From positions 1 to 64,000 of the forward strand of contig JAIQFO010000009.1 in assembly GCA_020073215.1 (NCBI GenBank): a stretch of DNA of 64,000 nucleotides, in the 5' to 3' direction. Positions 1-64,000 of this stretch are shown here, piece by piece. How positions within the stretch are numbered: the first letter of the stretch is position 1; each line of letters begins with the position of its first letter. Made by a program: the position numbers and the translations under genes. The notes beneath the pieces are model-generated. The model searched no databases, was not told where the DNA came from, and saw nothing but the letters and a program-made list of their open reading frames with translations. This DNA comes from Terriglobia bacterium. Lineage in GTDB: Bacteria > Acidobacteriota > Terriglobia > Terriglobales > Acidobacteriaceae.

Positions 1-778
1 GATTCACCTTGAACCCTGCCGCCTCCATCGCATCCATCGCTTTCGATTGGCGGTCGAAATGAGTTCGTCCATCCTTCAACAGCATGTAGGCGAAGTAGTC
101 CATCCGGCGCTGGGCGGTAATCGAGGGCTCGAGCTGCCGCACCGTCCCTGCGGTAAAGTTGCGCGGATTGGCGAACACCGCCAGCCCTTGCCGCTCGCGC
201 TCCTCATTCAGTTTGCGGAAGGCGGCGAGCGGCATCAGCATTTCTCCCCGCACCTCGAAATCCGCGGGGATCCCCGCCTTCTTCAACTTGTCTTTCGCAA
301 CCGACAGTGGGACCGAGCGCACCGTCCGCACATTCAAGGTCACATCTTCGCCGACATTGCCATCGCCGCGCGTGATGCCGCGCTCCAGACGGCCGTCGCG
401 GTAGATCAGCGCCAGCGACATTCCATCCAGTTTCAACTCGCACATGTACTCGATGTCGGTCCGCCCGCTCAGCTCATGCACCCGCCGCTCCCAGTCGCGC
501 AGTTCCTCCTCGCTGTACGCGTTGTCGAGCGAGAGCATCGGAGAAGAATGCTTCGCCTTCACGAATCCCTCGCGCGGCTTGCCGCCCACGCGCTGCGTAG
601 GCGAGTCCGGCGTAATCAGCTTCGGATGGTCGGCTTCGAGCCGTTTGAGTTCGTTCATCAGCGCGTCGAACTCGGCATCCGAAATCTCCGGCGAGTCCAG
701 CACGTAATAGCGATACTCGTGATGCCGTATCTTCTCGCGCAGAGCGTCGATCTTCTTCTCGATGGCGGAACTGGACAT
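1..778 (-). CDS. ligA: NAD-dependent DNA ligase LigA, N-terminal part (runs off the left edge)
   Basis: Joins nicks in DNA during replication and repair, using NAD+ to adenylate itself. The minus-strand frame opens at ATG 778 (MSSSAIEKKIDALR) and stays open to base 2, giving 259 residues. It shows the Ia-type start (HHEYRYYVLDSPEISDAEFD) and the adenylation motif CELKLDGMSLALIY, whose Lys takes the AMP. The OB-fold, zinc finger, HhH and BRCT domains would lie outside the window. A TATAAT-like box lies at 793-788, only 9 bases before the ATG, so the transcript may have almost no leader. No clear ribosome site is seen. Confidence 0.96.
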   Translation of the reverse strand, partial: MSSSAIEKKIDALREKIRHHEYRYYVLDSPEISDAEFDALMNELKRLEADHPKLITPDSPTQRVGGKPREGFVKAKHSSPMLSLDNAYSEEELRDWERRVHELSGRTDIEYMCELKLDGMSLALIYRDGRLERGITRGDGNVGEDVTLNVRTVRSVPLSVAKDKLKKAGIPADFEVRGEMLMPLAAFRKLNEERERQGLAVFANPRNFTAGTVRQLEPSITAQRRMDYFAYMLLKDGRTHFDRQSKAMDAMEAAGFKVN

Positions 779-797
779 AACTGGGGAATTATAGTGC

Positions 798-942
798 GGG
801 GAAGTACCCAGTACCCGGTACCCAGTACTCAGCAGACCCCGCACCGTCCATTGACACAATACCCCGAAGCGTGGCAACAATGATTAAGTGGGGTTTTTCT
901 GAGAACCGGGAACTAGGAACTGAGAACTGAGAACTCTCAACC
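798..942. repeat. Low-complexity tandem repeats upstream of the selenoprotein candidate
   Basis: Two simple runs lie here. At 804-834 a GTACCCAGTACCC unit is repeated with small changes, and at 901-940 a GAACT(G/A)AGAACT unit is repeated. They lie between the divergent ligA and CMD-family genes. I see no coding potential. Confidence 0.6.
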
Positions 943-1512
943 ATGACATGGATTCGTACCATTCCGCTCTCCGAAGCTAACGACGAACTGCGACAGGCCG
1001 TCGAAGCGCAGAAGTCACTCTATCCCGCGGAGTACGCCGTTCCCATGCATCCCGCCGAAGGCGGCGGCTCCCAGATCGTGACCTCGCACTCTTTGATTCC
1101 GCAGGCCCTTCACCACGCGTTCTCGACCTTCGGCGCGCTGATGGCTCCCGACCTGCCGCTCGAGCGGCGTCATCACGAGATGATCGCCACCATGGTCTCG
1201 GTGACCAACCGGTGCGTGTATTGAATCGAGTCCCACGCAGAGTTTCTGCGTCGCGTCACGCTCGATAAGGAACTGGTCGAAGCCCTGGAACGGGATTACT
1301 CGACCGCGCCCATCACCCCGCAGGAACGCGTGATGATCGATTACGTCGTGAAACTCACCCAAGACGCGACCAAGGTCCGGAAAGACGATCACGAGAAACT
1401 GCGCGCCGCGGGCTTCGAAGATCAGGCCATCTTGCAGATCACGCTGATTGCGTCCTGGTTTAACTACATTAACCGCGTGGCCGATGCGCTGGGTGTGGGC
1501 CGGGAACCCTAA
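943..1512 (+). CDS. CMD/AhpD-family peroxidase-related protein, probable selenoprotein (Sec at residue 94)
   Basis: Likely a thiol or selenol peroxidase of the alkylhydroperoxidase-D/carboxymuconolactone decarboxylase fold, in the 'peroxidase-related' branch (about 180-190 residues). ATG 943 opens a frame that meets TGA at 1222-1224 and continues in the same frame to TAA 1510-1512, 189 residues in all. The TGA falls where this family has the second Cys of its CxxC redox motif: NRC91-V-Y-Sec94-I-E-S-H98. Both halves match the family; the second half includes [15 protein letters not shown] and LITL-like helices ending in [19 protein letters not shown]-like hairpin starts directly after the TGA (1225-1266). 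Read with Sec the protein is full length with its catalytic motif; read as a stop it would lose half the fold. A disabling point mutation cannot be formally excluded. No selA, selB, selC or selD is in the window. No strong ribosome site precedes the ATG. Confidence 0.85.
1225..1266 (+). promoter_or_regulatory. Bacterial SECIS-like hairpin directly after the in-frame UGA
   Basis: The lower stem is ATCGAG (1225-1230) paired with CTCGAT (1261-1266), perfect over 6 bp and starting at the base after the UGA. The upper stem is ACGCAG (1235-1240) paired with CTGCGT (1246-1251), also perfect, around the loop AGTTT. If the A-T closing pair forms, the loop is GTT. The loop starts 16 bases after the UGA and has a G in its first two positions. 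Both agree with the general bacterial SECIS rules (short hairpin, loop 16-37 nt from UGA, early G). It would bind SelB and direct Sec-tRNA to the UGA. Confidence 0.75.
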
Positions 1513-1537
1513 TTTGGGCAATTATATCCTTGACATA

Positions 1538-1615
1538 GTGAACTTAGTTCGAGACAGGCCAGATAAAGAGTTCAAGGCTGCACTCCAACAAATTCTCCGC
1601 GATGCAAAGTTCTGA
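1538..1615 (+). other. Short open frame (25 codons), coding status unclear
   Basis: A GTG-started frame reads VNLVRDRPDKEFKAALQQIL and ends AKF at TGA 1613-1615, 24 bases before the next gene. The composition is protein-like (amphipathic, charged). The same frame runs open further upstream, so it could be the tail of a decayed gene. There is no ribosome site and I recognise no family. Confidence 0.2.
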
Positions 1616-1639
1616 CCATGAGAGGCCCCAGGCGACAGT

Positions 1640-2494
1640 ATGATCACATCCAAGCAGTTTCGCGATCTACCAGAAAATGACCGGGTCGGTACATTTGAAA
1701 AGCTATTCCGCGCCGCGCTGGTATCCTTTCTTCCCGATCTTGCCGCCGCTCCGTGGTACGTGCGGGAGCGCGAAGTGGTGAACCTGTTCGTGTTCGGTCA
1801 CCTGATTCCGCAATTTCAAGACCATGACTTGGACATCCGGCAACTCTGTATCGAGGTGCCTGTGCTGAAACTTCGGAAGAGTACCAATGATGAGCTGGCT
1901 AAGCCCGAGATCAGCCAACCCGGCACCGGAGGGCCTGTCTCGAAGCCCCCGAAAGCACCAAGGCAGACACTCGGCAAGTATGGGGACATCGTGGTGTGGA
2001 CCCACAATAAGGCGACCATCTGGCAAACATGCAGACCGCTCGCCCATATCGAATGGAAAAACATAAACTGCCTAGAAAAGTATCCCAAGAAACAATTAGA
2101 GCGGGCCCACGAACAGGATATCTGCCTTTTGCAGCACAACCGAAGTTTGGTTTGCGTGAGCTATGCCGTTCTCACAGACTGGCGGAATTGCCACGTCGAG
2201 ATGCGGTGCAAAAAGATTTCGAATGGATCGGATGGAAAAGACCCAGAGGACTTCTTTTCCCCAATCTTCGGCCCCTTACCGCCGCATCCTGCTGGCATAG
2301 AAGTCTTTCAGAGAGATGCGCCGAATCGGAATCTCGTGTGGTGCCTTAAATCTGCGGCGATATGCCCCGACAAGGCGATTGCCGATTTGCAGCACACTTA
2401 TTCAGAGTTGCTATTGAGGCCGCAGGGATCGGCATGCCCAGATCGCATCGCACATCCCAGCGCATCGGCGGATCACGGTACGACAACTATATAG
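1640..2494 (+). CDS. Hypothetical protein, possible PD-(D/E)XK-type nuclease fold
   Basis: 284 residues, no signal peptide or membrane segment. I do not recognise a named family. The central part holds YGD116IVVW, then HIE138WK140 after 21 residues, the D...ExK spacing of PD-(D/E)XK nucleases, where a strand-borne Asp and the ExK pair bind the metal. The N-terminal part (FEKLFRAALVSFLPDL...WYVREREVVNLFVFGHLIP) is helical. Base composition is more AT-rich than the flanking genes and it has no operon partner, which fits recent gain. A GGCG-rich stretch before the ATG is the only ribosome-site candidate. Nuclease activity is inference from two motifs only. Confidence 0.6.
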   Translation: MITSKQFRDLPENDRVGTFEKLFRAALVSFLPDLAAAPWYVREREVVNLFVFGHLIPQFQDHDLDIRQLCIEVPVLKLRKSTNDELAKPEISQPGTGGPVSKPPKAPRQTLGKYGDIVVWTHNKATIWQTCRPLAHIEWKNINCLEKYPKKQLERAHEQDICLLQHNRSLVCVSYAVLTDWRNCHVEMRCKKISNGSDGKDPEDFFSPIFGPLPPHPAGIEVFQRDAPNRNLVWCLKSAAICPDKAIADLQHTYSELLLRPQGSACPDRIAHPSASADHGTTTI

Positions 2495-2543
2495 TTACTG
2501 TAATTTGGGTAGAGACGCGGCTTGCCGGCTCTTGCCCAGGCCA

Positions 2544-2879
2544 TCACTCGCCGGCCACCCGCCGATGCGATTTCACCGCCAGGCAGCGCGCGAAGATCGC
2601 CGCCACCTGCGGAATCTCCGCTTCATGTAACTGAATCGCACTGCCCAGCTTCTTTAATGCCGCATTGAGAGCGGCAGGCTGGGCGTGGGTCAGTTCCGCA
2701 ACCTGCTGCCACTCCCGCGCCACGGGAATGCGCTCGTCGGTTTCCGCGTCCTCGCAGAACTGATCGGCCGCCTCCGCGGGAGTTCCGTACTCGTCGGCGA
2801 CATCCTCATGGAAGTAGCCCCGCAAAAACGTATGCAGCGCGGGAAAGTTGGCGGCGGTGATTTCCGGTTTCGGGCTCAT
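2544..2879 (-). CDS. CdiI-like immunity protein
   Basis: 111 residues, soluble. The start FPALHTFLRGYFHEDVADEYG followed by an acidic helix (EAADQFCEDAETDE) matches the contact-dependent-inhibition immunity family with the 'fLrgYfhqD' signature. It should bind and block the toxin encoded directly upstream. The ATG at 2879-2877 overlaps the toxin stop (TGA 2881-2879) by one base as TGATG, so the two are translationally coupled. The acidic charge suits binding to a basic RNase surface. The family is recognised from the motif; the pairing rests on position. Confidence 0.8.
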   Translation of the reverse strand: MSPKPEITAANFPALHTFLRGYFHEDVADEYGTPAEAADQFCEDAETDERIPVAREWQQVAELTHAQPAALNAALKKLGSAIQLHEAEIPQVAAIFARCLAVKSHRRVAGE

Positions 2880-3421
2880 CAGCGGCACTCCGGATAAGAA
2901 GTCAAAACGTAGTACTGGCCGGGACCGGAGTATTTTAGTACGAGCAGCGCGTGCGCGCACGGACGCGACTGGCTCTCGCCGCGATTCATAGTCCGGCCAA
3001 TCGGAGCGTCGCTGTCGTAGTCCAGCACCAGGTTCGGATGTCCACCCGAGCGGCCAAGCCAGCGCTGGATTCGGCCCTCGGATGCCGCGATCGCCGCGCC
3101 CACGGCGTGCTCAGCCGCATGGCGATCGGTGTAGGTTGATGCGCCGGTGATGCGAGGTTCCCGCTCCAGGCGCTCGCGCAGTTGTTCGTCGGTCTGGCCA
3201 ACATGCTTGCGCAGAATGTGTCCACCGGCGGCCTCGTCCTGGCTGAGGTCGCGCGGAGGAGCTGTATTGATGTCATTCGCCGCTCTGGCGTTAGGAGAAG
3301 CCGAAAAGTACGCGTGCGCGCTGTTTTTGGACCCGGGCGGCTGGCATGAGATCACGCCACACATCGCCAGTACGAGAACGATGCGAACCCAAGCCCCACG
3401 AATTCCAACCGATCCAGTCAT
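2879..3421 (-). CDS. Lipoprotein with RNase A-like CdiA-CT toxin domain
   Basis: 180 residues. Residues 1-26 are a lipoprotein signal (hydrophobic WVRIVLVLAMCGV, lipobox VISC with Cys26). A linker follows, then residues 58-178 match the bacterial RNase A-like domain found at the C-terminus of CdiA toxins: DLSQDEAAGGH68ILRKH73VG, an Arg-rich helix (LRERLERE), a conserved STYTD segment, IGR, and a terminal YYVLT174SY176PE. The His, Arg, Thr and Tyr positions of that family are all present. There is no CdiA filament, no secretion-system gene and no RHS repeat. The domain sits alone on a lipid anchor, which is unusual. It forms an operon with the immunity gene. The product could be a surface-displayed RNase toxin, or a domesticated periplasmic RNase. 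Confidence 0.78.
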   Translation of the reverse strand: MTGSVGIRGAWVRIVLVLAMCGVISCQPPGSKNSAHAYFSASPNARAANDINTAPPRDLSQDEAAGGHILRKHVGQTDEQLRERLEREPRITGASTYTDRHAAEHAVGAAIAASEGRIQRWLGRSGGHPNLVLDYDSDAPIGRTMNRGESQSRPCAHALLVLKYSGPGQYYVLTSYPECR

Positions 3422-3517
3422 CGAGCACCAGTCATTCCTGTCACACTACCCGTACAGTTTCCATTCTGTAACAGTTACGACCTGTAAAGTTCCGGAAATT
3501 GTGCTACTAAACAAGGT

Positions 3518-6079
3518 GTGCGGGCAAGTGTGCTGGATTCGCTCGACGATTTCGAACACTGGGGAGGCGGTTGCGCCTACGTGTTCCCCCGGGGATACCG
3601 GCGCGAGCGTTGGAGCTATCGGCGCGTCGCCCGAACGGCGTATCAGTTCGCCCGCGAACTCGAGGCGCGCAACATTGGCAAGGGCGACGCGGTGCTGCTG
3701 TGGAGTCCGAACTCGGCCGAGTGGGTAGCAGCGTTTCTAGGATGCGCGCTTTGCGGGGTTATCGCCGTTCCCATCGACGATGCCGCCAGCCCCGATTTTG
3801 CGCGCCGCATCAGCGGGCAGGTGCGAACAAAACTGGTGTTGTGTTCGCGCGCGCGCGCCTCGCTGTTCGAACAAGCTGTGTTCGAGCAAACCGAGGGCAT
3901 CGCAACCATCGACCCCGTCGATCTCGCGGCAGCGGTTGCCCAACGCCCGGCCGAACGCTTTCGTCTTCGTTCAACCCAGATTCAGCCTTCCGATCCGCTC
4001 GAAATCGTTTTCACCTCAGGCACCACGGCCGAGCCCAAGGGAGTCGTGCTTACTCACGCCAACGTGGTCGGCAACCTTGCGCCGATCGAAACCGAGATCA
4101 AGAAATATCTGAAGTACGAACGGCTGGTGCATCCGATTCGCTTCCTGAACCTGCTGCCGCTCAGCCACGTTTTCGGCCAGTTCCTCGGAATCTTTCTTCC
4201 CCCGCTGCTCGGCGGTACGGTGGTGTTCGAAAACACATTCAACCCAACTGAAGTCATGGCGACGAGTCGCCGCGAGCGGGTTTCAGTGCTGGTGGCCGTC
4301 CCGCGCATGATCGAGTCGCTGAAGCAGAAAGTCGAACGCGATCTCGATGCCACGGGCGCCCGCGAGAATTTCGCCGCCCGCTTCGACGCCGCCAGGAACC
4401 AGCACTTCCTGCGCCGCTGGTGGACCTTCCGCGACCTGCGCCGCCAGTTCGGATGGAAATTCTGGGCCATGATCAGCGGCGGTGCCGCGCTCGATCGCGA
4501 GACCGAAGAATTTTGGCATCGCCTGGGATACGCCGTGGTTCAAGGCTACGGCTTGACCGAAACCACTTCGCTGATCAGCTTGAACCATCCCTTCCACACC
4601 AGCCGAGGATCCATCGGCAAGGTACTGCCCGGGCGCGAAATCAAGCTGGCCGACGACGGAGAGATCCTGGTGCGCGGCAGTGGCGTCGCCAGCGGCTACT
4701 GGAACGGCCACGAATTGCAACCCGTCACCGGAGAAGAGGGCTGGTATCGCACCGGCGATCTGGGCGCGATCGATGAACAGGGAAATCTCTTTTTCAAAGG
4801 TCGCAAGAAAGAAGTAATCGTCACGCCCGCCGGCATGAACATCTATCCCGAGGACCTGGAAGCCTCACTGCGGCAGCAAGAAGAAGTCAAGGACTGCGTT
4901 GTTGTAGGACTTGAGCGCGGCGGCAATGCCGAACCCTGCGCCGTCTTGATCCTCCGCGATTCCCACAGTAGTGACGGGGCTCGCCCCGTCTCACGCGCCA
5001 ATGAATCTCTCGCCGACTATCAGCGCATGCGGACCTGGTTCGTCTGGCCCGAAGAAGACTTCCCCCGCAGTTCCACTCAAAAACCACGCCGCAACGTGAT
5101 TCGCGATGCGGTTGAAGCGGCCCTCAGTGGTCAAGCGCCCACCAACGCGGCCAGTCCGCTCGCCGAACTACTAACGCGAATCACCGGCGGGAGATTCCAA
5201 AACATGCAAACCCTGATGCCGGACGCAAATCTCGAAAGCGGCCTGGGTTTAGGTTCGCTGGAGCGAGTCGAATTGCTCAGCGCCCTCGAAGACCGTTACC
5301 AGGTCGACCTGAACGAAACGAACTTCGCGAACGCAGCGACGGTCGGCGACCTGGAAAAACTGCTGCAAGGAACTCCCGGCCACCGCCACGAATTTCACTA
5401 TCCTCGATGGACCCTGCGCTGGCCAACGACCTGGCTGCGCCTGGCCGCGCATTATCTGCTGGCGCGCCCGGCGGTATTTCTTCTGGGATGGCCCCGCGTG
5501 ACCGGGCGCAAGAACCTGCGCGGCGTTCGCGGGCCGCTGCTGGTCGTCTCCAACCACGTTGCTGATGTCGATGTCGGCTTCCTCCAGACGGCCCTCCCCG
5601 CGCGCCTTCGCCACAAACTGGCGACGGCAACCGGCGGCGAGGCGCTGGAACGGTTGCGCTCGCCCGCTCCCGATCGCGCCTGGTTCCGCCGAATCTACGA
5701 CCGCGTGCAATGGACGCTCGGGGTCGCCCTGCTAAACCTGTTCCCACTCCCGCGCCAGTCCGGCTTCCGCAAAAGCTTCGCCTACGCCGGAGACGCCGTT
5801 GATCGCGGCTTCAGCGTGCTCGTCTTTCCCGAAGGAAAGCACACCCAGGACGGCGAGCTCTGCACCTTTCGTTCCGGAGTCGGCCTGCTCGCCAACAATC
5901 TGCGCATCCCCATACTGCCGATGCGGATTGACGGCTTGTTTGAGGTCAAGAATGCCGGAAAGAAATTTGCGGCGCCCGGCAAGATTCAGGTGCGCATCGG
6001 CAAACCCATGCGGTTTGCGCCAGAAACTGACCCCGAGGAAATCGCTCGCGCCTTGCAGAGCACAGTTGAGAATCTCTAG
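3518..6079 (+). CDS. Acyl-ACP/CoA synthetase, carrier domain and PlsC acyltransferase fusion (Aas-like)
   Basis: 853 residues in three parts. Residues about 10-540 are an AMP-forming acyl ligase (VFTSGTTAEPKGVVLTH, GYGLTETT, YRTGDLG). Residues about 555-620 are an acyl-carrier domain with GLGS580LE as the phosphopantetheine site. Residues about 650-853 are a PlsC acyltransferase (NH680VADVD685, FPEG at 770-773). E. coli Aas has synthetase and acyltransferase in the opposite order and no carrier domain. The likely role is to activate free fatty acids and pass them to lysophospholipid. The start is GTG 3518 with AAGG just upstream. A palindromic repeat (4973-4990) is read in frame at residues 486-491, in the linker near the end of the ligase domain. 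Confidence 0.9.
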   Translation: MRASVLDSLDDFEHWGGGCAYVFPRGYRRERWSYRRVARTAYQFARELEARNIGKGDAVLLWSPNSAEWVAAFLGCALCGVIAVPIDDAASPDFARRISGQVRTKLVLCSRARASLFEQAVFEQTEGIATIDPVDLAAAVAQRPAERFRLRSTQIQPSDPLEIVFTSGTTAEPKGVVLTHANVVGNLAPIETEIKKYLKYERLVHPIRFLNLLPLSHVFGQFLGIFLPPLLGGTVVFENTFNPTEVMATSRRERVSVLVAVPRMIESLKQKVERDLDATGARENFAARFDAARNQHFLRRWWTFRDLRRQFGWKFWAMISGGAALDRETEEFWHRLGYAVVQGYGLTETTSLISLNHPFHTSRGSIGKVLPGREIKLADDGEILVRGSGVASGYWNGHELQPVTGEEGWYRTGDLGAIDEQGNLFFKGRKKEVIVTPAGMNIYPEDLEASLRQQEEVKDCVVVGLERGGNAEPCAVLILRDSHSSDGARPVSRANESLADYQRMRTWFVWPEEDFPRSSTQKPRRNVIRDAVEAALSGQAPTNAASPLAELLTRITGGRFQNMQTLMPDANLESGLGLGSLERVELLSALEDRYQVDLNETNFANAATVGDLEKLLQGTPGHRHEFHYPRWTLRWPTTWLRLAAHYLLARPAVFLLGWPRVTGRKNLRGVRGPLLVVSNHVADVDVGFLQTALPARLRHKLATATGGEALERLRSPAPDRAWFRRIYDRVQWTLGVALLNLFPLPRQSGFRKSFAYAGDAVDRGFSVLVFPEGKHTQDGELCTFRSGVGLLANNLRIPILPMRIDGLFEVKNAGKKFAAPGKIQVRIGKPMRFAPETDPEEIARALQSTVENL
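4973..4990. repeat. Family A palindrome inside the acyl-ligase gene
   Basis: GACGGGGCTCGCCCCGTC is a perfect 8-bp palindrome around TC. It is the same core as the intergenic copy at 14818-14835 and stands in frame in the coding sequence. Confidence 0.8.
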
Positions 6080-6111
6080 CGCAAGCTCGTGTGCGGACGG
6101 GATGCGGCGAA

Positions 6112-6151
6112 ACCGAGCTGCGCTCGGCTTGGACGGGCGAGTCGCCCGTCC
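6112..6151. repeat. Family A palindromic repeat, intergenic
   Basis: Two adjacent hairpins: CCGAGC/GCTCGG (6113-6127) and GGACGGGCGA/TCGCCCGTCC (6131-6151). It fills the convergent gap between the acyltransferase fusion and the membrane protein gene, where it could also end transcripts from both sides. Confidence 0.8.
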
Positions 6152-6187
6152 CCGCACATGTCGTCTCTACACACGAGCTACCCGCCG

Positions 6188-7639
6188 TTATGGTTTGCAC
6201 CCGGCGAGCCGCTGCATCTCTGCCACCAGCCACTCCGTTTCATGCTTGTCGCGCACGCTGCGGCCCAGAGTAAGTTTCTTGCCGTCGCGCAGCGTAAGTT
6301 CGACGTCGTAATAAGGGACGCCTGTGGCCCCGCCCTGTTGCGAGGTGATCCGGTCGCTGATCGACGCGATTTCCGAGAGCGCGATTCGTCGCACCTTACC
6401 GCCGCCCAGCAGCCCTGTCTGCACCGTCACGCCGCCGCTGCCCATCACCACCCGCGTGGTCCCGAACCATAATTGGATGGTGATATAGAGCAGAAAGAGC
6501 GCGAACAAACCGAAAGCAAGAGGAAAAAGAATCGGTGCGTGATGTATCAGGAAGAAAGCAACCGACCCGAAGAGCAGCAGAAATGCCGTTGCCGATGCAG
6601 CAAAGCTCTTGTTGCGCGCGGCCGGGAAATAGAATTCCGTGCCCTCCGCCGTCTGGCGCACTTCGATGGTGACGACGTCGGGACGCGTAACGGGTTGCGC
6701 CGGCGCGGGTGCGGCAAACCTCTCCGCCTGCGCTTGGGTTGGCGTCTGCTGGGTGCGAAACACAGGCACTTCGAAAATATCGTGATAGTCGACACCCGGC
6801 ACATCGGCGAGTGCTTCGAGCACCCACACGAATTCATCGCGCGGGCTGCGTTTTTCGGTAGCCTGCGCGTCGAGTGGAATGCCGAAATGCACCGGGATCG
6901 TCGTCCCGTTAGGTCCGGGACACAATTGTCCCGAAGCAAGGTCCGCCTCATCGCGCCAGAGGATGTTCTCGGTCGTGGACTGCGTGTTGCTGGATCCAGT
7001 CTGCACCCGGTGCACACAAGAAAGCCGCAGATGAACGCCATGGTCGGGCGAATGCGGGAAGCGCGCCTGGATCTGGCCATTCAATTCACGTCCCACCACG
7101 CCGGGCACGCTCGACATCTCGAAATAGGTGTTGCCAAATTCGGCAAGCGCCATCGTCTGCCGGATCGCACGGATCAGCAGAAACACTCCGGCGACGGGAA
7201 AGATCAGGCAAATGTAAGCCCCGGCGCTGTTTTGTTTGAGGGCCTGCGGAAAGACCAGAAAAGCAATCGGCATCGACAACGCATTCCAGAAGATTGCGAA
7301 CACCCAGCCGGTGATCGCGCTGGTGCGGGTCGTGCTATTGCAGCGGCCTTGCGCCCAATCTGCGCGCCAAAGCCAAGGCTCCGCCGGATGCTCGGCCTGG
7401 AGCCGCTGCTGGCGCTGGGCGTACCTTCCACCGTAGAGCACGGCGAAAATCAATCCAAAACCTACCCCGCTGAAGACCAGGCCGAAGGTCAGCAGCAGCC
7501 AGAAAGGCATTTTGCCATTGTCCGCATGGGTCAGGCCGATCGCCTGCGAAATAGCGAGCAGTCCGCCCAAGAGGAAGGGCAGAGCAAACAGGCACAGCAC
7601 GAACTGGCCAAGCTTGATGGAGCGGCTCATCCCGATCAT
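6188..7639 (-). CDS. Hypothetical membrane protein, about five membrane segments
   Basis: About 483 residues from ATG 7639 (MIGMSRSIKLGQF; ATG 7630 is also possible). The N-terminal half has four hydrophobic segments (FVLCLFALPFLLGG, LLLTFGLVFSGVGFG, WVFAIFWNALSMP and AYICLIFPVAGVFLL). A soluble region of about 200 residues follows. Then comes a pair of segments (FLLLFGSVAFFLI, FPLAFGLFALFLLYI) and a C-terminal PH-like strand region (TTRVVMGSGGVTVQTGLLGG...VELTLRDGKKLTLG). The layout resembles DUF3592-type membrane proteins; I do not assign a function. It ends tail-to-tail with the acyltransferase fusion. Confidence 0.75.
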   Translation of the reverse strand: MIGMSRSIKLGQFVLCLFALPFLLGGLLAISQAIGLTHADNGKMPFWLLLTFGLVFSGVGFGLIFAVLYGGRYAQRQQRLQAEHPAEPWLWRADWAQGRCNSTTRTSAITGWVFAIFWNALSMPIAFLVFPQALKQNSAGAYICLIFPVAGVFLLIRAIRQTMALAEFGNTYFEMSSVPGVVGRELNGQIQARFPHSPDHGVHLRLSCVHRVQTGSSNTQSTTENILWRDEADLASGQLCPGPNGTTIPVHFGIPLDAQATEKRSPRDEFVWVLEALADVPGVDYHDIFEVPVFRTQQTPTQAQAERFAAPAPAQPVTRPDVVTIEVRQTAEGTEFYFPAARNKSFAASATAFLLLFGSVAFFLIHHAPILFPLAFGLFALFLLYITIQLWFGTTRVVMGSGGVTVQTGLLGGGKVRRIALSEIASISDRITSQQGGATGVPYYDVELTLRDGKKLTLGRSVRDKHETEWLVAEMQRLAGCKP

Positions 7640-7713
7640 TGTCTGCGAGGAAGGCCTGTCATCAAAAGCCAAAAGGTGTGGCAACCAACGTAATCGCGAA
7701 ATAACCCGGAAAT

Positions 7714-7740
7714 ACAAAAGGCCGGGCGATTGTGCCCGGC
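7714..7740 (-). terminator. Rho-independent terminator for the small gene at 7870-8112
   Basis: GCCGGGC (7721-7727) and GCCCGGC (7734-7740) form a 7-bp stem with a 6-base loop. On the minus strand the stem is followed by CTTTTGTATTT. Confidence 0.7.
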
Positions 7741-7869
7741 TCTTCGTACTGAGAAACTGTCGATCGCTGAGTTGAGCTAGATCAGTTTCCCGTTAACCTC
7801 GTTTTGTTAACTCGCTTTGTTAACTCACTCTATTCGATGCGCGAAACCTCTTAATCGTTGCGCCAAACC
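7741..7869. repeat. Short tandem GTTAACTC repeats between small genes
   Basis: The unit GTTAACTCGCTTT and variants occur three times between 7791 and 7830. No gene is seen here. Confidence 0.5.
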
Positions 7870-8112
7870 TCACATCACCAGCGCCAGGCCCTCCAGTTCA
7901 CGCTCCAGCACCGGCAGGGAACAGCCCGCCATTTCCACTCGCCCGGCTGCGTCCATGGCCGCCGTCTGCGAAACCCCATAGCCACGCCCCGCCAAGAAAA
8001 CCTGCAGCAGTTCCGCCGCTTCGCGGGAATCCACCATGCCGCCCTCGATCAGGTCGTTTCGCAAGGCGCACAGTTCCGTCACCGTAAACCGTTCTTTCAT
8101 GGCTATTCTCAT
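7870..8112 (-). CDS. Small hypothetical protein, 80 residues
   Basis: Start ATG 8112, with GGGGGT six bases upstream; ATG 8100 is an alternative. The protein is soluble and mostly helical (MKERFTVTELCALRNDLIEG, then SREAAELLQVFLAGRGYGVS). I recognise no family. A terminator hairpin lies 130 bases downstream, and the good ribosome site supports a real gene. Confidence 0.6.
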   Translation of the reverse strand: MRIAMKERFTVTELCALRNDLIEGGMVDSREAAELLQVFLAGRGYGVSQTAAMDAAGRVEMAGCSLPVLERELEGLALVM

Positions 8113-8395
8113 ATTCGACCCCCTACCGTTGCTTCCATTTGATTCATCGGCAGCCTACTTCGTTGCTGCAATCGTATTGCCGTAACTTCGGTACGTCGCC
8201 AGAGTCAGTTTCCTGGAACCCCTGATTCCTAGAACCCGAGATTTTGCAAAAGGTTGCGGGGATATCATCGGCCGGTAGCTGGGGAACATGAAAACGTCAC
8301 CGTTGCCGGATTGACACAAATTGACACTAAATGTCGTTTCGAGACGGGAGGAAACCGAACTTTGTACCTTTGGGCGTGCGCTGCCGACTCCGGAT
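8113..8395. other. Intergenic stretch, nothing recognised
   Basis: About 280 bases between the small gene and the Trm112-like gene. There is no credible reading frame. A TTGACAC pair (8311-8325, spaced 11 bases) stands out but I cannot assign it to a gene. Confidence 0.4.
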
Positions 8396-8566
8396 TCAGG
8401 CCTCGTCGATGGTAGCGGCATCCACCAGCATGATCGGGATGTCATCCTGTATCGGGTACACACGCCGGCATTCGCCGCATTTTAGACCCGTCCCGTTCGC
8501 GTTCAAAGCGACCGGCTTCTTGCAAACCGGGCACACCAGCAGGTCAAGCAGATCCTGAGGAATCAT
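8396..8566 (-). CDS. Trm112/UPF0434-family small zinc-ribbon-like protein
   Basis: 56 residues. It begins MIPQDLLDLLVCPVCKKPV and continues with LKCGECRRVYPI and DDIPIML, the family signature with two CxxC knuckles that can hold zinc. In eukaryotes Trm112 activates methyltransferases; bacterial members are often found near lipid A or tRNA genes and their role is less clear. Start ATG 8566; stop TGA 8398-8396. It is divergent from folD. Confidence 0.85.
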   Translation of the reverse strand: MIPQDLLDLLVCPVCKKPVALNANGTGLKCGECRRVYPIQDDIPIMLVDAATIDEA

Positions 8567-8817
8567 GGCGGTCCCATTGTAGCGCGGAGCGGACGCAGCT
8601 TCCGAACAACACCTGCCACCGGGACCCGGAGGGCGGCTTTTTCACGACACCACGGCGGAGCCGTCGTCGCTTTATTAGGTACGAAATCATGGACTCGATT
8701 CTCCTGACAGAGCCTGCCCCGAGCGCCGTCGAAGGGTACCTCCCTGGCGAAGTTCTGGTTCGCAAGGTGATGCGATAGAATCGCCTTTCCATTCACAGTG
8801 CCCCGCAGCGAGGTGGG

Positions 8818-9771
8818 ATGGCAGCCAGGATTCTCGACGGTACCAAAATAGCCGCTGAAATTCGCACCGAAGTCAGCGCCCAGGCCAAAGCCCTGGCCGC
8901 GTCGGGAGTGCGTCCTGGCCTAGCTGTCGTGCTGGTAGGGCACAACCCCGCATCCGAGGTCTATGTTCGCGGCAAGGTCAAGAGCTCCGAGGAAGTCGGC
9001 CTCTACAGCGAACAACACACGCCCCCCGAAAGCGCGACCACCGAAGATCTGCTCGTCCTGATCGCCGAACTGAACCGCCGCGACGAAATCGACGGCATCC
9101 TGGTGCAATTGCCCCTGCCTGCGCACGTCGATGCCAAGAAGGTTCTGCTGGCCGTCGATCCCGCAAAAGACGTAGACGGCTTCCACCCCATGAACGTCGG
9201 CTACCTGTCCACGCAGCGTCCCGGCCTGGTGCCCTGCACGCCTGCAGGTGTCCTGGAGATTCTTAAGCGCAGCGCGATTCCGGTCGCAGGCCAGGAAGCC
9301 GTGGTCGTCGGACGCAGCGACATTGTTGGCAAGCCCGTAGCCATGCTGCTGCTGAATCAAAACGCCACCGTCACCGTCTGCCACTCGAAAACCCGTGACC
9401 TGCCCGCTGTCTGCCGCCGCGCCGACATCCTGGTGGCGGCAATTGGCCGCGCCGGCATGGTCACCCGCGACTACGTGAAGCCCGGAGCCACCGTGATCGA
9501 CGTAGGCATCAACCGCATCACCGACCGAAAGGATTTCGACCGCTTCTTCCCCGGAAACAAGCCCGAAAACAAAAAGCGCGAAGAAACGTTTCTGGCCAAA
9601 GGCTCGACCCTGGTGGGCGACGTCCACCCCGAGGTAGCCGAAGTCGCCGGAGCCATCACCCCCGTTCCCGGAGGCGTAGGCCCGTTAACCATCGCCATGC
9701 TGATGGCGAATACCGTGAAAGCCGCAATACTAAGGCGTGGACTAAGGCAACCAGAGTTGAGCCGGACTTAA
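8818..9771 (+). CDS. folD: Bifunctional methylene-THF dehydrogenase/methenyl-THF cyclohydrolase
   Basis: Interconverts methylene-, methenyl- and formyl-tetrahydrofolate in one-carbon metabolism. 317 residues against about 285-300 for the family. Motifs: YVRGKVKSSEEVG (catalytic Lys region), GILVQLPLP, DVDGFHP, PCTPAGVLEIL, VVVGRSDIVGKPVAMLLL (NADP-binding) and PVPGGVGPLT near the end. An extra charged stretch follows VIDVGINRI (TDRKDFDRFFPGNKPENKKRE), a loop insert that explains the added length. ATG 8818 follows GAGGTGGG. A TAGAAT box near 8776 may be the -10 element. Confidence 0.97.
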   Translation: MAARILDGTKIAAEIRTEVSAQAKALAASGVRPGLAVVLVGHNPASEVYVRGKVKSSEEVGLYSEQHTPPESATTEDLLVLIAELNRRDEIDGILVQLPLPAHVDAKKVLLAVDPAKDVDGFHPMNVGYLSTQRPGLVPCTPAGVLEILKRSAIPVAGQEAVVVGRSDIVGKPVAMLLLNQNATVTVCHSKTRDLPAVCRRADILVAAIGRAGMVTRDYVKPGATVIDVGINRITDRKDFDRFFPGNKPENKKREETFLAKGSTLVGDVHPEVAEVAGAITPVPGGVGPLTIAMLMANTVKAAILRRGLRQPELSRT

Positions 9772-9806
9772 GAGTTTGTGCGAGAAGGGTGAGTTTGTGC
9801 CAGAGG

Positions 9807-9880
9807 GATTCGTATCAGGGCATCGCTTTAGCGATGCCGAAGTTCTTCGAAATCAGACGCCCCTTCAGGGGCTCGCCGTG
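9807..9880. repeat. Family C repeat (GATTCGTATCAGGG...) before coaE
   Basis: GATTCGTATCAGGG starts an element with two hairpins, GGCATCGCTTTAGCGATGCC and a GCCCCTTCAGGGGC core. The same layout recurs at 37139-37204. The element ends only 8 bases before the coaE start codon. Confidence 0.75.
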
Positions 9881-9888
9881 AGCACCCC

Positions 9889-10515
9889 TTGCTAAAACTC
9901 GGCCTCACCGGCGGCATCGCCAGCGGCAAATCCGTTGTCGGCGAGATGTTTGTAAAACTCGGAGCCCACCTGCTCCAGGCCGATGCCGTCGCGCACCGCC
10001 TCATGCAACCCGGCCACGCGGTCTATAAAGAAGTCGTCCGCCTTTTCGGCCGCGAAATCCTGAATCCCGACGGAACCATCAACCGTCCCCGCCTGGCCGA
10101 GGCCGCGTTTGGCACGCCGCCGCGCATCAAGGAACTCAACCAGATTGTGCATCCCGCCGTCGTCGCCCATCAAAACGAGTGGATGGAAGAAATTGGCCAA
10201 CGCGATCCGAACGCCATCGCCATCGTCGAAGCGGCTCTCATCCTCGAAGCCGGCGCGGCCAGCCCCTTCGACCGTTTAATCGTCGTGACCTGCCATCCCG
10301 AACAGCGCATTCTGCGCTACGCGCGCCGCCTGGGAATTTCCGAGGACGCCGCCCGTGCCGAAGTCACGCGCCGCATGGCCGCGCAAATTCCCGACGAAGA
10401 AAAGATCAAAGTCGCCGATTTCGTAATCGATAACTCGGGATCGCTCGATGCCACCGAACAGCAGGTGCAGCAGGTGCTCTCCGAGTTACGCTTGGCAAAT
10501 CAACAGCGGTCTTAG
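9889..10515 (+). CDS. coaE: Dephospho-CoA kinase
   Basis: Last step of coenzyme A synthesis: phosphorylates the 3'-OH of dephospho-CoA. 208 residues. P-loop GLTGGIASGKS near the start, then QADAVAHRLM, IVHPAVVAH, and the lid DRLIVVTCHPEQRILR. The start is TTG 9889 (reads MLKLGLTGG), since no ATG or GTG in this frame lies closer. A repeat element stands directly upstream, with no classical ribosome site. The stop overlaps the convergent holin-like gene by 4 bases. Confidence 0.93.
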   Translation: MLKLGLTGGIASGKSVVGEMFVKLGAHLLQADAVAHRLMQPGHAVYKEVVRLFGREILNPDGTINRPRLAEAAFGTPPRIKELNQIVHPAVVAHQNEWMEEIGQRDPNAIAIVEAALILEAGAASPFDRLIVVTCHPEQRILRYARRLGISEDAARAEVTRRMAAQIPDEEKIKVADFVIDNSGSLDATEQQVQQVLSELRLANQQRS

Positions 10516-10865
10516 CTCCGGTTGCGTTTCGGCATGACCAGCCACTGCAACACCGAACTCACGATGCTCAGTACGATTGCGCCGACAAACGCCGCGAAGA
10601 AGTTTCGCACCGCGAATCCCTGCACCAGCCATGCCGCCAGTTCCAGCATGAACGCGTTGATCACGAACCAGAACAGGCCGAGCGTCACGATCGTTAGCGG
10701 AAAGGTGAGTATCTTGAGCAACAGCCCGATCGTTGCGTTGACTAGCCCGATGACCGCAGCCGCGATCAGCGCCGCCTTCGGCCCGCTGACGCTGATGCCC
10801 AGGCCGAGGTGGGCAACGATCCACACCGCGACCGCGCTTAGAACCCAATGCAGCAGAAGACGCAC
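10512..10865 (-). CDS. Four-helix membrane protein of the phage-holin 4 superfamily type
   Basis: 117 residues with four membrane segments (WVLSAVAVWIVAHLGL, AALIAAAVIGLVNATIG, FPLTIVTLGLFWFVINAFML and FFAAFVGAIVLSIVSSVLQWL), ending in a basic tail. It matches the 'mycobacterial 4 TMS holin' family, also called PF04020-like, which is common on bacterial chromosomes with no phage link. No lysin or phage gene is nearby, so the holin name should be taken as a fold label. Confidence 0.8.
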   Translation of the reverse strand: MRLLLHWVLSAVAVWIVAHLGLGISVSGPKAALIAAAVIGLVNATIGLLLKILTFPLTIVTLGLFWFVINAFMLELAAWLVQGFAVRNFFAAFVGAIVLSIVSSVLQWLVMPKRNRS

Positions 10866-11051
10866 AGAAGCCTCCGAGAAAAACTTGATTGCGGTTCCAA
10901 TTCTTGCACGATTACGGGTTTGGGGAACTGTCGGAACGGGCTTTGAAATTCACATTTGGAAGGCCCCCTGGTCGTGGTCTTTTGGAATCAAAGACTTAGC
11001 AGTGCTTACTTGCCAGGTCTTTGAGAAATAAGGACTTACTTGTAAAGTATT

Positions 11052-11057
11052 TATAAT
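11052..11057 (+). promoter_or_regulatory. Probable -10 box of ybaK
   Basis: TATAAT stands 10 bases before the ybaK ATG in an AT-rich stretch. No good -35 match is seen at 16-18 bases upstream. The short distance suggests a nearly leaderless transcript, which fits the lack of a ribosome site. Confidence 0.4.
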
Positions 11058-11067
11058 TCAATCAGTT

Positions 11068-11571
11068 ATGGCGAAAGAGTCCATTTCTAAGACCAATGCG
11101 GCGCGGTTGCTCGATCAGCTGGGAATCCACTATGAGCTGCGCGAGTACGAGGTAGATCCCAACGATCTTGCAGCGGAGACGGTTGCCGCCAAGATCGGGT
11201 TGCCGCCCGAGCAGGTTTTCAAGACGCTGGTGGCGCGCGGCGACCGCAACGGGATCGTCATGGCGGTGATCCCCGGCGATCAGGAACTCAACTTGAAGGC
11301 GTTGGCCGCAGCGGCGGGAGAGCGAAAGATTCAGCTCGTCCCGGTGAAAGAACTGCAGGCGCTTACCGGCTACATTCGCGGCGGCGTGACGGCGCTGGCG
11401 GCCAAGCGCGAGTATCCGGTGTTTGTGGACGAGACGATTGAGCTGTTTGATGTGGTTTCCATTTCGGCGGGGGTTCGCGGATTGCAGATTTTGATCGCGC
11501 CGGCGGATTACTTGCGGGCGACGAAGGGGACGATTGCGGCACTCGGACAGCCGAAGAAACGAGATACTTAA
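11068..11571 (+). CDS. ybaK: Cys-tRNA(Pro)/Cys-tRNA deacylase YbaK/EbsC
   Basis: Editing enzyme that removes Cys from mischarged tRNA(Pro). 167 residues, with the YbaK pattern throughout: [56 protein letters not shown] (core), [23 protein letters not shown] and [17 protein letters not shown]. It is monocistronic, ending 9 bases before the end of the convergent hydrolase gene. Confidence 0.93.
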
Positions 11572-11579
11572 TTCATAGA

Positions 11580-12452
11580 TCAGTGCTTTTGCGGTCCGGT
11601 GCCGGGCTGATGCAGGGAAGTGAGGTTCGCGAATGCCGTCAACGCGTCGACATATCGGAGACCAGCAACCAGTTCCACGTCGTTGTGGTTCGCACCATCT
11701 ACCCAAAAGGCCTGTTTCGGCTCATTTGCGGCAGCAAAAAGCTCTCTGCCATGGGCGACATTTATGACCGTGTCCTCGGTCCCGTGAACGACCAGAACGG
11801 GACAGTGGACCTTCCTGATCTTTCGCAGATTGTTGAATCGATCGAAAGGTAGAACTGGGATTCTGGTCATTACTCGAAACGCACTCAGGAACGGGCTTTG
11901 CAGAATGAGTCCTGCAACGGGACGGCGAGATGCGAGATCAACTGCCGGGCCGGTGCCCACCGAACGCCCGAAGGCGATGATCCGGTTCGGCTGGATACGC
12001 ATGGTTTGCGTCAAATAGTTATACGCCGCTTCCTCATCATCGTAGGTGTGCACCTCGGTGGGCTTGCCCTCGCTGGTTCCGTATCCCTGGTAGTCATACG
12101 CAAAGACGGAGAAGCCGGCGCCCCGGATTTGCTCCAGTAGCGGAGCGACGTATCCGACGTCTTCGGCGTTGCCATGGCTGAAGAGAACAGTAAAGGTCGA
12201 AGCGGGATTCGGAAGGTATATTGCAGAGATCTTTGCACCGTCGGAACTAGTCAGCTTCAAAATCGCAGCGCTATCGCGATAACCGGGTGGTTGGGGTTGG
12301 AAAATCAGCTGCTCGGAAGCAAAGATTGCGATGATCAATGCGAGCACATAGATGCTAACCAAGATCAGCAGCGATGTCCGCAGGAAGATCAGCAAGGTTC
12401 CTCTGTGAATCGAGAAGATGCTAACAGGGATGGGTGCCTGTCGTGAAATCAT
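11580..12452 (-). CDS. Membrane-anchored alpha/beta hydrolase (ABHD13/BEM46-like)
   Basis: 290 residues. The N-terminal segment ILVSIYVLALIIAIFA anchors it or serves as a signal. The catalytic set is visible: FSHGNAED (oxyanion turn), nucleophile in GRSVGTG, Asp in HGTEDTVI, His in GANHNDVEL. This is the serine hydrolase family of ABHD13/ABHD17 and bacterial relatives, with acyl-thioesterase or esterase activity on unknown substrates. No operon partner. Confidence 0.88.
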   Translation of the reverse strand: MISRQAPIPVSIFSIHRGTLLIFLRTSLLILVSIYVLALIIAIFASEQLIFQPQPPGYRDSAAILKLTSSDGAKISAIYLPNPASTFTVLFSHGNAEDVGYVAPLLEQIRGAGFSVFAYDYQGYGTSEGKPTEVHTYDDEEAAYNYLTQTMRIQPNRIIAFGRSVGTGPAVDLASRRPVAGLILQSPFLSAFRVMTRIPVLPFDRFNNLRKIRKVHCPVLVVHGTEDTVINVAHGRELFAAANEPKQAFWVDGANHNDVELVAGLRYVDALTAFANLTSLHQPGTGPQKH

Positions 12453-12496
12453 GACGCGGATTGGCAGTGGGTCAGGTTGAAAGACACATTCCCCCA

Positions 12497-12562
12497 GCGG
12501 CTAAGCCGCATTGACGTTGTGGCAGTTACGGCACGGCTGAAGCCGTGCCCTTTCAAAGAAAA
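12497..12562. repeat. Family B-type palindromes upstream of kbl
   Basis: CAGCGGCTAAGCCGC is followed by GGCACGGCTGAAGCCGTGCC, two short GC hairpins of the type seen at 22.4, 29.9 and 40.7 kb. Confidence 0.7.
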
Positions 12563-12675
12563 TTCAGACTGACCCACTACGGGCGGATCGCACCACCGCA
12601 TTCCGCGGACGAGTTGTAAACTAAACGTTCGCGCTCGTCGCGTAGAGTCGCGAAGAACAATTGGCGAGGTTTCTC

Positions 12676-13890
12676 ATGCCCACTGCTACCCGCACCAATC
12701 CGCTCTCCTTCCTCACCGATCAACTCGACGAACTCAAGGCCAAAGGCACGCATTTCAACTTACGCGTCCTCGAAGACGAGCAAGCGCCGGTCTGCACCTT
12801 CGACGGCAAGAAAGTCATTAACCTGGCCTCGAACAATTACCTCGGCTTCACGACGCATCCCAAACTGCGCGAAGCGGCGCTTGTAGCCACGCGCAGGTAC
12901 GGCGTCGGATCGGGCGCTGTGCGCACCATCGCGGGCACGATGAAGATTCACATGGAACTGGAAGAAAAGATCGCGCGTTTCAAGAACGTCGAAGCCTGTG
13001 TGGTGTTCCAGTCGGGGTTCACGGCGAATGCGGGAACGGTCTCGGCGTTTCTCGGCAAAGACGATTTCATCATTTCCGACGAACTCAATCACGCCTCGAT
13101 CATCGACGGCTGCCGTCTTTCGCGCGCGAAGATTCTCGTTTTCCGCCACAAAGACGTAGCCCACGCCGAGGAGCAACTCGCCAGCGTCAAGAACCAGCCC
13201 GGCAAGAAACTGCTGATCACCGACGGCGTCTTCTCCATGGACGGCGACATCGGCCCGCTGCCCGGGCTGTGCGAAGCGGCCGAGAAATACGGCGCGGTTA
13301 TGATGATCGACGACGCGCACTCTTCCGGCGTCCTCGGCCGCCAGGGACGCGGCACCGTCGATCATTTTTCGATGCACGGCCGCGTCGATATTCAGGTCGG
13401 AACCTTGTCGAAGGCGATCGGGGCTTTAGGTGGCTACGTCTGCGGCACCCGCGATTTGGTCGATTTCCTGTATCACCGCGCCCGCCCCTTCCTTTTTTCG
13501 ACGTCGCATCCGCCCTCGGTCGCGGCCACCTGCATTGCCGCGTTCGACGTTCTCGAAACCGAGCCGCAGTGGATGGAGCAACTCTGGGCCAACACCCGCT
13601 TCTGGAAAAAAGAACTCGGCCTGCTCGGCTTCAACATCGGGGGCCAGACCACGCCCGCCAGCGAAACGCCAATCACGCCAATCATCATCGGCGACGGCCG
13701 TCTCACCATGGATTTTTCGCGCGAACTGTTCAAAGAAGGAGTGCTCGGAACCGGCATCGCCTTTCCCACCGTTCCCGAAGGCAAAGCCCGCGTGCGCACC
13801 ATCATGACCGCCACCCACACGAAAGATGAACTCCAGCGGGCGCTCGAAGTGCTCGAGCGTGTGGGGAAGAAGATGAGAATTCTGAGCTAG
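12676..13890 (+). CDS. kbl: Glycine C-acetyltransferase (2-amino-3-ketobutyrate CoA ligase)
   Basis: PLP enzyme of the alpha-oxoamine synthase family. 404 residues from ATG 12676; GAGG lies 7 bases upstream, while an in-frame TTG at 12661 has no such site. Motifs: NLASNNYLGF, GSGAVRTIAGT, DELNHASIIDG, DGVFSMDGDIGPLP, MIDDAHSSGVLG, and TLSKAIGALGG with the PLP Lys. Length and the N-terminal pattern favour Kbl over BioF; no bio gene or tdh is adjacent. Role: threonine breakdown or glycine supply. folP follows after 24 bases. Confidence 0.88.
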   Translation: MPTATRTNPLSFLTDQLDELKAKGTHFNLRVLEDEQAPVCTFDGKKVINLASNNYLGFTTHPKLREAALVATRRYGVGSGAVRTIAGTMKIHMELEEKIARFKNVEACVVFQSGFTANAGTVSAFLGKDDFIISDELNHASIIDGCRLSRAKILVFRHKDVAHAEEQLASVKNQPGKKLLITDGVFSMDGDIGPLPGLCEAAEKYGAVMMIDDAHSSGVLGRQGRGTVDHFSMHGRVDIQVGTLSKAIGALGGYVCGTRDLVDFLYHRARPFLFSTSHPPSVAATCIAAFDVLETEPQWMEQLWANTRFWKKELGLLGFNIGGQTTPASETPITPIIIGDGRLTMDFSRELFKEGVLGTGIAFPTVPEGKARVRTIMTATHTKDELQRALEVLERVGKKMRILS

Positions 13891-13914
13891 TGTTAGTTCT
13901 AGAATAGCCGCAAC

Positions 13915-14811
13915 ATGCGAGCAGTTTTTCAGTGGAAGCTAGGCAGTCGAGTCCTGGAGTTGGGACGGCGCACTCTGATCATGGGCATCGTCAATGTAAC
14001 TCCCGACTCGTTTTCCGACGGCGGGCTCTACATCGATGCCGAGAAGGCCGTGGTCCGCGCCCAGCAGTTACTCGACGATGGCGCCGCCATCATAGACGTG
14101 GGTGGGGAGTCGACGCGGCCCGGAACGCCGGAACCGGTATCGGAAGAAGAAGAGCGCAGGCGGGTGCTGCCGGTGATTCGCGACTTGAAGCGCCGGCGGC
14201 CCGATGCGGTCGTAAGCGTCGATACCTACAAGGCAAGCGTGGCGCGGGCGGCGGTGGATCTCGGGGCGGAGGTTGTGAACGACGTCAGCGGGTTCCGTTG
14301 GGACCCAAAGATGTCCAAAACACTGGCCGAACTCAAAGTGGGAGCCGTGCTAATGCACACGCGCGGACGGCCGGAGGAATGGCGGACGCTCCCCCCGATT
14401 GGCGATCCCGTCCTGCTGGTGAAGCGCGAATTGCGGCAGTGGGCGGAGACTGCGACGCTCGCGGGCATCAAGCGCGATCGCCTGGTACTCGATCCGGGAT
14501 TCGGTTTCGGAAAAAGCTTCGAGGAGAATTATCCGCTGCTGGCGCACTTCGCCGAGTTGCAGCAGGTAGGATTCCCCCTGCTGGCAGGAGTGTCGCGCAA
14601 GTCATTCATCGGACGAACCCTGGCGCGCGCTGGCAAGGATAGGGATAAGGATAAGAACAAGGACGCGGAGGCGGCAGAGCGCCTTTACGGAACGCTGGCC
14701 GCGGAAACCGCGTTGATCCTGAAGGGAGCGCACATCATTCGGACCCACGATGTGCGATTTGCCGTGGAAGCTGCACGCGTGGCGGATGCGATCGTGGCCA
14801 GTGGAGGATAG
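13915..14811 (+). CDS. folP: Dihydropteroate synthase
   Basis: Joins p-aminobenzoate to the pterin pyrophosphate in folate synthesis. 298 residues. Motifs: IMGIVNVTPDSFSDGG, IIDVGGESTRPGT, SVDTYKASVARAA, VNDVSGFR, DPGFGFGKSFEENY, LAGVSRKSFIGR and IIRTHDV near the end. A run of Lys/Asp residues (GKDRDKDKNKDAEA, DNA about 14633-14672) replaces a normal loop after the SRKSFIG segment and looks like an expanded GATAAG repeat. It lies 24 bases behind kbl, so the two are probably co-transcribed. Confidence 0.95.
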   Translation: MRAVFQWKLGSRVLELGRRTLIMGIVNVTPDSFSDGGLYIDAEKAVVRAQQLLDDGAAIIDVGGESTRPGTPEPVSEEEERRRVLPVIRDLKRRRPDAVVSVDTYKASVARAAVDLGAEVVNDVSGFRWDPKMSKTLAELKVGAVLMHTRGRPEEWRTLPPIGDPVLLVKRELRQWAETATLAGIKRDRLVLDPGFGFGKSFEENYPLLAHFAELQQVGFPLLAGVSRKSFIGRTLARAGKDRDKDKNKDAEAAERLYGTLAAETALILKGAHIIRTHDVRFAVEAARVADAIVASGG

Positions 14812-14812
14812 T

Positions 14813-14880
14813 GTAGGGACGGGGCTCGCCCCGTCTCCCGTCTCGGAAGGAGAGGCCACAAACCTCGTCTCTACAGGGAA
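14813..14880. repeat. Family A palindromic repeat between folP and the sensor kinase
   Basis: GTGTAGGGACGGGGCTCGCC runs into CCGTCTC, then a second half ending GTCTCTACAGGG. The outer ends (GTAGGGAC, GTCTCTAC) partly pair. The core equals the copy inside the acyl-ligase gene. Confidence 0.75.
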
Positions 14881-14890
14881 ATTGTTGGCC

Positions 14891-16642
14891 TCAGACCCGC
14901 GCCGCCTCGGCGAGGGGCGCGCTCATTTTGAGCACGGGCAACCGGATTTCAAACACGGCTCCGCCTTCGGGCCGGTTGTAGCAGGTAATTTGTCCCTTGT
15001 GGTCCTGGATCACCCCATACGTCGCGCTCAGTCCCAGACCTGTGCCTTTGCCGACCGGCTTGGTGGTGTAGAACGGATCGAAGACGCGCTCGGGATCACG
15101 CAGGCCCGGACCGGTGTCGGCGAATTGCACCACCACTTCCTTGCCCTCGCGCCAGAGGCTAACCTGCAGACGCCCGCCCCCGATTTCCTGTAATGCGTCC
15201 ACCGCGTTTTCGACGATCTGAAGAAAGGCCTGCAACAGTTGGTTGGCGTTGCCCAGGACGCGGGGCAGCGGATCTTTGCTTTCCACGGTCAGGCTGATCC
15301 GCCTGTTTTCCAGCTTGAATCCTTCCATTTGCACCGCGCGCTGCAAAAGCGGCTTCAGCTCGAGCGGACTCTTTTCTCCTGGAGTCTGCTGGGCGAAACT
15401 GAGCAGATCGCCAACTAGTTCGCGAGTCCGCCGCGCCTGCTGTCCGATCTTCTGCGCGTTCGCTAGTTGCTCGCGGCTGAGGTTGCTGCTGGCGGCCATG
15501 CGTTCCGAGTTGGCGAGGATGGCCGCGAGCGGGTACTCGAGTTCGCCGGCGGCCAGCGCCACCAGCTCTCCCAGCGACGCCAGCTTCGCCTGTTGAATCA
15601 CTCTTCCCTGCAGACGCTGCAGGCTGTCGAAGCTCCGGCGCGAATGCTTCAGCAGCCGCAGAAGCCTCTGGTCCAGCAGGTGTTGCTTGAGGAAGACCAC
15701 AAAGGCCAGCACGGCGACACCGCCCATGGCTACGGCAAATCGAATCCGGTTCAGATACGGTTGGTCGTGGCTTACGAACAGCGCCCAATAGGCCATGACG
15801 GGCAATGAGACCAGGGCCAGCTTGGCCAGGTGAGGAGCAACCACCGGACGGCTGACCCGCGTGTTCGCAGGGATCCCCTGGGTATCGTGCAGACGGCGTC
15901 GACCTTCGATGGCGACCCACAGGAAACCCAGCAACGAGGCAAGAAACGGTAGATCGTAGATTCCACCTGTCTGGTAGGTGCCGCGCGCGATGGCGGCATT
16001 CATGGCTCCCGAGGAGATTGAGTAAAGCCCGCTGGCAATAAAAATGTTGCGATAGAGTTCACGCCATGCTCCCGAACTGGTTAGAAACGCCCACGCCGAC
16101 ACGCCAAGCAGCAGCAGTCCCTCGACTGCGTACAGGATATCCCAGTGCACGGAATACACCCGCACATTGGTGATCATGTACTCCTCGGGAAAAACGAAGA
16201 AGGCGTACACCACGACCCACCACACCAGCACCATGAGGACATTCAGCGCGCTCGGCAACATCCCCTCGCGTTCCTCCGCCTGATGCGGTTGGAGGGCCAC
16301 GGCCGCCATGATCGGGACCACGTGCAGGAACAACACGATATCTCCGGCGAAGGGGTCCGGCAACGGCTTGCGGATCACCACTTCAAACCACGCCCACATG
16401 GCTTGATTGAAACCCCACATGACCAGGCCTGCCGTCATAAGACTCCAGAACAGGCGCGTATGCCCGCGGCTGTCGCAGGCGTTTCTGGCGCAGGGGATGC
16501 ACGCAGCCGCCAGCACCAGCAGCGGAACCAGGTCACCCAGGGCGAGACGAAAGAAGGGCTTGCGAATCACTGCGGGAGCCAGAACAAAGGCCAACAGCAG
16601 ACCGACTCCGCAGAGGAGCGGCGGGATGCGACGTAGAGTCAC
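14891..16642 (-). CDS. Membrane sensor kinase-like protein lacking the phospho-acceptor histidine
   Basis: 583 residues from GTG 16642 (TLRRIPPLLCGVG follows); a GTG at 16705 would add 21 polar residues. The first 330 residues hold about nine or ten membrane segments. The dimerisation region reads GELVALAAG366ELEYPLAAIL. In active kinases the residue at 366 is His (AAHELNNPL), and here the codon is GGC. The ATP-binding part looks intact: N-box QIVENAVDAL, G1 DTGPGL, F-box FDPFYTTKP and G2 GKGTGLGLS. So it should bind ATP but cannot use the usual His. It may be an allosteric partner of another kinase. No response regulator is adjacent. Confidence 0.88.
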   Translation of the reverse strand: MTLRRIPPLLCGVGLLLAFVLAPAVIRKPFFRLALGDLVPLLVLAAACIPCARNACDSRGHTRLFWSLMTAGLVMWGFNQAMWAWFEVVIRKPLPDPFAGDIVLFLHVVPIMAAVALQPHQAEEREGMLPSALNVLMVLVWWVVVYAFFVFPEEYMITNVRVYSVHWDILYAVEGLLLLGVSAWAFLTSSGAWRELYRNIFIASGLYSISSGAMNAAIARGTYQTGGIYDLPFLASLLGFLWVAIEGRRRLHDTQGIPANTRVSRPVVAPHLAKLALVSLPVMAYWALFVSHDQPYLNRIRFAVAMGGVAVLAFVVFLKQHLLDQRLLRLLKHSRRSFDSLQRLQGRVIQQAKLASLGELVALAAGELEYPLAAILANSERMAASSNLSREQLANAQKIGQQARRTRELVGDLLSFAQQTPGEKSPLELKPLLQRAVQMEGFKLENRRISLTVESKDPLPRVLGNANQLLQAFLQIVENAVDALQEIGGGRLQVSLWREGKEVVVQFADTGPGLRDPERVFDPFYTTKPVGKGTGLGLSATYGVIQDHKGQITCYNRPEGGAVFEIRLPVLKMSAPLAEAARV

Positions 16643-16687
16643 GTTTCCATGATACGACGTTCGCCGCGCTGCGTTGAGATGACGGTT

Positions 16688-16707
16688 TGGTGACCGTGAG
16701 GTCACCA
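16688..16707. promoter_or_regulatory. Perfect inverted repeat in the divergent kinase/hemB gap
   Basis: TGGTGACC (16688-16695) and GGTCACCA (16700-16707) with a 4-base centre. It is placed between two divergent genes and has operator-like symmetry. No regulator is known. Confidence 0.4.
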
Positions 16708-16795
16708 GGGTAACTCCTCCGGCGCCCTGGATGGACCACGGAGCCCGGCATCGAGTCGTGCGCCCGGCGGGCGCCGGCTGCTAGAATTACCTGTC

Positions 16796-17908
16796 ATGGC
16801 TTTCCCCACCAACCGCTTGCGCCGTTTGCGGCGCACTGAAACCCTGCGCAACCTGGTACGCGAGACCCGCCTCACGCCTGAATCTTTCGTCTATCCACTG
16901 TTCATTTGCCCCGGAACAGGAATCCGGAAAGAAGTGCGCTCCATGCCCGGCGTCTTCAACCTTTCGGTAGACGAAGGCGTCAAGGAAGTGCGCGAGACGA
17001 AGGCTCTGGGAGTGTCTTCCATCATTTTGTTTGGACTTCCCGAGAAGAAGGACGAAGTGGCCACCGGCGCCTGGGCCGAGGATGGCATCGTGCAAAGGGC
17101 GGCGCGCGCCATCAAGAGTGAAGTGCGAGACGTGCTCGTGATCGCCGATGTTTGCCTGTGCGAGTACATGTCGCATGGACATTGCGGCATCGTAGCGCAA
17201 GCGGGCAGACCGCGGTCGCTGGGCGCGGCGGCAAGAGACGTGTCCAAGGCCATGGCCAGAACGGTCACGAGTCCCCAGGAAAAAGAAAAGGCCATCAAAC
17301 GAATGGCCGCGGCTGCCACCCACCCGGCGGCTCCACCTGAGTTCGAGATCCTCAACGACGCCAGCCTGGAATTACTGGCGCGCACGTCGGTTTCACTGGC
17401 GCGGTCCGGCGTCGACATCATCGCGCCCTCCGACATGATGGATGGCCGGGTCGGCGCCATTCGCACCGCGCTCGACCAGGCCGGTTTCGCCAACACTCCG
17501 ATTCTCTCCTATGCGGCGAAGTACGCCTCCGGCTTCTTCGGTCCGTTTCGCGAGGCTGCGGATTCCGCGCCGCAGTTTGGCGACCGGCGCTCCTACCAGA
17601 TGGATCCCGCGAATGTTCGCGAGGCCATGCGCGAGATCGAGTTGGACATTGAAGAGGGCGCGGACATGATCATGGTGAAGCCGGCCCTCCCCTACCTGGA
17701 TGTGATTGCCGCCGCCCGCGACCGTTTCGACCTGCCGCTCGCCGCCTATCAGGTCTCAGGCGAGTACGCGATGATCGAGGCCGCCGCCCGCAACCAGTGG
17801 ATCGACCGCGACCGCGTGATGATGGAATCGCTTGGCTCCATCCGCCGCGCCGGTGCGAGCATCATTCTGACTTATTACGCCAAGGAAGCGGCGAAACTGC
17901 TGGCTTAG
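16796..17908 (+). CDS. hemB: Porphobilinogen synthase (delta-aminolevulinic acid dehydratase), zinc type, with insertion
   Basis: Condenses two 5-aminolevulinates in heme synthesis. 370 residues against about 325-335 for the family. Zinc site DVC120LC122EYMSHGHC130G. Schiff-base lysines lie in [16 protein letters not shown] and [10 protein letters not shown], with [14 protein letters not shown] between. The extra length is a segment of about 40 residues after GHCGIV (roughly residues 134-183, including [20 protein letters not shown]), before [11 protein letters not shown]. It lies beside the active-site lid. ATG 16796. Confidence 0.95.
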
Positions 17909-17963
17909 TCCGGATGATTCACGGCGAGTCCGGAAAGCATGGGCAAGGGCGCGGCTTTCAGCC

Positions 17964-18674
17964 GTGACGTATAGCTCGGCCAAAGGTTCGGATTCGGCCG
18001 CTGAGGGTGGAGGCTTGAAGCGCTACGCGAAGTTCTCGTCGACGGAACTCGTAACCGCCTGCGCTGGCTCGAAAGACGAGCGGGCGTGGGCAGAGTTCGT
18101 CCGCCGATTCCATGGCGTGATCGCCGCCGCCGCCCTGCGGACCGCCCGCCGCTGGGGCGAACCCTCCCGTCCTCAACTGGACGACTTGATCCAAGATACT
18201 TACCTCAAGCTCTGCGAGAACCATTGTCGTTTACTGCATTCGTTCCAGCCGTACCACGAAGATTCCATTTATGGCTTTCTGAAGGTGGTTGCCGCCAACG
18301 TCGTCCACGATCATTTCAAGTCGGCGCTGGCCGCCAAGCGGGGTGCGGGTCAAACTGAAGCGCTCGTGGACCATATTCACATCCACCCGAGAACCGCCAG
18401 CACCGACTGCTTGGATGCGGTAGGCCAGCACCTTCAGCTCGCACAGGTCGACAAGATTCTCACCCAGCTAACCGTGGGCAAGGATCAAGAAAGAAAGCGT
18501 ACGATTTTTTGGCTTCGCCACCGCCAAGGCCTTACCGCCAGTGAGATCGCCGCCATCCCCTCGATCGGACTGACCACCGAGGGGGTGGAAAGCGTGCTCA
18601 TGCGCCTGGTGGCCATGATTCGCAGTCACATTATCAATTCGAGTTCCCAACCGCGAAGTGAAGGTTTTGGATAG
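17964..18674 (+). CDS. ECF-type RNA polymerase sigma factor
   Basis: 236 residues. Region 2 covers DERAWAEFVRRFHGVI to LDDLIQDTYLKL (core binding and -10 reading). Region 4 covers ILTQLTVGKDQERKRTIFWL to LTASEIAAIPSIGLT, TEGVESVLMRL. The start is taken as GTG 17964, which lies in a repeat remnant (GGCTTTCAGCC GTG); TTG 18015 is an alternative that gives a cleaner N-terminus. The zinc-finger/CHAT gene follows after 33 bases and is the likely anti-sigma partner. Confidence 0.85.
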   Translation: MTYSSAKGSDSAAEGGGLKRYAKFSSTELVTACAGSKDERAWAEFVRRFHGVIAAAALRTARRWGEPSRPQLDDLIQDTYLKLCENHCRLLHSFQPYHEDSIYGFLKVVAANVVHDHFKSALAAKRGAGQTEALVDHIHIHPRTASTDCLDAVGQHLQLAQVDKILTQLTVGKDQERKRTIFWLRHRQGLTASEIAAIPSIGLTTEGVESVLMRLVAMIRSHIINSSSQPRSEGFG

Positions 18675-18707
18675 ACAAAGTCGTTCTTAAATATTAGGAG
18701 TTAGTAT

Positions 18708-21700
18708 TTGAATAAGAATCCCAATGGGCATATGGGAGAGGCCGAACTGGCGAGACTGCTGGAGGAATCTCGCCGGCGCCCGGACTCCGCACTGCACGCG
18801 TCGGATGTGCATCCTCATCTTGCCGCCTGTCCGGACTGCCGGAAGCAATTTGAGGAACTCGCGTCGCTCGACTACCTACTGGATCGTCGACTGAAGGGCG
18901 ATCGCCATTCCGCCGCCGAGTCTGTGTCGCACGACGGCGATTGTCCGGACCCGGCGGTCTGGCGTGAGATTGCCGGCGGGCTCACCACAACCACCCAGAC
19001 GCTTGCTCACATCGAACATGCCAGCCGCTGCGATTCCTGTGGCCCGTTGTTGCGCAACGCAGTCGCCGAATTGAACGATCTGAACCGCGACGTCACTACG
19101 GCAGAACGCCAACAGATCGCGGCCCTCCCGAGCGCGAGTGCCGAGTGGCAGCAGCGACTGGCCCAGCGAATCGCCGGAACCCAGGATTCCAGCCTCGATC
19201 CGCAATCTACGCCGTCATGGCGACGGTGGCTGCCCCTTCCGCGCCTCTCAATGGCAATCGCAACGACCGCGGCATTTCTTCTCGCCGTGATTGGCGTGGG
19301 ATCGTGGGTTGTACTGCAACGCAACCAGTCGGCAAGAGCCGGCCATCTCCTCGCCCGCGCCTACACCGAGCAGCGCACCCTCGAACTCCGGATCGCAGGC
19401 GCCGATTATGCCCCCCTGCGCGTGTCCCGCGGACCCGCAGCCTCCTTTACCAGCCGTTCGGAGGCCCTGTTAAAGGCGGAAGATCTGATTGCCGGCCAAC
19501 TCGAATCTCATCCCTCCGATCCCGCCTGGCTTCAGGCACAAGCCCAGGCCGACCTGCTCGAAGGCAAGTACGACGCGGCCGTGGAAGCTTTGCGCCGCGC
19601 TCTTGAATTGCAGCCGCATTCGCCCGAGTTCCTCATTGATCTCGCCACCGCGTACTTCCAGCGCGCGCAGCAGGAAGACCGCAAAGACGATTTCGGCGCC
19701 GCATATGAATCCCTGAGCCAGGCTTTGAGACTGCGCCCCGATGATCCGGTGGCGCTCTTCAACCGCGCCATCGTCGCCGAGCATCAGTTCCTTTACCACC
19801 AGGCACTCGACGACTGGGAGCACTACCTCCGCGTCGATCCCACCTCGCAATGGCGAGAAGAAGCCCGCAACCGGGCCAACGCCGTGCGCGAAAAGCTGAA
19901 ACAGCACGATAGCGGCGCGACGCCCCTCCTCTCTCCTGCTGAATTGGCGGACGCGTCCACCAGCGCCAGTCTCGGTACAGAGGTCGACTCGCGGATCGAA
20001 GATTATTTGCAGGAAGCCGTCAGCTCCTGGTTGCCCCAGGCTTTTCCCGAGGCCAAAGCTCATGCCGAAGCCGATCCACGCGCCGCCCAGGCGCTTTTTT
20101 TTTTGGCGGACCTGACCACCCGGCAGCACGGCGATCTCTGGTTGGCTGATCTTCTCCGCGGCTCCTCCGCACCAAATTTTCCGCAAGCCGTAACCGCGCT
20201 CGCCCGCGCCGTCCAAGCGAATGACGCCGGCGACTACGGCGTCTCCCGCGAACAGGCGGATCGCGCCGAACAATTATTTCGTGCATCCAGCAACATGGCG
20301 GGCGCGCTGCGTGCGCAGTTCGAACAGATATTCGCGGCGCAAATTGATCGGCGCAGCGAAGCGTGTCGGCGACAGGCGACTGCTGCGCTGGCGGAGTCCG
20401 GAAGATATTCCTATTCCTGGTTGCAGATTCAGCTTGGTTTGGAGAAGGGTGTCTGTTCTGGACTGATGGGCGATATTGGCGCCGACGAACAGGCCGCGCG
20501 TCGTGCCATGGATCAAGCGCAGAAAAACGCGTACGGCGGTCTCTATCTGCGAGCCGTGTTTTTCGCGGCCGAAGACACGCGTCTTACTGGCGATCAGGCC
20601 GGCGCTTTCGCAATCGGAAGCATGGGTTTGGGGCGCTATTGGTCAGGCCAATTGCCCGTGGTACGCGGGTACAGCTTTTATTTAGGGCTGGCGGAAGTCG
20701 CTGAGGCTGCCGGCCAACCCAACTTGCAAGTAGCAATCTGGCGGGAAGCAATAGCATTGATCGACAGAGACGAAGGTCTCCTATTTCGCGCTATGGCTCA
20801 CGATTCGCTGGCGGATGCCGCGACGGCAGCCCGTCTGCCGCAGATCGCCGAACAACAATATGCCGAGGCTGCCCGGCTTTTTGCAGCGGCCCCGCGCACT
20901 CAGGCTGCTCGCAGCGATGCTCTCGAGACGGAAATCCGAACCGCTCAGCTGGAAGGGCGATTGGGCCGTTTTGATGATGCCGTCGCGCGCCTGACGGGCA
21001 TACAGGACCAGATTCGGCCGCTTTCCAATCGCTATCTCGTGCAGATGTTCTACTCCACCCTCGGCGAACTGCAACTTCGCAGACATCGGGAGCTCGAAGC
21101 CGAGCAGGCCCTACGGCCAGCGCTCGCCTTGGCGGAACAAAGCCTCGCATCCCTCAGTTCTGAGGCGGAACGTACGAGCTGGAGCAAGGACGCAGCTCCG
21201 GCATATCTCGCGCTCGTCGAGGCAGAGCTCGTGCGGGGCCGTTCGCAGAACGCGCTCGAGACGTTTGAGTGGTACCTGGGAGCGCCCCAGCGCGTGGCGG
21301 CCGATTCCCTCCACCACCAACCTGTGACTGACCCGCCCATGCCGGATCCATCGCGGATCGAGTCCCGCCTTCCTCTTTTAACCGACCAGACGGTGCTCGC
21401 CTATGCCGCGCTCCCCGACGGCCTGGCCATCTGGGTTTATGACGACCGCGGTATTAGCGCGGTCTGGATTCCGAAACCGACCGACGGCCTGCAAGAGTTA
21501 GGGCAAAGATTTTACGACCTGTCCTCGGACCCTGGGTCGGAGCTGACCGCCTTGCGCCGCGACGCGCGCAGCCTCTATGCGGTGCTCATCGCTCCGGTGG
21601 AACAACACCTGGCGCCCGGACGCACGCTGGTAATCGAGACCGATGGATGGATGGCCCGCGTGCCCTTCGAAGCCCTGCTCGATTCGAACGATCGCTATCT

Positions 21701-22382
21701 GATCGAGCGTGCACCGGTTGTTCATTCGCTGGGTCAGGATTCGCAGGCGCGTCTGCGCAGCGACACCGGCATTTCGTCAGACTTGCCGGCCTTGGTGGTG
21801 GGCAGCACAGCTTCGTCGTCGGCCGCTGGCCTCATTCCTCTTCCCGATGTGGCTGACGAAGCGGACGCCGTTGCCCATGCCTTTCATTCCGCCCGTGTGC
21901 TCAAAGGCAGAGAGGCCACGCTCAGCGCGGTTCGGAGTGAACTGCCCGGCGCCGCAGTATTCCATTTTGCCGGACATTCGCTCGCCACTCCCGACAGAAC
22001 GGGGCTGATGCTGGCGGGCGCAGACGAACCAGCGACAACACCCCGTATGTTGGACGCAGCCGCGTTGCGGCACCTTCACCTGCAAACCTTGCAGTTGGCC
22101 GTACTGTCGGCCTGCAGCACTGCCTCCGGCAGCGGCGGCTCCAACGGATTCAACAGCGTTACCGATGCTCTTTTGCGGGCGGGTGTGCCCCACGTGGTCG
22201 CCAGCCGGTGGACCGTGGACTCGGTTGAGACCCGGAGCTTTGTCGAGGATTTTTACCATAACGCACTATCCGGCCAGCCTGTTTCCGAAGCACTCCGCCA
22301 GACCGTGCGAAAGATGCTGGCCAACCCGCGCACCGCGCACCCTTATTACTGGTCCGCTTTTTCAGCCTACGGACGGCCCTAG
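18708..22382 (+). CDS. Zinc-finger (anti-sigma type) membrane protein with TPR and CHAT protease domains
   Basis: 1224 residues. The start is TTG 18708 with AGGAG seven bases upstream. There are two anti-sigma-type zinc motifs HxxxCxxC (H37-C41-C44 and H104-C108-C111). One membrane span lies at about 180-202 (IATTAAFLLAVIGVGSWVVL). TPR-like repeats fill about 215-860 (for example YDAAVEALRRALELQPHSPE). A C-terminal CHAT domain (about 890-1224) has the caspase-like dyad His1090 (FHFAGHS) and Cys1136 (LSACSTA). The cytoplasmic zinc part should bind the upstream sigma factor. The TPR and protease parts are predicted to be on the other side of the membrane, so signal-driven proteolysis could free the sigma factor, though which substrate is cut is unknown. 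A lipoprotein gene follows. Confidence 0.88.
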   Translation: MNKNPNGHMGEAELARLLEESRRRPDSALHASDVHPHLAACPDCRKQFEELASLDYLLDRRLKGDRHSAAESVSHDGDCPDPAVWREIAGGLTTTTQTLAHIEHASRCDSCGPLLRNAVAELNDLNRDVTTAERQQIAALPSASAEWQQRLAQRIAGTQDSSLDPQSTPSWRRWLPLPRLSMAIATTAAFLLAVIGVGSWVVLQRNQSARAGHLLARAYTEQRTLELRIAGADYAPLRVSRGPAASFTSRSEALLKAEDLIAGQLESHPSDPAWLQAQAQADLLEGKYDAAVEALRRALELQPHSPEFLIDLATAYFQRAQQEDRKDDFGAAYESLSQALRLRPDDPVALFNRAIVAEHQFLYHQALDDWEHYLRVDPTSQWREEARNRANAVREKLKQHDSGATPLLSPAELADASTSASLGTEVDSRIEDYLQEAVSSWLPQAFPEAKAHAEADPRAAQALFFLADLTTRQHGDLWLADLLRGSSAPNFPQAVTALARAVQANDAGDYGVSREQADRAEQLFRASSNMAGALRAQFEQIFAAQIDRRSEACRRQATAALAESGRYSYSWLQIQLGLEKGVCSGLMGDIGADEQAARRAMDQAQKNAYGGLYLRAVFFAAEDTRLTGDQAGAFAIGSMGLGRYWSGQLPVVRGYSFYLGLAEVAEAAGQPNLQVAIWREAIALIDRDEGLLFRAMAHDSLADAATAARLPQIAEQQYAEAARLFAAAPRTQAARSDALETEIRTAQLEGRLGRFDDAVARLTGIQDQIRPLSNRYLVQMFYSTLGELQLRRHRELEAEQALRPALALAEQSLASLSSEAERTSWSKDAAPAYLALVEAELVRGRSQNALETFEWYLGAPQRVAADSLHHQPVTDPPMPDPSRIESRLPLLTDQTVLAYAALPDGLAIWVYDDRGISAVWIPKPTDGLQELGQRFYDLSSDPGSELTALRRDARSLYAVLIAPVEQHLAPGRTLVIETDGWMARVPFEALLDSNDRYLIERAPVVHSLGQDSQARLRSDTGISSDLPALVVGSTASSSAAGLIPLPDVADEADAVAHAFHSARVLKGREATLSAVRSELPGAAVFHFAGHSLATPDRTGLMLAGADEPATTPRMLDAAALRHLHLQTLQLAVLSACSTASGSGGSNGFNSVTDALLRAGVPHVVASRWTVDSVETRSFVEDFYHNALSGQPVSEALRQTVRKMLANPRTAHPYYWSAFSAYGRP

Positions 22383-22416
22383 GCTTCATAAGTTCGATTT
22401 GGGTAGGCCACGGCTT

Positions 22417-22513
22417 CTCAGACTGCGGAAAGACGCATTTGATTTTGGGTGGGGCAGCGCTTCAGTGCTGCAATAACTTGCTTGTGTCCATCGACGGCTT
22501 TAGCCGCTGAGGG
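22417..22513. repeat. Family B repeat, near full length
   Basis: Runs from CAGACTGCGGAAAG through GGGTGGGGCAGCGCTTCAG to GGCTTTAGCCGCTGAGGG. The start, the central hairpin and the end line up with copies at 29949-30051 and 40744-40841. Confidence 0.8.
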
Positions 22514-22568
22514 ACGCGCCTTCCGAGCCAAGCTTCTTATGAAACTATCCCGAACACAGGAGAACCTG

Positions 22569-23606
22569 ATGCGAACCAATCGCTCTTTCAACCGCTCCCT
22601 GATTGCGCTGGCCAGTGGTGTCCTGGCCACGCTCTTCCTCATCGCTTGTCAACAATCTCAACCACCAACTCCAGCGACTCAGTCCAAGGCCGCCACCACC
22701 GAGAAAGTCTTCGTGGTCTTCGAAGGACCGTGGGCCATCGTGGCGGACCCGAAAGACCCCAACAGCGTCCTGGCTCTCGCGCCCAAGACGAAACTCCACC
22801 GCGATCTCTACGTGGCCGCCTCCAATGACTCGGTGCTGGCCGCGGGAACTTACGATCTTTCTGTTCCCGCCCATGGAGCCGCTTTTTCGGGGACGCTCGA
22901 TCCCAGCTTTGCCCAAGCAAAGATCGACGCCAAGAGCCTGCAACACGCGCTCGATGACAAGTCCGGCCGCTACGTGATTCGCCTGCCCAAGCCCGAAGCC
23001 TACGTGGCTGCCAGAAGATTCCGTAGTCGCGTCGGCGCTAAGTACGTTCCCGAAGCTACGACCGAGCAGAACTACGCCACCCAGGTGTCGTTCCGTTACA
23101 CTGTCAGCACTCTGAACGGTTTCTCACTGGCGGGCACGCCGGATACCGGCACCTTCAACCCGCTGCTTCTCCAGCTCGACACCCCAACCATTCGTTTTGC
23201 CATCGAGCCGGCTCAAATGGACGACCCGAGGGATAAGTGCAGTACGCACTCCCGTGAGGCTTTCCGCGATACAGCGATGTTCCTGGGATTGACTTTGTTT
23301 GTAGATTTTCCGAACGACCCGGCAGACTGCCACAAGAAGGATCCGCAGATGGTGCGCTCAACCAAAGCGGAAGCAGGCCAGGGACCTTCATTGAATCGGA
23401 ACGCGGCGCTCTCTCTTGAGGCGTTGGATCACTCCGAGACCGCGAACGTAGCGGGCAGAGAGGTTACGTTGGGTCGTGCAGAAATCCTCTCAACCGTTGT
23501 CGAAGCGGACCCAGTGGCGCACTACCTCACCGACGCCATGTATCTCTTCCATGTTTCAGGGGGCGCCTGCATGGCTCCGATCCTGTTCCTTACGACAACC
23601 TCCTAA
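22569..23606 (+). CDS. Lipoprotein of unknown function, third gene of the sigma/CHAT module
   Basis: 345 residues from ATG 22569, with AGGAGA seven bases upstream; ATG 22539 is less likely. Lipoprotein signal: MRTNRSFNRSLIALASGV, then ATLFLIAC with lipobox LIAC. The mature part opens KVFVVFEGPWAIVADPKDPN and holds beta-rich stretches and two Cys pairs (DKCSTH, ADCHKK). I recognise no named family. Being behind the CHAT gene on the same strand, it may be a substrate, a sensor or a target of the sigma factor; this is inference. Confidence 0.75.
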   Translation: MRTNRSFNRSLIALASGVLATLFLIACQQSQPPTPATQSKAATTEKVFVVFEGPWAIVADPKDPNSVLALAPKTKLHRDLYVAASNDSVLAAGTYDLSVPAHGAAFSGTLDPSFAQAKIDAKSLQHALDDKSGRYVIRLPKPEAYVAARRFRSRVGAKYVPEATTEQNYATQVSFRYTVSTLNGFSLAGTPDTGTFNPLLLQLDTPTIRFAIEPAQMDDPRDKCSTHSREAFRDTAMFLGLTLFVDFPNDPADCHKKDPQMVRSTKAEAGQGPSLNRNAALSLEALDHSETANVAGREVTLGRAEILSTVVEADPVAHYLTDAMYLFHVSGGACMAPILFLTTTS

Positions 23607-23719
23607 GCCTTTCTCGAATTCGAGGCGGAAATACACAAACGATTCTCCGCCTCGTCTGTTTTGTCGATTTTCCCAAATCATCCCATCGGAGGACGCGATA
23701 ACTAGGAAATCGTTCTCTC

Positions 23720-24592
23720 TCAGCGTTCCACAGGATAGGCCAATCGCACCAGCGTTCTCTCCGAAAAAGGCACGTAAAGCAAAGCGGCAGTCGCGGCGAA
23801 TGCCAGGCCCACTCCAATCTGCGGCAGCAGCAGAAACGGCGCGATGGCCCAGAGTTGATCGAGCGCCAGAACAAAGGGGAAGAGCCGGGCGAAGGTCCCG
23901 CCCAGCTTGCGAAAATCGAAGCCCACCGCGGACAGCAAATAGAAGCGCAGGGGAATCCCCACCGCGCCCGTAATCAACACTGCGCCCACAATGACCAGAG
24001 CCCTCCAGCCCGGGAGAAAACTGCTTGCAACCCGCTCCGCATCCCTCAGGTGCGCCAGCCCGCTCACGTAAAAGATGAGATACATCGTCTGAATGAGCGC
24101 GAAAAGCGCGCGCACCAATCCGCGCCGGGGAAAGGGCACATGCAGTTCGGGATGCAGTTCGTGTGGCGCGGGCGCCCCCGCCCGCGTGCCCTTGTCTTGC
24201 GCGAGGACGGGCGCGGATACCGTCGCCCCCGCTGCGCCGCCGTCGACCGGCGCGATGAAGCGGTATCCGCGGCGGGCCAGGGTTTCGACGAAGCGCGGGC
24301 TCGACGCGGAATCGCCCAGCGCCTCGCGGATCTTGTTCACCGCGGTGTTCAGACTGTGATCGAAATCGACGAAGGTATCCGCCGGCCAGATGCTTGCCCG
24401 CAGATCGTCGCGCGTCACCACTTGCCCGGAATGCTGCAACAGCGCCGCCAGCACTTGAAACGGCTGCTCCTGAAGCCGGATGCGCGCCCCATTCTTGCGC
24501 AGCTCTCCCGCCGCCAGGTCAACTTCAAAAACGCCAAATCGCAGAAGCGTGGCTCCGCGGTCGGAGGAAGGGTTGGACGGAGGCATCGGCAT
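23720..24592 (-). CDS. Winged-helix DNA-binding membrane protein (CadC/ToxR-like)
   Basis: 290 residues. The N-terminal OmpR-type winged helix (about 15-112) is clear: FGVFEVDLAAGELRKNG, FQVLAALLQHSGQVVTRDDL, FVDFDHSLNTAVNKIREALGD, FVETLARRGYRFI. A linker (about 113-150) follows, then four hydrophobic segments (ALFALIQTMYLIFYVSGL, ALVIVGAVLITGAVGIPL, LFPFVLALDQLWAIAPFLLL, GVGLAFAATAALLYV). The linker codons around 24161-24190 match the family A palindrome. A membrane-bound one-component regulator is likely; its targets are unknown. Confidence 0.82.
   Translation of the reverse strand: MPMPPSNPSSDRGATLLRFGVFEVDLAAGELRKNGARIRLQEQPFQVLAALLQHSGQVVTRDDLRASIWPADTFVDFDHSLNTAVNKIREALGDSASSPRFVETLARRGYRFIAPVDGGAAGATVSAPVLAQDKGTRAGAPAPHELHPELHVPFPRRGLVRALFALIQTMYLIFYVSGLAHLRDAERVASSFLPGWRALVIVGAVLITGAVGIPLRFYLLSAVGFDFRKLGGTFARLFPFVLALDQLWAIAPFLLLPQIGVGLAFAATAALLYVPFSERTLVRLAYPVER
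24161..24190. repeat. Family A palindrome inside the winged-helix gene
   Basis: GTGTGGCGCGGGCGCCCCCG followed by CCCGCG. It has the GTGTGG lead and the GC arms of the intergenic copies, and is translated in the linker as GTRAGAPAPH. Confidence 0.65.
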
Positions 24593-24622
24593 CTCGGCGC
24601 GCCCGTAGTGTACCGCGAGCCA

Positions 24623-24700
24623 GTCGTTGGTCGTTAGTCGTTCGCGATGACGGTTTGCGAGCGACGTTTGCTAACGACCAGCGACCAACGACCAACGACC
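24623..24700. repeat. Inverted low-complexity repeat (GTCGTTGGTCGTTAG / CTAACGACC...)
   Basis: CGTTGGTCGTTAGTCGTT on the left pairs with CTAACGACCAGCGACCAACG on the right around about 30 bases. The right arm is itself a tandem of CCAACGA units. It lies just before the small membrane protein gene. Confidence 0.65.
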
Positions 24701-24720
24701 GAAAAGGCTACAATAGCCGC

Positions 24721-24897
24721 GTGAACGCCCCCGTTTCGCCGAAGCCGGTAGCTGACAGCGAGCATCAGAAAAACCGGCATCAGCACCGCCACTCCATCTA
24801 CGCCGCCGAAGCCACCGGCTTGCTTCTCATGGCGGTTCTTCTGCTCATTCTTACCCTCATCCGCTATTGGCGGTACATCCCCTGGAGCGCGCGCTGA
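24721..24897 (+). CDS. Small single-span membrane protein
   Basis: 58 residues from GTG 24721. A polar His/Lys-rich N-terminus (SEHQKNRHQHRHSIYAAEA) is followed by one membrane span (TGLLLMAVLLLILTLIRYW). An AT-rich CTACAATA box lies about 8 bases upstream. It ends just before miaA starts, so it may be the first gene of that operon. Function not known; the coding call rests on the span and position. Confidence 0.55.
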   Translation: MNAPVSPKPVADSEHQKNRHQHRHSIYAAEATGLLLMAVLLLILTLIRYWRYIPWSAR

Positions 24898-24917
24898 AGT
24901 TACCCGAGGTTGCGATA

Positions 24918-25910
24918 GTGCCTGAGAAAGTGCCGAAGTTAGACCAGGAACCGCTGGTCGTTGTCGTCCTGGGCCCCACGGCAAGCGGCAAGACCGCTCT
25001 GGCCCTGGCCATCGCGCTGCGCTTTCACGGTGAAATCGTCAACTGCGACTCGGTTGCCATGTACCGCGATTTTGAAATCGGCACCGCCAAGCCCAGTCCG
25101 GCCGAGCGCGCCGAAATTCCGCATCATCTCCTCGATTGCGTGGACCCGCTCACCGACCTCAGCGCCGGTGAATATGCCCGCCAGGCGCGGCAGGTCCTGG
25201 ACGAGATCGCGAAGCGCGGACGCTTGCCCATCGTCAGCGGAGGAACCGGACTCTATCTGCGCGCCCTTCTCGAAGGACTCTTTCCCGGCCCGCAGCGCTC
25301 TGAAGATCTGCGTCACAAACTGCGCCAGCGCGCCCAGAAGCGCGGCACCGAGCACTTGCATCGCATGCTGCGCCGCCTCGACCCCTCAGCAGCGCGCCGT
25401 ATTCACGCCCATGACGTTCCGAAGGTGATCCGCGCCATCGAAGTGTGTTTGGCCTCGCGTCGCCCCTCGCGCCGGACTATGACCGAGCTTTGGCAGCAGG
25501 GACGCGAGCCACTGCGCGGCTTTCGCATCCTGCGTCTCGGACTCAATCCCGAGCGCGAAGCCCTCTATGCCCGTATCAACCAGCGGGCCGCCAGAATGTT
25601 CGACGAAGGACGGCTTGACGGAGGACTGATCGTCGGAGGACTGATCGCCGAGACCGAAAGGCTTCTCGCGAAATATGGCGACCAGGCGCGCCCGCTTGCC
25701 TCGCTCGGATACAAGCAGGCGTTCCAGTTCTTGCGCGGCGAATTGGATCGCCAGACGGCGCTCGCCGCGGCCCAGCAAGCGCATCGTAACTATGCCAAGC
25801 GCCAGATCACGTGGTTCCGGCGAGAGCCGGATGTGCATTGGCTGCCCGGCTTCGGCGACGACCCCTCCATCCAAGCCGAAGGCATGGCAATCGTCTCTCG
25901 GCAAATCTAA
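24918..25910 (+). CDS. miaA: tRNA dimethylallyltransferase
   Basis: Adds the isopentenyl group to A37 of tRNAs that read UNN codons. 330 residues from GTG 24918, with GAGG nine bases upstream; a TTG at 24867 would overlap the small gene. Motifs: VVVLGPTASGKTALA (P-loop), VNCDSVAMYRDFEIGTAKP, PHHLLDCVDP, FSAG-type SAGEYARQA, VSGGTGLYLRALLEG, LGYKQ and KRQITWFRRE near the end. An internal repeat (GGLIVGGLIAE) extends one loop. Confidence 0.96.
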   Translation: MPEKVPKLDQEPLVVVVLGPTASGKTALALAIALRFHGEIVNCDSVAMYRDFEIGTAKPSPAERAEIPHHLLDCVDPLTDLSAGEYARQARQVLDEIAKRGRLPIVSGGTGLYLRALLEGLFPGPQRSEDLRHKLRQRAQKRGTEHLHRMLRRLDPSAARRIHAHDVPKVIRAIEVCLASRRPSRRTMTELWQQGREPLRGFRILRLGLNPEREALYARINQRAARMFDEGRLDGGLIVGGLIAETERLLAKYGDQARPLASLGYKQAFQFLRGELDRQTALAAAQQAHRNYAKRQITWFRREPDVHWLPGFGDDPSIQAEGMAIVSRQI

Positions 25911-25920
25911 GAGAGTCCGT

Positions 25921-25956
25921 GCGCGCGGGTGGAGCGCCGGGCGTCCCCACACGAGC
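25921..25956. repeat. Family A repeat remnant before the GH3 gene
   Basis: GGTGGAGCGCCGGGCGTCCC followed by CACACGAGC: one arm and the CACACGAG end of family A in reverse. Confidence 0.5.
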
Positions 25957-25973
25957 ATGTTATTGTCAATTGC

Positions 25974-27890
25974 ATGTTCCGCCGTTTGCTGCCGATCGCG
26001 CTCGTGCTCGCTGCGACGCTCTGCTTTGCGCGAGACAAAAGCAAAGAGCGCTATCTGCAGCCTGGTCCCATCCATCTCGACAAAGCCGGCCAGAAGTGGG
26101 CCGGCAAGACCCTGCGCAAGATGTCGCTCGAAGACAAAGTAGGCCAACTCTTCGCGATCTGGGTGAGAGTGCAATTCCTGAATGACGCCGACCCCATCTT
26201 TGTGCAGCTGCGCGACAACATCCGCAAATATCACATTGGATCGGTGGTCATGAGCGTTCCAGTGGATGGCCCCGTCCTGCTGAAGAGCCAACCCGACGTA
26301 GCCGCCGAGTTGCTCAACCGGCTGCAAAAATTATCGAAGCTGCCCCTCATAGTCTCCGCCGATTTCGAGCGTGGCGTATCCATGCGTCTGAATGGCACGA
26401 CCGTCTTTCCCCATGCCATGGCCTTTGGAGCGACCGGCAAAACGGAGAATGCCGAAGCCTTTGGACGCATCACCGCTCTCGAAGCGAGGGCGATTGGAGT
26501 CCATTGGAATTTCTTTCCCGATGCGGATGTGAATTCCAATCCTGCCAATCCCATCATCAATACGCGCTCCTTCGGTGAAGACCCGCGGCAGGTGGGCGAT
26601 TTCGTGGCGGCGTACATCCGGGGCGCTCACCAAGGCGGAATGCTGGTCACGGCAAAACACTTTCCCGGCCACGGCGACACCGCCACCGATTCTCATCTTG
26701 GCCTGGCTCATGTCACCGGCGACCGCGCCCGGCTCGACGCCGTGGAGCTGCCTCCGTTCCGGCGCGCGATCGAGGCCGGCGTGGATGCGGTGATGATCGC
26801 GCACGTAACCGTTCCCGCTCTCGACGCCGAACCCAACCGCGTCGCCACAACTTCCAAGCCGGTGGTGAGCGGGCTGCTCAAAGAAGAAATGGGATTCAAA
26901 GGGATCGTTGTGACCGACGCCCTCGACATGGCAGGCTTGACGCGGCTGTACGCAAGGGATATCGGCCGCGCCGCCGTCGAATCCTTCCAGGCCGGCAATG
27001 ACATGCTCCTCATTCCACCCGATCTCGGCGCCAGTTACCACGCGGTGCTCGAAGCCGTGCGCAGCGGCGAAATCGACCGGCACCAACTCGATCAATCGGT
27101 GCGCAAAATCCTGGAGCTCAAGGCTTCTCTCGGTTTGAACAAGGCGCGGCTGGCGGACCCTGCGCAACTCTCCAGCCGGATTGCACAACCCGAGAATCTA
27201 GCCGCTGGCCAGCGCATGGCCGACGAGGGCATTACGCTTGTCCGCGACAACGGCAAAGTGATCCCGCTGCAGTCTCTTGGAACTCCTGAGCCTGCGCTTC
27301 CGTATCAACCATTGACAGAGGTGAGCAACCGTCTCGTTGTGGTGATTTTTTCCGACGACCTGCGCACCGACTCCGGACGCATGCTCGAACGCCAGATTCT
27401 AGCCCGTGTGCCTGATGCCCGCGTGATCTACGTCGATGCCCGCGCGGCTGCCGGCATGAAGCCTGCCGTTGTCGAAGCCGTCGATGCGGCCGAGCAGGAA
27501 ATCGCCGCGGTCTATGTGATTCCGACCGCCGGCAAGGCCATGCGTGCACCGGGTGGAGGTTTGACGAATACCGTTGCCGTGGACGACGCCACCGGTTCTC
27601 TGCTCACCGCGATTCTCGACCGTGCCGCCGATCGCACCGTCGTACTCGCGATGGGCAATCCTTATGTGGTCGAGGATTTCCCCGCGATTCAGAATTATTT
27701 GTGCGCGTTCTCCAATGCCAGCGTGTCGGAAACGGCGGCCGTTAAGGCGATCTTCGGCGAGATCCCCATCGGCGGTCATCTGCCGGTTACCATTCCCGGC
27801 ATCGCATCCCGAGGCCAGGGCATCGAACGCCCCGCTCGGCCCATTTCGGCTCAACCCAGCTCAGGAGGTTCCTCCCGTGTTCAACCCTAG
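25974..27890 (+). CDS. Glycoside hydrolase family 3, beta-N-acetylglucosaminidase-like, exported
   Basis: 638 residues from ATG 25974. The signal peptide MFRRLLPIALVLAATLCFA places it outside the cytoplasm, unlike E. coli NagZ. The barrel motifs are KMSLEDKVGQLFAIW, ADFERGVSMRLNGTT-type, TKHFPGHG-like VTAKHFPGHGDTATDSHLGL (with the Asp/His acid-base pair) and VVTDALDMAGL with the nucleophile Asp. A second alpha/beta domain (about 420-620) has no clear catalytic residues. Likely trims peptidoglycan or chitin fragments. The stop overlaps the start of the next gene by 14 bases. Confidence 0.88.
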   Translation: MFRRLLPIALVLAATLCFARDKSKERYLQPGPIHLDKAGQKWAGKTLRKMSLEDKVGQLFAIWVRVQFLNDADPIFVQLRDNIRKYHIGSVVMSVPVDGPVLLKSQPDVAAELLNRLQKLSKLPLIVSADFERGVSMRLNGTTVFPHAMAFGATGKTENAEAFGRITALEARAIGVHWNFFPDADVNSNPANPIINTRSFGEDPRQVGDFVAAYIRGAHQGGMLVTAKHFPGHGDTATDSHLGLAHVTGDRARLDAVELPPFRRAIEAGVDAVMIAHVTVPALDAEPNRVATTSKPVVSGLLKEEMGFKGIVVTDALDMAGLTRLYARDIGRAAVESFQAGNDMLLIPPDLGASYHAVLEAVRSGEIDRHQLDQSVRKILELKASLGLNKARLADPAQLSSRIAQPENLAAGQRMADEGITLVRDNGKVIPLQSLGTPEPALPYQPLTEVSNRLVVVIFSDDLRTDSGRMLERQILARVPDARVIYVDARAAAGMKPAVVEAVDAAEQEIAAVYVIPTAGKAMRAPGGGLTNTVAVDDATGSLLTAILDRAADRTVVLAMGNPYVVEDFPAIQNYLCAFSNASVSETAAVKAIFGEIPIGGHLPVTIPGIASRGQGIERPARPISAQPSSGGSSRVQP

Positions 27891-28503
27891 ACGATTCGAC
27901 CATAAGCTGTTCAGCCGTAAACTGATCGCAAACCTGGCTCTGGGCGCGTTGTTTGCCGCTCTCTGCGTTCTCCCCGCCTGTAGCATCAATACGAACAAAG
28001 GTGACAAGGATGGCGAGAAGCACGTTGACATCAAGTCTCCCATGGGAGATCTGCACGTCAGCGAGCAAGCCGATATCCGTGACGCTGGCCTGACCCTCTA
28101 TCCCGGCGCCAAGCCCGCCCCCAAAGACGACAGCGACGACAAGAAGAGCGCCAACGTGAACCTTTCGATCCCCGGGTTCTCGTTGAAAGTGGTGGCCGCC
28201 GAGTTTCTCTCCGACGACGCTCCCGAAAAACTCATCGCCTACTACGACAAAGAGCTGCAGAAATATGGCAAGCCCATCCAGTGCAAGGGCCCCTGGAGCG
28301 GCGGTCATGTAGAAAGTTCACCGGGCAAGGAGGAAGGCTCCAAGCCTGTCTCGTGCGGCAGCAGTGGCAGCGGAGACTCGGTGGAGTTGAAGGTTGGAAC
28401 CGAGGGGAACCAGCACGTCGTCGCCGTGAAGCCCAACCAACGAGGAACCCGCTTTGCCCTGGTTTATGTGCGCATGCACACGGGCAAGGACGATACGATC
28501 TGA
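27877..28503 (+). CDS. Lipoprotein of unknown function
   Basis: 208 residues. GTG 27877 has a perfect AGGAGG eight bases upstream and lies inside the end of the GH3 gene, so the two are coupled. Signal: KLIANLALGALFAALCVLPAC with lipobox LPAC. The mature part is charged (KGDKDGEKHVDIKSPMG, then APKDDSDDKK) with a compact region around LIAYYDKELQKYGKPIQC. Typical of acidobacterial periplasmic lipoproteins; no role assigned. Confidence 0.78.
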   Translation: MFNPRRFDHKLFSRKLIANLALGALFAALCVLPACSINTNKGDKDGEKHVDIKSPMGDLHVSEQADIRDAGLTLYPGAKPAPKDDSDDKKSANVNLSIPGFSLKVVAAEFLSDDAPEKLIAYYDKELQKYGKPIQCKGPWSGGHVESSPGKEEGSKPVSCGSSGSGDSVELKVGTEGNQHVVAVKPNQRGTRFALVYVRMHTGKDDTI

Positions 28504-28504
28504 T

Positions 28505-28538
28505 CGGTGGGGAGCCGGGCGTCTCCGCCCGGCCGCCA
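28505..28538. repeat. GC palindrome (GAGCCGGGCGTCTCCGCCCG type)
   Basis: GGGGAGCCGGGCGTCTCCGC followed by CCGGCCGCC; CCGGGCG pairs with CGCCCGG. A variant of family A. Confidence 0.6.
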
Positions 28539-28587
28539 AACAGAAGCCGCCTTGCTCTCCGCTTCGTTGTGCGCTAGCTTCAAAGAC

Positions 28588-29256
28588 GTGGAGCACGCTT
28601 GCCAACAGTGCGGGACCACGGTCGAAGACGGCCGGCCGTTCTGTCCGCAATGCCGCGCTCCTCAAATCCACGTCCAGGTTGCGACTCCGGACGCCGAAAT
28701 TGCGGCGGGCCCGCCCGCGCAGGACGACTTTTCCCCAGAGAGTCCCGTAGAGACAACGCTTCCCTCGTCTCCGGCACGGCAAGCCGCCTTCGGCAGCACC
28801 ATGGACAAAAACGTTGCGGTTCGTGCCGCGCTCAAGGCCGGGGCCCTCGGCGTTTTCATCAGTATGATCCTTCCATTTGTCGCCATCGTTTTGACTGGGG
28901 CCCTGGCTGTCTTTTTCTACCGTCGCGAAAATGGTTTCACACTTCCTGCCGCCCTAGGATCGCGTCTGGGAGGAGCGGCGGGAGTCGTTACCTTTGCTAT
29001 CTCCGCGCTGATGCTTACTATCAGGATCTTTGTTTTCCATGGTCAGCAGCGATACATCGATTCGCTTATGCAAATTGCTCGCGCGCTCGGAATCAACGCC
29101 GCAGACCCTGACTTTCAAGCCGGCATCCACAACCTGTTTACCCCAGCGGGCCTAGCGATGACCTTCTTTTCTTGGATGCTGATCACGCTGGTGCTCGCCT
29201 CGGTAGGCGGTGCGCTGGCCTCCACGTTTCTGCGACGCCGCAACACCCGGATGTAG
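28588..29256 (+). CDS. Zinc-ribbon membrane protein of unknown function
   Basis: 222 residues from GTG 28588. N-terminal zinc ribbon: CQQCG, 8 residues, then CPQC. A disordered Pro/Ala linker follows, then three or four spans (VFISMILPFVAIVLTGALAVF, LGGAAGVVTFAISALML and MTFFSWMLITLVLASVGGALA). An earlier in-frame ATG at 28507 lies in a repeat and is unlikely. Reminiscent of other 'zinc ribbon plus DUF4199-like' membrane proteins; no function assigned. Confidence 0.75.
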   Translation: MEHACQQCGTTVEDGRPFCPQCRAPQIHVQVATPDAEIAAGPPAQDDFSPESPVETTLPSSPARQAAFGSTMDKNVAVRAALKAGALGVFISMILPFVAIVLTGALAVFFYRRENGFTLPAALGSRLGGAAGVVTFAISALMLTIRIFVFHGQQRYIDSLMQIARALGINAADPDFQAGIHNLFTPAGLAMTFFSWMLITLVLASVGGALASTFLRRRNTRM

Positions 29257-29330
29257 CTTCGCTCGCAATCGGCGCGGGTTTCAGACCCGCCCTTGCTCTC
29301 ATCTTTCCGCGCGCGTATGATGCAGCGTTT

Positions 29331-29903
29331 ATGAATACACTCGCGTCCGGGAGTCCGCCCGTTGCACTCCGCCAGAAAGCGCAGCTGATGTCCGCCTCCG
29401 AGGTGGAGCGCACCTTGATCCGCCTGGCGCATGAGATTCTTGAGAAGAACAATGGCCTCGAAGCTCTGGCCCTGGTCGGCATCCGCCGCCGGGGAGTACC
29501 GCTGGCGGAGCGGCTGGCGAAAATCATTCAGCGCATCGAAAAAAAGCCGGTACCGCTCGGCACCCTCGACATTACCCTCTATCGCGACGATCTTTCCACC
29601 CTTGACATCAAGCCGGTAGTGCAGAAAAGCGAGATGGAAATTCCCATCACGGGGAAGTCGGTGGTGCTGGTCGACGACGTGCTCTATACCGGCCGCACCA
29701 CTCGCGCCGCCATGGATGCGCTCTTCCACGCGGGCCGCCCCAAACGCCTGCAGTTGTGCGTATTAATCGATCGCGGCCATCGCGAGTTGCCGATTGAGGC
29801 CGCTTTCATCGGGCGCACGGTGCAGACCACGGAAAATGAGATCATCGAGGTCAAACTTCGCGAGGTCGACGACGCGGAGAAAGTTTTACTGATGGAGAAA
29901 TAA
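29331..29903 (+). CDS. pyrR: Pyrimidine operon regulator / uracil phosphoribosyltransferase PyrR
   Basis: 190 residues from ATG 29331. Type I phosphoribosyltransferase fold: LVGIRRRGVPLAERLA, LDITLYRDDLSTL, and PRPP loop VVLVDDVLYTGRTTRAAMDAL. PyrR binds UMP or UTP and, in Firmicutes, pyr-leader RNA. Here the leader between pyrR and pyrB is full of dispersed palindromes, and I cannot see a clear PyrR binding loop. It is the first gene of pyrR-pyrB-pyrC. Confidence 0.95.
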   Translation: MNTLASGSPPVALRQKAQLMSASEVERTLIRLAHEILEKNNGLEALALVGIRRRGVPLAERLAKIIQRIEKKPVPLGTLDITLYRDDLSTLDIKPVVQKSEMEIPITGKSVVLVDDVLYTGRTTRAAMDALFHAGRPKRLQLCVLIDRGHRELPIEAAFIGRTVQTTENEIIEVKLREVDDAEKVLLMEK

Positions 29904-29948
29904 ATATTTAGACGGGAATGCTCTCATCACGGTCTTGGAAGGGCACTT

Positions 29949-30140
29949 CACGGGCTGCGGAAGAACTCCGATTTTGACTTTGTTTTGAAGGGGCGCGGCT
30001 TCAGCCGCGCCGTAAGTATCACAAAATCAATGCCGGCTTTAGCCGCTGAGGGATGCTGCGGCCCGCATCGCGACTTTAGCCTGTAAGGCCGTGCCGACTG
30101 GAGTTCGATAGGGGGCTTTAGCCCCTGACGGTGGCGCACC
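29949..30140. repeat. Family B repeat plus extra palindromes before pyrB
   Basis: CGGGCTGCGGAAGAACTC starts a family B copy ending at GGCTTTAGCCGCTGAGGG (30034-30051). Two more hairpins follow, GACTTTAGCCTGTAAGG and GGGGGCTTTAGCCCCTGA (30110-30127). The last lies 49 bases before the pyrB ATG. Confidence 0.8.
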
Positions 30141-30175
30141 AGATTTCGACAAAAAACTATGAGACTAGTTGAACT

Positions 30176-31087
30176 ATGAATGCAGCGCGGGGTTCCCTGC
30201 TCGGCATCGAGCACCTGGAAGCAGCCGAGATCTTGCGGCTCTTGAAGTTTGCCCGGCGCATGAACCCGGACAAACCGCGCCCCCTGCTCAAGGGCAAGCG
30301 CGTATTTTTGCTTTTCTACGAGGCCTCCACCAGGACACGGAGTTCGTTTGAAGTCGCCGCCAAGTCGCTGGGCGCTCACACCGTCCTCATCCAGGCGGTT
30401 GGTTCGAGTATTGAGAAGGGCGAATCGCTGCTCGATACTGGGTACACGGTGCGCGCCGTCGGCGCCGATATCATCGTCATCCGCCATCCCAACGCCGGCG
30501 CGCCCTACGTAATGGCGCAGCACCTCGACGTGCCCGTCATTAACGCCGGCGATGGACTGCACGAGCACCCCTCGCAGGCCCTGCTCGATGCCTACACCAT
30601 TCTGCGCAGTAAAAAAACATTCAAAGGTTTGCAGGTCGCGATTGTCGGTGACATCTTTCACAGCCGCGTGGCGCGGTCGGCGTGCCACCTCTTAAGTAAA
30701 TTCGGCGTCAAGATTATTCTTTGCGGTCCGCCCGAACTGGTGCCCGAGATTGCCGCCACCATCGCGCCCGGCGTGCGCGTGACCCGCCACGTCGAAGACG
30801 CCCTGCACGGCACCGATGTGGTCATGCTGCTGCGCGTGCAGAAAGAGCGCCTCGCCGGGCTGAAGATCGACCTCCCGGAATATATTGCGCGCTACCAGAT
30901 GACCCCGGCCCGTTTGAAGATGGCCAAGAAGGATGCCATCGTGATGCATCCCGGCCCCATCATTCGTGGCCTGGAGTTGACCAGCGAAGTTGCCGACGGC
31001 TCCCAGGCGCACATCCTGGATGAAGTGCGCAACGGCGTGCCCACGCGCATGGCAATTCTGGCCCGGGCAGTGGGAAAGATGCGATGA
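30176..31087 (+). CDS. pyrB: Aspartate carbamoyltransferase catalytic subunit
   Basis: Second step of pyrimidine synthesis. 303 residues from ATG 30176. Carbamoyl-phosphate loop FYEASTRTRSSFEVAAKSLG, then IRHPNAGAPY (HPxxG-type), GDGLHEHPSQALLDAYTI, VGDIFHSRVARSA, MLLRVQKER, and HPGPIIRGLELT. No pyrI is nearby, so it probably pairs with dihydroorotase, as in many bacteria with a pyrB-pyrC neighbour. Confidence 0.97.
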   Translation: MNAARGSLLGIEHLEAAEILRLLKFARRMNPDKPRPLLKGKRVFLLFYEASTRTRSSFEVAAKSLGAHTVLIQAVGSSIEKGESLLDTGYTVRAVGADIIVIRHPNAGAPYVMAQHLDVPVINAGDGLHEHPSQALLDAYTILRSKKTFKGLQVAIVGDIFHSRVARSACHLLSKFGVKIILCGPPELVPEIAATIAPGVRVTRHVEDALHGTDVVMLLRVQKERLAGLKIDLPEYIARYQMTPARLKMAKKDAIVMHPGPIIRGLELTSEVADGSQAHILDEVRNGVPTRMAILARAVGKMR

Positions 31088-31094
31088 AATTCGA

Positions 31095-31183
31095 TTCACC
31101 ACGGAGTCACAGAGGACCGAGAAAATCAAACTCGATAAACCATTGACTTGGTTTTCTCCGTGCCTCCGTGCCTCCGTGGTGAA
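31095..31183. repeat. Inverted repeat TTCACCACGGAG...CTCCGTGGTGAA between pyrB and pyrC
   Basis: TTCACCACGGA and TCCGTGGTGAA close an element of about 90 bases with inner CACAGAGGACCGAGAAAATC and GGTTTTCTCCGTGCCTCCG parts that also pair. It resembles a mobile hairpin (MITE-like) type common in soil bacteria. Confidence 0.7.
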
Positions 31184-31210
31184 AAATGTCTTCGAACACG
31201 AAGGATTGAC

Positions 31211-32521
31211 GTGACTTCACACTCCACAAGTAGTTTGCTGATCAAAGGCGGCCACCTCATTGACCCGGCGGCTCGCATCGACGCGCCCATGGACGTGCTG
31301 CTCAAAGATGGCCGCGTCGCTGAAGTTGCTCCTCCCTACAAGATCAAGGGTGCCGCGGCCGAAAACGCTGACCGATTCGACGCCCGCGGACTTATCGTGG
31401 CGCCGGGCTTCATCGATCTGCACGTACACCTGCGCGAACCCGGCCAGGCGCACAAGGAAACAATCGCGACCGGCACGGCCGCGGCGGCCGCGGGCGGATT
31501 CACTTCCGTCTGCACCATGCCCAACACGGTTCCCGTGGTCGATTCCGTGGAGTGGATCGAGTGGCTGCGTCAGCCCGAGCGCGGCGCCGTCGTCAATGTG
31601 TTTGGCGTTGCCGCCGCGACGCGCGCCAGCAAAGGCGCCACCCTCACCGACTTCCGCGCGCTGCACACTGCCGGAGCCATCGCGGTTTCCGACGATGGCA
31701 AGCCGATCCTCGATGACGGCCTCATGCGCGAGGCGCTGGTTCTGGGCGGTGAGTTGAATTTTCCGGTCGTGCAACACGCCGAAGACACGCGCATGACCGA
31801 GAATTGTCCGATGCACGCGGGCGCGCGTTCCTTCCGCCTCGGACTGCGCGGCATGACCGCGGCTGCCGAAGCTTCGATCGTCGAGCGTGACGTCCAGCTC
31901 GCGATGCAAATCCCCAACGCTCGCCTGCACGTCGCGCATCTTTCCACCGCCGACGCCCTCAAGAGCGTGCGCCGGGGCAAGCGCGCCAAAGCGCGTGTCA
32001 CCTTCGAAGTTACGCCGCACCATTTCACGCTGACCGACGAGGACATGTGTGACTATGACAGCAACTACAAGATGAATCCCCCGCTCCGCTCGGTCTCGGA
32101 CCGCGAAGCCATCCTGGTCGCGCTCGCCGACGGTACGGTGGATGCCATCGCCACCGACCATGCTCCCCACGCCGCTCACGAAAAAGAGATGGAATTCGAG
32201 CGCGCCGCCTTCGGCATCACCGGACTGGAAACCGCGCTCGCGTTGGCGATCACCCGCCTGCATCGTGGCAAGCGGATTCCGCTTGCCCGCATCGTGGAAC
32301 TCTTCACCGCCGGTCCCGCTCGCTGTTTCGATCTTCGCGGTCGCGGGTCGCTGGTCCGCGGCGCGTTCGCCGACGTCACTGTCTTGGATCCGAACAAAAA
32401 GTGGACCTTCGACGCCGCCAAGTCACGCTCGAAATCGAGGAACACGCCCTTCGATGGATGGCAGCTGACGGGAAAGGTAGTCGCGACCATTGTCGGCGGG
32501 AAGATTGTGTACTCCGCTTGA
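31211..32521 (+). CDS. pyrC: Dihydroorotase (class I, multifunctional type)
   Basis: Third step of pyrimidine synthesis. 436 residues from GTG 31211 with AAGGA ten bases upstream. Motifs: GLIVAPGFIDLHVHLREPGQ (metal His pair), TVCTMPNT-like SVCTMPNTVP, QHAEDTRMTENCP, HVAHLSTADAL, EVTPHHFTLTDEDM, and ATDHAPHAAHEKE with the catalytic Asp. The C-terminal strand cap is present (SRSKSRNTPFDGWQLTGKV). Pairs with pyrB, 123 bases upstream across a repeat. Confidence 0.96.
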   Translation: MTSHSTSSLLIKGGHLIDPAARIDAPMDVLLKDGRVAEVAPPYKIKGAAAENADRFDARGLIVAPGFIDLHVHLREPGQAHKETIATGTAAAAAGGFTSVCTMPNTVPVVDSVEWIEWLRQPERGAVVNVFGVAAATRASKGATLTDFRALHTAGAIAVSDDGKPILDDGLMREALVLGGELNFPVVQHAEDTRMTENCPMHAGARSFRLGLRGMTAAAEASIVERDVQLAMQIPNARLHVAHLSTADALKSVRRGKRAKARVTFEVTPHHFTLTDEDMCDYDSNYKMNPPLRSVSDREAILVALADGTVDAIATDHAPHAAHEKEMEFERAAFGITGLETALALAITRLHRGKRIPLARIVELFTAGPARCFDLRGRGSLVRGAFADVTVLDPNKKWTFDAAKSRSKSRNTPFDGWQLTGKVVATIVGGKIVYSA

Positions 32522-32526
32522 ATCAG

Positions 32527-32576
32527 TGTGGGGACGGGCGACCTCGCCCGTCCAAGCCGAGCGGAGCTCGGCCGCT
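32527..32576. repeat. Family A palindromic repeat (GTGTGGGGACGGGCG...)
   Basis: GTGTGGGGACGGGCGACCTC, then GCCCGTCC and a second hairpin CCGAGCGGAGCTCGG. The fullest family A copy, together with 33307-33360. Confidence 0.8.
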
Positions 32577-32606
32577 ACAACTCCTCCAGTGCTACAATCC
32601 CCGGCC

Positions 32607-33296
32607 ATGAAGCGCGCACTGCTTCTCTTCCTGCTGCTTCCATTTCTGGCGGCGCAGACCCCGACGGAAGTCGAGGTCACCGCCGAACCTTCGCACCACC
32701 TCGCCCTTGAAAACGAGTACGTTCGCGTCTTTAAGGTCGAGGTTGCTCCACACCGTTCGACGCTCATGCATCGCCATCGCCACGACTACCTCTACGTCAC
32801 GCTCGGTGACGCTCACATCTCCAACGAAGTCGAGGGCAAGCCACCCGTGGACGTCAAACTCGCCGACGGAGATACCCGGTTTGCGGCGGGAAACTTTGCC
32901 CACGTCGCCAGGAATCTCTCCCGCCAACCCTTTCGCAACGTAACGATTGAGTTGCTGCAGGATGAGAAATGGCGGCAGATGCCCTCACATTGGCCCGAGG
33001 AAAGTGGCGAAAAGACTTTTGCGGGCGGCCGCATCAAAATCCTTTTCGTGAAAGATGGAGTGCGCGTGTCCGAAGTCAACCTCGAACCGGGCGCGGTCGT
33101 GCCCAGCCACCGTCACGACGGTCCGTATCTGCTGGTCGCGATCACCGATCTCGATCTGCGCAGCGACGTAGAAGGAATGGGCCCGATGCCAGGAAAATTC
33201 CAGTCCGGCGATGTCAAATGGCTGCCCGGAGGCTACACCCACACGCTGACGAATGTGGGGAAGAGCTCGTCAAGATTCGTGACGGTGGAATTCTAG
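32607..33296 (+). CDS. Exported two-cupin protein
   Basis: 229 residues from ATG 32607. Signal peptide MKRALLLFLLLPFLAAQ. Two cupin barrels: the first with HRHRHDYLYVTLG, the second with EPGAVVPSHRHDGPYLLV and WLPGGYTHTLTN. The His clusters could bind a metal. Possibly a small-molecule sensor or dioxygenase-like protein in the periplasm; the substrate is unknown. Single gene between two family A repeats. Confidence 0.8.
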   Translation: MKRALLLFLLLPFLAAQTPTEVEVTAEPSHHLALENEYVRVFKVEVAPHRSTLMHRHRHDYLYVTLGDAHISNEVEGKPPVDVKLADGDTRFAAGNFAHVARNLSRQPFRNVTIELLQDEKWRQMPSHWPEESGEKTFAGGRIKILFVKDGVRVSEVNLEPGAVVPSHRHDGPYLLVAITDLDLRSDVEGMGPMPGKFQSGDVKWLPGGYTHTLTNVGKSSSRFVTVEF

Positions 33297-33306
33297 AAAG
33301 CTCGTG

Positions 33307-33360
33307 TAGGAAGCTCGTGTGGGGACGGGCGCCCTCGCCCGTCCAAGCCGAGCGCACCGG
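33307..33360. repeat. Family A palindromic repeat
   Basis: AAGCTCGTGTGGGGACGGGC, then GCCCTCGCCCGTCCAAGCCG. It has the same order of parts as 32527-32576; the second hairpin is broken at the end. Confidence 0.8.
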
Positions 33361-33440
33361 GGCCCCCGTCAAGCCCGGTGTTGGCTTGGCGGGGTGGAGC
33401 AGCTCGGCAGCTCTCGGTGGTCACAGCAACGTCTTATCGG

Positions 33441-33620
33441 CTACGCGCTCTTAATCAGCGGATTCCCCGGAGATACTAGGCCCACACGATTCAGTTTGGC
33501 GGTTAGGCGGTCTTTGTCGCCTGCAGCGGATGCGGCGGCAAGGCGCTTGCGCAGCTTGGCGATTTTTTCTGCGCGAGTGCGGCGCCGGCGAATTTCCGGA
33601 CGACGGCTGGGTGCGGACAT
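33441..33620 (-). CDS. Small basic protein (DUF6800-like)
   Basis: 59 residues from ATG 33620 with AAGGAG six bases upstream. Very basic helical start (SRRPEIRRRRTRAEKIAKL, RKRLAAA), then KDRLTAKLNRVGLVSPGNPL. It matches the pattern of small Arg/Lys-rich proteins of the DUF6800 kind, possibly nucleic-acid or ribosome associated. The ribosome site is the strongest sign it is real. Confidence 0.65.
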   Translation of the reverse strand: MSAPSRRPEIRRRRTRAEKIAKLRKRLAAASAAGDKDRLTAKLNRVGLVSPGNPLIKSA

Positions 33621-33822
33621 GAGTTCTCCTTGGTGTTCGGTGACTGAGGTTCGTGAAATGACTGCGTGAAAGCACGAGCCGGAGATACGGTCAGCACCGT
33701 GGACTCGTCTCGAGCTTCAATTATAGGGTTGATCGGCAGGACTGGCAAAGAGGACCGAATCCCAAGGTCACATTGCCGCGCCACGTTGTCCGAAGAATGG
33801 TGTGAGTCCCGGAGAATCCCGC

Positions 33823-33850
33823 TTGCGCTCCCAGCCAACCTTGCTATAAT
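33823..33850 (+). promoter_or_regulatory. Probable sigma-70 promoter of the cytochrome operon
   Basis: TTGCGC (33823-33828), a 16-base spacer and TATAAT (33845-33850). It leaves a leader of about 110 bases before ATG 33969. An ATG at 33857, right where RNA should start, opens a 39-codon frame that ends at TGA 33974-33976, past the cytochrome start codon. Confidence 0.5.
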
Positions 33851-33968
33851 CCTGCAATGTTTGCGGACAGTCCGAGAACCGTGCTGGTCCTGTCCCAGGA
33901 AGCGGTGAACGGAGTGCGAGGCAGAGCCCCAGCCTGTGCTTCTTCGCCCCCGCGGGAACGGATATCCC

Positions 33969-35165
33969 ATGGCTGAAGAACCGGGCGCCGGAAGAAGAAC
34001 AGCCTGGCTGCTGGGCAGCGGCCTGCTGCTGGGGCTGGTAGCCGCCTTCGCCGGCCACAAGACCGTGAGCTACACTTCGACCGACGCATTCTGCGCGCAG
34101 GCCTGCCATTCCCACCCGCACGCCACCACGTTCTGGATTCAGTCCGCGCACTACTCCAACCCCCAAGGCGTCGTCGTCCACTGCACAGACTGCCACCTGC
34201 CCCCGGGCGGGGTGCGGTATCTTACGGAAAAAGCCCGGCTGGGCGGCCACGATGCCTACTCCCAGTTATTTCGCACCATCTCCAAAATCGATTGGGCGCG
34301 CGAGCGCAAGCTCGACCGCGCCGTGACCTTTACCTACGATGCGGGCTGCATCCATTGTCACAGCAACCTGTTCACCGAGGGGCTCTCCAAAGTCGAGGGC
34401 ACTCTCCCTTCGGGCGACCAGCAAACCGACACCCAACAAGTTCGGGACATGAGAATCGTCGCGCGCAGAATGGAAGCGCACCTCTACTACCAGCGCAATC
34501 GGGAAAAGTTGCACTGCGTCAACTGCCACCTGTTCTCCGGACATCTCATGGAGAAGAAGATGGCACCCGTGGCTTCCGCTGCGGTCGAGGATTCCCGGTT
34601 TCCACTCGCCGCCACAGGCTTTCGCGATTACACCGAAGCCGTCCCCGGATCGACGGTCAAGTTCCACATGATCGCCGTGCCGGGTGGAACGCTCGCGGCC
34701 GGCAGCCCGGAACTGGGCGCGTGCCGCATGCAAGACGCCGGGCCGGTCCATGCGGTGAACGTCGCCCCGTTCTGGATGACACAGGCCACAGTCAGCAGCC
34801 ACGACCTCGAATTGTTTTCCGCCCAGCGCAAGTCGAAGGAGAAGCCAGGCGCGGTGACTGCGCAGCTCGCCGACGCCTACACGCAATGGTTGGCGCAGGC
34901 AACGGGGAAGAAATATCGTCTCCCGACAGAAGCCGAGTTGGAGTATGCCTGTGTTGCCGGCGGCACCATGCCCGCCTGGAACCGGTTCGAGAGCCGAGCC
35001 GACTCCCCTGTTTCCGGTCTGGCCTTGGTCAACGACTGGGGCTTCTTCGATCTTTCCGGCGGCACACCCGAGCTTTGGCTGGGCGGGACGCGAGCCGGCG
35101 CCAGCTTCCGGGTGGTAAGGGAAGCAGACGAGAAACCGGCAACCCGCGCCGCCATGCAGCCCTAA
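33969..35165 (+). CDS. NapC/NrfH-type tetraheme cytochrome c fused to a reduced FGE-sulfatase domain
   Basis: 398 residues from ATG 33969. One N-terminal span (AWLLGSGLLLGLVAAFAG) anchors it. Four CxxCH heme sites are visible: CAQACH, CTDCH, CIHCH and CVNCH, all within residues 1-200, as in quinol-oxidising NapC/NirT/NrfH proteins. From about residue 225 an FGE/SUMF1-like domain begins (FHMIAVPGGTLAAGSPE, VHAVNVAPFWMTQATVSSHD, YRLPTEAELEYACVAGG, WGFFDLSGGTPELW, SFRVVRE). It is shorter than usual: the RGGSW-type block with the catalytic Cys is missing, so it is probably a binding module. The next gene, a flavoprotein, starts 17 bases on and may feed it electrons. Confidence 0.85.
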   Translation: MAEEPGAGRRTAWLLGSGLLLGLVAAFAGHKTVSYTSTDAFCAQACHSHPHATTFWIQSAHYSNPQGVVVHCTDCHLPPGGVRYLTEKARLGGHDAYSQLFRTISKIDWARERKLDRAVTFTYDAGCIHCHSNLFTEGLSKVEGTLPSGDQQTDTQQVRDMRIVARRMEAHLYYQRNREKLHCVNCHLFSGHLMEKKMAPVASAAVEDSRFPLAATGFRDYTEAVPGSTVKFHMIAVPGGTLAAGSPELGACRMQDAGPVHAVNVAPFWMTQATVSSHDLELFSAQRKSKEKPGAVTAQLADAYTQWLAQATGKKYRLPTEAELEYACVAGGTMPAWNRFESRADSPVSGLALVNDWGFFDLSGGTPELWLGGTRAGASFRVVREADEKPATRAAMQP

Positions 35166-35181
35166 GGAGTTCGGACCCATA

Positions 35182-37119
35182 ATGACGAACGACGCACGCG
35201 ATCGCGATCTGGGCATGAACCGCGCCATTACCCGCCGCGATTTCCTGAACGGAGTCGCCATCGGGATCGGCGGCCTGGCGCTCGGTTCAACTCTGACCGC
35301 GTGTGGGCGGCTCGGTGCCTCGGATTCCAATCCCAATGCGGCGCAGGATCACGCCGGTTACAATCCGCCGGCGGGAACCGGGATGCGTGGCGATAACGCC
35401 GGTTCGTTCGAAGCCGCGCACGGCTTGCGCGACGGATCTTTTTGGCAAACCGCCGGCAAGGCCACCCCCACCGATGGCACTTACGATCTCATCGTCGTGG
35501 GTGCGGGTATCTCCGGACTTGCGGCGGCGCACTTCTTCCGCAAGCAGGCCGGCACCAAGGCGCGCATCCTGATTCTCGAAGCCCACGACGACTTCGGCGG
35601 GCACGCCGCCCAGAAACAGCTCCACTCGGGCAACCGGCTGTTACTAAGTTACGGCGCCCAGTCGATTGAGAGCCCCTCGCTCTACAGCGCCGAGGCAAAG
35701 GGTTTGCTGGCCGACATGGGCGTTGACGTGCAAAAGTTCTACCGCTACTACGACCGGAACCTCTTTTCTTCGCTGAAGCTCGGAAGCGGCATGTTCTTCG
35801 ACCGCGAGACCTTCGGAGAGGATCGTTTGGTGGCAGGCTTCGGCAAGATTCCTCACCGGGAATTTTTTGCCAAGGCTCCCCTCTCCGACGCGGCGCGCCG
35901 CGACATCGTCCGCCTCTACACCGAGAAGGTGGACTACCTGCCCGGCCTCACCCTGGAGCAGAAGAAAGCCGTCCTCGACAAAATCAGCTACGCCGATTTT
36001 CTGACCAAGATTGCCAAGTGCACTCCCGAGGTGGTCCCCGTCTTCCAGACCCGCAGCCACGATCTCTACGGGGTGGGCATCGACGCCATCTCCGCTTTCG
36101 CGCTCCACGATGAAGGCGATGACTATGGCTATGGTTATCCTGGCCTCGATGCCATGCTGGGACCCTCCGGCGATCGTGGGCCACACAAGCCCGATCCTTA
36201 CATCTTTCATTTTCCGGATGGCAATGCTTCGGTTGCCCGCCTGCTGGTACGGTCCTTCATTCCCGAAGCCATTCCGGGAAACACCATGGAAGACGTAGTG
36301 CTGGCCCCAGCCGACTACAGCCGGCTCGATCGCGCTTCCTCTCCCGTCCGGATTCGTTTGAACAGTACGGTCGTAGGAGTGCGCCACGACGGCGACCCCG
36401 GGTCGGCGAGTAACGTGCAGGTCACCTACACCCGCGATCGGCAAATGTTTCAAGTACGCGGCCGCAGCGTGGTGCTGGCCTGCTACAACAGTATGGTTCC
36501 CTACGTTTGCCCCGAACTTCCCGCCAAGCAGAAGGAAGCCCTGGCCTACGGCGTAAGGACGCCGCTGGTGTACTCGCACACTGCCATTCGCAATTGGACC
36601 TCGTTCCAAAAGCTGGGCGTGTTTCAGATCGCGGCCCCGGGATGCTATCACCCTTACGCCGCAATCGACTTTCCGGTCAGCATCGGGGATTACAAATATC
36701 CCAGCCGGCCGGAAGAGCCGATGGTGGTGTTCATGGTGCGCACGCCCTGCCAGCCCGGCCTGTCGCAACGCGAGCAGCATCGCGTGGGGCATGTGGAACT
36801 GTACGACACACCCTTTGAGGTTTTCGAGCGCAAGATCCGCGACCAACTCGCGCGCATGTTAGGCCCGGGAGGCTTTGATCCAGCCCAGGATATCGAGGGC
36901 ATCACGATTGGCCGCTGGGCTCACGGCTACGCCTACGGATATAACTCCCTGTTCGATCCCGACTTCGCCGAGGGGGAAGCGCCGAATGAGGTCGGACGAA
37001 AACCGTTTGGGCGCATCGCGATTGCCAACTCTGATGCCGGCGCCATCGCCTACATGGATACCGCCATCAACGAGGCCTATCGCGCCGTGCAAGAACTCTC
37101 TCACTTCCGGGATGCCTAG
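35182..37119 (+). CDS. Tat-exported FAD-dependent amine oxidoreductase (spermidine dehydrogenase-like)
   Basis: 645 residues from ATG 35182. Tat signal ITRRDFLNGVAIGIGGLALG, followed by an LTAC lipobox-like site. FAD-binding start YDLIVVGAGISGLAAAHFFR, then LILEAHDDFGGHA. The long central part and C-terminus (GRIAIANSDAGAIAYMDTAI) resemble the SpdH family, which oxidises spermidine. No metal or heme motif is present. It is co-directed with the heme protein 17 bases upstream, so electrons may pass from amine to FAD to hemes. The exact substrate is unproven. Confidence 0.85.
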   Translation: MTNDARDRDLGMNRAITRRDFLNGVAIGIGGLALGSTLTACGRLGASDSNPNAAQDHAGYNPPAGTGMRGDNAGSFEAAHGLRDGSFWQTAGKATPTDGTYDLIVVGAGISGLAAAHFFRKQAGTKARILILEAHDDFGGHAAQKQLHSGNRLLLSYGAQSIESPSLYSAEAKGLLADMGVDVQKFYRYYDRNLFSSLKLGSGMFFDRETFGEDRLVAGFGKIPHREFFAKAPLSDAARRDIVRLYTEKVDYLPGLTLEQKKAVLDKISYADFLTKIAKCTPEVVPVFQTRSHDLYGVGIDAISAFALHDEGDDYGYGYPGLDAMLGPSGDRGPHKPDPYIFHFPDGNASVARLLVRSFIPEAIPGNTMEDVVLAPADYSRLDRASSPVRIRLNSTVVGVRHDGDPGSASNVQVTYTRDRQMFQVRGRSVVLACYNSMVPYVCPELPAKQKEALAYGVRTPLVYSHTAIRNWTSFQKLGVFQIAAPGCYHPYAAIDFPVSIGDYKYPSRPEEPMVVFMVRTPCQPGLSQREQHRVGHVELYDTPFEVFERKIRDQLARMLGPGGFDPAQDIEGITIGRWAHGYAYGYNSLFDPDFAEGEAPNEVGRKPFGRIAIANSDAGAIAYMDTAINEAYRAVQELSHFRDA

Positions 37120-37138
37120 CACCGCGTGGTGTAACTGA

Positions 37139-37204
37139 GATTCGTATCAGGGTATGCCTTCAGGCATACCGCATGTCCTGAGTTAAGAAAGCGCCTTTAG
37201 GCGC
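37139..37204. repeat. Family C repeat
   Basis: GATTCGTATCAGGG followed by TATGCCTTCAGGCATA and a GCGCCTTTAGGCGC hairpin. The same layout as 9807-9880. Confidence 0.75.
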
Positions 37205-37232
37205 TGACTGCCGACGATTGGAGGAAACAAAA

Positions 37233-37718
37233 ATGAACGTCAAGCGAGTTCTTACTGCCGCCATTCTCACCGTGATGATTCTGGCGCCGGCCGCCTGGCC
37301 ACAAGTAAAACCCACCAGCCATCGCGATGCCGCGGTCGCGGAAAAGTGGATCGCCGCCTGGAATTCCCACGATCCGGACAAAATGCTCCCAGTGTTCACG
37401 GACGATGTTTTCTACGAGGACGTGGCCTACGGCGAGGTAAGTCACGGCCACGCTGAATTCCGGAAGTTCGCAGCCGACGAGTTTGAAGCTGTTCCCGATC
37501 TCGAACTCAAGTTAGTGCGCGCGTCCGTTCACAACGGCCACGGCACCATCGAATGGTCGTTTAGCGGTACCGACAAGGGGATATACAAAACCGGAAAGAA
37601 GTTTACGGTCCGAGGCGTGAGCGTGATCGACGTGCGCGACGGCAAGATTGCGCGCAGCCTCGATTTCTACGACTCAGGTACAATCATGCGCCAAGTCGGA
37701 GTGCTGCCGGCCCAGTAA
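37233..37718 (+). CDS. Exported SnoaL/NTF2-like protein
   Basis: 161 residues from ATG 37233 with GGAGG eight bases upstream. Signal MNVKRVLTAAILTVMILAPA. The fold pattern is VAEKWIAAWNSHDPDKMLPVFTDD, FYEDVAYGEVSHGHAEFRKF, then FTVRGVSVIDVRDGKIARSL, typical of SnoaL-like polyketide-cyclase proteins. A ligand-binding cone is likely; the substrate is unknown. It sits between the flavoprotein and a permease. Confidence 0.82.
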   Translation: MNVKRVLTAAILTVMILAPAAWPQVKPTSHRDAAVAEKWIAAWNSHDPDKMLPVFTDDVFYEDVAYGEVSHGHAEFRKFAADEFEAVPDLELKLVRASVHNGHGTIEWSFSGTDKGIYKTGKKFTVRGVSVIDVRDGKIARSLDFYDSGTIMRQVGVLPAQ

Positions 37719-37741
37719 CTGATGCTAAATGGCGAATGAAT

Positions 37742-37821
37742 TGTCATCCTGAGCGAAGCGAAGGACCTATGGATCTGACCACGCGGAATGCATAGGTCCT
37801 TCGCTGCGCTCAGGGTGACAG
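37742..37821. repeat. Long near-perfect hairpin repeat TGTCATCCTGAGCG...
   Basis: Left arm 37742-37771 (TCATCCTGAGCGAAGCGAAG, then GACCTATG), right arm 37790-37821 (CATAGGTCCTTCGCTGCGCT, then CAGGGTGACA). About 28 bp of stem with a few mismatches. This sequence type is dispersed in many acidobacterial genomes; that is general knowledge, not checked here. It could also act as a terminator. Confidence 0.75.
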
Positions 37822-37847
37822 GATTTTAACCAATTGAAGGACCCCTT

Positions 37848-39311
37848 ATGACAAAGGACACGACCATCGAAAACCGAGACTCCGCCCAGCTCGAAGCCCT
37901 CGGCTACGACTCCAAATTTGACCGCTCCATGAGCTTGTGGGCGAACTTCGCCCTTGGCTTTACCTACTTATCGCCGGTCGTGGGAGTGTACACGCTCTTC
38001 GCCATCGCCTTGGCCGCTGGCGGCCCAGCCATGTTCTGGACCTACTTGTTTGTCGGAATCGGACAACTGTTCGTGGCCATGGTATTTGGAGAGATCGTTT
38101 CCCAGTTTCCCATTGCCGGGGGCCTCTATCCATGGGCTCGGCGGCTGGTGGGAAAGCGATGGGCGTGGATGGCGGGCTGGGTCTACCTGTGGGCCTTGTG
38201 CAGCACCATCGCTGGGGTTGCCGTCGGAGGAGCGCCCTACGTGGCTCAGCTTCTTGGCCTGAAGGTGAGCCAAGCCGGAGAAGTTGCGATCGCTATCGTC
38301 ATGATTGTCGGCACGACCGCGCTGAACGTCAGTGGCACGAAGCTTCTGGCGCGGGTTGCCATGTTCGGATTCATTTGTGAGCTGGTGGGCGCGATCGTGG
38401 TGGGAGGCTATCTGCTGATCGTAGCCCGGCACCAGAGCTTCGGAGTCCTCTTCCAAAGCTTTGGCCTCGGCAACGGACACTATTTCCCCGCCTTCGTGGC
38501 GTCGAGCGTAGCCGCCATGTGGTGTTATTACGGCTTTGAAGCTTGTGGCGACGTCGCCGAAGAAACTCCCGACGCCAGCCGTGCCATTCCCAAGGCGATG
38601 CGCAGGACCATTTATATCGGCGGCTTTGCCGCCATGTTGGTTTGCCTGGCTTTCGTCCTGGCCGTGCCCGATCTGAACGCCGTGTTCTCTGGGAAGGATA
38701 CCGACCCGGTGGTGACCATTCTGAACACCGCTATGGGCCCGATCGGGTTGCGGGCGGTCATCGCGGTGGTCATGGTTTCATTCCTTTCCTGCCTCATCAG
38801 TCTGGAGGCTGCCACCAGCCGCCTGTTGTTCAGCTACGGCCGCGACCGCATGATCTTTGGCAGTCATTGGCTCAGCACGCTTTCCGAACGCACGCGAGTT
38901 CCCGTGAATGCCTTGCTGTTTGCCGGAATTGTGCCGGCCTTCATTGCGATCGCAGGTTTGTTCCTCAAGAAAATGATAGAGACGATCGTCGTATCCAGCG
39001 CCGCCGGTATCTACGTCGCCTTCCAGATGATTGTCCTCGCGGCTCTGATCGCGCGCGCCAAGGGCTGGAAACCACGCGGCGCGTTTCGCCTGGGCGTCTG
39101 GGCGTGGCCGGTCAATCTGGCGGCACTCACCTATGGCGTCCTGGCTATCGTCAACATGACTTGGCCGCGTTCTCCCCAGGACCCCTGGTATGACAACTAC
39201 GGAATGATCGTAGTTTGGCTGGCGGTAATCGCGATCGGTCTGTTTTACGCCGTCCTGTTCCGGCCCTACGAACACGGCGATGCCCCGGCCGGCGATGCTC
39301 ACCGGGTTTGA
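37848..39311 (+). CDS. APC-family amino acid/polyamine permease
   Basis: 487 residues, about 12 spans. The start MSLWANFALGFTYLSPVVGVYT and QFPIAGGLYPWARRL are APC hallmarks; CYYGFEACGDVAEETPDAS is the GABA/amino-acid-permease-type loop. ATG 37848. With the spermidine-dehydrogenase-like gene upstream, an amine or amino acid substrate is likely. The long hairpin 37742-37821 separates it from the SnoaL gene. Confidence 0.88.
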   Translation: MTKDTTIENRDSAQLEALGYDSKFDRSMSLWANFALGFTYLSPVVGVYTLFAIALAAGGPAMFWTYLFVGIGQLFVAMVFGEIVSQFPIAGGLYPWARRLVGKRWAWMAGWVYLWALCSTIAGVAVGGAPYVAQLLGLKVSQAGEVAIAIVMIVGTTALNVSGTKLLARVAMFGFICELVGAIVVGGYLLIVARHQSFGVLFQSFGLGNGHYFPAFVASSVAAMWCYYGFEACGDVAEETPDASRAIPKAMRRTIYIGGFAAMLVCLAFVLAVPDLNAVFSGKDTDPVVTILNTAMGPIGLRAVIAVVMVSFLSCLISLEAATSRLLFSYGRDRMIFGSHWLSTLSERTRVPVNALLFAGIVPAFIAIAGLFLKKMIETIVVSSAAGIYVAFQMIVLAALIARAKGWKPRGAFRLGVWAWPVNLAALTYGVLAIVNMTWPRSPQDPWYDNYGMIVVWLAVIAIGLFYAVLFRPYEHGDAPAGDAHRV

Positions 39312-39614
39312 CATCGGCATTCACCTCGATCCAAGCTGCTGGTGGAGAGCCGGGCGCATGCTTTTCTAGAAAAGCGCAAGCCCGTCTGGAAAGACAAGCA
39401 GCGCCGTGGTTGGCTCGTTCTGATGGTTCCTTCCTGGATGGTCCTGGTGCTGACAAGCCCATTGGCCCGCGATTTTACAAATTGGTGACACACGCCCGCG
39501 CCGCGGGTCATAAAATTCTTTTGTCTTCCCCGTCATGCCACGGGGGAAAACCGATCCCCAAGGAACAGGATCGCATTGACCTTGCGGCCACATCGTCTTC
39601 TAGGAGAGAAGGAT
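39312..39614. other. Intergenic stretch, no gene seen
   Basis: About 300 bases. It contains a small GGTGGAGAGCCGGGCG remnant of family A (39349) and an AAAAGCGCAAGCCCG stretch. No conserved frame or promoter that I can defend. GGAGAGAAGG at the end is the ribosome site of the next gene. Confidence 0.5.
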
Positions 39615-40742
39615 ATGAACACCTTCAGACGTTGCAGATGTCTTGGTTCGATTGGTCTCGCCCTCGCATTGCTGCCAGCTCTCGCGGCTGCCAGCTCGTT
39701 CATCGGGCCGCTTACTGTGACGCCAGGTCCATCGACGGTTCCCGCAAACGGGGATGTGAATCCCTATGGCGTTGCCGTCGTGCCCCGCACTTCCGGAAAG
39801 CTGGTGCAGGGCCACGTCCTGGTCAGCAACTTCAACAACGGCCAGAATCTGCAGGGAACGGGGACCACCATCGTGGACGTAGCACCCAACGGCACACTCA
39901 GCGTTTTCGCCCAGATTAGCGCCGCGAACCTGCCCGGCCGGTGCCCCGGCGGAATTGGCCTGACCACGGCTTTGTCCGTGCTGCGCAATGGTTGGGTGAT
40001 CGTGGGCAGCCTCCCCACCACAGACGGCACTTCGGCCACCGCCAAGGCTGGCTGCCTGCTGGTTCTGAACAACCACGGCACGGTCGTGGAAACCTTCTCG
40101 GGAACCCGATTCGGCGCTCGCATCAACGGACCCTGGGATATGACCGCACTCGATCACGGAGACTTTGCCGAACTATTCGTCACCAACGTCCTGAACGGCA
40201 CCGTGGCCGCCAACGGCAATGTGGTTAAAAGAGGGACCGTACTACGAATTGTACTGGCCGTCCCTGAAGACGAGGCGGGTGATTCAGGAGGAAGCATGCC
40301 GCGTGAACTCCTGCGTACCACCATCGGCTCCGGTTTCTCAGAGCGCACCGATCCTGCTGCCCTGGTCCTTGGCCCGACGGGTATGGGATTGGCGTCCGAC
40401 GGCACGCTCTATGTAGCCGACACCCTCCTCAACCGCATCGCCGCGATTCCGGGCGCAGTCTTCCGCTTCACCAGCGCCGGGACGGGACACACCGTCTCCA
40501 TGGGTGGAAACCTGAACCAGCCGCTTGGTGTGGCCATCGCTCCCAATGGCGACATTCTGACGGTCAATGCCGGGGATGGCAACATTGTCGAAACCACCCC
40601 TGCTGGCTCCCAGGTCGCGGTTAAGAACATCGATACCAGTGGAGCGGGCGCGGGTACTCTATTCGGTCTCGCGATCACTCCCGACCAGAAAGGCGTCTAC
40701 TTCGTCGACGACGGCGACAACACGTTGGACCTTCTTCACTAG
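39615..40742 (+). CDS. Exported NHL/beta-propeller protein
   Basis: 375 residues from ATG 39615 with GGAGAGAAGG upstream. Signal LGSIGLALALLPALAAAS. Repeats of the NHL type: NPYGVAVVPRTSG, GPWDMTALDHGDFAELFVTN, GPTGMGLASDGTLYVADTLL, QPLGVAIAPNGDILTVNAGD, and TLFGLAITPDQKGVYFVDDG. A secreted beta-propeller; probably binds sugars or proteins. Confidence 0.82.
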   Translation: MNTFRRCRCLGSIGLALALLPALAAASSFIGPLTVTPGPSTVPANGDVNPYGVAVVPRTSGKLVQGHVLVSNFNNGQNLQGTGTTIVDVAPNGTLSVFAQISAANLPGRCPGGIGLTTALSVLRNGWVIVGSLPTTDGTSATAKAGCLLVLNNHGTVVETFSGTRFGARINGPWDMTALDHGDFAELFVTNVLNGTVAANGNVVKRGTVLRIVLAVPEDEAGDSGGSMPRELLRTTIGSGFSERTDPAALVLGPTGMGLASDGTLYVADTLLNRIAAIPGAVFRFTSAGTGHTVSMGGNLNQPLGVAIAPNGDILTVNAGDGNIVETTPAGSQVAVKNIDTSGAGAGTLFGLAITPDQKGVYFVDDGDNTLDLLH

Positions 40743-40743
40743 C

Positions 40744-40841
40744 AGACTGCGGAAGAGCTCAATTCCGCCGTCGATTTTGGGTGGCGCAGCGGTTTACCGC
40801 TGCGATTGATGCATTGGCTTGAAATCGGCTTTGGCCGCTGA
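40744..40841. repeat. Family B repeat, near full length
   Basis: CAGACTGCGGAAGAGCTC, then GGGTGGCGCAGCGGTTTACC with GCTGCG, then GGCTTTGGCCGCTGAGGG. Confidence 0.8.
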
Positions 40842-41328
40842 GGGCCCGTCCTCGCCCGGGAACGATTCCGGGGCAAGGCGCCATGTCGCGCCGGAATCTC
40901 CGAGACGGTGAGCGAGTTCCGTTCACCGTCTGTTTTCCAATTCGCCTGACCGCCGAATGTTCCGGCGTGGAGGGCGAAGGATACCGTTCGGGGCCCTATT
41001 TCGCTGTCTGACCTGATGGCCCGGACCCTTCTGCCGCCTTCAACCCACGAAACAATCGCTAGAGGAACAGGTCATAGTGACCTTTGCGTTGTTCGCCGAC
41101 AAGATCAGTCCGCCGATCGATGGCGTCTCCACCACATTCACGCAAGAGGCTCACGTTACTGCACCGTAAAAAGAAGAGAGCAGGTGAGAGCCTGCTCTCT
41201 CTGGCGACTTCTGATGCGGCCACTTGGGGGAACCTTGCTCACGCATCGTCCTCCCGGGAGTTGGAAAAGGACAGCAGATCGTGCCCCTGGTCCTGTCTGG
41301 GCGTGACCGCTGATTACGGTTGTTCGCT
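40842..41328. other. Non-coding stretch with one short frame and a terminator
   Basis: About 490 bases. A hairpin GAGACGGTGAGCG / CGTTCACCGTCTG lies near 40899-40933. A frame without stop runs 41017-41169 (from its GTG 41077: VTFALFADKISPPIDGV, then STTFTQEAHVTAP) behind AGAGGAAC. It could be a decayed gene end or a 30-residue peptide. The terminator at 41165-41200 is listed separately. Confidence 0.35.
41165..41200 (-). terminator. Rho-independent terminator for the secreted protein gene
   Basis: AGAGAGCAGG (41175-41184) pairs with CCTGCTCTCT (41191-41200), 10 bp. On the minus strand it is followed by TCTTTTTAC. It stands 129 bases past the stop of the gene at 41329-41778. Confidence 0.75.
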
Positions 41329-41778
41329 CTACGGGCGCACTCTGATCGTGTTCGTAAAGTTGACCTGTATCCCGGGTGCCGTCATCATTGCCCGGATCTG
41401 TTTGCCGTGGTCAGCGACCACGCCAACAAAAATTGGTCCGGGTGCGCCGGTGAGCGTGGCAGTGAAGGTGCAGTCAGGATAGAGCGTGTAAGTGCCGGAG
41501 TATTCCGCCGCGGCGTTGAGCAACACCCCGTTGACTACCTCGGCTTCGCGGATAAAGGCGTTTCCGTTCCCATCGAGGGTGATCGTCCCGTTGATGGAGA
41601 CATTCCCGGCCGGGAAGCCCAGGATGTTTCCTTCGTAGGTGTTTCCAAAGCCTGTGTATGCGTAGGTACCCTTGAGCCCGCAATGATTGTCATCTGCGGC
41701 CGCAAGCACCGGTACGGCAAGGATCACGCTCAGAGTGATAATTGCTACAGCAACTTGTTTCAAATTTGGCGTTTTCAT
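41329..41778 (-). CDS. Small exported beta-rich protein
   Basis: 149 residues from ATG 41778 with GGGAGAG upstream. Signal VAVAIITLSVILAVPVLAAA. The mature part is built of short strands: GLKGTYAYTGFGNTYEG, NVSINGTITLDGNGNAF, AEYSGTYTLYPDCTFTATLT, FVGVVADHGKQIRAM. One Cys pair (NHCG, PDCT). A common acidobacterial secreted type; no function known. Confidence 0.75.
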   Translation of the reverse strand: MKTPNLKQVAVAIITLSVILAVPVLAAADDNHCGLKGTYAYTGFGNTYEGNILGFPAGNVSINGTITLDGNGNAFIREAEVVNGVLLNAAAEYSGTYTLYPDCTFTATLTGAPGPIFVGVVADHGKQIRAMMTAPGIQVNFTNTIRVRP

Positions 41779-41955
41779 TTGTTCTCTCCCGTCTTGATTT
41801 CAAGGTGCACGCGCCGAGGCAGCAGTGAACCGGGTTGTTGGGCGGTGCAGCTGATGTCGCTGCGATGTTGCTCATCAGCCCACCGCCTCGGTTGAGTTTC
41901 CGCTGTGACGTTGTGTCTGTTGAGTGCCTTGGCTCCTCAACGGAGAGCACCAGTT

Positions 41956-44076
41956 TCACGGCTCTCGGCACGGCGATTCCCCCTCCATGACTACCGACGG
42001 GTCAGCGTGATCCGAGGGCGGTGCGGTCGTCGAGAAAGTCAATGACTGTTCTCGAAGATTCGCTTCCATGAAGCCGGCAATCTGCTCTCGTATGACTGCG
42101 ACAGTCTTCTCCGGTCCCATGGGACCCGTTTTGATCACACCCTTGGCCAACCAGATTGCATCTGACAGCGTCAGGTGCTCAGCGCCCCTGAGATTCACAA
42201 AGGTTCTTGGCCCGCGCAGGCTATCCCACAGCCGGCAGCGGCCAGGGCTTTGCTTCTCCTGACTTGCACCCAAGATCAGCACAGGCGCCGGGGTTGGGTG
42301 GATGAGAGCAACCGGCACATAGCCGTCGAGAACGATGGCGGCCCGAAATCGGGCATCTTGGTCGAGGGCCAGGAATGCAGTCGTCCCGCCCAAGGAGTGG
42401 CCAGCGATCGCAACGCGGGACAGATCCAGCTTGCCTGCGAACCGGTCACCGGTTTTCGCGTTCAGGTGTTCCAGTTCGTTCAGCACGAACTTCAAGTCCT
42501 CAATACGCACGGAACCGGCAAACGCCAAGTCGTCGCCGCGCCTGGAGTTTTTGAGATAGCTGCCCAGCTTTGACTTAACCAATCTCCCATCCGGGAATTC
42601 AACCGCTGTCGTTTCGTAGGTGTGAGCCAGCGATGTGACGACATAACCCCGGCTCGCGAGGTCTTCAAAAAGATAGGTGTAGTCAGTGAAGGTTCCGGTG
42701 TAGCCATGCGTGAAGACAACTATCGGATGGCTACCATCTGCCATATCAGCATCCATGCAGCTGTTAGTAGTGACCTCGGGCAAGTGAACCCCTGCCAGCT
42801 GGGAGAGGTAACTCCAGACTTTCGGTGAGGTATAGGGGGCTTGTTTGCAGGCCTCAGTCAGAACGGCGGGATACCAGAAGCGCACCAGCAGCTCCCGTCT
42901 CGCGCCGTTGGCCAGAAATGGATCTTCGCGCGTGGAATCAATTAACGGGAGGATCCGCGTGCCTACGGTTGCAGGCCCGGTGGGGATCGGAACGGCCACT
43001 CTCCCGGTGCCGGCGAGAGCGGAACGCACGGCTGCCATATTCGGCATCTCTTTTCCCGCTCCTGACAGACTCACCTGCTGGGGACTGTCGCTACTGTCGT
43101 CCGCGATAGAAACGCTGGCGCTTCGGTCCTCCGCGTTGGTTGGCGTGAATATCACGGAAATGGTGCAAGACATTCCAGCATCCAGACTGGATGGGCATGT
43201 GTTGGTCTGAGCAAAATCGCCCGCATTGGCTCCGGTAATCGTGATGCTTGTTATCCTGAGGGCCCCAGTAGCGGTGTTTGTGAGTGTGGTGGACTGTGGT
43301 GAAGTCGAGACATTTAAAAGGACGTGACCAAAATCCATGCTGTTTGGACCAAGCTGCACTATTCCGCTCGAGAGCGTGATAGCCGCGGCCGCAGCCTTGG
43401 ATCCGTCAGTGATAGAAGTGGCGCTAAGGACAACGGAAGGCGAGGTCGGCATGGTGCTGGGTGCGCTGTAGGTCGTCGGAGTGCCATTCTGGGTCGACGA
43501 AGCTGATAGCGACCCACAAGTGGGAGAACAGGCGGCTCCATTCTGTGTAAGAGTCCAGTTCAAAGGCCGGTCCTGCGGGTAATTTGGCACGGAGGCCGTG
43601 AACTGCTGCGTGCTCCCGACGGGGATTAGCGCGTCGACCGGCGTCACTGACACGGTAAAGGCAGGAACCATGAGTCCGCCGGAGGCCGATGCCGAGTTCT
43701 GCGCCACTGAGATTGCACCGATGGTTACGTACAGGTCGGTCGGCGGAGCGTTGGCGGGCGCCGTGTACATAGTGGGCACGCCGCTCGTCGTTGACGTGGG
43801 TGATACCGAACCGCAGGGGGGCGTGTCACAGGAGACGATCCAGGTAACCCCCTTGTTCGTCAAATCGTTGGTGAGGGTGGCCGTAAATTGCTGCGTGCCA
43901 CCGGGCAGCACCACTATATTTGCCGAGCCCGGTGAAACAGCAACGGTGATTTGAGGAGGAGTTTCTTGAATCGGGGTTGTCACCGAGTTATGACCACATC
44001 CGAGAAGGCCAACGGTGACAACGGCAGAAAGTAAACCCGCCCCTGAGATCCTGATCACTGTGTTTAGGCTGCGCAT
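41956..44076 (-). CDS. Lipoprotein with Ig-like, HYDIN-like and PAF-acetylhydrolase-like domains
   Basis: 706 residues from ATG 44076 with GGAGG eight bases upstream. Signal ISGAGLLSAVVTVGLLGC, lipobox LLGC. Two bacterial Ig-like repeats (about 30-130 and 135-230, each with GGTQQFTA or GSTQQFTA). A HYDIN/ASPM-type repeat (about 235-335, MDFGHVLLNVSTSPQSTTLT). Then an alpha/beta hydrolase like plasma PAF-acetylhydrolase with HPIVVFTHGYTGTFTDY and the nucleophile in AIAGHSLGGTTAF; His is probably in RGAEHLTLSD. A cell-surface esterase is likely. Confidence 0.85.
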   Translation of the reverse strand: MRSLNTVIRISGAGLLSAVVTVGLLGCGHNSVTTPIQETPPQITVAVSPGSANIVVLPGGTQQFTATLTNDLTNKGVTWIVSCDTPPCGSVSPTSTTSGVPTMYTAPANAPPTDLYVTIGAISVAQNSASASGGLMVPAFTVSVTPVDALIPVGSTQQFTASVPNYPQDRPLNWTLTQNGAACSPTCGSLSASSTQNGTPTTYSAPSTMPTSPSVVLSATSITDGSKAAAAAITLSSGIVQLGPNSMDFGHVLLNVSTSPQSTTLTNTATGALRITSITITGANAGDFAQTNTCPSSLDAGMSCTISVIFTPTNAEDRSASVSIADDSSDSPQQVSLSGAGKEMPNMAAVRSALAGTGRVAVPIPTGPATVGTRILPLIDSTREDPFLANGARRELLVRFWYPAVLTEACKQAPYTSPKVWSYLSQLAGVHLPEVTTNSCMDADMADGSHPIVVFTHGYTGTFTDYTYLFEDLASRGYVVTSLAHTYETTAVEFPDGRLVKSKLGSYLKNSRRGDDLAFAGSVRIEDLKFVLNELEHLNAKTGDRFAGKLDLSRVAIAGHSLGGTTAFLALDQDARFRAAIVLDGYVPVALIHPTPAPVLILGASQEKQSPGRCRLWDSLRGPRTFVNLRGAEHLTLSDAIWLAKGVIKTGPMGPEKTVAVIREQIAGFMEANLREQSLTFSTTAPPSDHADPSVVMEGESPCREP

Positions 44077-44256
44077 ACGTGGCCTCCGAGTGCAGATTTT
44101 GCCCACAAGGTAGCGTGTTGAAAATAGACAGCAGCTTGATTTGTCCTTAAATCTTGCCTACCGCCCATCCCATTGAGGACGCATGTGATGTACGTCACTG
44201 AAGCTTATTTGAGGCTGGTATATTCTCGTCACGGCAACTGCTCTAGGAGCAGGACA

Positions 44257-46008
44257 ATGCCTAACATCGTCCGCTTCGACTGCTACGAAGTCGATCTCTC
44301 TGCCGGACAGCTCTACAAACACGGGATCAAGATCAGTCTCCGCGACAAGTCTTTCCAGGTGTTGGTCACACTGTTGGAACATCCGGGAGAGGTGGTGACG
44401 CGCGACGACCTGCGCCGGCAACTCTGGCGGGAAGAGGTGTTCGTCGATTTCGACAATAATCTGAACACTGCGATTGCCCGATTACGCGAGGCGCTAAACG
44501 ACTCCGCCGAACATCCGCACTACATCGAAACGCTGCCCAAGCGCGGCTACCGCTTTCTGGAGAATGTTTCGAAACCTCCGAAAGCAGCGGAACAGCGGAC
44601 GGGGAAGAGAGCCCGGATGTTGGTGCTACCTTTCGTCAACATGAGCGGCGAGCCGACCCAGGAGTACTTCAGCGACGCCATCACCGACGAGATCATAACG
44701 ACGCTGGCGAGCTTGGCGCCGGAGCAGCTTGCTGTGATCGCACGCACCACGGCCATGCATTACAAGGGCAGTCACAAGGATGTGGCCCGGATTGGCCGGG
44801 AATTATCCGTGGATTACGTTGTGGAAGGCGGCGTCCGCCGCAGCGATGGTCAGGTAGGCATCAACGTGCAGCTCATCCAGGCGAGAGACCAAACGCATCT
44901 GTTTGCAAAAAAATACAATGCCGAGTTGACCGATCTTTTTGATGTGGAGGGCTCAATAGCGCAGGCCATCGCCACGCACGTCGATATCACTCCGCAGTCA
45001 GAGAAGGCTCCGTCAGGCTCGGTCAAACCCGCCGCGAGGAAGCCGACGAAGGATCTCGCAGCTTACGACGCCTACATTCGAGGCCGCTACCATCTTTATA
45101 GGCATCCAGAGGGGTTGCCAAAAGCAAGAGAGCTTTTTGAGGAGGCGATCACTCGCGATCCGAATTTCGCGCTCGCCTACGACGGGCTCGCCGAAGTTTA
45201 CTGGTGGATGGGTTTCATGGGCTTCGCCCCACCCAAAGAAGCGTTTTCCGCCGGCGTGTTCCCTGCGCTGCGGGCCATTGAGATCGACAACTCGCTGGCC
45301 GAGGCGCACGCCCTGCTCGGCGTATTTCGCAAAGAGCTGGATTACAACTGGCCAGAGGTCCAACGCGAGATGGCGCGCGCGCTAGAGCTGAATCCCGCTT
45401 CGCCCCTCTCTCGGTTTCGGAATGCAACCAGCGGCCTGATGCCGCAGGGCCGACTCACGGAAGCCGTGGCCGAACTCGAAACGGTACTCGAGTATGACCC
45501 CATGGATCTGAATGTGCGCTCCTGGATTGCGGTGATGCATTGGTTTGGACGCAACTACGACCGCGCCGTTGAGCAACTGCGACTGGTTCTCGAAGTCGAC
45601 CCGAACTACCCTCTGGGCCACTTGGTGCTCGGACAGACCCGCACCATGGAGCACAAGTTCGAGGAGGCGATCGCGGCCCTCCGCAAAGCAGTCGAGCTTT
45701 ACGGCGGCGCGCCAATGGTCCTGGGCTGGCTCGGCCTTGCCTTAGCAGAGAGCGGGAACGTCGCCGAGGCGCGGACCTTGTTCGAGCACCTGCGCACCGT
45801 CGCCGCCCACGCTTACGTGCCGGCGTCGGACTTTGCCTGGATTCATATCGGCCTCGGGGAAATCGACCAGGCTTTCTCCTGGTTGGAGCGGGCGATTGAC
45901 GAGCGCGACCCCATGATTGTGCCCATCAAGAGCTATCCGTTCTTGGATCCGCTTCGCAACGACCCAAGGTTTGCTGCATTGCTACACAAAATGAACCTGG
46001 GAACCTGA
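44257..46008 (+). CDS. Winged-helix transcription regulator with TPR domain (CadC-like)
   Basis: 583 residues from ATG 44257 (AGGAGCAGGA upstream). The winged helix covers about 1-105 (FDCYEVDLSAGQLYKHG, FQVLVTLLEHPGEVVTRDDL, FVDFDNNLNTAIARLREALN, YIETLPKRGYRFLENV). Then comes an FlgO-like segment (MLVLPFVNMSGEPTQEYFSD) as in TPR-coupled regulators, and TPR-like helices to the end. No membrane span. It lies just upstream of the TonB receptor on the same strand and may control it. Confidence 0.86.
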   Translation: MPNIVRFDCYEVDLSAGQLYKHGIKISLRDKSFQVLVTLLEHPGEVVTRDDLRRQLWREEVFVDFDNNLNTAIARLREALNDSAEHPHYIETLPKRGYRFLENVSKPPKAAEQRTGKRARMLVLPFVNMSGEPTQEYFSDAITDEIITTLASLAPEQLAVIARTTAMHYKGSHKDVARIGRELSVDYVVEGGVRRSDGQVGINVQLIQARDQTHLFAKKYNAELTDLFDVEGSIAQAIATHVDITPQSEKAPSGSVKPAARKPTKDLAAYDAYIRGRYHLYRHPEGLPKARELFEEAITRDPNFALAYDGLAEVYWWMGFMGFAPPKEAFSAGVFPALRAIEIDNSLAEAHALLGVFRKELDYNWPEVQREMARALELNPASPLSRFRNATSGLMPQGRLTEAVAELETVLEYDPMDLNVRSWIAVMHWFGRNYDRAVEQLRLVLEVDPNYPLGHLVLGQTRTMEHKFEEAIAALRKAVELYGGAPMVLGWLGLALAESGNVAEARTLFEHLRTVAAHAYVPASDFAWIHIGLGEIDQAFSWLERAIDERDPMIVPIKSYPFLDPLRNDPRFAALLHKMNLGT

Positions 46009-46058
46009 GCAAAGGTCGCGCGCGCCCGGTACTGCTCCGCGCTCGATAGGTGGTGCGT

Positions 46059-49000
46059 ATGTGCGGAAAGGCCCTCATTCTCCCAGCTCTTCTCCTCCTC
46101 ATCTTGGTAATGTGTGCCCCGTCCCCCGGCCAGGTCGACTACTCGACCGCGACGCTGAAGGGAACCATTTTCGATCCGCAAGAACTTCCGATAACGAATG
46201 CCCGCATCATCGTCAGCAACCCGAGCACGGGTTGGAGCAGAGTCGTCGAAGCCGGAGGCGACGGGGTGTACCGCGTTCCGCTCCTTCCCCCGGGCACGTA
46301 CAAACTGCTAGCGCAGGCAACCGGTTTCGCCACGGCCATCGCCACCGTCTCGGTTTCGGTCGGCCAGATCGTGGACTACGACATCCACCTGAAACTTGGC
46401 TCGAAGAGCGAAATCGTGGAAGTCAAAGATGAGACTCCGCTGGTGCAGGTCGAACAGACGCAACAGGCCAACACGATTGGCCAGCGGCAAATCGCCGAAC
46501 TCCCCAACCTCAGCCACCTTTTCACGGATTCAGTGTTCACTCTGCCCGGAGTCTACAACTCGGAAGCGCCGCGCTCCCAGGTGGCCGGTTTTTCCGGCTT
46601 TGTTAGTTCCGGGTTTTCCGTTGGTGGCGGCGGGGGCCGTCATAACCTGGTCACCATTGATGGCGGCGAGAATGACATGGGCGCGGGGGCTTTGCGCAAC
46701 GCCCACGTGCCCGCAGACTCGGTGCAGGAGTTCCAGGTCAACCGGAGCTCGTTTGCAGCCGAGTTCGGATTCACGGCCGGCACCGCGGTCAATGTTGTCA
46801 CCCGCAGCGGCAGCAATCAATGGCATGGCAGCGCTCATGGCTTTTTCGGTGACCAGCACACCGATGCCGCCAACTACTTTGCGCTGAAGACCGTCAATCA
46901 GGTCTTCGAGCAGAATCTGGCAGCCGGGTTTAACCTCGGGGGGCCGCTGCTCAAAGACAAGCTCTTCTTATTCACCGCTTTCGAGTTCATCAAGATTGAC
47001 ACGCCGCAGTTCCGCAGCTACGCGACCAGTGACGCCGCCCAGGGCATCCGGTCCAATACGGCGCAACAGGAGTATCTGAAAAAGCTCCCGGACTCGCTCG
47101 GGAAGATCGCCGTGCAGCTTCAGTCCCTCTTGGATCCCGCCAATTTCCCCAACGCAGCAAACCTGCTGGTCCCCAACAGCGGAGCATTCAATGACTGGAA
47201 GAAGTATTACAACTCGGTAACGCGGATTGACTACCAACCTACGGCCAACGACACCCTCACCGGCCGTTTCTCGTTCATGGAAGACGATGGCAGCCGCATG
47301 GACGTTCTGGATCCGTCGAACTCGCCCGATGATGCGACCATAGGCTATCAGCGGGATTACACGATCCTGGCCGCCTGGAACCACATCTTCACACCAAAGC
47401 TCGTGAACCAGCTTCGGGTGCAGACGGCTCCGAATGACGCCATTTACAGTCCGGTGGTCTCCCCGCATACGGCGTACCTGAGAATCGCTGGACTGGGACA
47501 GTTCGGAGGCGAGCACTATCAGCCGTTTTCTGCGCTGGAACGCCGATTTCAATTTGAAGACAGCCTGGCCCTGAGCCGGGGCAAGCACACCTTGAAATTC
47601 GGAGCCTCGTACCGGCCGTTCACTTACGACTTAAGAAACGAGTTATGGTTCGCCGGGGAATTTCAGTTCTTAGACGGCGCGATTCCGCTTGTTGGTCTGT
47701 TTCCGCCGAATTCCGACGAGTATACGGCGTTGGTGGATTTCAATCTGAGCCAAGGCTGGCCGCCGACCGGCAACCCCGATACCTACCTGACTTCAATGGA
47801 GGCATTTGACCTTGGCCTTCCCGTGACGTTCCGGCAGGCATTCGGAAATCCCCAAGTCAGTAATTGGGAGCATTATTTTGGCGCGTATGCGCAGGATTCC
47901 TGGAAAGCGTTGCGCAATCTGACAATCGACTTCGGCGGGCGTGTTGATTTCTACGCCGCTGCTTCACCGCTCCTGCGCCAGACTTATTTCTCGCCGCGCC
48001 TCGGATCTGCCTGGAGCCCCGGCGATCACAAGACGGTGATTCGCGGCGGCGGCGGCATCTTCGTCGCGCCCGTTCCATTCTTCGTCGGTTACCTCGTCAA
48101 CCTGGCGGGAGATTCCGGCAAGTACTTGAACCAGGTCGCGACGAACTTCAGCAAAGACGACCAGCGCATACTAACGCTGTGGGGCAAGTTGACGGGATGC
48201 AATCCACTGCAGCCCTGGCTATGTGCCAAGCAGCCTCCATTCCCGCAACTGAGGGCCGCGGATCTGGAGTCGGCGGGTCTGCAAATTGGACCAGGCCAAC
48301 CCAATCGGGTCGTCTTTAACCTGCTGCAGCCCTACAAGAATAACTACTCCATTCAGGCCAGCCTCAGCGTCGAGCGCCAACTCAGCACCAATACGACTTT
48401 GGAATTGGCGTACCACATGTCTCACGGCGTGCACATTCAGGTTCCCATTGACACAAACGTCAAGGAAACCGGCGCGATTGATCCGTTTATCGGTCCGCTC
48501 TATACGCAAATCCATCCCGACCTGACCGAGTTGGTGTCGTGCTCATCCATCGGAAATTCGATCTACCACGGCTTGATGGCATCGCTGACCCGGCGATTCA
48601 GCCACGGCCTGCAGTTCCAGGCAAATTACACCTTTAGCAAGGCGATCGATGACAATATCGACTTTAATAATGACTTCATGCCGTTTCGTCCGACGCGGAT
48701 GAGGCTCGAGCGCTCGCCCTCCGCTTTTGATATCAGACACAACTTCGTAGCCAACGCCGTTTACACAACTCCGTTCCAAGCGGGCAATAACCTTCTCTCA
48801 CACATACTGGCCGATTTCACAATCGCGCCAGTATTGTTTGTGAGGAGTGGCATTCCTTTCACAGTCAGAGTGCCGGGAATGCAGAACGGTACGCTGGGAG
48901 AATCTCTTTGGGCGCGGCCCTGGCACGCAGGACGCAACACCGGTATTGGCCCCAGTTTCTATTCGTTGGACCTGCGTATTTCCAAGTCGTTCTACTTCAA

Positions 49001-49253
49001 TCGCGACGGGGGGCGAAAAATTGATTTCCTGGTGCAGGGCACGAACATTCTGAATCACACGAATTTTAGCGCGGTGAATGACTCCTTCCCCGCCGACCCA
49101 AATCCTTTCCAGGTTGGCAGCCAAACCGTGAACCTCATGGACGGCCCCTACAGCTTTCACGGCATTCGGGGCCTGGACGCTTCTCAACCCTTGGGGTTCA
49201 AAGCAGCCTTTGACCCGCGGCATCTGCAATTTGGTTTGAAGCTTATCTTCTAA
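46059..49253 (+). CDS. Oar-like TonB-dependent receptor
   Basis: 1064 residues from ATG 46059. Signal LPALLLLILVMCAPSPG. A carboxypeptidase-regulatory-like domain at the start (ATLKGTIFDPQELPITNARI to PGTYKLLAQATGF), then a plug (about 110-230) and a large beta barrel ending in FGLKLIF with a terminal Phe. Family of Oar-type receptors that import large nutrients, here possibly sugars or proteins. The preceding gene is a winged-helix/TPR regulator. Confidence 0.88.
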   Translation: MCGKALILPALLLLILVMCAPSPGQVDYSTATLKGTIFDPQELPITNARIIVSNPSTGWSRVVEAGGDGVYRVPLLPPGTYKLLAQATGFATAIATVSVSVGQIVDYDIHLKLGSKSEIVEVKDETPLVQVEQTQQANTIGQRQIAELPNLSHLFTDSVFTLPGVYNSEAPRSQVAGFSGFVSSGFSVGGGGGRHNLVTIDGGENDMGAGALRNAHVPADSVQEFQVNRSSFAAEFGFTAGTAVNVVTRSGSNQWHGSAHGFFGDQHTDAANYFALKTVNQVFEQNLAAGFNLGGPLLKDKLFLFTAFEFIKIDTPQFRSYATSDAAQGIRSNTAQQEYLKKLPDSLGKIAVQLQSLLDPANFPNAANLLVPNSGAFNDWKKYYNSVTRIDYQPTANDTLTGRFSFMEDDGSRMDVLDPSNSPDDATIGYQRDYTILAAWNHIFTPKLVNQLRVQTAPNDAIYSPVVSPHTAYLRIAGLGQFGGEHYQPFSALERRFQFEDSLALSRGKHTLKFGASYRPFTYDLRNELWFAGEFQFLDGAIPLVGLFPPNSDEYTALVDFNLSQGWPPTGNPDTYLTSMEAFDLGLPVTFRQAFGNPQVSNWEHYFGAYAQDSWKALRNLTIDFGGRVDFYAAASPLLRQTYFSPRLGSAWSPGDHKTVIRGGGGIFVAPVPFFVGYLVNLAGDSGKYLNQVATNFSKDDQRILTLWGKLTGCNPLQPWLCAKQPPFPQLRAADLESAGLQIGPGQPNRVVFNLLQPYKNNYSIQASLSVERQLSTNTTLELAYHMSHGVHIQVPIDTNVKETGAIDPFIGPLYTQIHPDLTELVSCSSIGNSIYHGLMASLTRRFSHGLQFQANYTFSKAIDDNIDFNNDFMPFRPTRMRLERSPSAFDIRHNFVANAVYTTPFQAGNNLLSHILADFTIAPVLFVRSGIPFTVRVPGMQNGTLGESLWARPWHAGRNTGIGPSFYSLDLRISKSFYFNRDGGRKIDFLVQGTNILNHTNFSAVNDSFPADPNPFQVGSQTVNLMDGPYSFHGIRGLDASQPLGFKAAFDPRHLQFGLKLIF

Positions 49254-49918
49254 CGTTTTTGGCGATTAGGTACAGGAAAGTTCTAAAATCGTCTTCTAAG
49301 GTACATCGTATGTATCGGAAGGTGGGACTGATGATCCGGCGGAAAAGCGGTCAGTAAGGCTGGTCACTCTTCAGACTGACATCCAACCACGTAGGTGAGA
49401 CCGGTCGAGGGCTTCACGAGTTGTTCATGGGGAACTCATTAAACTGAATAAAGACAGTGCCCCGAAATTGCAGTATGGAAACTAGTTGTGGCAGCCGGAC
49501 CTGTAAGCCGAATTCTTCCCGGCCATTTCTCACAACTTATAGATGAATCGGGACTTAACGTGCAAGGCCATCATGGAGCAGAGGATAGCTGGAGTCTCCA
49601 AAATCTCGCTAATTCCTTGTCGTCTTCTTCGACCCACACAGACTGGCCGCTAAATGGCCGCTACGCGACAAGGAGTGCAGGATTTCGTCGGCGAACCCGG
49701 GGTGGAACATAACCTCAAGATTTTCGGCATCAGGATGTTCAAGAAGCCCTCTTGAAGCAGACGCACTAGACTCTTCACCGCTGGCTATTAGACACTCTGT
49801 TCCAGCGGTCTCCCTCCCCGGATTACGAGCGGGACTAACAATTCCTGACGGCGCCAGCGTCATGCGTTGGCGCCATCTCTGCATTGCGTCTTTGACGCCC
49901 GGTTTTCTTTCGGAACAC
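49254..49918. other. Gene-poor stretch of about 660 bases
   Basis: No intact gene seen. Bases 49254-49500 show nothing recognisable. The 49609-49810 part on the minus strand may be a decayed gene (separate entry). Confidence 0.5.
49609..49810 (-). pseudogene. Possible remnant of a ChbG/YdjC-type deacetylase C-terminus
   Basis: The minus frame reads HPDAENLEVMFHPGFADEI near 49738-49680, like the 'tElmvHPG' end of the ChbG family. The reading then breaks: one base shift gives EEDDKELARFW, which would fit the next family block. No start and no N-terminal metal motifs exist upstream. The match is a single short motif, so this is a weak call. Confidence 0.2.
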
Positions 49919-51298
49919 TCAACTGTTTTGCGTTGCAAAGGGCCATTGTCTTTTCGCACGCGCACGAAGGAAATAGAGCCCTACTCCGACACCAAGCGTT
50001 GCAACTCCGATTGCGACCATCTTCCAACCGGTGGAGACCAGCACCAGCAGCCAGAGAATCGCGGCCGCAATGCTAGGCAAGGGATAAAACCACATCTGAA
50101 ATGGTCTCTGGATGTCTTTCCGGTACCTACGCACCAAGGTGACCGCCAGAATTTGCGCCAAGAACAGAATGATGACCTGGATCACCATTAAAACTTGAAT
50201 GATGTTTTCCAGGTTGAAGAAGCAAAAGAATGCGGAGAGAGTACCGAGCGTCAAGATGGAGACAGTTGGAAAGTGCCCTTTCGGATGAAGCCTGGCGAAG
50301 ACTCTAAAGAATTGGCCTTCCACCGCAGCCGCGTAGGGAATGCGACTCAGTCCGAGCATGAGTGCGAAGATCGACGCGAAAGCCGCACCCAAGATGAGCA
50401 CGGTGATCACTTGTGCTGCCCAGTGACCGTAAATCAACTCCATGAAATCGGAAACTACGTGCTGGGATGCGGCGGCAGCCCGCCACGGCACAACGCCGAT
50501 GATGGACACCGTCATGAAGAAGTAGAGGATCGCAACCACGATGATGGACAGAATCACGGCTCGCGGGATATTTCGGCTGGGTTCTTTCACCTCCGCGCCG
50601 AGATAGCAAACGTTGTTGTATCCGCCGTAACCGTAGATCGCGATCAGGCTTGCCGATCCTAATCCAAGAATGAATGGCCGTGTGATGCTGAATGCGTGAG
50701 GCGGAAAATCGGTGAGCAACGAAAGCTTCAGCTTGAATACACCGGACACGATCACCCAGACGATGGTGCTTAGTACGACGAGCATGAGCCAGAACGAAAG
50801 ATGGCCTACCGTCTTTATGTCCCGGTAAACCATCGCCGTCACCAGCGCCACAACCATGATTGCGACGCCCACCGTTTCCATGTGCGACAGGGAGGGAAAG
50901 AAGTAGCGAAGATATTCTGCGAAGCCGACCCCACCGGTGGCCGCGGAGAGCGGAGCAGTGAAAAGGATCATCCACACAAACAGAAAACCCATCAACTGCC
51001 CCATGCGCTTGGGGTTGTAAGCCTCACGGAGATAAACGTAAGAACCGCCCGCCCCGGGCATGGCTGCGCCCAATTCCGCCCAGACTAGTCCGTCGCAAAC
51101 GGCAAGTACGGCGCCGACGAGCCACCCCAGCAGGGCTTGCGGTCCGTTCATGGCTGAAATCAGGAAGGGGATGGTGATGAACGGACCAATTCCAACCATC
51201 TCAACCACGTTAGCCGCTATGGCTTCCTTCAGGCCGAGGCCGCGAATCAGGCCCGCCGCTTGAACCGAGGGCTCCGTTGATCCTTGTCCAGTTGCCAC
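49919..51298 (-). CDS. APC-family amino acid permease, last gene of the inositol-type operon
   Basis: 459 residues, about 12 spans. GTG 51298 has GGAGG five bases upstream; TTG 51310 overlaps that site. Motifs: NVVEMVGIGPFITIPFL, PGAGGSYVYLREAYNPKRMG, YGYGGYNNVCYLGAEVKEPS. A cationic-amino-acid or sugar-linked amine substrate is possible; inositol transporters are usually of the major facilitator type, so the link to inositol is by position only. Confidence 0.82.
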   Translation of the reverse strand: MATGQGSTEPSVQAAGLIRGLGLKEAIAANVVEMVGIGPFITIPFLISAMNGPQALLGWLVGAVLAVCDGLVWAELGAAMPGAGGSYVYLREAYNPKRMGQLMGFLFVWMILFTAPLSAATGGVGFAEYLRYFFPSLSHMETVGVAIMVVALVTAMVYRDIKTVGHLSFWLMLVVLSTIVWVIVSGVFKLKLSLLTDFPPHAFSITRPFILGLGSASLIAIYGYGGYNNVCYLGAEVKEPSRNIPRAVILSIIVVAILYFFMTVSIIGVVPWRAAAASQHVVSDFMELIYGHWAAQVITVLILGAAFASIFALMLGLSRIPYAAAVEGQFFRVFARLHPKGHFPTVSILTLGTLSAFFCFFNLENIIQVLMVIQVIILFLAQILAVTLVRRYRKDIQRPFQMWFYPLPSIAAAILWLLVLVSTGWKMVAIGVATLGVGVGLYFLRARAKRQWPFATQNS

Positions 51299-51369
51299 CC
51301 GTTCCTCCAATCAAGTTCCGGATTGATATGTTGTAAGCGAGCCCCCGTCAAGCGACGCACCAGAATCGA

Positions 51370-52737
51370 CTACGTCAAGTAATTCAGATAAGGCTGATGC
51401 GCGCGCAGATATTCCGAACCGAGTTCTTTTGCCAACTGAGTGTCGTCGACCAGCGGATTGGCCGCCAGTGCTTCGATGGCGATCTTCGACGAACATTCGA
51501 GTGCGGCTTTCGCAGTAAGCCGTTCGTATTCCTTCACCCCTAGCAGGAGTGATCTCACTTGCGACGGTATTGCGCCCACCGCAAGTGGTTTGGCGCCATT
51601 CGCGTCAATCACACACGGTACTTCCACGGAGTCGCGCAAGCCGAGTTCGTCGATCGCACCGTTGTTGGCGACATCGATCGGAAATACCGCAGCACGGTTG
51701 GTTGCGATGGCGCACATCACATCCACCGCGATACGCTCGTATCCCGCAGCCTTTTCGTACAGTTCCTTCCGTGCTGTCTGGAGTTTCTCTTCGTTGACGT
51801 CAGCGCCAGTCTCCAACTGAAAGTACGTGGCGTTACGGGTGGCGAGAAAACTGTCGTAAGCTGCGACAACCTTACCTCCGTCGGCGGCCCCTGCAGCCAC
51901 TTCCCGGAATAATTGCTGCTCCTGTTGCGCCACCATCTGCCCACGAGTCTGTGAAGCCTTTCTAAGCTTTTCGACAGCCTCCGCCGCATTCAAGTAGAAG
52001 TAGACGTACTCCGTTGGCAGGAGTCTCAGGTTCCGGAGATAGTCGGGTTTAAATAAGGGGACGTGATAGGCGTGAGCAAGCTGCTCTGGAGAATCAAATA
52101 ATGGCTGCAGCAGGTCCCTGCCATCTACCTGGACTGACCTCACCCATCCCAGATGATTGAGTCCTAGATAATCAAAGAAGGCCTGTCGGCTCGGGACCTT
52201 CAACAAAGCCGCCAACGACTCGAAGAGTTCGCGGGGCGTGTCACAGACGCCTAGGGTGCGTTGCACACCCGCTTCGAGCAACGCTTGGAGGACGACCCCA
52301 ACCGGGTTGGAGAAATTGAGGAGCCATGCACGAGGTGCGATTCGCTCTGCCAACTGCGCGTACTGCAAAACAATCGGGATAGTGCGCAACGCCATGGCCC
52401 AACCGCCGGGCCCAACTGTCTCCTGTCCGAGAACACCGTGCGAGAGAGCGATCTGCTCATCGACAATGCGAGTCTCAACTCCACCCACGCGAACGCTGGC
52501 AATGATGAAGTCGGCTCCCTCCAGTGTGTCTTCTACCGTTCTTCCGGTGCGAACTTTGATCTGCACCCCATAGCGTTCGATCATTGCCGCGCAAATCCGG
52601 CTAATCATGTACTGCCGCTCGTGGTTGGTGTCCCAGAGAACGAGTTCATCAATCCGGAGCTTCTCGCGCAATCGCAAGAGGCCGACCATAACCAGCGGCA
52701 CGCGCGCTCCGGCGCCACCGATAATTGCTAATTTCAT
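51370..52737 (-). CDS. Glycoside hydrolase family 4 (6-phospho-glycosidase/alpha-glucosidase type)
   Basis: 455 residues from ATG 52737, which overlaps the kinase stop by ATGA. NAD-binding start MKLAIIGGAGARVPLVMVGL. Metal and catalysis motifs: LLNFSNPVGVV, VCDTPRE (Mn-binding Cys) and LNHLGWV (His). GH4 enzymes use NAD+ and Mn2+ to oxidise C3 and then eliminate the aglycone, often acting on phosphorylated or modified sugars. In this operon an inositol glycoside is a fair guess. Confidence 0.88.
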   Translation of the reverse strand: MKLAIIGGAGARVPLVMVGLLRLREKLRIDELVLWDTNHERQYMISRICAAMIERYGVQIKVRTGRTVEDTLEGADFIIASVRVGGVETRIVDEQIALSHGVLGQETVGPGGWAMALRTIPIVLQYAQLAERIAPRAWLLNFSNPVGVVLQALLEAGVQRTLGVCDTPRELFESLAALLKVPSRQAFFDYLGLNHLGWVRSVQVDGRDLLQPLFDSPEQLAHAYHVPLFKPDYLRNLRLLPTEYVYFYLNAAEAVEKLRKASQTRGQMVAQQEQQLFREVAAGAADGGKVVAAYDSFLATRNATYFQLETGADVNEEKLQTARKELYEKAAGYERIAVDVMCAIATNRAAVFPIDVANNGAIDELGLRDSVEVPCVIDANGAKPLAVGAIPSQVRSLLLGVKEYERLTAKAALECSSKIAIEALAANPLVDDTQLAKELGSEYLRAHQPYLNYLT

Positions 52738-53657
52738 TTCATCTGCCTCAAGGCGCGGACAAGTTGTGCATGTGTTGGCGTTCCCGCGTTCCCGCCTGGC
52801 TTGGTTGTAGACAGAGCGCCGCAAACATTACCGGCACGCAGACAATCGACCAGAGAGCTCCCGTTCATCCAGTAATGCAAGAATCCTCCGTTGAATGCGT
52901 CTCCCGCTCCTGTCGTGTCCACCGTCTTTACTTTCAGGCTTGAAGCCCGTGCAAGTCCACTTGGCCCCAGCGCCATGGCTCCGGCAGAGCCGAGTTTGAC
53001 CACAATCACCTGCCCGGGACTGACCAGCTTGTGCGTTGCCTTTTCCGCAGTCTTTTCGTTCGCGTAGCGCAGAGCCTCAATCTTGTTGAGAAAGATCACG
53101 TCGAGGGAGGCGTAGAGCTCGCGGAAGCCAGGAAGCTGAACCGCCTCGGGGTGCCAGCCGAGATCCCACGAAGTAGTGACTTTGTGTCTCTTCAGCCAAT
53201 GTACGAGGTCAGCAAAAGGTTTCCAGTCGCGAGGTGACAGGCCAAAGTGCACGTGTCCCCCTGACGTAAGCCGTTTTCGCGTTGCGGGAGAGAGGATGTG
53301 CTTCTCAAGAAAAACATTGGATCCGGGATAGGTAAGGAAGAAACGATCCTTAATTAGAGATACGGAAACGGTCAGGGCGCCCATTGTTCCTGGCTTTTGC
53401 AGCACCAGGCCAGTTTTGATTCGCTCTTTGGCAAGTTCTTTCATTGCGAACTGATCGAGTGCCGTATCGCCGAGGACGGCAACCAGTTCCACTTTGCGCC
53501 CGAGGCGCGCAGCAGCAACGGCCGTATTTGGCGCCCCACCGCCAAGCGCCAAGCCGAAGTTCGAAGTAACCAACTCTTCTCCCATGTGTGGAAGGCGATC
53601 GAGTCGGTAGAACACTAAGTCAAAAAAGAACTCACCTGCCGCGATTAGCGATCGCAA
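52734..53657 (-). CDS. PfkB-family sugar kinase (IolC-like position)
   Basis: 307 residues from TTG 53657 (AAGGAG ten bases upstream). PfkB signatures: LALGGGAPNTAVAAARLG and DTTGAGDAFNGGF with the base Asp. The place of IolC in the pathway (phosphorylates 5-dehydro-2-deoxygluconate) fits, but the sequence is not clearly IolC and could be another sugar kinase. ATGA overlap with the GH4 gene. Confidence 0.83.
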   Translation of the reverse strand: MRSLIAAGEFFFDLVFYRLDRLPHMGEELVTSNFGLALGGGAPNTAVAAARLGRKVELVAVLGDTALDQFAMKELAKERIKTGLVLQKPGTMGALTVSVSLIKDRFFLTYPGSNVFLEKHILSPATRKRLTSGGHVHFGLSPRDWKPFADLVHWLKRHKVTTSWDLGWHPEAVQLPGFRELYASLDVIFLNKIEALRYANEKTAEKATHKLVSPGQVIVVKLGSAGAMALGPSGLARASSLKVKTVDTTGAGDAFNGGFLHYWMNGSSLVDCLRAGNVCGALSTTKPGGNAGTPTHAQLVRALRQMK

Positions 53658-53713
53658 GGGACGATGGCTCCTTCCTGATACCGAGTAACACTGTGCCGGT
53701 TGGCCGGCTTTGG

Positions 53714-54577
53714 CTAGCCAACATTGTGTTCTTGTTCAGGTTTGACCAGCGGGAGCCCCTCAGAGAATCCCCGCCATGTCGATGTCACCCAACCATGAGC
53801 CGGGTCGGTAGTATTGGCCAGTGATCGCGCGCTGCCCGCGAGAAAGTTCAAGTAATACGCATTGTAGCCATGGCCGGCCACGACGGGATGATAGCCGTCG
53901 CGAATCAGTACAGCATCGCTATCCCTCGCAGTGACCACCGTTTCCCGAGAACCATCCGAAGCGTACAGCCGTTGAAATGCGAAACCAGACGGACTCTGGA
54001 AGCGATAGTAGTAAATCTCGTCCAGATCGACCTCGACCGGCGGATTGTGCACTTCATGCTTGTGCGGTGGATAGCTCGACCAATTCCCGCTTGGCGTATA
54101 GACCTCGACGGCGATTATACGATCCCCAGGAAAGCTGGGAGGCATTACATCCACGATTTGACGCGAGGCGTTGCCTCCTCCTCGCAGAGAGACCGTTACG
54201 TCCGCCGGTGTCACGAATCGAGGTTCGAGCCGCGCCGCCGAAGCCACGCGGCACTCGGCGATCTCGCACGCTGTCTGCGCTCGCAAGGTCGCGCCGTGGT
54301 TGGCGGGCAAGTAAAGCGCGTACGGTAAACCTCCGAAGACGTTAGCGCGCTGACCGATGTCACGAGCGCCGTCTCCCCAGTCGGCAACACACTTGCCACC
54401 GAGCAGGACAAGGGCAGTCTCCTCGGTGGAACTGTGGAATCGCAGTGAGTTACCCGGCGCGAGGCGATGGACAAAAAAGCTCATCCACTGCCAATTCGCA
54501 CGTTCGCGGGGAAGATCCAGGATGACGCCTGTCTCTCGTGTCAGGTCGGAATGGACGATGATTTCTTGGCTCGACAT
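53714..54577 (-). CDS. iolB: 5-deoxy-glucuronate isomerase
   Basis: 287 residues. A bicupin: TEETALVLLGGKCVADWGD in the first half, YPPHKHEVHNPPVEVDLDEI and VVAGHGYNAYYLNFLAG in the second, the usual IolB pattern. It isomerises 5-deoxyglucuronate to 2-deoxy-5-keto-gluconate in inositol breakdown. ATG 54577. The kinase gene starts 56 bases downstream. Confidence 0.9.
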   Translation of the reverse strand: MSSQEIIVHSDLTRETGVILDLPRERANWQWMSFFVHRLAPGNSLRFHSSTEETALVLLGGKCVADWGDGARDIGQRANVFGGLPYALYLPANHGATLRAQTACEIAECRVASAARLEPRFVTPADVTVSLRGGGNASRQIVDVMPPSFPGDRIIAVEVYTPSGNWSSYPPHKHEVHNPPVEVDLDEIYYYRFQSPSGFAFQRLYASDGSRETVVTARDSDAVLIRDGYHPVVAGHGYNAYYLNFLAGSARSLANTTDPAHGWVTSTWRGFSEGLPLVKPEQEHNVG

Positions 54578-54601
54578 AGTGAGTAATCCTGCAGAGAAAT
54601 G

Positions 54602-55567
54602 TTATCGATTTGCACCCTGAGTTGTCGCCACGGTCGTTTCGGATTCGAGTTGTAATTCCACCGAGCGCAGATACTCGCGATTCCGGCGTGCGCTCTCTTT
54701 CGGTGCCCCCATACCGGGCAGAACATCCTGCTCGACGAGAAGATAGTGGTTGTAGCCAGCGTTCCTGGCCCAGCGCAAGATACCGGCGAAGTCGACACAC
54801 CCCTTACCGAGTTCGCAGAAAACGCCGTGACGGAGCGCTTCGAAGTAGTCCCAACCATTCTTGCGCGCCTTTTCAGCGACGACCGGATCGCAATCCTTGC
54901 AGTGAAGGTACCAGACACGCTTGCCGAAACGGCTCAGGCCAGCTAAGGCATCCGTTGACTTTGAGCCGTAGCAGTAGTGTCCGGCATCGAAGACGAGACC
55001 GAGCAACTCGGGGTCGGTGAGGTCGAGCAAGCGCGAGATTTCTTCAGGCGTTTCAACGTAGCCTGCACAGTGGTGGTGTAAGACGGTGCGTAAGCCCGTC
55101 GCTTCGCGCACCGCACGCGCGACCTTATTAGCTCCGTCGGCGAAAGTACGCCACTCCGGCACACTAAGACCCATCTCAGGTGTAATGCGGCCGGCATACT
55201 TTGTGCGTTCAGGAACTGAACCATTGTTATCGGCGAGCACGAGAAATGGGCGCGGCTCGGTGGCGACAGATGCCAGTAAGCAAGCCGTCTTAACCGCGGC
55301 TTCTATGCCGGGGGTGTGTGCGGCGGGATCTTTAAGAGCGACAGGCACGAAGGCGCCGAGCATGGTCACGCTACGCCCTTTGAGTTCGGAAGCGAGCGCG
55401 GCGGAATCAGTGGGCATGTATCCCCAATCGCCCAGTTCCGTGCCGGTGTATCCGGTTTCCACCAACTCGTTAAGCATACGGTCGAAGGCGATCTGTTCTC
55501 CTTTGGCCTGGTCGAACTCTAGTGTTCCCCACGAGCAGGGTGCGTTACCGACACGAAATGCTGTCAT
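54602..55567 (-). CDS. iolE: Myo-inosose-2 dehydratase-like (sugar phosphate isomerase/epimerase family)
   Basis: 321 residues from ATG 55567. TIM barrel: [69 protein letters not shown] and [13 protein letters not shown] at the end. The metal-binding Glu, Asp, His and Glu positions of the family are present. It dehydrates 2-keto-myo-inositol. ATGA overlap with iolG upstream. Confidence 0.88.
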
Positions 55568-56637
55568 GAGTCCCTCCGTTGGTCCCTTGAAGCTCGTTTG
55601 GCACTTGTTACAGAATCGGCCGTGGTGGCGGAGATCGCACTTACCTTAACCGGTCTTCCTTCCTTGTAAGACCGCAATGCGGCGATCCCCATGAGCACGG
55701 GGATGCGTCCGTCCTCACCAGTAACCGGGGTGGGCTTGTCTTCCACGATCGAGGCAATGAACGACTTCAACTCGCTCGCGAAACTCTCGGCGTAGCGCTC
55801 CATAAAGAAGTTGAAAGGCAAGTCCCGGCGGATTTCGGCGCTGGTACTTATGACCGCCTGATTGGGATAGCAGTTGCCCGTGCTGATGGACCCTTTGCTC
55901 CCGAGAACCTCCACGCGCTGGTCATAACCGTAAACGGCTTGGCGGCAGTTATCGATAATACCAATCCCGCCGTTTGCGAAGCGGAGAGTAATGATCGCGG
56001 TATCGACGTCGCCCACTTCGCCGATCTCAGGGTTCACCAGAACGCCCGCGGCGGTAAAGATTTCTTCCACATCCTCGCCCATCAGGAAACGCGCCATGTC
56101 GAAGTCGTGGATGGTCATGTCGAAAAACATGCCACCTGATACCTTGACATATGAGATCGGCGGAGGTTCTGGGTCGCGACTGATGATGTGGAGGAGTCGC
56201 GGAGTACCGATTTCGCCCGTAGCAATCGCCTTCTTTACACGCGCAAAATTGGCATCAAAGCGCCGATTAAAGCCAAGTTGAAGTTTCACTCCGGCACGTT
56301 CGACGGCTTCCAGAGCCCAATCTATGCGGGAAAGATCGTAGTCAATCGGCTTCTCACAGAAGATATGCTTGCCCGCCTGGGCTGCCTGCACAATCAAATC
56401 AGCATGCGTATTCGTCGAGGAGCAGATGAGGACTGCCTCAATATCGGGGCTGTTGAGAAGCTGGCTGTTGTCGTCAGCTACCCGCGCAAACCCGTAAACG
56501 GAGGCAGCGTCTTCAGCCGCGGCACGGTCGATATCGGTAATTGCAACGGGGACAGCCGCCGAATCGCTGGAAACCGTTCGGGCGTGAACCCTGCCGATCC
56601 TGCCCGCGCCAACAATGCCAATCCGAATCTTTTTCAT
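55564..56637 (-). CDS. iolG: Inositol 2-dehydrogenase-like (Gfo/Idh/MocA family)
   Basis: 357 residues from ATG 56637 with GGGAGGG upstream. NAD-binding start [22 protein letters not shown] motif at [11 protein letters not shown] with the catalytic Lys; [20 protein letters not shown] with Asp and His of the active site. The first gene of the operon, it oxidises myo-inositol. A LacI-type operator (56662-56675) stands just in front. Confidence 0.9.
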
Positions 56638-56661
56638 CGTTCATCCCTCCCAGCACCCGTA

Positions 56662-56675
56662 CCGGAACGTTTCGG
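56662..56675. promoter_or_regulatory. LacI-type operator candidate in front of iolG
   Basis: CCGGAACGTTTCGG, a near-perfect palindrome with the central CG step of LacI-family sites. 25-38 bases upstream of the iolG ATG, where a bound repressor would block the start of transcription or early elongation. Confidence 0.65.
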
Positions 56676-57043
56676 CAAGAAAGACAAGAAAATCAGCCTA
56701 CCAGTTCCAAGTCGTGACATTCGACGCCAATGGGATTTTGATTTCGACAGCTTGAGCCATCATTTCCTTCCTGAATCACAGCACGAAAGCGCCAAATCGA
56801 CGCATCCAAGAGCAAATAATACCAGAAGCCGGGGGGCCGTCTACATGTTACCGAAACGTTATGGCTTCTCAAGAGGCGCGCCATCGAGGGTAACCGTTCA
56901 TGAGGTTGCGGCACAAGACAACTATGAACGAGTTCATTGCGGATTAGGCGTAGTGGGATTAATCTGAGCTATTAAGACACGCACTTAAACCGAGTGAGTC
57001 TATTGTCGAGCAGTAGTGGTGCATTTCGGGAAGGGAGCTTCCA
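56676..57043. other. Rest of the divergent iolG/LacI control region
   Basis: No gene. It holds the operator candidate at 56851-56864 and AT-rich patches (56811-56822, 56950-56975) that may include promoters. I cannot assign -10/-35 boxes with confidence. Confidence 0.5.
56851..56864. promoter_or_regulatory. LacI-type operator candidate, middle of the divergent region
   Basis: CCGAAACGTTATGG, matching the left half and centre of the site at 56662. About 180 bases from the regulator start. Confidence 0.5.
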
Positions 57044-58102
57044 GTGACGTTGAAGCGCTCACGAGGTGCGCGACACGCAACCATTCGTGATGTGGCAAAG
57101 GCGGCCGGCGGATCGGTTTCGACTGTCTCTGCGGCCCTGAACAACTCAGACTACGTCAGTGCCGGGATGCGCACGCGGATAGAAGCGGCCATTAAGAAGC
57201 TGAAGTATCGGCCGAACGACTTGGCGCGTGGACTGCGACTTCGGAAAACGCACTCTATCGCGATTGTCGTGCCCGACCTGTCGAACAACTTCTACGTCGA
57301 TCTAGTGCGCGGCGCAAAGGATTATTCCGCTTCCGCGAATTACACCGTGCTGGTAGGAGATTCGCGGGAGAATTGGGACGAAGAGCGCAGCTACTTGGAC
57401 TTTTTCCATCGGCGGAGGGTGGATGGCGTGGTGCGGGTCCCGGCCATGAACGCACCCAAGACGAATGTCTCGTCGATTCTGGGCGATATCCCACTCGTGT
57501 ATGCCGACCGATTTCCCCCTTTGCGAGATCCGAGTATAGGCAGAGTCGGTATCGACAACGCCAAGGCCGCGGAGAGTGCAATGCGTTACCTGCTTAGCCT
57601 CGGACACCGGCGGATCGGAATCATTGTTGGTGATACCGCGAACGGGACGTCGTCGGAGAGGCTTCGCGGGTGTATCACGGCTTTACAAAGCGTAAAGATC
57701 CGGGTGGATCGCTCTCGAATACATGCCGGACATAACGATATGGAGAGCGGCCATTCTCACGCCATGAAACTGCTGACAGGCAAGAACCGCCCGACCGCGA
57801 TCTTTTGTACGAACAACTTGATGGCTTTGGGTGCCTTCGCCGCCATCCAGGAAATCGAACTACGCTGCCCAGAGGACATCAGCTTGCTTGGGTTCGACGA
57901 CTTTTATTGGGCTACATTGCTGCGTCCGAAGATGACGGTGGTCAGCCAACCCGCGCGAGAGATGGGAATGACGGCTGCGCGGATGTTGATTGATCAGATC
58001 GAAGGACGGCCGAGCGTTCCCAGTCCGACATTACTGGCCACGAATCTGATTGTGCGCGACTCCTGTTGTCCGCCGCAAGGGGTGAACATTGCGAAGAACT
58101 AA
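57044..58102 (+). CDS. LacI-family transcription regulator of the inositol locus
   Basis: 352 residues from GTG 57044 (GGGAAGGGAG upstream). Helix-turn-helix HATIRDVAKAAGGSVSTVSA with the hinge helix NDLARGLRLRKT; a periplasmic-binding-like sensor domain follows (SIAIVVPDLSNNFYVDLVRG, RPTAIFCTNNLMALGAFAAI, DISLLGFDDFYWATLLRP). One Gly (AAGGSVS) stands where most members have Val. Divergent from the iol operon; it probably represses it until an inositol derivative binds. Confidence 0.93.
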   Translation: MTLKRSRGARHATIRDVAKAAGGSVSTVSAALNNSDYVSAGMRTRIEAAIKKLKYRPNDLARGLRLRKTHSIAIVVPDLSNNFYVDLVRGAKDYSASANYTVLVGDSRENWDEERSYLDFFHRRRVDGVVRVPAMNAPKTNVSSILGDIPLVYADRFPPLRDPSIGRVGIDNAKAAESAMRYLLSLGHRRIGIIVGDTANGTSSERLRGCITALQSVKIRVDRSRIHAGHNDMESGHSHAMKLLTGKNRPTAIFCTNNLMALGAFAAIQEIELRCPEDISLLGFDDFYWATLLRPKMTVVSQPAREMGMTAARMLIDQIEGRPSVPSPTLLATNLIVRDSCCPPQGVNIAKN

Positions 58103-58219
58103 CCTCCCTCGAGTTCAAAGATAGCCTAACGAGATAGTGTCTCCAGAAGGTCGAAGGACGATCTCTTGATTCTTCGATCGCGGCGATGGCCATGAATTCT
58201 GCCCATCGATGTCATCGGG

Positions 58220-58233
58220 CTGGAACGTTTCGG
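58220..58233. promoter_or_regulatory. LacI-type operator candidate before the creatininase-like gene
   Basis: CTGGAACGTTTCGG, 13 of 14 bases equal to the site before iolG. It is 80-93 bases upstream of ATG 58313. Confidence 0.6.
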
Positions 58234-58312
58234 TGCGGGAAATTAGAGTTGGCTGCAGATGGACAACAGCTGGCCGTTCGGCTACGCTTGCGCATACGAA
58301 AGGTAATGCGCG

Positions 58313-59185
58313 ATGGATTACTTCACACGGAGAGAAGTGTTGTGCGCGGGAGCATTTCTGCCGGCAGTGATCCCTGCGGTAATGTCCGAAGGTGAGGAAA
58401 CCAGGGCTGATACAGCCAAACCGAAGCGACTGGAGGAAGTCGGCGGGTATCAGATTGCCGAAGCAGTCTCAGGGCATCCACTGGCAATCTTGCCACTGGG
58501 CAGCCTGGAGTATCACGGACCGCATAATCCGCTCGGCGCGGACTCTATCATCATTTCGGGAATTGCCGAGCGCGTCGCGGTGCGAACGAATGCATTGCTT
58601 CTCCCGACCATAATGTTGACGTTTTGCCCGTCGCATACAGCTCATTTCCGGGGGACGATGTCGATTCGCCCGGAGGTCATGACATCGTATTTTGCTGACG
58701 TTCTGCGCAACACACTGCAACTAGGTTTCACAAAGATATTCGTTCTCAATGGACATGATGGCAACATTGGGCCGGGACGTGGGGCCATCTCCGAGGTAGC
58801 GCACCAAGCTCCAGAGGCGGCAATCCTTTTTGCCAATTGGTGGGAGTTTCTGCCCGGCGAAATGGTGAAGAAGTTGGCGATATTCAGTCAATCGAATGGC
58901 GGTCACGGGCACGGTGGACCGCTGGAAACCTCGTCTGTCGCAGCATTCCGGCCTGATCTCATTCATCTCAGCAGTGCACAAGACATGCCCGAGCCGCCGG
59001 ACATGTCGGGCGGGCAGCCATATTTCCTTCAGAAATCAACGGCGAAGAATTGGCCCGGCTATTCCGGTAAAGTGAGTGAGGCGTCGGCGGAGAAGGGACG
59101 CCATCTCGTGCAGATCAGCGAAGACGGAATCGTAAAACTCGTCGATAACTGGCTGGCGCATCCGGATGATCCGGGAAGCTGGTAG
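58313..59185 (+). CDS. Exported creatininase-family amidohydrolase
   Basis: 290 residues from ATG 58313. Tat-like signal TRREVLCAGAFLPAVIPAV. Metal motifs: LPLGSLEYHGPHNPLGADS (Glu, His, Asp) and LNGHDGNIGPG, then GGHGHGGPLETSSVAAFRP. The family opens cyclic amides or, in other members, acts in cofactor pathways. The exported location is unusual. Its operator suggests it belongs to the same regulon; a substrate linked to inositol is inference. Confidence 0.85.
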   Translation: MDYFTRREVLCAGAFLPAVIPAVMSEGEETRADTAKPKRLEEVGGYQIAEAVSGHPLAILPLGSLEYHGPHNPLGADSIIISGIAERVAVRTNALLLPTIMLTFCPSHTAHFRGTMSIRPEVMTSYFADVLRNTLQLGFTKIFVLNGHDGNIGPGRGAISEVAHQAPEAAILFANWWEFLPGEMVKKLAIFSQSNGGHGHGGPLETSSVAAFRPDLIHLSSAQDMPEPPDMSGGQPYFLQKSTAKNWPGYSGKVSEASAEKGRHLVQISEDGIVKLVDNWLAHPDDPGSW

Positions 59186-59205
59186 CTGCAGAAGCCCACA
59201 CTGCG

Positions 59206-61107
59206 ATGAAAGTGGCAAATAAGCCCAGTCGACCGCAAGATGACCAGCGTCTTCCAATGGCTTGGAATCTTCTGCTGACCTCGACACCGCCTGTGTCTCG
59301 TCTCCGGCTGATTCTTTTCGCAGCCGCGTTTCTTGTTCCGATCCTCTCTGTTCCAATGTTTGCACAACAGCAGGTTCTGTTGCAGGCGCAGTCAGCCCTC
59401 GATTCCAACCATCCGCAACAGGCGATTGACATTCTTTCCAAGCACGTGACAGATCATCCGGCAGACGACTCCGCCCATCTACTTCTGGCCGAGGCATTCA
59501 CAATGATAGGACGGGCGAAGCAAGCGGAGGAGCAATACCAGATCATCTTGAAACACGCTCCCGATCACTACATCGCGCTTGCCGGCCTGGGTGAGCTGTA
59601 CGCAAGCATGGGAGAGGAGGAGAAAGCGGAGCGCTTGCTGGCAAAAGCCGTGAAATACAGCCGGCATGAGCCGCAGTTACGGATTGAGTGGGCACAGGCG
59701 TTGACGCGCCTGCACCGATTCAAGGAAGCATCCAATGCACTCACGAGTGTTGGTGCGCCCACTGATGCTAAAGAGCGCATCGACTTCTTCTGCCTGAAGG
59801 CAGCGATTTCCGAGGGCCTTGGCAACTCATCCTCTGCAGCGGCAGAAATGGAAAGCGCACTAGCGATTCGTCCCGAAGATGCCGGACTGCAGTTAGCGAC
59901 AGCTATGGCACAACTGCAAGCGGAACACGCGGACCGTGCCATGAATCTCGCACAAAGGCTGTATACGCGAACTCAGCAGGTTGAGGCCGGCCTCCTCCTG
60001 TTGCAGACGCAACTTGTTATGCGAGTGGATGTTCATCCGACATTGGCATCGCTGCGCAGCCTGGAACTGGCAACGGAGCGCGAAATAGCGCTCCGGCAAC
60101 GCCTCGCGGAGATCTTGATTTCGCACGGACATTTTGCGGAAAGTGCCGTCGACCTTAACCGTGCAGCAGAATTGGATCCCACGAATCCGGATCTGCGATT
60201 CGATCTCGCACTAGCCCAGTTCAAAGCCGGTGAAACGAAAGATGCGTTGTCTTCCGCACAAAAAGCCAAGGAACTCCGGGACAGCGCCGATACCGAGGCT
60301 TTGCTGGGGGACCTCCAGGAAACACTCGGTGACAGTCTCTCTGCGATCAAGAATTACCAGGCGGCAGTATCAATAGATCCAAAGAACGAGGACCATCAGC
60401 TCGCCTTGGCGTTAGAGTTTATTCGTCACCGGAATTTCGAACCGGCAAAACTCGTGCTTGAACAGGCTGAAAAGTCGTTCCCCAAGTCGTGGCGAATCGC
60501 GGTGGCGCTGGGAATGGTTCAGTACTTTGTGGGGACGAAGCAGGAGGCAAGTGAGATCCTTCTCCGCGCCGTGGACCTAGCGCCAGATCCGGAGTCCGTG
60601 CTTCGCTACTTGGGTGATATCGAGTTGGACGAATCCGCGGCGCCTGATCCACCGGCGATGATGCGAATTTGTGAGTACGCAGATGCTCATCCCAAGGCAG
60701 CAAGAGAGCAACTGTACTGCGGATCTCTCATGCTCCATAACGGTTACGCGTCTGATGACAAATCGAGGATCAACGACATCATCCGCCGATTGACGATCGC
60801 AGTGGAAGCACTGCCCGATGAGGCGGCTCCTCATTGCGAACTCGGAAGGACTTACATGTGGCTGGAGAACTGGACGTTGGCGCAGCGAGAATCCGAGATT
60901 TGCGCGCGCCTGAATCCCGATTCGGCCCAGGCACATTACCGCTTGTCACGGATTTACCGCCGCACCGAGCAGATCGAACGTGCGCACGAAGAGATCAAGC
61001 TGTACAAAGCTGCGTCTGAACGGCTCGCGGATGAAAACGAACAGCATGAGAATTCACTCAAAACGTTCATCTACACCATAAGGAACGAGGCGACGAGACC
61101 CAAGTAA
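59206..61107 (+). CDS. Exported TPR-repeat protein
   Basis: 633 residues. ATG 59206 follows the previous stop by 20 bases, so they are likely co-transcribed. One hydrophobic segment (LRLILFAAAFLVPILSVPMFA, about residues 34-54) acts as signal or anchor. About 14 TPR-like units follow (for example ALAGLGELYASMGEEEKAER, YRLSRIYRRTEQIERAHEEI). A scaffold or complex partner; no enzyme motif. Confidence 0.85.
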   Translation: MKVANKPSRPQDDQRLPMAWNLLLTSTPPVSRLRLILFAAAFLVPILSVPMFAQQQVLLQAQSALDSNHPQQAIDILSKHVTDHPADDSAHLLLAEAFTMIGRAKQAEEQYQIILKHAPDHYIALAGLGELYASMGEEEKAERLLAKAVKYSRHEPQLRIEWAQALTRLHRFKEASNALTSVGAPTDAKERIDFFCLKAAISEGLGNSSSAAAEMESALAIRPEDAGLQLATAMAQLQAEHADRAMNLAQRLYTRTQQVEAGLLLLQTQLVMRVDVHPTLASLRSLELATEREIALRQRLAEILISHGHFAESAVDLNRAAELDPTNPDLRFDLALAQFKAGETKDALSSAQKAKELRDSADTEALLGDLQETLGDSLSAIKNYQAAVSIDPKNEDHQLALALEFIRHRNFEPAKLVLEQAEKSFPKSWRIAVALGMVQYFVGTKQEASEILLRAVDLAPDPESVLRYLGDIELDESAAPDPPAMMRICEYADAHPKAAREQLYCGSLMLHNGYASDDKSRINDIIRRLTIAVEALPDEAAPHCELGRTYMWLENWTLAQRESEICARLNPDSAQAHYRLSRIYRRTEQIERAHEEIKLYKAASERLADENEQHENSLKTFIYTIRNEATRPK

Positions 61108-61143
61108 GTTCGATCCTGTTGCCTCGAACTTGATGTCGCAGCG

Positions 61144-64000
61144 CTACTGCTTCGGTTTGGTGGCACTCTTCTCTGGTGCCGTATTCGCCTGCAAAGCAGG
61201 TGATTTTCTTAGGCTCAGCATATTGGCGAACAACCGATACGAACCCGGGACGCCTTCCGGCATCTGTCGATAGAACGCATAAGCGCAGTAAATGTAAACC
61301 CCCTTGCCATCCCTGGCGTACACGAGGCCGCCCTTCTGCGGATCCTGGCCGGGATCGTGGGTTTCCAGCAACGCCTGGTAGTGCGGATCCCACGAACTGA
61401 GAAACTTCGATCCCCGCTCCTCAACCCAATTCTCGAAATCCTTGCTCGTGATTTTGTTCGGCCAGTTAAAGACAGGGTTTGAGGGTTCGAGGATTTCGAC
61501 TTTCGAATCTTCGTCGGTTACCTCTTCCGGGTTATCGCCCATCTTGTATGGATACGGTCCATAGTTGTGGTCGTACTCCGGGGTGTTGTATTGCAGAATC
61601 GCCACCCCGCCGTTCTTCACGTATTCGAGAAGCCGGCCGTTGTAAGTTTTCAGATCGTCCCGAACGGCGTAGGCCCTTACTCCCGTAACGATGGCGTCGA
61701 ACTTCGACAGATCCGCGCCGGCCAGGTCACCCGGCGAGAGGAAATGGACGCGTATGCCGAGATTGACGAGAGACTGAGGCACCTCATCGCCGGCACCGAC
61801 CACGTAACCGATGTTCAAGCCGGGGGCGACCCTCACATCCACGCCGGTCGTGCGATAAGTGGAAGGCCGGTACAGGTTGTAGGGACTCAGGCCCTCGTAG
61901 CCAACGGTGCGGTAGCCTTCTTTGTACTCATGACCATCGAAGGTAGCGACCGCGGTAATGGTGTAGGGCTTAGCCTCAATCTTCGCGGGCGTCACATGGA
62001 AATTGAGGCTCTGATCCTCGCCGTCTTTTGCGGTCGAAAATTCCTCCTGTTGCGCTTGCCAGCCTTGCGGTAAGTCGAGTTTTACCGTCCCCTTCGCGGG
62101 GCCCTTAACGTTGCTGTGCACGGCGACCGTAAGGTCGAATGACTTGGAACTCAGCGGGATGATGCCAGCTTGCGGCGTCATGAATAAGCCGATAGGGGGG
62201 CCAAGAATAAGCGGCTGCAACACAATGCCAGGCCCTATTACTCGTTTAACCGACTGCACCACCTGCGCAATTTCGAAGGGCACACCTTCGTAAGAAAGCT
62301 GTATACGGGTGGACACCGGGTAGGGAGCGAAAGGCTCATTCGCATACTGAGGCTGGATCAAGTCGTAGGAAGCCTGTTCGATGTCCGGCCGCGTGAAAAA
62401 TGGGCGAGTGTATCCGGCATTGGACGGCACGGAAACCGTGAAGCGCAGGTCTTTCGCCTCGTTCGCCTTCAATGGCCGCGGCACGGGCGATTCTGGGTTG
62501 ATCTGCCAAGCTTCGCCTGCCGCAGTTTCAAATTTCACGCCTTCTAACTGCACGGAAAGATTCGTCTGATTGATCGCGTGGATCTTCACATGAAACCGCT
62601 GTCCGGGTAACGCGACCTGGAACGTTTCTGGATTCCGGAAGAAACGGGCCCAGGGACCGGTGGGTTCCTCATCGGGCGCCACTGTGGACAGGATTGAGAG
62701 TCCTAGCGACTCGGCGAGTGCGTTTTCGAATTGCGCTTCCTTGACCTTCAGTTCATGCGTGACGTCGTATTTCTCGTCGGATGAAAAACTGCTGGAGTTG
62801 ACTTTGTCGAGCAGGTCGCGGGTTGCTTTCAATCCGCTGGCGAGCGTTGCGGCAATGGCTTCCGGATGCTGAGCGGAATAATCGGCAATGGCCTTCTCAA
62901 CCAGCGCATTGATCTGAGCGAGGCCGCTCTTGAGGAACGCGTTGTCACCATTGGGAGCCAGATAGGCAATGCCCCCGAGGGAGACATCGACCCCGTCAAA
63001 AAAAGAGTGTTCTGTGTCAGATGTGGACACAAGTGAAGCAAAGCGGTGGTAACCGGCCATGTCCTCTTCGGCGGGAGGTAGACCGGTGCCGCCGTTTTGT
63101 GATTTCTGGAACCCCAATCCCAGAGTTGCCACTTGCGCATAATTCAAGCCAAGCAGAGAGCTGTAGGTGCCTTCGGGTATTTCGACTGCCGCCAGTAGTT
63201 GCCCTTTCTCAATGGCGCCAGTGATGTAATTCTGAAATTCAGCGGGATAGTACTTACCGTCCGCGTAGTCATAGATACCCTTGTCAGTGATCATGGCAAA
63301 CGGCACACGCGCATAATCCTTCAAGGGCTTCCAAGGGCGAAGACCTTGCTTCCATTGCTCAGGGAACATGTTTGGATCGCCGGCGGCCTTGAAGGCCTCT
63401 TGCGCCACCTGTCCTGCCACCTGGTGGTTGCCGTGGCCGTCGGTGCGGCCGCCCACAAAGACGGACGTGATCACCAGCGGGCGTGTCATGCGGATCACGC
63501 GAACCGCGCTGGCCAACACCTTGTCGTGTCCCCACTTCTCGAGGCATTCCTGCTTTGTCTTGGAGAAGCCGTAGTCGATGATAGGAGTGAAGAATTGCTG
63601 CGTGCCGTAATAGCGGTCGGCCTGCAAAAGTTCAAGGGTGCGGACAAGACCTAGGGCGTCGAAGTAGTCGGGCGACATTACATTGGCTCCACCTTCGCCG
63701 CGATTCAACGTGAGCAATGCGACGCGGGCACCCACGCCGCGGGACTCATAGGCCAGCATGCCACCATCTTCGTCGTCGGGATGTGCGGTCACCATCAGGA
63801 CACTCGCACGAGTGTGAAGCTTTTGCAGGCTTTGCCACAAACTCGCCGAACCTCGGTCATAAGGGAGTGGCTGTATGGAAACGAGTGGATCAGCACCTAC
63901 CGAGATTGGAGATTGCGCCTGAACTGGAAAGGGACAAGAAATGAAACAAAGCGTGACCGCCACAGATGCGACCAGCGCCGGAAAACCTTCGCTGAACCTA
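61144..64000 (-). CDS. PIG-L-type deacetylase, large exported protein (5' end may lie outside)
   Basis: At least 939 residues. The frame is open to the right edge: GTG 63963 would start within the signal peptide (AVTLCFISCPFPVQAQ), and the preceding codons (FPALVASV) also look like signal, so the true start may be beyond base 64000. Catalytic part about 50-300: VLMVTAHPDDEDGGMLAYES (metal and base), LNRGEGGAN, GGRTDGHGNHQVAG. Then beta-sandwich parts and, near the C-terminus, a ThuA/glutamine-amidotransferase-like part (FDAIVTGVRAYAVRDDLKTY). Removes acetyl groups from sugars; the substrate is unknown. Confidence 0.85.
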   Translation of the reverse strand, partial: RFSEGFPALVASVAVTLCFISCPFPVQAQSPISVGADPLVSIQPLPYDRGSASLWQSLQKLHTRASVLMVTAHPDDEDGGMLAYESRGVGARVALLTLNRGEGGANVMSPDYFDALGLVRTLELLQADRYYGTQQFFTPIIDYGFSKTKQECLEKWGHDKVLASAVRVIRMTRPLVITSVFVGGRTDGHGNHQVAGQVAQEAFKAAGDPNMFPEQWKQGLRPWKPLKDYARVPFAMITDKGIYDYADGKYYPAEFQNYITGAIEKGQLLAAVEIPEGTYSSLLGLNYAQVATLGLGFQKSQNGGTGLPPAEEDMAGYHRFASLVSTSDTEHSFFDGVDVSLGGIAYLAPNGDNAFLKSGLAQINALVEKAIADYSAQHPEAIAATLASGLKATRDLLDKVNSSSFSSDEKYDVTHELKVKEAQFENALAESLGLSILSTVAPDEEPTGPWARFFRNPETFQVALPGQRFHVKIHAINQTNLSVQLEGVKFETAAGEAWQINPESPVPRPLKANEAKDLRFTVSVPSNAGYTRPFFTRPDIEQASYDLIQPQYANEPFAPYPVSTRIQLSYEGVPFEIAQVVQSVKRVIGPGIVLQPLILGPPIGLFMTPQAGIIPLSSKSFDLTVAVHSNVKGPAKGTVKLDLPQGWQAQQEEFSTAKDGEDQSLNFHVTPAKIEAKPYTITAVATFDGHEYKEGYRTVGYEGLSPYNLYRPSTYRTTGVDVRVAPGLNIGYVVGAGDEVPQSLVNLGIRVHFLSPGDLAGADLSKFDAIVTGVRAYAVRDDLKTYNGRLLEYVKNGGVAILQYNTPEYDHNYGPYPYKMGDNPEEVTDEDSKVEILEPSNPVFNWPNKITSKDFENWVEERGSKFLSSWDPHYQALLETHDPGQDPQKGGLVYARDGKGVYIYCAYAFYRQMPEGVPGSYRLFANMLSLRKSPALQANTAPEKSATKPKQ

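Follow-up and report, generated by a model that had tools for sequence, protein, structure and literature searches.

An open reading frame near the start of the acidobacterial DNA analyzed here (64,000 nucleotides; the window) is interrupted by one internal in-frame TGA, and the question is whether that codon ends translation or is read as selenocysteine (Sec). The frame starts with an ATG at position 943, meets the TGA at 1222 to 1224, and closes with a TAA at 1510 to 1512; read through, the plus-strand coding sequence (943 to 1512) specifies an AhpD-like (TIGR01926) protein of 189 residues, with Sec as residue 94. A sequence-only reading of the locus had placed the TGA at the second Cys of the motif, and both the frame and the aligned homologs agree: in N89-R90-C91-V92-Y93-U94, U94 takes the place of the second Cys in the active-site CxxC. 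Its likely partner in the CxxU pair, Cys91 (codon 1213 to 1215, plus strand), is nearly invariant (at least 90% of the rows in a 50-row alignment). From the sequence evidence set out below, the gene at 943 to 1512 very probably encodes a selenoprotein, and we put the probability that Sec is inserted at residue 94 at roughly 95%.

The family to which the gene had been assigned, CMD/AhpD, was recovered by profile searches. With Cys in place of Sec, the window protein matches Pfam CMD (37.4 bits; cut-off, 23) and passes the NCBIfam model TIGR01926, "peroxidase-related enzyme" (121.5 bits; cut-off, 81.8). All 50 aligned rows match TIGR01926 at an E value of 0.001, the curated cut-off being a result for the window protein alone among them. 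The same assembly holds a second TGA copy (C55:25061-25627), 88% identical to the window gene, and three remote paralogs, all with TGC.

If the TGA were a true premature stop or a miscalled TGT or TGC, the product would have 93 residues. Such a pseudogene or sequencing error might be suspected in a draft assembly (111 contigs; contamination, 5.65%), and a 168-aa shadow ORF overlaps the gene on the minus strand at 1015 to 1521; however, the TGA recurs in the C55 copy and in other genomes. Scanning named genomes gave 256 relatives, and the codon aligned to residue 94 was read in the best 80; it is TGA in all 80. Cys forms lower in the list would escape notice, since only the best 80 of 256 were retained, but the scan was not biased toward TGA, because the peptide pattern spanning the site carried Cys rather than Sec. 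In a phylum sample (an even selection of 396 Acidobacteriota genomes), 31 places were at least 60% identical, two of them being the window gene and the C55 copy; TGA is present in 30 of the 31, and the sole exception, G014, has TGC. At 32 to 43% identity we read 38 places, 37 with TGA and one with TGC (G295, a genome with SelB), a proportion that gives no rate because the places were picked from the listing mostly for their TGA. The in-frame UGA is thus aligned with Cys in homologs of known structure (2pfx, 3c1l, and 2oyo) and in homologs with TGC (G014, G295, and the remote paralogs of the same assembly), making this the Cys/Sec column that the sequence-only reading had anticipated. One locus also carries, about 1.7 kb past its first homolog, a second and remote CMD-fold homolog (L073:5978-6376; 31% identical) that likewise has TGA at the residue-94 column (HCPF-TGA).

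Beyond the TGA, as far as 1512, the frame stays under coding constraint, as had been proposed: in comparisons with 59 relatives, median pN/pS was 0.26 before the TGA (codons 1 to 93) and 0.14 after it (codons 105 to 189). By this measure purifying selection is as strong downstream of the TGA as upstream. This constraint and the freezing at synonymous sites of six codons behind the TGA, described below, both argue against a pseudogene or a sequencing error, which we regard as extremely improbable.

Read-through that needs no Sec machinery, whether by near-cognate suppression of UGA (with Trp or Cys) or under a reassigned code, would likewise maintain selection on the frame past the TGA. The codon does not look simply reassigned, however, since it ends 8 of 29 long window ORFs (TAG ends 12 and TAA ends 9), these ORFs being hand-picked from the ORF list with their gene status unverified. 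A second argument against such read-through is a candidate bacterial SECIS (bSECIS)-type hairpin on the plus strand at 1235 to 1251 (ACGCAGA-GTT-TCTGCGT), which begins ten bases past the TGA and has a stem of seven pairs (1235 to 1241 with 1245 to 1251) and a GUU loop (1242 to 1244). The bSECIS model, as printed in PMC13188914, asks for a stem of 4 to 16 bp, a loop of 3 to 9 nt with G in the first two positions, a distance of 16 to 37 nt from the UGA, and an energy of −7.5 kcal/mol or lower; the window hairpin fits all of the constraints printed there (7 bp, GUU, 17 nt from UGA to loop, and −8.2 kcal/mol). Rfam gave no match in the whole window at the gathering score, nor in 900 to 1600 at an E value of 5. 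The folding energy is not unusual against dinucleotide shuffles (z, −1.04), and of 2,000 synonymous recodings of the 36-nt stretch, 849 reach a folding energy as low as the native one. Folding energy is therefore uninformative, and the case for the hairpin rests instead on synonymous conservation and pairing.

We scored both in 110 TGA orthologs: 28 from the phylum sample and the best 80 of the 256 relatives, together with the window gene and the C55 copy. A few of these may represent the same species entered in two genome collections; L001, L006, L129, and L130 were excluded from the hairpin comparison as duplicates. Codons 98 to 103 (CAC GCA GAG TTT CTG CGT) are the top six in codon conservation among 114 scored positions (those where at least 80% of rows share the majority residue; Met and Trp excluded), with majority-codon shares of 0.98, 0.98, 1.00, 0.99, 1.00, and 0.96, respectively. 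Outside codons 97 to 103, the mean share over 107 positions is 0.59 (two-fold codons: mean 0.70, maximum 0.94; others: mean 0.55, maximum 0.84), and the flanking codons 97 and 104 have shares of 0.42 and 0.26.

Orthologs form 6.95 of the seven stem pairs versus 4.46 (SD, 0.09) in synonymous recodings, and the 37 distant TGA homologs form 5.68 versus 3.98 (SD, 0.16); Cys rows form 1.80 versus 2.50, from five rows that amount to three distinct sequences (L003, L007, and L010 are one place on C71). With the register left free, a stem of at least six pairs occurs in 110 of 110 orthologs and in none of the five Cys rows, two of which reach four pairs, the lower limit of the model. Of the 37 distant TGA homologs, 15 fall short of six pairs (out of seven) in the fixed register, and 34 form an unbroken stem of at least six pairs when both register and loop are free. 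Pair 14-24 is C-G in 51 of 84 distinct sequences, G-C in 21, and unpaired in 12; pair 17-21 is A-U in 62 of the 84 and C-G in 6; and 80 of the 84 have G at loop position 18. To judge from these counts, distant TGA homologs retain the hairpin through compensatory changes. Pairing and the loop G would explain most of the codon freeze, so that no extra constraint need be invoked.

The sequence-only reading had predicted that the host should have the Sec machinery, and all four genes were found in its own assembly: SelA (C27; 536 bits; two pieces in one frame), SelB (C71; 380 bits), SelD (C30; 355 bits; two pieces), and tRNA-Sec (C5; 72 bits; anticodon TCA by ARAGORN), with the proviso that this assembly possibly holds two related populations. 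Their presence also weighs against read-through without Sec. The SelD gene (G000:C30:784-1791) has an in-frame TGA and probably encodes a selenoprotein itself. An AhpD-like gene with TGC lies tail to tail with selB in the same assembly (G000:C71:78398-80731; 120 bases between matches), as does an AhpD-like gene lacking any in-frame stop in another genome (G084:C21:155984-158454; 131 bases between matches).

Across the phylum sample, SelB is over the cut-off in 254 of 396 genomes. A SelB match with an E value of 6.7e-89 or better accompanies the TGA ortholog in 27 of 28 genomes (SelB counts per genome were read by eye from the match listing); the exception, G242, is an assembly of 950 contigs that has a TGA ortholog, SelA (549 bits), and a SelB match of 209 bits, below the cut-off. 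The 37 distant TGA homologs come from 35 genomes, 32 of which have SelB at 7.2e-90 or better. The three others, in which Sec-free reading of UGA would find some support, gave no SelB match stronger than 3.9e-57: G080 (75% complete), G266 (72%), and G277 (97%), the source of distant homolog L137. The gap in G277, where no SelB match was stronger than 9.3e-57 despite 97% completeness, is harder to excuse than those in G080 and G266.

G014 is informative because it departs from its own clade. In the tree it sits inside the TGA clade next to L124 (support, 97/84), and it has TGC at the residue-94 column and no hairpin. Profile searches of this genome gave no SelA match, and the best SelB match (182.5 bits) was under the cut-off. 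A tRNA-Sec match of 47.1 bits, against a gathering score of 47, is probably not genuine; it is close to the 44.2 bits reached by a tRNA-Ser of our source assembly. G014 also has Thr instead of Cys at position 91, so its protein is a changed one and not the product of a plain Sec-to-Cys swap. To judge from these sequences, G014 is a natural control, a relative within the TGA clade that has Cys and lacks SelA, SelB, and the hairpin. That a bSECIS-fitting hairpin follows the UGA and is gone in a relative lacking SelA and SelB is difficult to reconcile with near-cognate suppression or a reassigned code; we consider either very unlikely, if a shade less so than a pseudogene or an error, and retain Sec insertion as our reading of the window gene.

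What would the selenoprotein do? An AlphaFold (AF2) model built from the 50-row alignment is all-helical (mean pLDDT, 95.1), and its best fold match in the PDB is 6k40, AhpD of Deinococcus radiodurans (TM, 0.82). By sequence, the five top-scoring PDB relatives (2pfx, 3c1l, 2oyo, 6k40, and 2prr) match within residues 53 to 185, a span that includes the TGA. In the model the TGA maps to the start of a predicted helix (residues 92 to 106), so that a stop there would remove half of the fold, as the sequence-only reading had argued. Glu79, Tyr93, residue 94, and His98 are invariant in the 50 rows. By spacing, Glu79 (codon 1177 to 1179, plus strand) corresponds to Glu36 of PA0269 and Glu118 of Mycobacterium tuberculosis AhpD, and His98 (codon 1234 to 1236, plus strand) corresponds to His55 and His137 of the same proteins. 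PMC3141380 describes Glu36, Cys48, Tyr50, Cys51, and His55 of PA0269 as a proton relay and reports weak reduction of H2O2; the window protein has all five AhpD proton-relay residues at the fixed spacing.

The frame, the residue-94 column, the constraint on the hairpin, the Sec machinery, and the predicted fold are supported at the level of sequence; that Sec is inserted in vivo is an inference, as are the proposed substrate, reductant, and chemistry. Translation would proceed from 943 to the UGA at 1222 to 1224, where SelB with Sec-tRNA-Sec would bind the hairpin at 1235 to 1251 and Sec94 would be inserted in place of termination; translation would then continue to the TAA at 1510 to 1512. The product would have an AhpD-type active site made up of Glu79, Cys91, Tyr93, Sec94, and His98. 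Sec94 may attack a hydroperoxide or other oxidized substrate to give a selenenic acid, which Cys91 could resolve as an Se-S bond, and a cellular dithiol would then re-reduce the pair.

We lean toward a peroxidase role for the Sec94 protein, for which the five relay residues, in place by spacing, argue. A selenoprotein whose main job is something other than peroxide removal, namely, an adaptor of AhpC, a Bmp8-like reductive dehalogenase, or a thiol-disulfide exchange protein, is the less probable of the two but a serious contender. Because the peroxidase activity of PA0269 is weak, the actual substrate of the window protein may differ; PMC3141380 also calls AhpD an adaptor of AhpC, the fold matches of our model include the debrominase Bmp8 (TM, 0.70 to 0.75), and there is no peroxiredoxin among the annotated neighbors, which are a minority of the neighbor clusters.

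Genome neighbors gave no functional link among those annotated. An AMP-binding/PP-binding/acyltransferase gene lies near at least 42 of the 80 loci and a citrate synthase gene near at least 17 of 80, both lower bounds because contig ends truncate many of the loci; neither of these genes is placed like an operon partner in the window or on C55. The C55 region (G000:C55:18000-27756; L006) and window positions 1 to 6100 each have a copy of the gene and have downstream neighbors in common; upstream, C55 has citrate synthase (PF00285) and the window has NAD-dependent DNA ligase (PF01653). Citrate synthase appears again on C27 as a contig-edge fragment, 95% identical over 105 residues. Probably the assembly mixes two related populations, or else the region is duplicated. 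On the minus strand of the window, 2544 to 3421 encodes a CdiI_2 immunity-like protein (PF18593) and a protein with a bacterial CdiA-CT RNase A domain (PF18431), genes for each of which occur in 15 of 80 related loci (the best 80 of 256 relatives). A 284-residue ORF (1640 to 2494, plus strand), lying after the selenoprotein gene and before the CdiI-like one, matches nothing in Pfam and nothing in the corresponding region of C55.

Within Acidobacteriota the ortholog is frequent. The best 80 of 256 relatives also include records titled Gemmatimonadetes and Latescibacterota, which the tree places among Acidobacteriota; transfer or mis-binning could each account for such nesting. Somewhat short of even odds, we suggest that in soil Acidobacteriota, and perhaps in neighboring phyla, this ortholog is a nearly obligate selenoprotein: nearly all lineages with the gene would have retained Sec, a Cys form would arise only once the Sec machinery has been lost (one case), and the gene may be one reason why Sec decoding persists in these soil bacteria. 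Since gene callers take TGA as a stop, such genes are likely shortened in automatic annotation of MAGs. The rarity of Cys forms in close relatives, the Cys case lacking SelA and SelB, and the synonymous freeze over the hairpin together offer a clean natural test case for SECIS function.

Where the sequence-only reading called this a probable new selenoprotein, "selenoprotein" very probably stands and "new" does not: the family was reported in 2005, so the window gene is an additional member, and it adds no new kind of system. "AhpD-like protein" (COG2128, CxxU) was presented that year as a new selenoprotein family with 27 Sargasso Sea sequences (PMC1088965) and was found again in marine data in 2008 (PMC2398784); it is also listed in PMC9312934. 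A 2026 review places TIGR01926 with CxxU among known selenoprotein families (PMC13188914), its reference 59 being, to judge from the matching family lists, the 2005 Sargasso paper. For Acidobacteria, three selenoprotein families were counted in 2006 (PMC1794560), and three known selenoprotein genes are given for Occallatibacter riparius (PMC12013277). The open-licence literature searched, as far as its accessible text goes, yielded no paper describing the ortholog group in soil Acidobacteriota, and the window gene itself may be unannotated.

The closest known system is the AhpD-like family itself (COG2128/TIGR01926; example, MCB9421940.1), with which the window protein shares the NCBIfam model and CxxU. 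In contrast to the marine reports of that family, the window ortholog group derives mostly, to go by record titles, from acidobacterial MAGs of soil and groundwater. The AhpD-related CFYUT and YciW-related families have the AhpD-type core in common with it, and NCBIfam names both as (seleno)protein families, but the window protein belongs to neither: it scores 59.3 bits against a cut-off of 175 for NF041238 (AhpD_rel_CFYUT), which PMC13188914 lists with CxxU, and 36.9 bits against a cut-off of 310 for NF053654 (GroundWater_YciW). The GSU3128 family (NF041047), a distant AhpD homolog given as a CxxU selenoprotein in PMC13188914, has no match to the window protein at an E value of 0.001 and matches, weakly, 1 of the 50 aligned rows. 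Among characterized structures, the predicted fold is shared with AhpD of D. radiodurans and, less closely (TM, 0.65), with PA0269 of Pseudomonas aeruginosa (2O4D/2IJC). With PA0269 the window protein also shares the active-site spacing Glu-X11-Cys-X-Tyr-Cys-X3-His set out in PMC3141380; the difference is that PA0269 has Cys where the window protein would have Sec94.
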